Positions 1 through 23,272 of a stretch of 23,272 nucleotides of DNA are shown piece after piece (position 1 is the stretch's first letter; each line of letters begins with the position of its first letter). Origin of the DNA: a virus. A model generated the notes under the pieces. The model was not told where the DNA came from. It did not search any database and saw nothing but the letters and a program-made list of their open reading frames with translations. The stretch lies in the IMG/VR virus record IMGVR_UViG_3300022413_000042, positions 1 through 23,272 of that record; one strand, written 5' to 3'. A program made the position numbers and the translations under genes.

Positions 1-1
1 T

Positions 2-38
2 GTACAGCTCGGGGTCGATGCCGGCGCCGGCGTGACAA
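2..38 (+). other. Upstream fragment of the first virion gene, out of frame with the rest
   Basis: Reading from base 2 gives a protein-like stretch (VQLGVDAGAGVT). Skipping one base at 38 lets it run straight into the frame used by the following gene (GTTDVTITSFVVDSG). In the downstream frame itself there is a TGA at 33-35. The fragment continues off the left edge, so its true start is not visible. It is either a one-base sequencing or assembly error, a real disruption, or a +1 recoding site. Confidence 0.5.
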
Positions 39-95
39 GGCACCACAGACGTCACGATCACCAGCTTCGTTGTTGATTCTGGAACCGAGCTGCTC

Positions 96-650
96 GTGTT
101 AGCTGTGGCTACTTATGACACTACCGGTGACGCTCCCGTGGATGCCACACTCGACCCAGGCGGTGGCAATGAGACGGCGTTTAGTGTGGCTCTTATCGAA
201 AGCACCAATGCCCGGTCATCCTGTGCCTTTTTTTACATCGTCAATCCACCATCCGGTACATTCGATGTTGAGTGTACTTTTGGCGGCGCCACCATCGCTA
301 CGGCGATTGCTTTCGCTTACAACTTCGAGAATATTGACACCTCCTCACCCATTGGTGACACGGACAGTGCCGATACAAGCAACGCCGACAACATGTCATT
401 GTCGATCACGACCACCTATCGGGTGCCATTGATCATGGGTATCTGGACCATGTTCAGCACCGATACGATCGGTTGGGATTCGCCGATGATCGAGGATCGA
501 GATCAGCTCATTACGGACACGATTATGGGCATCGCCTTAGATGCAACCGAAGCGATCCCCAGCACTGCGGTTACGGTTTCTTGTTCGACTGACGGCGGTG
601 ATAACGACGCATTCAGTTGCGGCGCGGCGATAGAGATCGTAGGGCCGTAA
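96..650 (+). CDS. Virion/tail appendage-like beta-sandwich protein (5' part out of frame or missing)
   Basis: The product from the first available start (GTG at 96) is 184 aa, but the same frame is open and protein-like from about 36 and has no start codon there. The gene therefore probably begins upstream, off the window and across a frame break near 38. The sequence is rich in T, S, D, G and short beta strands, with no signal peptide or membrane segment. The segment around residues 55-85 (IVNPPSGTFDVE, then GGATIATAIAFAYNF and a DTSSPIG stretch) resembles the beta-sandwich lectin-like modules of many environmental phage tail proteins. Function is inferred from composition and from its place at the end of a virion block. 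No ribosome binding site precedes the GTG, which supports this being the C-terminal part of a longer protein. Confidence 0.6.
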   Translation: MLAVATYDTTGDAPVDATLDPGGGNETAFSVALIESTNARSSCAFFYIVNPPSGTFDVECTFGGATIATAIAFAYNFENIDTSSPIGDTDSADTSNADNMSLSITTTYRVPLIMGIWTMFSTDTIGWDSPMIEDRDQLITDTIMGIALDATEAIPSTAVTVSCSTDGGDNDAFSCGAAIEIVGP

Positions 651-697
651 CAGGAGAGATGTTGGGTGACGGCCGCGTGATTTTCTTTTGCCTGTAG

Positions 698-728
698 CTT
701 GACCTAACCACTTGTTTACGTCCAAATA
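698..728 (+). promoter_or_regulatory. Possible CTTGAC-type promoter upstream of the 774 gene
   Basis: CTTGAC at 698-703 lies in the 123-bp gap 651-773, 76 bases before the next start codon. It shares the heptamer GCTTGAC with the sites at 9877 and 10261, which sit at a similar distance from what follows. The -10 region (around CAAATA, 723-728) is poor, so this is a weak call. Apart from it and the ribosome binding site of the next gene I see nothing in this gap. Confidence 0.3.
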
Positions 729-773
729 GCTGCGGCGATTTTGCTCATTTGACTTTTACCAAGGAGAAAACAC

Positions 774-1139
774 ATGACACGAGCCCCCCGCAAAACTACC
801 CGTGCAAAAAAAGCCCCGGCCGCCCCGGAGAATCCGGGTGATGCGCGCCTTCTGTCGAACTTCGGTGTCATCCATGAAGCTGTTCGCGATAACACTCTGA
901 GTTGCATTGTCGGCGTGGCCGTTCTGGAGGACGGCAGGATGATCGACATGTTCGGGACAGCCGGCAATCAGCTCTTTGAATGCGCTATGCTGGTGCAGCA
1001 CCAGAACTTATGCGACAACATGCGCGCGCTTCAACAGCGGCGCATAGCCCAGCAGCAACAAGCTCAGCAACAAGCCGCGCTCGATGCGGCCAGCAACCTG
1101 AAGCCGAAGGCCGCTACTCGGAAGAAGGCGCAGGCTTAG
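774..1139 (+). CDS. Small basic-tailed phage protein of unknown function
   Basis: The product is 121 aa and starts at ATG 774 behind a strong AAGGAG site. Residues 1-20 are rich in K, R and A (TRAPRKTTRAKKAPAAP), and the last 15 residues are again basic (KPKAATRKKAQA). Both tails look like flexible nucleic-acid-binding or packaging tails. The core (about residues 25-80) is a compact alpha/beta stretch containing GVAVLEDGRMIDMFGTAGN, reminiscent of short phage proteins of unknown function. Residues 85-105 are Gln/Ala-rich and probably helical. There is no signal peptide or membrane span. Its 3' end overlaps the oppositely oriented lipoprotein gene tail to tail by 26 bases. I do not recognise a named family. 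Confidence 0.75.
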   Translation: MTRAPRKTTRAKKAPAAPENPGDARLLSNFGVIHEAVRDNTLSCIVGVAVLEDGRMIDMFGTAGNQLFECAMLVQHQNLCDNMRALQQRRIAQQQQAQQQAALDAASNLKPKAATRKKAQA

Positions 1140-1362
1140 GGGCGCAGATCACCTTGCGAGCAGCATTGTTCGGCCGGATCTGATTGATCGTCCCTAGGGT
1201 GTCCGAGACTTCCGGACGTCCTTTGACGTATTTGTAGGTGATCCGTTTGGACTGAGTGCAGTATAGGCGCTTGGCTACCATAGCGTCTATGCCTGCCTCG
1301 ACCGGGCCATGAGAGCACCCGGCCAACACAAACAGTGCGAGAAACGGTAGTATTCTCAGCAT
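1114..1362 (-). CDS. Small outer-membrane lipoprotein, candidate outer spanin-like or exclusion protein
   Basis: The product is 82 aa, with a hydrophobic signal peptide (MLRILPFLALFV) ending in a lipobox LAGC. C16 would be the lipidated cysteine, and the +2 Ser favours outer-membrane sorting. Two more cysteines (about 35 and 73) could form a disulfide, and the tail is Pro-rich (APKPAPSSE). The second of two in-frame ATGs (1362 rather than 1368) is chosen because the GGAAGG site lies about 8 bases from it but only 2 from the first. The mature C-terminal pattern (D, then T-x-x-Q-I, then N-N-A, then I-C) resembles small lipoproteins found beside endolysins in alphaproteobacterial phages, some treated as outer spanins. 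It is the only - strand gene within the left arm and has its own promoter-like site, like a moron gene. A superinfection-exclusion lipoprotein is the main alternative. Confidence 0.72.
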   Translation of the reverse strand: MLRILPFLALFVLAGCSHGPVEAGIDAMVAKRLYCTQSKRITYKYVKGRPEVSDTLGTINQIRPNNAARKVICAPKPAPSSE

Positions 1363-1424
1363 TTTCATATCCTTCCGTCAGCGAAAAGTGCAATGACATT
1401 GTAAACGGCGCCGCTTATTGCTAA

Positions 1425-1453
1425 ATCATCACGCGGAGCGCCGCTCTGTCAAG
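1425..1453 (-). promoter_or_regulatory. Promoter for the antisense lipoprotein gene
   Basis: On the - strand, TTGACA (1452-1447, preceded by C to give CTTGAC) is followed by a 16-base spacer and GATGAT (1430-1425). That is a perfect -35 and a 4/6 match to the sigma-70 -10. Transcription would start near 1418 and leave a leader of about 55 bases before the lipoprotein ATG. The site lies just upstream of the endolysin start (1478), so it reads away from the lysis genes. Confidence 0.55.
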
Positions 1454-1477
1454 CTACTCCGAGAGGAATTGCAAACA

Positions 1478-2194
1478 ATGAAAGAATCAACCCGGCGTAT
1501 ACAGGAAGCACTCGTCCGCCACGGGTTCAATCCGGGCCCGGTCGACGGCTTCATGGGACCTCGGACAGAGAACGCCATCCGCGCGTTTAAGCGCTCCATC
1601 GGGTTACTCGATCGCTCATATGTTGGCCCGCTGACCAAGGCGGCGCTGTTCAGAGCGAATGTGGGCCGCCCGGCACCCGCTCAGCTCGATGATCTCCCGT
1701 GGATGAAGCGCGCGATGTCGTATCTCGGGCTCAAAGAGTACCGCGGTTCGAAACACAATCCGAAGATCCTCGAATGGTGGGTCAAGATCCGCATGGGATT
1801 CACCGATGACGAGACGCCGTGGTGCGCTGGGTTCGTCGGAGGCGTGCTCGAAGAGCTCGGCATCCGGTCGACACGGTCAGCCGCGGCGCGCTCCTACCAC
1901 TGGAAGCGGTGGGGCCGCGTCCTGAAGGAGCCGTGCGTCGGCGCCATCGTGGTGTTCTGGCGGAAGAAGCGCAAAGGGCCTTACGGACACGTCGGGTTCG
2001 TTGTGGGCCGTGATCAGCATGGCAACCTGATGGTGCTGGGCGGCAACCAGGGCAACGCGGTAACCATCAAGCCGTTCGGCCTGAACCGCGTGCTTTCATA
2101 TCACGTGCCGACCTCCTATACTCCGCCGGAGATAGGATTTGACGCGCTCTCTGTCGTTAACTCAGATGGCAGGGTATCGCAAAACGAAGCTTAG
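1478..2194 (+). CDS. Endolysin: peptidoglycan-binding domain plus TIGR02594/CHAP-like peptidase
   Basis: The product is 238 aa from ATG 1478, behind GAGAGGAA. A TTG at 1418 in the same frame is less likely because the protein homology begins after 1478. Residues 5-60 form a PG_binding_1 repeat (IQEALVRHGFNPGPVDGFMG, then ENAIRAFK). Residues 75-215 match the TIGR02594 family, an NlpC/P60-CHAP-like cysteine peptidase or amidase. WCAGFVGGVLEELG supplies the likely catalytic Cys, GHVGFVVG the His, and GGNQGN the usual closing motif. There is no signal peptide or membrane anchor, so export to the periplasm would depend on the holin encoded 13 bases downstream. It would cleave host peptidoglycan at lysis. 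The last 20 residues are an unstructured extension. Confidence 0.93.
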   Translation: MKESTRRIQEALVRHGFNPGPVDGFMGPRTENAIRAFKRSIGLLDRSYVGPLTKAALFRANVGRPAPAQLDDLPWMKRAMSYLGLKEYRGSKHNPKILEWWVKIRMGFTDDETPWCAGFVGGVLEELGIRSTRSAAARSYHWKRWGRVLKEPCVGAIVVFWRKKRKGPYGHVGFVVGRDQHGNLMVLGGNQGNAVTIKPFGLNRVLSYHVPTSYTPPEIGFDALSVVNSDGRVSQNEA

Positions 2195-2207
2195 AAAGGA
2201 GAACCTA

Positions 2208-2414
2208 ATGAGCAACATTGATACTGGTGGAACAGGCATCAACCCGCCCGCCAAATCCAAGATCAACTGGGCACAGATGCTCGGTATCGGTGCAATGATA
2301 CTCACCTATTTCGGCATCGATCTCCCGCCTGAGGTGCAGGCGGCCGCAGCTACGGCTATCGGCTCTGCCGTGATGGTCTTGACTTGGGTGTTCCGCACCT
2401 TCTTTACCGGGTAG
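2208..2414 (+). CDS. Holin-like small membrane protein
   Basis: The product is 68 aa, starting at ATG 2208 behind a strong AAAGGAG site. An upstream in-frame ATG (2139) lies inside the endolysin gene and is rejected. A polar N-terminus (to about residue 20) is followed by hydrophobic segments around WAQMLGIGAMILTYFGI and AAAATAIGSAVMVLTWVF, separated by LPPEVQ. It ends in a short basic tail (RTFFTG). This two-segment layout, with the Pro-rich turn after FGIDLPPE, is typical of small holins of rhizobial and related phages. The position right after the endolysin supports the role of making membrane lesions that release it. The assignment rests on size, topology and context rather than a catalytic motif. 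Confidence 0.78.
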   Translation: MSNIDTGGTGINPPAKSKINWAQMLGIGAMILTYFGIDLPPEVQAAAATAIGSAVMVLTWVFRTFFTG

Positions 2415-2424
2415 CTCCGGTCCT

Positions 2425-2448
2425 GCCGGCCGCCTTCGGGCGGCCGGC
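2425..2448 (+). terminator. Perfect 10-bp hairpin with TTCG loop after the holin
   Basis: GCCGGCCGCC (2425-2434), loop TTCG (2435-2438) and GGCGGCCGGC (2439-2448) form a perfect stem with the extra-stable UUCG tetraloop. No T-run follows (CACTCTCT). It may therefore be a pause, partial terminator or mRNA 3'-end stabiliser rather than a full intrinsic terminator. Confidence 0.5.
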
Positions 2449-2469
2449 CACTCTCTAGGGACGCGAGAG

Positions 2470-2865
2470 ATGGCCACAGATCCGGAAGACGAATGGACTT
2501 TCGCCAACATCTGGCGCGAGACATGGACCCGGGACAACCTCGGTCATCTGGTTCTCTTCATCAAATGGAGCCTGCTGGCCGAACTGCCCATGATCTGGCT
2601 GACCATGCTCGGCCAGGTGGATGCGTTTGCGTTCAGCCCGGCCGCGCTCCCCGGGCCTATTTGCGGCGCCGTAGCGGTGTTCCTCCGCGAGCTGACACAA
2701 GTTCAAGCGACGCAATTCGATCACAATTATTTGAGGGGGTGGCCTGGCGACCGGTACGACGGGCCCGAGAAAAAGGCGGTTTGGCGCCCTCACAAAGCGA
2801 TGGAAGCAATTGCACCAATTACAGGAGGTTGCGGCATAAAAGCGCTGTTGATCGCGGTGATTTGA
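2470..2865 (+). CDS. Multi-pass membrane protein of the lysis region
   Basis: The product is 131 aa from ATG 2470, with only a weak purine stretch (GCGAGAG) as ribosome site. The N-terminus is acidic and aromatic (EDEWTFANIWRETW). Hydrophobic segments follow at about residues 27-47 (LVLFIKWSLLAELPMIWLTML), 52-70 and the extreme C-terminus (KALLIAVI). A DNLGH motif (residues 22-26) and a later RELTQVQ recall the spacing of D-x-x-x-H and RE or KE motifs in small phage and bacterial membrane proteins of the YfiM/lysis-cassette kind, but that link is tentative. It lies between the holin and a terminator, so it is probably transcribed with the lysis genes. Accessory holin, pinholin partner or exclusion protein are all possible. 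Confidence 0.72.
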   Translation: MATDPEDEWTFANIWRETWTRDNLGHLVLFIKWSLLAELPMIWLTMLGQVDAFAFSPAALPGPICGAVAVFLRELTQVQATQFDHNYLRGWPGDRYDGPEKKAVWRPHKAMEAIAPITGGCGIKALLIAVI

Positions 2866-2904
2866 GCTATCATACGAGGATCCGGGTATCAACTGAGCAC
2901 GGCG

Positions 2905-2939
2905 GCCGGCTACCCCCCGGAGGGTGCCGGCATCTTTTT
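2905..2939 (+). terminator. Rho-independent terminator closing the lysis unit
   Basis: GCCGGC (2905-2910), a bulged T, ACCC, loop CCCGGA, then GGGT and GCCGGC (2926-2931) form a 10-bp stem with one bulge. ATC and five T residues (2935-2939) follow directly. It lies 40 bases after the stop of the multi-pass membrane gene and separates it from the mini-gene cluster beginning at 3003. The rest of the gap 2866-3002 shows nothing else convincing. Confidence 0.8.
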
Positions 2940-3002
2940 ACCGTTTGGCGATTTGGTTATGCGCATGTCGGGGGCAGAAAAAGAGAACGGAAACATGTGC
3001 TT

Positions 3003-3218
3003 ATGACTGAAGACACAATAAAAACAGTCACTGAGTGGCTCCTGAGCCAACACACGATCGTCATAATTCTGATCGGCGTGAACTACATTCAGTGGAAGGA
3101 GCGAACGCGTTTGCTGAAGGCAACCCTTGATGCCGCTCGATATTTGGGTACAGTAGACCGATCTTTGCAACACATGATACAGATCCTTCAGATCCGGTCG
3201 GCAGGAGACAAGGGATGA
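3003..3218 (+). CDS. Small single-span membrane protein
   Basis: The product is 71 aa. ATG 3003 is preferred over an in-frame GTG at 2997; both have only a weak purine-rich site (GAGAACGG). An acidic N-terminus is followed by one membrane segment (about residues 17-33, HTIVIILIGVNYIQW). The basic KERTR after it predicts an N-out/C-in topology, and a helical tail follows. Its stop overlaps the next start (ATGA at 3215), so the two are translationally coupled. Candidate roles are holin partner, antiholin or spanin component. The topology argues against a classical inner spanin. No family is recognised. Confidence 0.6.
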   Translation: MTEDTIKTVTEWLLSQHTIVIILIGVNYIQWKERTRLLKATLDAARYLGTVDRSLQHMIQILQIRSAGDKG

Positions 3219-3415
3219 ACCTCTCGAATTGGTTCGCGTCGCTCAGAAAAACGATGAGCGCCCCGGCAGTTGCCGAAGAAGAGTTGGCGCAGGCGAGGAG
3301 CAAACTGGCGAACACAGAGCTGGAGCTCGTGGAGCTGTACGAGAAGACAGCTCGATCCGCTGAACCGCCGTCCAATGTCATCCGGCTCGACAGCGCCAAA
3401 GCTGTGAAAGGATAG
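3215..3415 (+). CDS. Short coiled-coil protein
   Basis: The product is 66 aa and starts within the stop codon of the membrane gene before it. Residues 15-48 (AVAEEELAQARSKLANTE, then LELVELYEKTA) are a strong amphipathic or coiled-coil helix. The ends are polar, with a basic C-terminus. There is no membrane span. A similar helix with the pattern KLA-x-T-x-L-x-L recurs in the product of the gene at 3657, so the two may be diverged duplicates. Function is unknown, but it belongs to the same co-transcribed mini-gene block. Confidence 0.6.
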   Translation: MNLSNWFASLRKTMSAPAVAEEELAQARSKLANTELELVELYEKTARSAEPPSNVIRLDSAKAVKG

Positions 3416-3419
3416 TACG

Positions 3420-3653
3420 ATGTCAGCCCTGTTGGCGGTTCTGGGATTTTTCAAGGCGTTGCTTGGCTTCGCTGAAGAACGTGAGCGCTCCGGCCAGCTT
3501 GAGCAGGCCCGCCAGGGCGGCGCGGCGGAAGCTGCGCAAAAGGGCTCCAAGGAGGTCGACGAGCTGGTGCTCGAGGCCGAAGAGGCGCGTGACAACGTCG
3601 ACGACAGCGAGGAAGCCATACTGAAGGACCCGGACAACCGGGGAGCGGGATAG
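3420..3653 (+). CDS. Small amphipathic/helical phage protein, possibly lysis-associated
   Basis: The product is 77 aa from ATG 3420, behind AAAGGA. The N-terminus is hydrophobic (MSALLAVLGFFKALLGF), followed by a charged helix rich in E, A and Q and a C-terminal DPDNRGAG. This layout, including the final DP-D-NR motif, is common among short proteins near endolysins in proteobacterial phages, where some are proposed to be inner-spanin-like. The hydrophobic stretch is short and contains Lys, so membrane insertion is uncertain. It lies 4 bases after the previous gene and 3 before the next. Confidence 0.65.
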   Translation: MSALLAVLGFFKALLGFAEERERSGQLEQARQGGAAEAAQKGSKEVDELVLEAEEARDNVDDSEEAILKDPDNRGAG

Positions 3654-3656
3654 GCC

Positions 3657-3842
3657 ATGCGTCTGCTCATGCTCATAATCGGGAAGCGCCAGAGCGCAAG
3701 CGTGGAGAAGGCCCATGACGATATCCGGCGCGCGGCCAGGAAGCTGGCGGCCACCAAGCTCGATTTGAGCCTTGAAGTTCAACGGCTGCTCGCCGATCAC
3801 GGCATGAAGCGCGCACCGCAGCGGAATGATGCACGAACCTGA
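3657..3842 (+). CDS. Short helical protein, possible paralogue of the 3215 gene product
   Basis: The product is 61 aa from ATG 3657, preceded by GGGATAGG. A hydrophobic start (MRLLMLIIG) leads into a long basic helix (VEKAHDDIRRAARKLAATKL, then DLSLEVQRLL). The helix core aligns without gaps with that of the 3215 product (KLAxTxLxL plus an acidic pair upstream). The C-terminus is basic and loose. It is the last member of the packed block 3003-3842. Short length and biased composition keep confidence moderate. Confidence 0.55.
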   Translation: MRLLMLIIGKRQSASVEKAHDDIRRAARKLAATKLDLSLEVQRLLADHGMKRAPQRNDART

Positions 3843-3848
3843 TACGTG

Positions 3849-3876
3849 TTGTTGCTCAAGCCGAGGAGTGCTATAT
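3849..3876 (+). promoter_or_regulatory. Possible promoter for the following virion block
   Basis: TTGTTG (3849-3854), a 16-base spacer and CTATAT (3871-3876) lie in the 85-base gap 3843-3927. The -10 equals the CTATAT consensus described for rhizobial housekeeping promoters, while the -35 keeps only TTG. The position just before a new run of virion genes is sensible. Confidence 0.4.
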
Positions 3877-3927
3877 CGTATATGGATCTGATCCTGGCAG
3901 GCTCCCAGCTTTTAGGCGGCGAAATCA

Positions 3928-4536
3928 ATGTCTCCAAATTTGGTTGTGATTCTGTGCATTGTTTTCGTCGTTGGAACGGTAGCAGGTCTTGCTATGGCGG
4001 CGACATATAGGAGCACCCAAATGGCGAATATCGTAACTAGTTTAGCTGACAATGTCACGATCACGGCGGCTTCCCTCAACCTGCAGCAGGGAGTCCAAAA
4101 GGATCTACTGGTTTGCCCAGAGATCGACAATGGGTCGGGCACCGTGTTCAACAGCATCAAGATCGTGATTTCTTACTCAAATTTGCTGCCTGCGGGTGTA
4201 TTGGGGAGCTTTTTCATAGGGGCGCAGCTAGAAGCCCAGGATCAGAATCTTAATTGGGTAACCACGCCGCTGACCCAGTTCTCGGCGCTGCGTTTATCAG
4301 ATCAACCCCTGAGCCGGGTGTTGGTGATGCAGCCAAATATCGACACGTTCAACCTGGGCGTGGATGATAGTCTATTTCCCCTGGATCGTGAGATATGCCG
4401 AGTTAGCCGTGTGCAGGGAACGCTGCCCGACAGCAAGATCAGGTTGCGGTTCTCAATCGTCGACGGTGATCCTGCCGGACCCGCGGGATTCGACGAGATT
4501 ACGATTTCAGCGGAGGCGGAGAGATACAGTGTATAG
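3928..4536 (+). CDS. Beta-rich virion protein with two candidate starts (3928 or 4021)
   Basis: From ATG 3928 the product is 202 aa and begins with a hydrophobic segment (PNLVVILCIVFVVGTVAGLA). From ATG 4021 it is 171 aa and wholly soluble. The 4021 start has a textbook AGGAG site at 8-base spacing, whereas 3928 has only a weak GGCGG. I therefore think the structural protein starts at 4021, but the longer frame is open and its hydrophobic extension looks real. The core is a beta-sandwich-like sequence (MANIVTSLADNVTITAASLN, later FFIGAQLEAQDQNLNWVTTP) lacking motifs I can name. The gene sits upstream of the large fibre-like genes and overlaps the zinc-ribbon gene by 8 bases. Confidence 0.72.
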   Translation: MSPNLVVILCIVFVVGTVAGLAMAATYRSTQMANIVTSLADNVTITAASLNLQQGVQKDLLVCPEIDNGSGTVFNSIKIVISYSNLLPAGVLGSFFIGAQLEAQDQNLNWVTTPLTQFSALRLSDQPLSRVLVMQPNIDTFNLGVDDSLFPLDREICRVSRVQGTLPDSKIRLRFSIVDGDPAGPAGFDEITISAEAERYSV

Positions 4537-4723
4537 ATGTCCCTATTGCAACGGTTCAATCGAACAATCGGCCGATGGAACCAGAGAGCGGCACGCGGCG
4601 CATGTCTTGCACAAATGTAGTGGGTGCACGGCGTATTCCGTGCAGCATGCAAACGGCAAGACCTACCCCCTATCGGATCGACGTGACCCCGACGCAGACA
4701 CGGTGAATAAAATAGTCGACTGA
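4529..4723 (+). CDS. Zinc-ribbon mini-protein
   Basis: The product is 64 aa from GTG 4529, behind GGAG at about 7-base spacing and inside the 3' end of the preceding gene. Cysteines C4-P-Y-C7 and C30-S-G-C33 form a classic two-knuckle zinc ribbon. The intervening 22 residues carry two His (22 and 25) and the C-terminus is polar and acidic. The frame is open far upstream, but that part is antisense-like shadow without coding character. The stop overlaps the ATG of the 604-aa gene (TGATG), so it is coupled to it. Function is unknown; small zinc ribbons in virion operons may be structural or regulatory. Confidence 0.6.
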   Translation: MYRCPYCNGSIEQSADGTRERHAAHVLHKCSGCTAYSVQHANGKTYPLSDRRDPDADTVNKIVD

Positions 4724-6537
4724 TGGCCGTAGCTTCGCAACTAACTTCGCTGGAGACGTTCGAGTCCAGTCCCACCTACGCCAATATCGGCTCGGGCGGT
4801 GGCGCTGGCGACAATACCGATGTCTTCATCGAAGGCGCGCAATCAGGCGGGCGGCGCATTGACAACACCTCTGATAAGGGGTTCATGGCCACAATTACTG
4901 CGGTAGATCTGTCTGCCGCAGGAGAACACGTTAAAATCTGGTGCTTCTGCTTTCACTGGTCTAACGTGACGGGGTTCACTGCTCGTCTGCAATCCGGCAC
5001 TAATGTCTATGACAACCATGAATACGGCGCTGCGAACGTGCCCGTTATCGGTGGTTGGGTGCCTCTCTGGGTAGATGTCTCGCGAACGCCTGACAGTCAG
5101 GGATCCAGTGGTAGCGCCAACGAGGCGTCGATCAATAATATCGGGGCCTACATCGATATCGGAAATGTCGGAGGGGCCGGCGATAACTGGATAATTGACG
5201 AGATCCATCACGGAACGTCCGGATATCTCTGGACAGGTACGGCGGGCGATTTCGACGATTTTCGTACGTTTGAGACTAATAACGTGGAGGGCGTTCTGCT
5301 ATCGCTCTACGGCGCGGATCTCTGTTTCGCTCGCCTGGAGATCGGAGACGGCACAAACGCCACTACATTCACGGATTCCGGTTTCTCTATAACGTGGCCG
5401 GATCAGCCATTGGTATCTACCACGTTCCAGGGCCTATCGATAGACATAACGCGCGCGGGCGATGACGTGAATCTGTCCAACGGGGTGTTGGCGTCGGGTG
5501 ATCCTGCGGCGGCCACGAACCGTCCCGATCTCATAGTCACGACCGACTCCGCGCCCGGTACGCTAGACATGGATGTCATGGTGCTCAATGGACTCCGTAC
5601 GGTGGAGTTGGGCGAGGGCTGCACCATGACCAACTCGGTCGTGCTGAACACGGGCGTGATCGATGCCACCGCGGCCGGCGATGTCGGTGCCGACATGACG
5701 GGCACATCCATCTTAGACAGCACTGTGGCTGCCAATACATCCGCGCTAATATGGGCCATCAACGAAGATCCGGACGGCAAGCTGGACGACATGACGTTCA
5801 ACGTCGGGGGCAACGCTCATCACGCAATTGAGTTCGGTACGACCTCGCCTCTTACGATGACCGTTCGCGGCATGGCTGCCACCGGCTACAACGCCTCCAA
5901 TGGTCAGAACGACAGCACGTTTCATGTAAAACGGACATCTGGCACTGTCACGATTAATGTCATTGGGGGCACTGGGAACTTTTCATATCGGACAGATGGC
6001 GCTACAGTGGTTGTTGTCATTGATCCGGTCGATACGCTTGTGACCATTCTCGATGGGCGCGATAACTCTGATTTGCAAAACGCGCGCGTGATCCTCGAGG
6101 CGGCTAATGGCACTGGAGATTTGCCGTTTGAAGATAGCGTGACGATTACCCGATCTGGCTCTACTGCGAGCGTGGCACATACGGCCCATGGTCTGGTGAA
6201 TGGCAATAAGGTTGTCATCCGCGGTGCGGATCAGGCGGAATACAATGGCGTCAAAACTATCACAAACGTCACCACGAACGCTTACGATTATACGGTTACC
6301 GGTTCCCCGACCACTCCAGCTACCGGTACTATCATAGCAACCGGCGTTGTGCTTGAAGGCTTGACGGATGTCAGCGGCGAGATCAAAGATACGCGGACAT
6401 GGACGCTCGCGCAGCCGGTGATCGGCGTCGCACGTAAGGCAACTGCCTCCCCGATATTTGCCGATGCATCGCTGACAGGGGTAGTAAATACCTCAACGGG
6501 GCTACTGATAACGCAAGCGTTATCGTTTGATGAATAA
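4723..6537 (+). CDS. Large tail fibre/appendage-like virion protein (604 aa)
   Basis: Translation starts at ATG 4723, overlapping the stop of the zinc-ribbon gene. The N-terminal 200 residues are beta-rich and Gly/Ser/Asp-rich, with aromatic motifs (WCFCFHWSNVTGF, VGGAGDNWIIDEIHHG). They look like a carbohydrate-binding-type beta-sandwich. The middle (about 280-420) has a repeating pattern of short turns (GCTMTNSVVLNTGVIDATAA, then GTSILDSTVAANTSALIWAI) consistent with a right-handed beta-helix. Residues about 470-540 form the phage module ITRSGSTASVAHTAHGL with GADQAEYNGVKTITNV and TYTV-like strands, seen as a repeat in many virion fibres. There is no signal peptide or coiled coil. The role is inferred to be a virion surface or receptor-contact protein; no enzymatic motif is visible. 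Confidence 0.8.
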   Translation: MAVASQLTSLETFESSPTYANIGSGGGAGDNTDVFIEGAQSGGRRIDNTSDKGFMATITAVDLSAAGEHVKIWCFCFHWSNVTGFTARLQSGTNVYDNHEYGAANVPVIGGWVPLWVDVSRTPDSQGSSGSANEASINNIGAYIDIGNVGGAGDNWIIDEIHHGTSGYLWTGTAGDFDDFRTFETNNVEGVLLSLYGADLCFARLEIGDGTNATTFTDSGFSITWPDQPLVSTTFQGLSIDITRAGDDVNLSNGVLASGDPAAATNRPDLIVTTDSAPGTLDMDVMVLNGLRTVELGEGCTMTNSVVLNTGVIDATAAGDVGADMTGTSILDSTVAANTSALIWAINEDPDGKLDDMTFNVGGNAHHAIEFGTTSPLTMTVRGMAATGYNASNGQNDSTFHVKRTSGTVTINVIGGTGNFSYRTDGATVVVVIDPVDTLVTILDGRDNSDLQNARVILEAANGTGDLPFEDSVTITRSGSTASVAHTAHGLVNGNKVVIRGADQAEYNGVKTITNVTTNAYDYTVTGSPTTPATGTIIATGVVLEGLTDVSGEIKDTRTWTLAQPVIGVARKATASPIFADASLTGVVNTSTGLLITQALSFDE

Positions 6538-6549
6538 GGAAATTGAACT

Positions 6550-8532
6550 ATGGCTATCACCCCCACAGATGTGAGCGTTGCAGTCAATGGCGATATTCGC
6601 TGGACGGGCGGCGCGACGCCGAACTACACGGTGCTGGAGCTGCACCGGTTCCTGCAGGACCTTGCGGACGATCAACAGGCATCTGGCAATGATCTGGTCG
6701 ATATCACGTCCGATACGCCGTCGGTCCGGTCGACCGACAACATCATCTCGCTGAACGCTCCGTACAATATCGATGACACGATGGCCGAGCACCTCTATGC
6801 CGGTTCGATCACCCAGGCGGGCGGCGATACAGTATACTCTGGCCTGCGCGTTCTGGGTGCCGTCAACACGGCGGCGACGCAGCTCATGGTGATCCAGGAC
6901 GGCGATCTCTATCAGTTCACCACGACCGACACGGCACCGTTCTGGGGGGATCAGTCGTCTGGCGGTTACAACGGCAACGCGGCGGCGGGTGTGCTCATGC
7001 GTGTGTTGATCAAGACCCGTGAAAACGGCGTCGATTTCGACAACAAGCGCGTCCGTGTTCAGGCGCGGCACTATGTCACCACGATCGGAGACACGTTCGA
7101 CTTCTTTAACGTGCAGCTCGGCACGGGCGAGTCGGTGGCGGCCATCGGTACTACCCCGGACGGACAGAACACGACCGCGCAGGCGACCGTCACGGCATAT
7201 TCGGACGTTCTCAATTCAGGCGGCACGGCCAACGCGCCGACCGGCGGCTACCAGCTCATCGACCTGAACAACGGCGCGGGCAATCAGCCCTACTACTCGC
7301 AGTGGACGTTCGGCGCGCAGGGCGACGGTCTCAAGGCGCTCTGGGAATACACCAAGGATCTCACCCGGACCGGCTCCACGAAGACCGTGGACACCATCGT
7401 TGGCGAGTTCTTCTTGGGCATCACGCACGAGATCGACTACGACGGGCAGACAGTCAATTTCGCCGAGCGCGACGAGATCGGTTGGGGCACCACCATCACG
7501 TATGACAATGTCGCGAACGGACCGTTCACTCCGGGCAACGGTGTGACGATCGGCAGTAACGGCGCCTCCGGCAGAGTCATCTTCGACGACGGCACGGACA
7601 CGCTCGTGGTCGCCCTGGACGACACGGGCATCACGCTGCTCAACAACGACGTGATCACGGAGTTCCCCGGGGTCTCGCAGGTGGCCACGACGACCACTGC
7701 GGACATCAACGTCACGATCGCAGACAACGGCCTACAGGGCGGTTCCGGGCTCTGTCTGGCGCTCAACGACGGCGGCGGTACCGGCACGTTCTGGATCCAG
7801 CTACAGTCGGGCGTCGCCCCGAGCGACAACCAACCGATCTACTCCGTCGACACTCCGACGGCGGACGGCGTTGTCAATCTCACTCCGACCTCGCGGACAG
7901 TTCCAAAGATCTTCACCGGTTCCTATACCGGTTCCTATATCGGCGCCTACGGCCTCGGCATCGATCCGGACGACCTGACCGCCAGCGACACGATCACGGA
8001 TCTGGACGCGGACGTCAACACCCCGCCAAACAACGTGACGTTCACCGTGACAGGTCTCGTGTCTGGCGAGGACTACGTGCTCGTCGGACCTCGGGCGGCG
8101 GGTATCCTGGAGAAGAATCAGGACACCATCAACGGTACGCTCACAGACAACGTAACCGCGTCTGTGGTGATGACAACGGCGATCCCTAGCGATACGCCAA
8201 CCTCCGGAACCCTCCGGGTCGAAGACGACAACGGTGTCTTCACCCGTCAGCCGTTCGACAGCTACACCGGATCGACCTACACGCTGACTGCGGCGTATCA
8301 GGGCTCGGACGACGCGGACGCCACCACCGGCAACGACGCGTTCATCTCGTACATAGACAAGCTGTCCACGGGGACCTCGGAGGCCTTCACCTCGGTGTTC
8401 TTGGCTACCCGAGATCTGTTCGTGCGAGTGCGCGACGGTGGGGCATCGCCCATCGTGACCTTCGAATCCAACGCGGCGCAGCTCACGTCAACCGGCGGCA
8501 CGATCGCCGCGATTAGGAACAGCGATGCCTAA
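6550..8532 (+). CDS. Large virion structural protein (660 aa)
   Basis: Translation starts at ATG 6550 behind AAGGAA. The first 120 residues (MAITPTDVSVAVNGDIRWTG, then VLELHRFLQDLADDQQASGN) match a recurring phage structural family in which this opening introduces a large beta-rich protein. The rest is dominated by T, G, D and V with many short strands, and there is no enzymatic motif or membrane segment. Residues about 456-467 contain a tetrapeptide repeat (TGSY TGSY IGAY), a short version of the GSY-type repeats of phage appendage proteins. Third codon positions look more G/C-rich than in the preceding gene, which may mean a different origin or higher expression. It probably forms part of the tail or a virion decoration. 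Confidence 0.8.
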   Translation: MAITPTDVSVAVNGDIRWTGGATPNYTVLELHRFLQDLADDQQASGNDLVDITSDTPSVRSTDNIISLNAPYNIDDTMAEHLYAGSITQAGGDTVYSGLRVLGAVNTAATQLMVIQDGDLYQFTTTDTAPFWGDQSSGGYNGNAAAGVLMRVLIKTRENGVDFDNKRVRVQARHYVTTIGDTFDFFNVQLGTGESVAAIGTTPDGQNTTAQATVTAYSDVLNSGGTANAPTGGYQLIDLNNGAGNQPYYSQWTFGAQGDGLKALWEYTKDLTRTGSTKTVDTIVGEFFLGITHEIDYDGQTVNFAERDEIGWGTTITYDNVANGPFTPGNGVTIGSNGASGRVIFDDGTDTLVVALDDTGITLLNNDVITEFPGVSQVATTTTADINVTIADNGLQGGSGLCLALNDGGGTGTFWIQLQSGVAPSDNQPIYSVDTPTADGVVNLTPTSRTVPKIFTGSYTGSYIGAYGLGIDPDDLTASDTITDLDADVNTPPNNVTFTVTGLVSGEDYVLVGPRAAGILEKNQDTINGTLTDNVTASVVMTTAIPSDTPTSGTLRVEDDNGVFTRQPFDSYTGSTYTLTAAYQGSDDADATTGNDAFISYIDKLSTGTSEAFTSVFLATRDLFVRVRDGGASPIVTFESNAAQLTSTGGTIAAIRNSDA

Positions 8533-8863
8533 GCCTACAAGAGCCCTCATATTTGATCCAGAGTTCGATAAGCGTCCGGAGAAGGCGCAGATTGATTACC
8601 TCAAGAAACTGTGCGCTTCGCAGAACGAGGCTCTGGATCAGATGCAGAAGGAGCGCAACGACTGGCGCGGCAAAGCTACCGTGATGGAAGCCCAACTGGC
8701 GAACGCGCAGCAGGGATTCGAACAGCAGAAAATGATACTGCGTGAATTGATCAACAAGTCAAACGAGGACGAACAGCAATCGGGACAGCGAATCTTCGAA
8801 TTGGAGGACCGCGTCAGAGCCCTTACCAAGACGGTCGAGAAGCTAAATGGCCATAAGCATTGA
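8525..8863 (+). CDS. Coiled-coil virion or scaffold-type protein
   Basis: The product is 112 aa from ATG 8525, behind AGGAAC. It overlaps the previous gene by 8 bases and the next by 17. After a short N-terminus (PKPTRALIFDPEFDKRPE) nearly the whole protein is a heptad-like helix (residues 20-108) rich in Q, E, K and L. That suits an elongated coiled-coil linking or chaperone protein. No family motif is recognisable. The tight overlaps with flanking virion genes point to co-translation and a stoichiometric relation with them. Confidence 0.75.
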   Translation: MPKPTRALIFDPEFDKRPEKAQIDYLKKLCASQNEALDQMQKERNDWRGKATVMEAQLANAQQGFEQQKMILRELINKSNEDEQQSGQRIFELEDRVRALTKTVEKLNGHKH

Positions 8864-9362
8864 TTGGGCAACCAAGGTTATAACGGTGCCGAAGGCGGAC
8901 ACGACGCTGGTGAGCGCGGGGCCGCCTGAGATTCGCAGCCTGGACACGAATCAGTTTCGCAAGGATCTGAATGCACTTCAGGCGAGCGAGGTCGGCATGC
9001 CGTTTGATACGACTCATGTACACACGGCGCCGGTAACGCTAGGCGGCGTTGATTTTGCCCGTCAAATTGAGATTGTCAATGGCTATACCGTGACGTTTGA
9101 AGCTGGCGCATATGCGGTCAATTTGCCTGGCTCGAACAACAATATCTCTGACGTGACAAACCTCAACTCAGTATCCATTCGGTCTTCGAATTCGGCCGGG
9201 CTTGCTAGTCCGGCTGAACTTACAGAACTATGGCAACTGCAAGGACTAGATGCTAATAACCCAATGACAGTTACGCCGACAACACGGGATGCTGGAACAG
9301 CGTTGCACCAGGATATCACGGGCAATGGTTCTACGAATACAACAGTGACCCGGACGACTTAA
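8847..9362 (+). CDS. Conserved phage virion-region protein (MAISIDW... family)
   Basis: The product is 171 aa. The opening (MAISIDWATKVITVPKADTT, then LDTNQFRKDLNALQASEVGM and PFDTTHVHTAPVTLGGV) is characteristic of a widespread phage protein family found among late genes. Its signature is I-D-W at the N-terminus, then LDTN-x-F-R and later IEIVNGYTVTFE with LPGSNNNI. The C-terminal third (120-171) is Ser/Thr-rich and less conserved. Length is close to that of family members. No catalytic motif or membrane span is present. The function of the family is not established; the context says structural or assembly. Confidence 0.82.
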   Translation: MAISIDWATKVITVPKADTTLVSAGPPEIRSLDTNQFRKDLNALQASEVGMPFDTTHVHTAPVTLGGVDFARQIEIVNGYTVTFEAGAYAVNLPGSNNNISDVTNLNSVSIRSSNSAGLASPAELTELWQLQGLDANNPMTVTPTTRDAGTALHQDITGNGSTNTTVTRTT

Positions 9363-9363
9363 G

Positions 9364-9531
9364 ATGGCTTTGAACAGCTTAGAGATGGCCTCGAATGGCT
9401 TGTTGCGTGCCGGGGGCCTTAACACGCTGACGATAGCCGCTGTGGGCCTCCTGAGAACCCTCGCCGGGGTCGCACCTAGCTCGGGTCACAGAACTCACTT
9501 TCGCATTGGAAGGCTGCATATCGGGTTCTAA
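9364..9531 (+). CDS. 55-aa small phage protein
   Basis: An ATG one base after the previous stop opens a 55-codon frame. The sequence (MALNSLEMASNGLLRAGGLN, then TLTIAAVGLLRTLAGV) resembles the short repetitive N-L-A-x-x-G-L-L-x-x-G-G-L phage proteins often found between virion genes. It is mildly hydrophobic with an H/R-rich C-terminus (HRTHFRIGRLHIGF). No Shine-Dalgarno is visible, so reinitiation after the upstream gene would be needed. The gap 9363-9574 holds nothing better. Short size limits certainty. Confidence 0.5.
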   Translation: MALNSLEMASNGLLRAGGLNTLTIAAVGLLRTLAGVAPSSGHRTHFRIGRLHIGF

Positions 9532-9574
9532 GAAGGGCGGCGCAAGCTTGGCGTTTAACTATTGAGGGTTCGAC

Positions 9575-9874
9575 ATGGTTGATGCGTGGATAACTGAGTA
9601 TTCGCAATTAGAGTTCGACGGCGGGGAGACGGCGGAAGTCCCTCCTGAGCCTGCGCTTGTCGACCAGAAAATCTCTTTCACCACTGCGACGCAATGCGCT
9701 GCATTCGACGTCAGCACCAGATATGTCCGTATAGTGGTAAGCGCAGCCGCACACGTACAATTTGGGGTAAGCCCAACAGCGACTGCAGATATGCAACCAC
9801 TCGAACCCGGTGTCGAATATTGGCGGAGAACTGAGGGCGGGCACAAGATATCATTCTACGACGGCGCCACCTAG
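9575..9874 (+). CDS. 99-aa virion-region protein, paralogue 1 of a tandem pair
   Basis: ATG 9575 follows GAGGG at 6-base spacing. The product is beta-rich, with an N-terminal AWITEY motif, EPAL-DQ-ISFTTAT, AAF and RYVRI strands, and an AAAHVQFG segment. It is a clear paralogue of the next gene product: same length, and by eye about 35 identities in the first 64 ungapped positions. Such small all-beta phage proteins are likely virion decoration or tail components, but I cannot name the family. Codons look less GC-rich than in its paralogue, suggesting an old duplication or recruitment from a related phage. Confidence 0.75.
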   Translation: MVDAWITEYSQLEFDGGETAEVPPEPALVDQKISFTTATQCAAFDVSTRYVRIVVSAAAHVQFGVSPTATADMQPLEPGVEYWRRTEGGHKISFYDGAT

Positions 9875-9877
9875 AAG

Positions 9878-9906
9878 CTTGACTTTTTTCGCTGAAACGG
9901 TGATGT
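9878..9906 (+). promoter_or_regulatory. Promoter-like repeat A (CTTGAC-N17-TGATGT)
   Basis: CTTGAC (9878-9883), a 17-base spacer and TGATGT (9901-9906) lie in the 84-base gap before the second paralogue. The surrounding stretch (GCTTGAC at 9877, ATGTAT at 9903-9908, a CTCTCC tract ending at 9926) is repeated at 10261-10310 with the same order and nearly the same spacing. CTTGAC-N17 matches the rhizobial housekeeping promoter layout. Confidence 0.5.
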
Positions 9907-9958
9907 ATAGGCAGGTTTATCCTCTCCAGGAGCCTTCGTCGCCTAAGGAGGGCCAGGT

Positions 9959-10258
9959 ATGGCTACCGCATGGATCACTGAATACGACAGCTTCCAGATT
10001 GACAACGGCAAGGTCGTCGAAGTCCTGGCCGAGCCGGCTATCGCTGATCAGGAAATCACTTTCACCACGGCGGTTGAGAGCGCCGCTTTCAGCGTGAATA
10101 CCCACTACATCCGCATATACGCGGACGCCGCGGCGCATATCCAAATCGGGCCTGCCGGCACCGCGACGGCGACGATCGCAATGCAGAAGATCGCAGCCGA
10201 AACCGAGTACGTGCGTCGCGTGAACCCCGGCGAAGAGATCTCGCTGGTTACGGCTTAA
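9959..10258 (+). CDS. 99-aa virion-region protein, paralogue 2 of a tandem pair
   Basis: ATG 9959 has a strong AAGGAGGG site. The product shares AWITEY, EPA-DQ-ITFTTA, AAF, HYIRI and DAAAHIQIG with its upstream neighbour. The C-terminal 30 residues have diverged (TATIAMQKIAAETEYVRRVN). No signal peptide or membrane span is present. It is the last protein gene of the + strand arm and is preceded by promoter-like repeat A, so it can be expressed independently. A role as an abundant virion component is inferred from context only. Confidence 0.78.
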   Translation: MATAWITEYDSFQIDNGKVVEVLAEPAIADQEITFTTAVESAAFSVNTHYIRIYADAAAHIQIGPAGTATATIAMQKIAAETEYVRRVNPGEEISLVTA

Positions 10259-10261
10259 GGG

Positions 10262-10290
10262 CTTGACATTTCACGTTAAGACAGCAATGT
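10262..10290 (+). promoter_or_regulatory. Promoter-like repeat B at the arm convergence
   Basis: CTTGAC (10262-10267; with the next base TTGACA is a perfect -35), a 17-base spacer and CAATGT (10285-10290, 4/6 to CTATAT) start three bases after the stop of the last + strand gene. It repeats site A, including the shared ATGTAT and the CTCTCC tract just downstream. No convincing gene follows. The next feature in the same direction is a terminator at 10490, so the transcript would be non-coding. Confidence 0.5.
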
Positions 10291-10296
10291 ATGTAG

Positions 10297-10523
10297 CGTG
10301 TTTTCTCTCCGGAAACCACTGCACCGCCGGGCTGGGCTTCACGCCCCAAAGCAGCGCCTGGTCCGGCGGCGCCTGATCTAGCGAATTAGGCGTAGACAAC
10401 CCCCTTGCATTCTCGTAAGATCCTCTCGCCGACGTCCACCACGTCCGGCACACCGATCAAGAGACACCCCTCCCCGTCTCGACAGACTTAGCGGGCCCTG
10501 ACACGACGGGCCCGCTCTTTTTT
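10297..10523 (+). ncRNA. Candidate structured phage small RNA (about 227 nt)
   Basis: The boundaries come from promoter-like repeat B and the terminator. Visible structure has three parts. The first is a stem CCGCCGG (10324-10330) with CCGGCGG (10363-10369) enclosing a GGGC-TTCAC-GCCC hairpin (10334-10346). The second is a hairpin GCCGACGT, loop CCACC, ACGT-C-CGGC (10428-10449). The third is the terminator stem. The 5' end carries TTCTCTCCG (10303-10311). This is exactly complementary to nine bases at the ribosome site of the - strand DUF2800 nuclease gene, and its CTCTCCGG (10305-10312) to the polymerase gene site. A 29-codon ATG frame at 10287 exists but starts in the -10 region and lacks a ribosome site. 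A trans-acting regulator is inference; transcription is unproven. Confidence 0.45.
10490..10523 (+). terminator. Strong rho-independent terminator
   Basis: AGCGGGCCC (10490-10498), a 9-base loop and GGGCCCGCT (10508-10516) form a perfect 9-bp stem followed by C and six T residues (10518-10523). The T-run is on the + strand only. It overlaps the last two bases of the stop codon of the convergent - strand gene. On the - strand the same stem has no T-run, so it would at best slow leftward transcription. Confidence 0.88.
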
Positions 10524-11025
10524 ATGCGCTGTTGGATTCGCCCCAGTAATTATCCGCAACCTCGTTTGCGGCGTCGACAATCCAGCCCCAATGATCTTCG
10601 TATTGAGGACCGCCATCAAGGAGGAGCGAGAGCGCGGTGAAGATGGCATCCAAGGCGATTAGGCACTTTCCCGGCAAATGCCGTGTACGTATCGCATAAT
10701 CCGGCCCCTTAAGACGCAACTCCAGCTTTTTAGCAAGATTGGGCAGCGCCGTAGACGACCCCGGCTTACGGATCGACTTCAGTGCCAGCGCCGCATAGCC
10801 CGCGACGTCCCGCCAGTGGTCGAGCTCCAGCGCCTGACCGGTCACAACGCGACTAATCTTGAGGCAGATCATATCAACCGCCTCGCGCATCTCGTCGTTC
10901 CAACTCGACCCCGCCATCAATGCGCGCGCCACGCGCTTCATGTGCTGCGAGAACTCTGCATTGTCGTGGAAGTCGCCGTGCGTGGTGTGGCGCTCTGCAA
11001 TCAGCGCGTCGCTCTGTGTTTCCAT
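10522..11025 (-). CDS. DUF6378 phage protein
   Basis: The product is 167 aa from ATG 11025, behind TAGGAG and 12 bases after the primase-helicase stop. Residues 10-88 match the DUF6378 pattern: RHTTHGDFHDNAEFSQ, then MREAVDMICLKISRVVTGQA and DHWRDVAGYAALAL. The conserved HGDF-x-x-N, D-MI-x-KISR and DHW-D-x-x-GYA motifs are all present. This family is found next to replication genes in many phages and its biochemical role is unknown. Residues 95-167 (including LPGKCLIALDAIFTALSLLL) form a helical extension I do not recognise. It is the last gene of the - strand arm and ends at the convergence terminator. Confidence 0.82.
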   Translation of the reverse strand: METQSDALIAERHTTHGDFHDNAEFSQHMKRVARALMAGSSWNDEMREAVDMICLKISRVVTGQALELDHWRDVAGYAALALKSIRKPGSSTALPNLAKKLELRLKGPDYAIRTRHLPGKCLIALDAIFTALSLLLDGGPQYEDHWGWIVDAANEVADNYWGESNSA

Positions 11026-11037
11026 CGTGCTTTTCTC

Positions 11038-13323
11038 CTACAGTTGCTCAATGCCATCAGTGGTGTAGCTCTTGGAGCCGACACCGCGGGCCGTTCGGGC
11101 AAGCTCGCCCTTCAGGACCTCGGGGTCGACGCCTGAAACGATCTCTTCTTTCCAGTGATACGCGCGCCGGAATGCCCGGATCTCTTCGGGGTTGCCGCCC
11201 GCCGCCCGGCTACGGAACCCGTCCTTCGCGTCCTTCAGCTTCGGCAGCGTGCGCCACAGCTTGTCGATCAGCCTGCGGCGAGCGTTGTTGGTGACCGTGT
11301 TCTCCAGGCGCTCAGCACGCTCGGCGCTCTCGAACAGATCGGACAGCATGTGTTTGGTGACCAATTCCCCCTGCGCACGTGCAACCATGGCATCTGTAAT
11401 GATGGTGCCAGGCGCCACCGAACTTTCGATCATAGCGTCCTTGGACTCGGTCACAGGCGGGACGGCAGGGTTGAACTTGCTGACGTCGCGCTCCATCAGG
11501 AACTGGTGGATCGCGGCCGCGAGCCCGGCGCCCTGCTTGTTGTAGACGTTCCACAGGCGGTTGTAGTAGCTCTCGCTCTGCTTTTCCTGAGGATTAGCAA
11601 ACACGGCCAAGCGCCTTTCACCCTTAGGTATGTTGAACGCGTCGACGTGATTGGAGAAGACTAACAGGTTGAACCAGATCTGCTCCATACCCTTCCGGCC
11701 GAACTTGCGATTGACTTGCATGTGGGTGGTGCGCGGATCAATGAACGTTTTGATTCGCTCGTACGCCTTATAGTGCGTCATATCGGAGCCGTCATGCGCC
11801 TCCTCAATCACCACCATCTGCCTGCCCGAAGCCCACTCGTTGAAGCCAGCAGACTGGCCGTGGCCGGTGAGCTCCCCGATATCGACGAACTCCACGTTGG
11901 AGTTACCCCACACGATACGGAGAACATCACCGAGCCACGACCGCCCGATCCCGAACGAGTCGTCGGCGACCATGACAACGCCATAGGACCGCGCCCGGGG
12001 GTTCTGAAGCTTGTAAGCCAGCCAGTCGAGGAATGTCATGCAGTCTTCCCCGTCTGGTAACAAAAATTTCATATGCTCAAGGAACACGTCGAGCCCCGCG
12101 GGCTCAGCCGTATGCGCTGGCGGCTGGTAAGTATTCACTATCAACTGGTCATTGCCGACTGGCTCGACACCGCCCCGCCCGCTCTCACCGGGGGCGTACG
12201 GCACCGTCTCGTAGGAAGCGCACTTGGTGGTGTCCTCGTCCGCAACGAATGCCGACTTGCCCGCCAGTGTGCGCTTAGGGTTGTCTGTCGTAGGCATGTG
12301 GATGCGAACGCTGGCGAACATGTCGCCGAATTCTTCAAGCGCCATGTCGTAGTACTTGCTGCCGGCGGCCAGGGCGTGTAGGTCGCACACCCTCCGGCCA
12401 TCACGGACGTAGACGTAGCGCTGCTGGATGAATGGCAGCGGATCGTACCGGCGGGCTGTCGGGCCGCCCTGACCGCTGACCCAGTCCAATAGGTCGAAGT
12501 CCTTGCAATGTTCATGGAAACATTTGAACCCGCGGGTGTACTTCCAATCGCCTTCGCCACGGCCTAGCGGACTGTAGCGCGCCGTGTCGTCGCCGGTGGT
12601 GTGCTCGTCGCAGTTCGGACATTCTATGATCAGCCATTCGTCTTCGTCCTCAACAACGGTGCCGTTGTCGAACAGCCACTCGGCGACCGGGTCCTCGACG
12701 TTGAGCTCAAGCGCCACCAAGTCGGACGTCGTCTTCGTGCGATCGCGCGGCTGGACCACGCCAATCTGCACATTGAAGGCCTCGGCGATCTCCTCCAACG
12801 TCTCGAAGACGATCTCAGGCGACCACGCGACCAGCTCAGCTTTGAAGTTGTCGCGCCCGGGCTTGAGGTTGACTGAGCCGGGGATACGCATCAGGCGGTT
12901 GAAACCTTTGGCGCCAGCATCGGTATATCCCGCGTCAGCGATGGCGTCCATAAGCGCGGCGAACTTGTCCAGCTCCTCGGTCGGCTGGATCAGGTAGCCC
13001 CACTGGTACGAACCTGGCGACGTCTCGAGGATCCACGAGGGCTCCACCGGTGGGTCCTCGACCTTGGATCCGATGTCGTCCAACACCATGCAGTGAACCG
13101 CACGGCAGTCCTCCGAACGCCGGCGCAAGGGGTCCTGCTCCACCACCGTGGAGATATTGAAGTAGAGCGCGGACTTCTCCCGCTCCAGCATGCGTTGGAG
13201 CCGGGGGTTGTCGGCCGGCATATTTATGAAGCCACGCTTTGCCTGCTTCGCAATGAGCGCGGTCTCGCCCTCAGGGACGCCATCGAAGACGGCGGCTATG
13301 AACTCCTCGGTGGACACAGTCAT
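11038..13323 (-). CDS. Primase-helicase: AEP/RepB-like primase fused to DUF5906/D5-type helicase
   Basis: The product is 761 aa and starts at ATG 13323, overlapping the preceding stop (ATGA). Residues 75-175 form an AEP/RepB-like primase region: LDDIGSK (81-87) as the likely catalytic acidic motif, then ETSPGSYQWGY and FNRLMRIPGSVN (141-152). A zinc site follows (CPNC at 235-238, CFHEHC at 268-273). The C-terminal half is a D5/VapE-type SF3 helicase ATPase. Its Walker A-like motif ADDSFGIGRS (453-462) has Arg461 in place of the usual Lys, Walker B is MVVIEEAH (503-510), a sensor-like segment is LLVFSNHVDA (553-562), and KGERR (567-571) is the arginine-finger region. The protein would prime and unwind at the phage fork for the adjacent polymerase. 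Confidence 0.88.
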   Translation of the reverse strand: MTVSTEEFIAAVFDGVPEGETALIAKQAKRGFINMPADNPRLQRMLEREKSALYFNISTVVEQDPLRRRSEDCRAVHCMVLDDIGSKVEDPPVEPSWILETSPGSYQWGYLIQPTEELDKFAALMDAIADAGYTDAGAKGFNRLMRIPGSVNLKPGRDNFKAELVAWSPEIVFETLEEIAEAFNVQIGVVQPRDRTKTTSDLVALELNVEDPVAEWLFDNGTVVEDEDEWLIIECPNCDEHTTGDDTARYSPLGRGEGDWKYTRGFKCFHEHCKDFDLLDWVSGQGGPTARRYDPLPFIQQRYVYVRDGRRVCDLHALAAGSKYYDMALEEFGDMFASVRIHMPTTDNPKRTLAGKSAFVADEDTTKCASYETVPYAPGESGRGGVEPVGNDQLIVNTYQPPAHTAEPAGLDVFLEHMKFLLPDGEDCMTFLDWLAYKLQNPRARSYGVVMVADDSFGIGRSWLGDVLRIVWGNSNVEFVDIGELTGHGQSAGFNEWASGRQMVVIEEAHDGSDMTHYKAYERIKTFIDPRTTHMQVNRKFGRKGMEQIWFNLLVFSNHVDAFNIPKGERRLAVFANPQEKQSESYYNRLWNVYNKQGAGLAAAIHQFLMERDVSKFNPAVPPVTESKDAMIESSVAPGTIITDAMVARAQGELVTKHMLSDLFESAERAERLENTVTNNARRRLIDKLWRTLPKLKDAKDGFRSRAAGGNPEEIRAFRRAYHWKEEIVSGVDPEVLKGELARTARGVGSKSYTTDGIEQL

Positions 13324-13550
13324 ACGGCACCCAATGCGTTACCGAGAACCTCATGGCTGTAGTCGGTCGGCACGCCGTTATCGTAGTGCCAGCCGCATGT
13401 ATTGCATTGCATTTTCATTTGTCCACAATACCGGCACGGAGGCGATATGTGGCAGACGCATTCAAGTTGGTCGCTCGATAGCGGGCCGTTACAGGACGGA
13501 CACGGATCGTCAATGTAGAGCTCGTCGATCTCATCTTGAGTGATTGTCAT
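13320..13550 (-). CDS. Double zinc-finger mini-protein between polymerase and primase
   Basis: The product is 76 aa from ATG 13550, behind AGAGG. The frame is open further upstream but that part lies inside the polymerase gene and is shadow. Eight cysteines in four pairs (C17-C20, C31-C33, C39-C42, C49-C52) predict two zinc sites, preceded by an acidic N-terminal helix (TITQDEIDELYIDD). Both junctions are ATGA overlaps, with the polymerase stop and with the primase start, so it is translated in step with two replisome enzymes. An accessory or bridging factor, or a small regulator, is plausible. No named family is recognised. Confidence 0.78.
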   Translation of the reverse strand: MTITQDEIDELYIDDPCPSCNGPLSSDQLECVCHISPPCRYCGQMKMQCNTCGWHYDNGVPTDYSHEVLGNALGAV

Positions 13551-15556
13551 TTGCGATACCTCTTGCCGGCCCAGAGGCTGCAATTGAGCGGCAGCCCTTC
13601 GGACCATTCGGGGTTTGTCAACATGACCCAGCGCAATGTCTGCTCGCATTCATCGACCTCGTCATCGAGCACTTCACAGAGGATCTCGTCGTGGGTGTGG
13701 CCAACTACTGGCCAATCATACTCCTCCATCAAGCGCAGACCGCCCTGGAGGATCTCGGCGGACACGGCTTGGGTGGCGTTCTCAGCCAGCAGACCACCGT
13801 AGAGATCGACACGGGGCCACTCGGTCTCGCCGGCCGCCGGCTTCCAGTTCGCTTTGATGCAAGTCAAGTCGCCACCTTGCAACCGTGGTTGCGGATATGC
13901 AAGAGCTTTGCCGGAGGGAAGAATGCACCACAGGGTATCCCAGTCTTCGTCGTAGACGTAGAACAGGCGTTTGGCATCGTAAGCATAGCCCGGATGCTTC
14001 ATCGCCTTTTTGGCCGCGCCTATGCAGGCGTACCAGAAATTCGGGGCCCACTTGTTGGCGCCACGCCAGCGTTTTACTACCTTGTCGCCAAATTCGTCTT
14101 CGATGTGGATGCCGTAATTGCGTGCCATCGCCTGAAGCGCTCTCAGTGCGCCTTGGAAACCGAGACTGAGTATGGCGACCTTGCCGATCTGGCGGTCGTC
14201 CATGCTCATGCGCGCGGCTTCGCGTTCATACATGTCAGGCAGATCAGGGTTGGCGTCAATTTCGCGGTACTCGTCGAGGATATGGTCAGCCTTGGCCAGC
14301 CACGGCAGAACGCGCGCCTCTATCGAGGACCAGTCGCCGCACACGAACTCGTGATCAGGCGCGGCCATAATCGCCGGGCGCAGCATGCTGGCCAGTGTGT
14401 CCATCACGTTGTGGAATGCCTCGCCCTTGATGATATTCTCACGTACGGCCTCGGGGTCTTCAGCGCAGTCGCGCGTAAAATTATGGACCTGTAACCCGAG
14501 GGATGAGAACCGTCCGGTTTGGACAGCGCCGTCTTTCATATAGGCGCCGCGGACTCGGTCGTCCTCCTCGTCCGCGCGCATGCACATGGCAGTGAATTTC
14601 GATGTCGATGACCGCCCAGCCTCGTCGATCAGCTCGACCAGAGAAATGACGGCGGGATCGAACTCGTGGTCCGACAACAAGATGTTGGAGCGCGCCGTCT
14701 TGTCGAGCGACTGCTTCTTCGTGGTCTCCTTCGTTTTGCGGTCGGTCTTGTAGCGGGTGAGCATCTTGCGGAGCACGTCATCTTCCGCGGCATAGGGTTC
14801 GAGATAATCCTTTAGCCGCTGGAACTGGCGCGGTCGGGTGATGATACCGCCGGTCAACTCGGCTAGCTCTTCGCCGATGGCGGCGGTCTCTTCCTCGGCA
14901 TACTGGGCGGCCGCGGCGGCCAGGTCGAAGTCGATCAGCAGCCCCCGATCGTTGATCTTTTCGGAGATCACGTAGTCAGCGAACTCTTCATCAGTCAGTG
15001 GCGGCGACATCTCCGCAGCCGCGCGCTCGACCTCAACGTCGATCTCGCAGTAGTCGTACAGCTCCTGCAGCAGGACGGGGTCGCGGTTGAACTCGCCCTC
15101 CTCGAAGTTGATCTTGCCATTCTTCCAGGGGATGCAGAGCTTGCGGATCAGCTGCTTGCCGGCGAGTGACTTCTGAGTGCCCAGCTTGAGCGCCTTGCCC
15201 AAATTCTCAAGCGCGCCCGGCAGCGCCCGGCGGCGCGCTTGGGCGGCGGTGCAATAGAAGGCCTCGAGCGGAGGTTCAGGCACGTCGAACTCAGGGCACA
15301 GCACGTACCACGTGATCAAGCGTTCGAACTGGGCGTTGTGCGCATGGATGCTGCGCGGCGCGCCGCGTTCAAAGATCTCGATAATGGGTTCGGGGACCGG
15401 CTGGCCAGGGACCCAGAGCTGCACAGGGTTGTTGTTGATGGCCCAGCCGGCACAGTGGATGCCCGTCGACAGGCTGGTAGCGTAATTGTAGGCGCCGTGC
15501 AGGATCAGGTCGACACGGCCGAGGGTCTCGTAATCAAGGTGAAGGACGTCTATCAT
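13547..15556 (-). CDS. Family A DNA polymerase with 3'-5' exonuclease domain
   Basis: The product is 669 aa from ATG 15556, behind CCGGAGAG. A 16-residue upstream extension is rejected because the exonuclease motif begins right after this Met. Exo I is LHLDYET (D8, E10), Exo II HNAQFER (N74 with Glu78 where Asp is usual), and Exo III Y169-CEI-D173. The polymerase palm has motif A GDWSSIEAR (D408, E413), motif B R455-QIG-K459 with Leu463 and Phe467, and motif C THDE (H622, D623). There is no 5' nuclease domain, as is common in phage versions. Leu463 aligns with E. coli Pol I Phe762. The gene is separated from the SSB-like gene by a 104-base leader containing a perfect hairpin and is coupled to the zinc-finger gene downstream. 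Confidence 0.95.
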   Translation of the reverse strand: MIDVLHLDYETLGRVDLILHGAYNYATSLSTGIHCAGWAINNNPVQLWVPGQPVPEPIIEIFERGAPRSIHAHNAQFERLITWYVLCPEFDVPEPPLEAFYCTAAQARRRALPGALENLGKALKLGTQKSLAGKQLIRKLCIPWKNGKINFEEGEFNRDPVLLQELYDYCEIDVEVERAAAEMSPPLTDEEFADYVISEKINDRGLLIDFDLAAAAAQYAEEETAAIGEELAELTGGIITRPRQFQRLKDYLEPYAAEDDVLRKMLTRYKTDRKTKETTKKQSLDKTARSNILLSDHEFDPAVISLVELIDEAGRSSTSKFTAMCMRADEEDDRVRGAYMKDGAVQTGRFSSLGLQVHNFTRDCAEDPEAVRENIIKGEAFHNVMDTLASMLRPAIMAAPDHEFVCGDWSSIEARVLPWLAKADHILDEYREIDANPDLPDMYEREAARMSMDDRQIGKVAILSLGFQGALRALQAMARNYGIHIEDEFGDKVVKRWRGANKWAPNFWYACIGAAKKAMKHPGYAYDAKRLFYVYDEDWDTLWCILPSGKALAYPQPRLQGGDLTCIKANWKPAAGETEWPRVDLYGGLLAENATQAVSAEILQGGLRLMEEYDWPVVGHTHDEILCEVLDDEVDECEQTLRWVMLTNPEWSEGLPLNCSLWAGKRYRK

Positions 15557-15579
15557 GGTGCTCTCCGGTGGGCGGAAGA

Positions 15580-15619
15580 CCGGGCGGCTGCAGGTGAGGG
15601 GCACTCAACAGCCGCCCGG
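15580..15619 (-). promoter_or_regulatory. Strong hairpin in the polymerase leader
   Basis: On the - strand, CCGGGCGGCTG (15619-15609) pairs perfectly over 11 bp with CAGCCGCCCGG (15590-15580). The 18-base loop itself contains TGAG-TGCCC-CTCA. The structure ends 24 bases before the polymerase ATG and close to its ribosome site. No T-run follows, so it is more likely an attenuating, processing or stability element than an intrinsic terminator. Confidence 0.5.
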
Positions 15620-15660
15620 CGGGGAGTGAGGCGCGGTGTTCTTACACGCCCCTGTGTTGG

Positions 15661-16458
15661 TTAGCCGGTGCGGCGACGCCGACGCTTCGGAGCGTCCTCA
15701 GCCGGGGCCTCGGCAGCTTTCTCAACCGGATCAGCCTTGCGCCGCGTGCGCTTGGGCTTCTCTTCCGGCTCGACTTCCACGACCTCAGCTTCGACGACGT
15801 CACCAACGTCGCCGTCCTCGATCACTTCGACCTCTTCGTCTTCGAGATCTTCAACGCCAGCGCTGTTGCCGCCCGCATCAAGCCAATCGACAATCTTGAA
15901 CACAGGCGTGTAGATCTTGCCGTACTTCTTGTGCTTGTAATGGTCGTTGCGCAGGTGGAACACCGGGATCGGCGCCGCGCCTGCTTCGATCTGGGCGAGG
16001 ATCTCGTCGATCAGCGAGTTCAGCTCGCGGACGCCCGACTTCGAGTTGACCTTGTAGACCACCTCGAGGCCTTCATCCTCGCCAGACATGCACTTCATGC
16101 CGATGCTGAGCTGATCGCCCCAGCTCCCGCCTTCGCGATGAGGCAACTCGCCTTTGAGCGGGATCTCGGCGCCGGCGTCGTACATGACTTCGTCGAGCGG
16201 GCCGCCCCCGCGGGCGTCCTCGTTGGTGGGCCAGCAGATGTAACCCTGCGAGATCGAAGCGGGGTTGGCCGCCCATGTGCTGTCGTCTTCAGGGACTTCC
16301 TCTTCGGCACCATACGACCACTCGCCGTCTTTCGCCATCTTGAGGTAGATCGAGCCGTCGGACGACCGCGGGCGGGTCTGCTTGAAGCGCTGCAGTCGTG
16401 TCTGCAGGGCTCCGGTGGCGAGGGCCTTGCCCTCGAATGGTGTGACTTGGTTGCTCAT
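15661..16458 (-). CDS. Putative ssDNA-binding protein (phage replication cluster)
   Basis: The product is 265 aa; ATG 16458 overlaps the stop of the DUF2800 gene (ATGA). Residues 1-200 are a mixed alpha/beta domain with landmarks WAANPASISQGYICW, GGSWGDQLSIGM, NSKSGVRELNSLIDEIL, PIPVFHLRNDHYKHKKYGKI and TPVFKIVDWLD. This is the pattern of phage proteins found immediately upstream of family A polymerases and treated as SSB-like. It is followed by a highly acidic stretch (about 203-235) and a basic tail ending RRRRRTG. Acidic C-terminal regions are typical of SSBs, but the added basic terminus is not. Assignment to single-strand binding is by position and architecture, not by a definite OB-fold motif. 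Confidence 0.65.
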   Translation of the reverse strand: MSNQVTPFEGKALATGALQTRLQRFKQTRPRSSDGSIYLKMAKDGEWSYGAEEEVPEDDSTWAANPASISQGYICWPTNEDARGGGPLDEVMYDAGAEIPLKGELPHREGGSWGDQLSIGMKCMSGEDEGLEVVYKVNSKSGVRELNSLIDEILAQIEAGAAPIPVFHLRNDHYKHKKYGKIYTPVFKIVDWLDAGGNSAGVEDLEDEEVEVIEDGDVGDVVEAEVVEVEPEEKPKRTRRKADPVEKAAEAPAEDAPKRRRRRTG

Positions 16459-17636
16459 GCCTTGATTCCTTTCAGCTTCTCCAGTTTTGACGTCGTGTCT
16501 CCCACCGCCTCACGCGGGTCATCCGCAGGCACCAGGGTCGTTCCAGAGGAGTGCGACGTGATCAGCTCCTCAAGCTTCGCGGTGCGAATTGTTTTCGCCC
16601 GTTTGGAAGATGTGTTGGCCTTCATCCACTTCTCGGCTTGCGCCGGCGAGATGAGCTTGACGGGGTACATGTCCACCTTGGTCATGCGCATGTTGCGCAG
16701 CTTCTTGGCGGCCTCAGCCTCGTCTTCCCATTTGCGAGTGGCGCGCTTCTGTACCAGCTTCCAGCCAGCGATGACAGTGCCCCGTTCCAGCTCTGCGTGC
16801 GCAAGCTTTTTAACGGCGTTGGCCCATTCAAGGGCCTCCTCAGCCAACGGCAGCAGTACAGCCAGGTCGCGGCTGGGCATGTGCTCGTTGGACGGTTTGC
16901 CCTCGGCGGCCTCCTTGGCCAGCATCTGGACCTTGCGGATCTTCTCGTGTTTGGCCGGGCACAGTGCCTTGGCCGGGCAGAAGGTACAGTGCGAGCCCTC
17001 GCGCAGCGGGACGTTGGTGTCCTCGACGCAGGCCCACGCGGCGATCAGGTCCTTCTCGAACTCGTCGACCTCCGCATGTGTGAACTGCCAGACTTTAGGC
17101 TCATGGTCGAAACCGGGCTGCACGATGATCCCGAAAATCTTGTCGTGCTTGAACATGTTGGGGTAGTCGTGGCGGGCGGCGGACGCACAGAAGAGTAGCT
17201 GCTTGTTGTCCTCCGCGTCGACTTCGACGCCGCGCCCGAACTTCCAATCGAGGATCGCCGTGTACTCGTCGGTCTGGCCGATGACATCGGCAGTACCGAA
17301 GCTGTCAGGGATGCCTGGGAAGTTGACCGTCTTTTCAAGGAAGAACTCGAACCGCTCATCGAACAGCTTGTCGAACGCGGAGACCGCCGGCACGATCATC
17401 TCCTGGTAAAGGTCCTTGGTGACCGCACCCCACCGGGTCTCAAGGCCGATCACGTCTTCCTGGTTCTCGAATTCGTCGTTGAGGATCCGCTCGCACGCCT
17501 CGTGCAGCATGGAACCTTCGGCCGCATACTCGGACTCTTCGTTTGGAACGTCTTTGGAAAGGGTATAGGACCTCGGGCAGGCGATAACGCGCGCTGCGCT
17601 GGATGACCCCACGGTGTTGGAATGAAGGGTGGTCAT
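16455..17636 (-). CDS. DUF2800 family Cas4/RecB-like PD-(D/E)XK nuclease with Fe-S cysteines
   Basis: The product is 393 aa from ATG 17636, behind CGGAGAG. Nuclease motifs occur in order: GSMLHEACE (H45), FGTADVIG (D117), ILDWKFG (D130, K132) and QLLFCASA (Q146). Four cysteines, one near the N-terminus (AC20PRSY) and three later (HC217TFC220PAKALC226), match the split Fe-S cluster pattern of Cas4/AddB-type exonucleases. The C-terminal 150 residues are helical and basic. DUF2800 proteins are common in phage replication modules beside an SSB-like protein and a family A polymerase. DNA-end processing or recombination-dependent replication is the likely role. It is the first gene after the terminator at 17750-17791, so a promoter should lie in 17637-17749. 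Confidence 0.88.
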   Translation of the reverse strand: MTTLHSNTVGSSSAARVIACPRSYTLSKDVPNEESEYAAEGSMLHEACERILNDEFENQEDVIGLETRWGAVTKDLYQEMIVPAVSAFDKLFDERFEFFLEKTVNFPGIPDSFGTADVIGQTDEYTAILDWKFGRGVEVDAEDNKQLLFCASAARHDYPNMFKHDKIFGIIVQPGFDHEPKVWQFTHAEVDEFEKDLIAAWACVEDTNVPLREGSHCTFCPAKALCPAKHEKIRKVQMLAKEAAEGKPSNEHMPSRDLAVLLPLAEEALEWANAVKKLAHAELERGTVIAGWKLVQKRATRKWEDEAEAAKKLRNMRMTKVDMYPVKLISPAQAEKWMKANTSSKRAKTIRTAKLEELITSHSSGTTLVPADDPREAVGDTTSKLEKLKGIKA

Positions 17637-17654
17637 GGTGGTGTTCTCTCCGTT

Positions 17655-17676
17655 TCTGTCTTCGTGTCTGTCTTCG
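17655..17676 (-). repeat. Two tandem 10-bp direct repeats upstream of the DUF2800 gene
   Basis: TCTGTCTTCG occurs at 17655-17664 and again at 17667-17676 (12-base period), 19 bases before the DUF2800 start on the - strand. On the transcribed strand the units read CGAAGACAGA. A CTATAA box (17683-17678) sits immediately upstream in the direction of transcription, but without a convincing -35. The repeats could be an operator or a leader RNA element. Confidence 0.4.
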
Positions 17677-17749
17677 CTTATAGCCGCCAGTGGCGGGCTC
17701 AGGGTTCAGAAGATGGCGATGACAGATACAAATTGCAAGGACTAATTAG

Positions 17750-17791
17750 AAAAAACTTTGGGGCCGCAAGCTGTGGTGGGCTTGCGGCCCC
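17750..17791 (-). terminator. Rho-independent terminator ending the upstream replication-arm unit
   Basis: GGGGCCGCAAGC (17760-17771) and GCTTGCGGCCCC (17780-17791) form a perfect 12-bp stem with an 8-base loop. In the - direction it is followed by AAAG and six T residues (17755-17750). It lies 13 bases beyond the stop of the glycine-rich gene and splits the leftward arm into two transcription units. Confidence 0.88.
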
Positions 17792-17803
17792 TGGTCGCTA
17801 CAT

Positions 17804-18151
17804 TTAGTCGAACAGCCCGGACAGGAATGCCTTGATGGCCTCCAAACCGATACTGCCTTTGGGACGACTGCCGCCCGATTGGCCGGTGATGTTGCCACAT
17901 TGGTGCCCTTGACAATCGGCGCCGCCGCCCTCGCCGCCACCATTGGCACCGCTGTTGCCTTCGCCACCGAGACCGCCGAAGCCGCCATCACCGCTGTCGC
18001 CACCGTCACCGCCTCCGTGGCCGCCGCCGGATCCGCTGCCCGTGGCGTGAGCCATGGAGCTGCCACCGTCGCCGGAGATCCCGCCACTCCACTCGGGCAA
18101 AAAAGCCGCCAAGAACAGAGCCAAGGCGAGTGTCGCAAAAATTCGAAGCAT
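17804..18151 (-). CDS. Secreted glycine-rich protein
   Basis: The product is 115 aa. ATG 18151 is chosen over an adjacent TTG because AGGAG lies 7 bases before it. Residues 1-20 are a clear signal peptide (MLRIFATLALALFLAAF), followed by an extremely Gly-rich region (about 23-80) dominated by GG, GD and GS repeats. A segment with two cysteines follows (ADCQGHQCGN), then a hydrophobic C-terminal helix (GLEAIKAFLSGLF). No lipobox is present. The protein should be exported, which is unusual for a gene at the end of a replication-arm operon. The repeat-like sequence also raises GC content locally. A cell-envelope or exclusion role is possible; no family is recognised. Confidence 0.65.
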   Translation of the reverse strand: MLRIFATLALALFLAAFLPEWSGGISGDGGSSMAHATGSGSGGGHGGGDGGDSGDGGFGGLGGEGNSGANGGGEGGGADCQGHQCGNITGQSGGSRPKGSIGLEAIKAFLSGLFD

Positions 18152-18163
18152 CAATATTCTCCT

Positions 18164-19426
18164 CTACGTTATGGCGCCCTGGTACAGGGTGCCTTCATCA
18201 GGTGCGCCGAGAAACAGGTCGTGCTCAGAGATCACGCCCCGGGTCTTCTCAACCACCAACATGGTCTGCCGCGCGCCTTCGGCGCCGAGGCGTAGCCCGT
18301 GAGCGTACTCTGAATAGCCGATAATCGACCCATTTGACCAGCCGAATGGTGATCGCATCGTGGTATGGAAGTGCCCAGTCATGATAAAGTGAGGCGGTTT
18401 CGAGAACTTGGTGTACTCGTTCAGGATCGACTTGTGCCCGCGGGCGATAGGTGCAGCTGCACCGACGAACCCGCGGCCGCCGCCTGTGCCCATGCGGTCT
18501 CCGTGTGTGCATAGAAACCGCCAGTCGTAAATCGGAACGATGGCGTCTATCGAACTGGAGCGGTAGAACGTGACGTCCGCGTCGGTATGCCGCAGTGCCA
18601 TCTCAGCAAAGTCGAGCACGAGATTGTCGAAGCTGTTGCGCAGCACAAGTTTTGATTGTGGCTTCATGGTGGCCCGGCCATGGTTGCCGGGGCTGTCGTA
18701 GACCCGGATCGGGAGGCCGGTCGCCGTCGCGAGTTTGAGCAGCCCACCAGCGATGTGCTCGCCACCCTGCTTGACGCTCTCAGGTATGGTGAGGTCATCG
18801 GTAGCCACCAGCTCGGGGTGGAGCGCGCCCGAGATGAGGTCGCCGCCTATCCAGACCACGATCTCATCCGGAGGATCACCCGTCCAGTGTTCCGTTGCGA
18901 GCGACGAGACGATTCCGAACATGCGAGAAAGGCGAGTCTTGGCGATATCTTCGTTGTAGCGATTGAGCCCCGCCATCTCGTCGAGGTTGACCACTTCGCC
19001 CAGGTGCCAGTCGGATAGCGCCAGAAAGATAGAGCGGGCTTTCCTGTCGGTTTTGCTATCGATCGCCGGTGCCAATTGCGGCCGCGGAGGGACGGCGGTG
19101 AGCCGCATGATCTCGCTGCGCCAGTCTTCCGCCTGGACTGCTCGCTGCTGGGAGGCCTTTAGCTGCAGCCGTGTGGCTCCGAGCTGGTCGCGCAGCCGGC
19201 GTTCGATGATAGGGTCGGTCGGCGGTGCTTCCGGCTCGACCCGGTCGACCGGCTTCGGGAGCCAAGACGACGGCGTAAGGCCGTCAGACAAAGCCATGTT
19301 GTGTTGATGCTGCAGCGTAGTTCTGGAGATGCCCATGGCTTTGGAGGCCGGGAGCACACCGCCATACATGTAAGCAGCATCTACAGCACGCTGTTTGATT
19401 TCCTGACTAAGTGATTTGCGAGACAT
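18164..19426 (-). CDS. HTH plus metallophosphoesterase protein
   Basis: The product is 420 aa from ATG 19426, with a weak GGGGTG site. Residues 5-45 form a helix-turn-helix (IKQRAVDAAYMYGGVLPASK, then AMGISRTTLQHQ). Residues 75-105 are a charged helical linker. Residues 130-400 are a calcineurin-like metallophosphoesterase with all five motifs: D139-W-H141, GGD196, GN248H249, TH308GD and GH352FH354. Such HTH-MPE proteins occur in phages of alpha- and gammaproteobacteria with unknown substrate. The two domains suggest a nuclease or phosphodiesterase brought to specific DNA, comparable to Mre11/SbcD-type enzymes, but the partner ATPase is absent. Its stop is 12 bases from the glycine-rich gene start. 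Confidence 0.9.
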   Translation of the reverse strand: MSRKSLSQEIKQRAVDAAYMYGGVLPASKAMGISRTTLQHQHNMALSDGLTPSSWLPKPVDRVEPEAPPTDPIIERRLRDQLGATRLQLKASQQRAVQAEDWRSEIMRLTAVPPRPQLAPAIDSKTDRKARSIFLALSDWHLGEVVNLDEMAGLNRYNEDIAKTRLSRMFGIVSSLATEHWTGDPPDEIVVWIGGDLISGALHPELVATDDLTIPESVKQGGEHIAGGLLKLATATGLPIRVYDSPGNHGRATMKPQSKLVLRNSFDNLVLDFAEMALRHTDADVTFYRSSSIDAIVPIYDWRFLCTHGDRMGTGGGRGFVGAAAPIARGHKSILNEYTKFSKPPHFIMTGHFHTTMRSPFGWSNGSIIGYSEYAHGLRLGAEGARQTMLVVEKTRGVISEHDLFLGAPDEGTLYQGAIT

Positions 19427-19530
19427 ATTGTCACCCCTATGAGTTGCGATGTTGATGCTTGTTTTTATATCTTATAACCGCCGCCCTTATAGTTCTTATT
19501 CAGTACTTCTTGCCCTCCAGACTAGAGCGT

Positions 19531-19803
19531 TTACACCAGGAACACTGTAACAACCACTATGATGAGGGCAAGAGCGGCGCTCGCCGGGAACAGCTCTGTC
19601 AGCTTGAGCTCGGGTACGTCAGCATGCTCGAGGTCCTCGCGCATGACAGGCAGTCCGGCCAGCACGCGCAGCTCGCACCGCAGGCGCGCGATAGGCCAGC
19701 CTTTGTCCATGCCTTTCTCGATCAGCTGCAGAGCTTCGACCGGCATCTCCGGACCAAACCATTCCTGCAGTTCTTCGACCGTGATCAGGTTCTTGTTACT
19801 CAT
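19531..19803 (-). CDS. Small tail-anchored membrane protein
   Basis: The product is 90 aa from ATG 19803; a GTG at 19809 in frame, overlapping the previous stop, is an alternative. Residues 1-65 are soluble and helical (NLITVEELQEWFGPEMPVEA, then EKGMDKGWPIARLRCELRVL). The last 17 residues form a membrane anchor (ALALIIVVVTVFLV). It is separated from the tiny membrane gene upstream by 2 bases. The 104-base gap 19427-19530 on its other side is AT-rich, with TTATAA boxes near 19470-19490 that may be a promoter for the phosphoesterase gene. No family is recognised. Confidence 0.65.
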   Translation of the reverse strand: MSNKNLITVEELQEWFGPEMPVEALQLIEKGMDKGWPIARLRCELRVLAGLPVMREDLEHADVPELKLTELFPASAALALIIVVVTVFLV

Positions 19804-19805
19804 AA

Positions 19806-19907
19806 TCACAACACCAACTTCACAAAAAAGAAGACCGTGACGAAGACCACGAGGCCGATGACCGTCGGCCAGAGTGATCCGCTGTGTTCGGTATCAACGT
19901 TGCTCAC
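19806..19907 (-). CDS. Tiny (33-aa) single-span membrane protein
   Basis: GTG 19907 overlaps the preceding stop (GTGA) and has AAGGAG at good spacing inside the upstream gene. The product has a short polar N-terminus (MSNVDTEHSGSLW) followed by a membrane segment (TVIGLVVFVTVFFFV) and ends KLVL. The coupling, strong ribosome site and clean hydrophobic helix support a real gene despite its size. The basic end predicts the C-terminus inside. It lies between two other small genes with or next to membrane segments. Confidence 0.62.
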   Translation of the reverse strand: MSNVDTEHSGSLWPTVIGLVVFVTVFFFVKLVL

Positions 19908-20335
19908 TTGTTTTCTCCTTCGGGTTTGTCAGGACGGATACGCGCTACGCCCTGCTCTTGCATCAGCTTTTCCTGCTGATAAATGAAACGGGTCAGGACG
20001 TCGAATACGTCGGGATGCATGACGCAGATGGTGAGCCGGCGGTCCAGGCCAGTACCGTCATGGCCACGGCGGTCGAACTGGTCTTCTTTGTAGACCCCCG
20101 GCGGCGTGAAGAACATGTCTTGCTTGTGGTATTGCGACTGCTGCAAGAGGCAGTCGGCCAGCTGGCGTGACGAAACCGAGTAGAAGTAGCGGTCCAGCTC
20201 CTCCGCGTCGCGCATCTCCAGCATCAAGCTGTCCATGTGCTGCTGGGTGGCGAACGTCTGGACCTTGGCGAGCGCTTCCTTGGCGGCCTCGAACGCGATG
20301 GCCGGCATGGCGATGGGAGATGTGCGATCAGTCAT
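19904..20335 (-). CDS. Replication-arm protein of unknown function
   Basis: The product is 143 aa from ATG 20335, behind GGAGAAAG. The frame is open further upstream but the extension has no ribosome site. The sequence is mostly helical and charged: a helical N-terminal half (AFEAAKEALAKVQTFATQQH, then DSLMLEMRDAEELDRYF), a central FTPPGVYKEDQFDRRG loop and a C-terminal helix (VFDVLTRFIYQQEKLMQEQG) with a basic tail. No catalytic motif or membrane span is visible. It is bracketed by two tiny membrane protein genes and shares an operon with the SNF2 helicase. I do not recognise a family. Confidence 0.72.
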   Translation of the reverse strand: MTDRTSPIAMPAIAFEAAKEALAKVQTFATQQHMDSLMLEMRDAEELDRYFYSVSSRQLADCLLQQSQYHKQDMFFTPPGVYKEDQFDRRGHDGTGLDRRLTICVMHPDVFDVLTRFIYQQEKLMQEQGVARIRPDKPEGENK

Positions 20336-20346
20336 ATGCTTTCTCC

Positions 20347-20451
20347 TCAGTTGAGTATGCCAGGAAAATTGAACGGACCCCCGCCAAACAGCACGCGCAT
20401 CAAAAACAATGCGCACCCCAACATCCCAAACCCTATAAAAATACCTCTCAT
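20347..20451 (-). CDS. Tiny (34-aa) single-span membrane protein
   Basis: ATG 20451 follows AGGAGA at about 7 bases, a site overlapping the end of the helicase gene. The product (MRGIFIGFGMLGCALFLMRV, then LFGGGPFNFPGILN) has one hydrophobic helix flanked by Arg residues and a Gly/Pro-rich tail. Its stop is 11 bases before the next start. Helicase, tiny gene and next gene are therefore spaced like a normal operon. Function is unknown; a toxin, membrane-localising or exclusion peptide is possible. Confidence 0.6.
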   Translation of the reverse strand: MRGIFIGFGMLGCALFLMRVLFGGGPFNFPGILN

Positions 20452-20462
20452 ATCCGTCTCTC

Positions 20463-21779
20463 CTATGCTGCTTTCTTCAATCCGCTAATAAACGTCTCAC
20501 CGACGTCGGTATGATCCTCGAGCGCCTCGAGGATATCCTCGTCGACTGTGTTCTTCGCGATAATCAGGTGGAGGAACACCACCTCGGCTTCCTGCCCGCC
20601 GCGTCGCAACCGGGCGATGACCTGCTCGTACTCTTCCCACGACCACGTGAACCCGTACCAAGCGACGGCGTTGCCGCCGAACTGGATGTTCAAGCCGTGG
20701 CCGGCAGACTGTGGGTGGACATACATAATTGGGATCTTGCCTGCGTTCCAGTCGTTCACGACCGTCATCGCGTCATGCTCATTCATTACCGTGCCAGGGT
20801 GACGTTTGCGCATCATCGCCAGCTCTTCTTGGAACTTATAGACCACCATCAGTGGTGCGCCCTGTTGACTCTCGATGATCTCGGTGAGCGCATCGAGCTT
20901 GGCCGTGTGGATCGATACCACTTCGCGTTTGCCACCCTTCATGACGTAGGCGAAACCGTCAGCGATCTGCTGCAGCTTATTGACCTGCGCTGCCGACGTC
21001 GGGGTCAAGATCAGCTCGCTATCATATTCGGTGAGGAACTCTCTCAGCAGTTCGTTGTAAGCCTCGCGGGCCTCGGGCGGCAGCTCGGCTTCGACGGGGT
21101 TTGGAACGAGAGGCGGTAGCTGGTCGGCGTACTCTTCGTCTGTCACCGTGAAAGCGATGTCCGCGATCCGCTTGACGATCTTCTGCAACGCACCGGCGCG
21201 CGGCGTCCAGTCCCAGTCCATGTAGCCCTTCAGCATGAACACCGAGCGAAACGCTGTTAGTGTCTTGCCTAGTCGGCGCCCGCCGTCGATGCAACGCATC
21301 TGGCCATAAATGCCTTGGATGCCGTTTCCCGTGAACGTACCGGTCAGCCCGACGACAGTACCGAACCGGCCGCGGCGCTTCATGAAAGCCTTGAACCGCT
21401 TCGCCGACCAGTTCTTGAGCGCAGTCAGTTCATCAAAAATAATCGTGTCGTAGTCCAGCTCGGCATTTTCGAGAAACCAGGTCAGGTTGTCGTAATTGAC
21501 CAACGTGACATCAGCCGGCTTACTCAGGGCCTTATCTCGTTTGCGCTTATGGCCGGTGACAATGCGCCACGTTACGCCGGGCGCCCACTTCTCAAGTTCT
21601 GGAGGCCAAACGGTTTCTGCGACACGGAGAGGCGCAACAACCAAGACGCGCACGTTCCATTTGGCGATCCAGCTGCAGCAGATCGCGGTTTTTCCACTGC
21701 CCATTGGCAAGAGCAGGAGACTGTATTTGCGCTGCTCGAGCCACCGCACGCCGCGTTCCTGATAAGGCCTGAGCTTCAT
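20463..21779 (-). CDS. SNF2-type DEAD/DEAH superfamily 2 helicase
   Basis: The product is 438 aa; ATG 21779 overlaps the HNH gene stop (ATGA). Motif I is LPMGSGKT (25-31), motif Ia VVAPLRVAETVW (47-58), motif II DEL (116-118, a DE-x variant typical of phage SNF2-like proteins), motif III GLTGTFTGN (144-152), motif V SAGHGLNI (358-365) and motif VI QVIARLRRGGQ (386-396). The length matches compact phage SWI2/SNF2-like ATPases that lack extra domains. It is likely a DNA translocase working in replication, recombination or host DNA remodelling with the VRR-NUC nuclease encoded just upstream. Confidence 0.94.
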   Translation of the reverse strand: MKLRPYQERGVRWLEQRKYSLLLLPMGSGKTAICCSWIAKWNVRVLVVAPLRVAETVWPPELEKWAPGVTWRIVTGHKRKRDKALSKPADVTLVNYDNLTWFLENAELDYDTIIFDELTALKNWSAKRFKAFMKRRGRFGTVVGLTGTFTGNGIQGIYGQMRCIDGGRRLGKTLTAFRSVFMLKGYMDWDWTPRAGALQKIVKRIADIAFTVTDEEYADQLPPLVPNPVEAELPPEAREAYNELLREFLTEYDSELILTPTSAAQVNKLQQIADGFAYVMKGGKREVVSIHTAKLDALTEIIESQQGAPLMVVYKFQEELAMMRKRHPGTVMNEHDAMTVVNDWNAGKIPIMYVHPQSAGHGLNIQFGGNAVAWYGFTWSWEEYEQVIARLRRGGQEAEVVFLHLIIAKNTVDEDILEALEDHTDVGETFISGLKKAA

Positions 21780-22321
21780 CGCGCGGTCCCGTGACGTGAC
21801 GTAAAGCCACGTTCTTTCTCGGCGGTGCGGCGGGCTACGACTGCGTCATCGAAGTTCCTGAAATAGCCGAGATACGTATAGTTTTCTCCGGAACCAATCT
21901 GTGCGACCCAGTTTTCGCTTTTCTTGTAGACACCTGTTATCCCGCTAGTGTTTCTCCTGTACCGTGTCATGTTGCGGCTATTCATTTTATGCGGTACATC
22001 ACGCAGGTTCTCGATCCGGTCGTCGTCTTTAACACCGTTTATGTGATCGATAATCCCCGCAGGCCATTCGCCGGTATAGAGAGCCCATGCCAATCGCGCA
22101 GCTTTATATGTCTTGCCCGCTAATCTGATTGCTGCATAGCCATCAGGTCGCGTCGCCCCGGCACAAATATCTGCGTATCGGGTGTTCCACGCTTTGCAAT
22201 CACGCGCGGATTTGAAATGCGAGACTGGGCGTTTGCGCCAATACAAAAACCCGGTCGCCGGCTCGTAACGAAGAGCTTCACGGAGGTATTCAACCGGAGT
22301 TGTTAGCAGTTTTTTACTCAT
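21776..22321 (-). CDS. HNH endonuclease with C-terminal AP2 DNA-binding domain
   Basis: The product is 181 aa from ATG 22321, which lies 8 bases inside the 3' end of the VRR-NUC gene. The N-terminal region (YEPATGFLYWRKRP) is typical of phage HNH proteins. The HNH_3 core is RLAWALYTGEWPAGIIDHIN then DRIENLRDVPHKMNSRN, with D92-H93 as the catalytic DH pair and N105 of ENL conserved. Asp101 stands where many relatives have the metal-binding Asn. Residues 125-172 (SGITGVYKK, NWVAQI, YLGYFRNFDDAVVARR) form an AP2 domain. This is the layout of free-standing homing endonucleases, yet it overlaps both neighbouring genes, so it is fully integrated in the operon. Confidence 0.9.
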   Translation of the reverse strand: MSKKLLTTPVEYLREALRYEPATGFLYWRKRPVSHFKSARDCKAWNTRYADICAGATRPDGYAAIRLAGKTYKAARLAWALYTGEWPAGIIDHINGVKDDDRIENLRDVPHKMNSRNMTRYRRNTSGITGVYKKSENWVAQIGSGENYTYLGYFRNFDDAVVARRTAEKERGFTSRHGTAR

Positions 22322-22586
22322 CGATCAGCTCCTCGAATGCTTCGACGCTGTCGATCACGTGGGCGCTAAACCCGAAGGCTCTCAACGTCTCAGCGGTGTA
22401 CTCCTGCATCCTGGTCGGTTTCTTGCCGGGTGCCTTGAATTCGATGAAGTCGATGCGTCCGCTGACCCGGAACAGGATGCGATCGGGCACGCCGCGGATG
22501 CCCGGCGCCGCCCATTTCGGCATCCACATGCCCTGGCGCGTCGCGATCTTCGCGCACTTGCGTTCGATGTCAGCTTCGGCGCCCAT
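22314..22586 (-). CDS. VRR-NUC domain nuclease
   Basis: The product is 90 aa. ATG 22586 overlaps the previous stop (TGATG) and has GGAG at about 8 bases; a GTG at 22589 adds one residue. The whole protein is a minimal VRR-NUC (PD-(D/E)XK) domain: an N-terminal helix with E (EADIERKC), then KWAAPGIRGVPDRILF with the catalytic Asp, IDFIEFKAPG with the E-x-K pair, RMQ-EY, and a closing helix (LRAFGFSAHVIDSVEAFEEL). Stand-alone phage VRR-NUC proteins act as structure-specific, Holliday-junction-type nucleases. Its position before the SNF2 helicase is a common phage pairing. Confidence 0.93.
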   Translation of the reverse strand: MGAEADIERKCAKIATRQGMWMPKWAAPGIRGVPDRILFRVSGRIDFIEFKAPGKKPTRMQEYTAETLRAFGFSAHVIDSVEAFEELIDE

Positions 22587-22999
22587 CACTTGTTCTCCGT
22601 CTCTGCTATTAGCATTTTGACTGCGGCCGTGAGAAAGGCGAGGGCTGGTGTCGGGGCTTCATTCATAGGCCCCATTCCGTACGAGCAAGCGTATTTATTT
22701 CCGCAGGCAATAGGCTCCGTTAACACCCTCTCCACCAGAGCTATACAAGCGTCTAGGGAATTTGTGAATTCATCGGGGTCTGGATGGTCTTCGCCGACAG
22801 AGTGATAGCCATCGCACGGATCGTCGGGTTGATGCCAGTGACCGCCGTACTCATACCACATCAGAATATCATCGCCCTCCAAATCGAAATGCGGCAGCCA
22901 GCCAAGAATATCGCGAGCGATCAGTCCATCAATCCCGCGATCCGGCCCTTCGCATTTCTCCAGCCTCTCAAGCAATCCTTCTAATCCGGACTTGTCCAT
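22586..22999 (-). CDS. Phage ABA-sandwich domain protein
   Basis: The product is 137 aa from ATG 22999, four bases after the preceding stop codon and with only a weak site. The N-terminal motif (LLERLEKCEGPDRGIDGLIA) and C-terminal motif (EAPTPALAFLTAAVKMLIA) are hallmarks of the phage ABA-sandwich family (PF18066 type), as is the central FTNSLDACIALVERVL. Members are small early phage proteins of unknown role. An insert of about 40 residues between the N-terminal motif and FTNSLD (including GDDILMWYEYGGHWHQPDD) fits the variable middle of the family. There is no membrane segment. Confidence 0.85.
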   Translation of the reverse strand: MDKSGLEGLLERLEKCEGPDRGIDGLIARDILGWLPHFDLEGDDILMWYEYGGHWHQPDDPCDGYHSVGEDHPDPDEFTNSLDACIALVERVLTEPIACGNKYACSYGMGPMNEAPTPALAFLTAAVKMLIAETENK

Positions 23000-23002
23000 A
23001 AC

Positions 23003-23272
23003 CTAGGTATCCTCTGGTTTGGAGGGGGAGAGGGCTGTACGGGCTATCGCTCCGAAATCATTAAGCAATGCTTCTGACGGCCACCCTTCAGGATCGGCTG
23101 GCCAACTTCCGCCAAGACCGCTATCACCTGGATGACCTCCCCATGCAGTCGCATAAAATTTCAACGCCTCTCTCAGTCTTTCAACACCTGCGGCTTCGAG
23201 GGCGGCGCGGGCTAATAGATCCGCAACATCTTTAGGCGGCCAAGCGCCGAGATGATTACGTAATTCGTTCAT
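23003..23272 (-). CDS. Small early phage protein (start at or beyond the window edge)
   Basis: The frame runs to the last base of the window, where an ATG falls exactly at 23272-23270, so the true start may lie outside. The visible 89 aa contain a helix RLREALKFYATAWGG and a later LLNDFGAIARTALS. This combination is common in short phage proteins of the LREAL-x-FYA type, whose function is unknown. The stop precedes the ABA-sandwich gene by 3 bases, so they are co-transcribed. Confidence 0.65.
   Translation of the reverse strand: MNELRNHLGAWPPKDVADLLARAALEAAGVERLREALKFYATAWGGHPGDSGLGGSWPADPEGWPSEALLNDFGAIARTALSPSKPEDT

Follow-up and report, generated by a model that had tools for sequence, protein, structure and literature searches.

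What does the gap between the two converging gene arms of this phage encode? The window, meaning the whole stretch of 23,272 nucleotides that was analyzed, is a 23-kb IMG/VR virus record, and the gap under study spans positions 10259–10523. The rightward arm, up to 10258, carries late, structural-type genes, and the leftward arm, running from 23 kb to 10522, carries replication genes (DUF6378, primase, DNA polymerase A, and others). The terms "early" and "late" are labels read from the gene content and direction of the two arms, not from expression. Phages must halt early-protein production when turning to particle building, and the known ways of doing so are transcriptional or depend on proteins such as T4 RegA.

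Features of the gap

The initial annotation placed in the gap a promoter-like site (CTTGAC at 10262, N17, CAATGT), two hairpins (10324–10369, with an inner hairpin, and 10428–10449), and a strong terminator (10490–10523) on the same strand. The promoter-like site is present as described, both hairpins lie in the sequence where they were placed, and the terminator appears in both sequence and predicted fold. Absent from that annotation was a further hairpin at 10298–10319, which carries a conserved box at 10300–10311. The features of the locus are as follows.

10262–10292, + strand: putative small-RNA promoter (CTTGAC at 10262–10267, N17 at 10268–10284, CAATGTAT at 10285–10292)
10298–10319, + strand: predicted 5′ hairpin presenting an anti-Shine-Dalgarno loop (RNA fold: GUG/CAC outer stem, UUUCU/GGAAA inner stem, CUCC loop)
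10300–10311, + strand: invariant box GTTTTCTCTCCG, identical in three phages and the reverse complement of the early-gene start motif CGGAGAGAAAAC
10324–10369, + strand: 14-bp hairpin with a small inner hairpin (arms 10324–10337 and 10356–10369), no T-run
About 10428–10449, + strand: second small hairpin (fold), specific to the window and without a counterpart in relatives
10490–10523, + strand: intrinsic terminator (9-bp GC stem 10490–10498/10508–10516, 9-base loop, C, T6 at 10518–10523)
9878–9930, + strand: a further, degenerate unit preceding the second 99-aa gene; its box has decayed to GTTTATCCTCTCC and it lacks a terminator
9575–9874, + strand: first copy of the 99-aa gene, without a match in Pfam or PHROG; in the relatives G001 and G002, its homologues lie next to the unit
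9959–10258, + strand: second copy of the 99-aa gene, sharing 49% identity with the first
17637–17651, − strand: start region of the early gene 16455–17636 (GGAGAGAACA-n5-ATG), the best box complement in the window
10522–11025, − strand: convergent early DUF6378 gene; its start region, AGGAGAAAAGCACGATG, pairs only partially with the box

For the predicted 230-nt transcript, the folding energy is −85.7 kcal/mol, compared with a mean of −68.9 kcal/mol for 200 dinucleotide shuffles (z = −3.57), and none of the 200 folded as well. A generic promoter and terminator scan called neither of the flanking signals: the CTTGAC promoter was missed because CAATGT is a poor sigma-70 −10 element, and the 10490–10523 terminator because its loop is one base above the scanner's limit. 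This terminator probably ends both the small RNA and read-through from the late operon. Against Rfam 15, the window gave no match above the gathering threshold (best sub-threshold score, 15.2 bits versus 41). Within the gap, the generic scan reported a sigma-70-like site at 10393–10421 (TAGACA-N17-TAAGAT, 9 of 12), which is not conserved in relatives; a transcript from it could be about 95 nt long and use the same terminator.

The unit in related phages

Searches with the primase and DNA polymerase retrieved two informative relatives, both of them uncultivated phages: G001 (IMGVR 3300013896_000008, 40.8 kb) and G002 (IMGVR 3300027822_000014, 57.5 kb), with protein identities to the window of 60% and 70–72%, respectively. 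A third record, IMGVR 3300022201_000003, is identical to the window over the shared part and adds no information. Among the matches listed, searches by DNA polymerase or by the 99-aa family returned nothing as near as G001 and G002, and among isolated phages there was no DNA match to the window and a DNA polymerase identity of at most 38%.

Conservation had been anticipated at the junction between the DUF6378 and 99-aa genes. The corresponding convergent DUF6378/structural junctions of G001 and G002 are only about 45–75 bases long and contain neither the unit nor any such structure; conservation was found elsewhere, with the unit of both relatives immediately preceding the 99-aa-gene homologue on the late strand. 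Because the relatives' junctions are short and lack the unit, these genomes place the conserved unit in the neighborhood of the 99-aa gene and not at the DUF6378 junction. Its order in the relatives is CTTGACAT...CGATGTAT or CGATACAT, followed by GTTTTCTCTCCGGAAA or GTTTTCTCTCCGAACA, and the unit closes with a strong terminator hairpin that has a T-run. The 31-base pattern CTTGAC-N17-YRATRYAT occurs with zero mismatches at 10262 and 9878 in the window, at 14392 in G001, and at 34102 in G002, and a pattern scan found no other zero-mismatch copies in these genomes. It is by this recurrence at the relatives' units that the promoter-like site is judged real.

The distance from promoter to box varies among the three phages (about 9–44 bases after ATRYA), so that DNA alignments of whole units are of poor quality. 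Folding places the box in a stem of GUG/CAC in the window, GUGAC/GUCAC in G001, and a longer GUGUGU-type in G002. The flanking stem sequences thus differ among the three phages, and GTTTTCTCTCCG is the sole invariant part of the hairpin. Its codon wobble positions are invariant as well, and no reading frame across it is conserved on either strand in the three phages, where the short frames differ and lack ribosome sites. Taken together, two diverged relatives repeat the same-strand series of promoter, 5′ hairpin with its invariant loop box, and terminator, with stems that vary and no ORF in common, which supports the initial proposal of a discrete noncoding RNA. At the sequence level, the unit has what is expected of a small-RNA gene, namely a conserved promoter of its own, an intrinsic terminator downstream on the same strand, and no conserved reading frame. 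Two coding alternatives for the box were considered and rejected. Read as a minus-strand gene start, it lacks a common start codon and frame in the three phages, with a 60-codon frame in G001 only; as a micro-ORF or leader peptide around FLSG, it lacks a ribosome site, synonymous variation, and, in G002, an ATG.

The proposed transcript length of about 227 nt is less certain; the relatives' units end at their terminator after about 110–125 nt. The window hairpin at 10324–10369 has GGTCCGGCGG in common with the G001 terminator and GCCTGATCT in common with the G002 terminator, and by this resemblance it is a probable decayed counterpart of the relatives' terminator hairpin. Since it has no T-run, the window RNA probably extends to 10523. 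In the window lineage, the 99-aa gene and the unit were apparently duplicated, leaving the intact unit last. The degenerate copy (9878–9957) retains an exact promoter and may now serve solely as the promoter of the second 99-aa gene.

These arrangements bear on two readings that assign the unit no role in trans. In one, it is a cis-acting leader or attenuator, comprising promoter, hairpin, and conditional terminator, for the downstream 99-aa and tail genes. The unit of G001 and G002 does lie directly upstream of a 99-aa gene on the same strand, as does the degenerate copy in the window, but the window's intact copy has no same-strand gene downstream, only the convergent DUF6378 gene, and the match of the box to early gene starts (below) would have to be a coincidence; we regard a cis-acting role as quite unlikely. 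In the other, hairpins and terminator merely form the 3′ end of the late transcript, with a promoter-like site there by chance. The terminator would indeed stop late transcription, and a noncoding tail requires no function; however, the relatives conserve both promoter and box in a unit that does not stand at the operon end, making this a very unlikely account.

Pattern scans for further copies of the unit gave 25 and 23 matches in IMG/VR, among which only the already-known units look real, and 3 matches in GTDB genomes, all unrelated.

Complementarity of the box to early gene starts

The reverse complement of the box, CGGAGAGAAAAC, corresponds to the translation-start region of early genes in G001 and G002, where the start motif takes the form CGGAGAGAAAACATG. 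Examples are ...ACACGGAGAGAAAACATG in G002 (start 48743) and ...CCCAGGAGAGAAAACATG in G001 (start 31065). With at most one mismatch allowed, matches to TTTTCTCTCC number 21 (late strand) versus 1 (early strand) in G001 and 14 versus 2 in G002. Shuffled versions gave means of 0.5–1.2 and maxima of 2–6, and the reversed control gave 1/0 and 0/0 (late/early). The late-strand matches are mostly start regions of early-strand genes. Similarly, with the unit itself excluded, G001 has 20 occurrences of GGAGAGA plus a following start codon on its early strand and 1 on its late strand; the corresponding counts in G002 are 19 and 0. By gene, complements to at least 10 of the 12 box positions were present in G001 at 9 of its 53 early genes and at none of its 13 late genes, and in G002 at 9 of 45 early and 1 of 32 late genes, counts that are conservative because they depend on a simple gene caller. 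Mean predicted duplex energies were about −17.5 kcal/mol for motif-bearing early starts (the G001 mean including the unit's own antisense site) versus −8.5 to −9.6 kcal/mol for late starts, and one G002 early start would pair over 14 bp (−23.2 kcal/mol). Likely targets include DNA polymerase, a thymidylate synthase (called ThyX by inspection of its sequence), and a DUF2800-type gene in G002, as well as many small genes without an assigned function. In G001, core replication genes often lack the motif. More distant polymerase relatives have no such shared early start motif.

Part of this complementarity is generic, in that it fits any Shine-Dalgarno sequence, and we therefore considered that a real small RNA might act mainly on host mRNAs, a generic anti-Shine-Dalgarno loop lowering host translation, with phage early starts matching the box because they use a strong standard Shine-Dalgarno sequence. 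Alphaproteobacterial anti-Shine-Dalgarno RNAs have many host targets (PMC10746234), and GGAG accounts for part of the match. Against this reading, the match runs past the core over AGAAAAC, and late genes in the same phage escape even where their starts contain GGAG. Moreover, when GGAG was kept and the remainder shuffled, the patterns rarely attained the observed number of sites with at least 10 of 12 positions, which equals or exceeds every control: 14 in G001 (control mean 3.3, maximum 12) and 13 in G002 (mean 4.4, maximum 13). Mainly host targets are, in our estimation, unlikely.

A further reading operates on DNA. A phage protein would bind double-stranded GGAGAGAAAAC at early starts, and in reverse at the unit, in the manner of mycobacteriophage L5 stoperators. 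Many asymmetric sites in a single orientation are indeed what stoperators and the start-associated sequences (SAS) of mycobacteriophages present (PMC3203893), but the sites here fall on the Shine-Dalgarno sequence and stop at the start codon, and the unit's copy sits within a conserved RNA hairpin between promoter and terminator. We consider DNA-level sites highly improbable.

The reading that we favor, with reasonable though limited confidence, is that the unit encodes a trans-acting anti-Shine-Dalgarno small RNA, produced alongside the late genes, which keeps the early genes of its own phage from being translated and would thus be an RNA equivalent of T4 RegA. The unit would be transcribed on the late strand from its own host-type promoter, yielding an RNA that exposes UCUCUCC in its 5′ hairpin and ends at the intrinsic terminator. 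The loop and its 5′ flank would pair with the common early mRNA start region, CGGAGAGAAAAC-AUG, covering the ribosome-binding site and stopping translation. Early proteins would be shut off because the RNA covers early start regions, and late genes, which lack the motif, would go on. The comparison shows the conserved unit, its invariant box, the complementarity of that box to many early starts in the two relatives, and the early/late asymmetry; we infer RNA production, its timing, pairing in the cell, and repression by pairing. If correct, an RNA that reads a common early-gene tag would be a compact alternative to the known means of shut-off, and gain or loss of the tag would place a gene under the RNA's control or free it.

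Within the window, a complement of at least 10 of 12 positions occurs at 1 of 15 early genes (start 17636), an enrichment not above chance. The remaining early starts have AGGAGAAAA-type sequences, for which the predicted pairing spans 8 bases or includes a bulge. The window covers only part of the early region, and function there therefore rests on homology; the same role in the window's own phage is assumed on that basis, with weaker predicted targets in the visible part.

The main late-strand exception is the late gene at 774–1139 of the window, whose start region resembles the early motif (AAGGAGAAAACACATG); in G001, one late gene, with its start at 11846, carries the motif (AAAGGAGAGAAACGTG). 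At the other end of the G002 record (435–4252, L035), a second early-strand gene block has a longer repeated leader, catgacctagaggagagac..., before its start codons.

Known regulators and a possible cluster K parallel

A close parallel in design is the alpha-r14/NfeR1 family, in which NfeR1 blocks a target's translation start through anti-Shine-Dalgarno loops on variable stems (PMC10746234). Shared with this family are the anti-Shine-Dalgarno motif in a hairpin loop, freely varying stems, an alphaproteobacterial RpoD-type promoter, a length of about 120 nt, and targets at translation starts. Unlike the three hairpins of that family, each with CCUCCUCCC, the RNA proposed here has one hairpin with UCUCUCC, is phage-encoded, and apparently targets the phage's own early genes. 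The three CCUCCUCCC hairpins that define alpha-r14 are not found, and the score against Rfam RF02344 is 15.8 (cut-off, 58.8). T4 RegA is likewise a single regulator of many early phage mRNAs, about 30 in number, and works at their translation starts (PMC3014915), but it is a protein repressor whose targets lack a clear common motif, whereas an RNA and a common complementary motif are proposed here. The P1/P7 c4 RNA and the P22 sar RNA, as presented in a 2025 review (PMC12197685), are encoded by phages and act as antisense blocks on a phage ribosome-binding site, with c4 working via loops; they differ in having a single mRNA target (ant), compared with the roughly twenty dispersed genes proposed here. 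Among the phage RNAs considered from that review, none controls multiple genes of the encoding phage via a common motif.

A parallel of a different kind is offered by cluster K mycobacteriophages, which carry 11–19 copies of the 13-bp SAS, GGGATAGGAGCCC; four K1 phages also have one reversed copy away from any gene start (PMC3203893). The 2011 authors left open that SAS bind an RNA (PMC3203893), and a 2024 paper called their role unknown (PMC11373665). Common to SAS (PMC3203893) and the present motif are a conserved asymmetric sequence that includes the Shine-Dalgarno element and stands in one orientation at many nonstructural gene starts and, in K1, the lone reversed copy. The sequences are unrelated (GGGATAGGAGCCC versus GGAGAGAAAAC), so the motif here is no SAS and only its position is analogous, and the SAS papers cited here propose no antisense RNA.

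We located the reversed SAS (GGCCTCCTATCCC, + strand) in Angelica (L172 9135–9147), Anaya (L173 31871–31883), and Adephagia (L174 30683–30695). It lies in a large noncoding gap before gene 97 in Anaya and before gene 93 in Adephagia, and inside annotated gene 92 in Angelica. A possible interpretation is that the K1 reversed copy belongs to an antisense RNA against SAS genes. Late transcription in Adephagia appears to begin between genes 92 and 93 (PMC11373665), and the antisense copy would there head the late transcript, whose start is not mapped to the base; we treat this as a lead, not proof. A TTGACC-N17-TATCCC reading could put the K1 reversed copy inside a promoter. With at most two mismatches, no anti-SAS copy was found in cluster K2, K3, K5, or K6 or in Microbacterium cluster EF. 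The general proposition that phages tag early genes with a shared ribosome-binding sequence, that one late-made antisense RNA shuts down the early program, and that this arose independently here and in cluster K1 is accordingly tentative, and we hold it to be doubtful as a whole. Even so, the reading offers a testable idea for mycobacteriophage SAS.

Two smaller observations concern K1 phages and a Microbacterium phage. In K1, a strong conserved hairpin immediately precedes the reversed SAS, which is close to where late transcription begins. In AnnaSerena, the Microbacterium phage, upstream of gene 20 (L179 4322–4334; record positions 11321–11333), GGGGTCCTTGTCT faces AAGGACAGAACCATG, and from their sequences the two may possibly form a local hairpin that hides the ribosome site.
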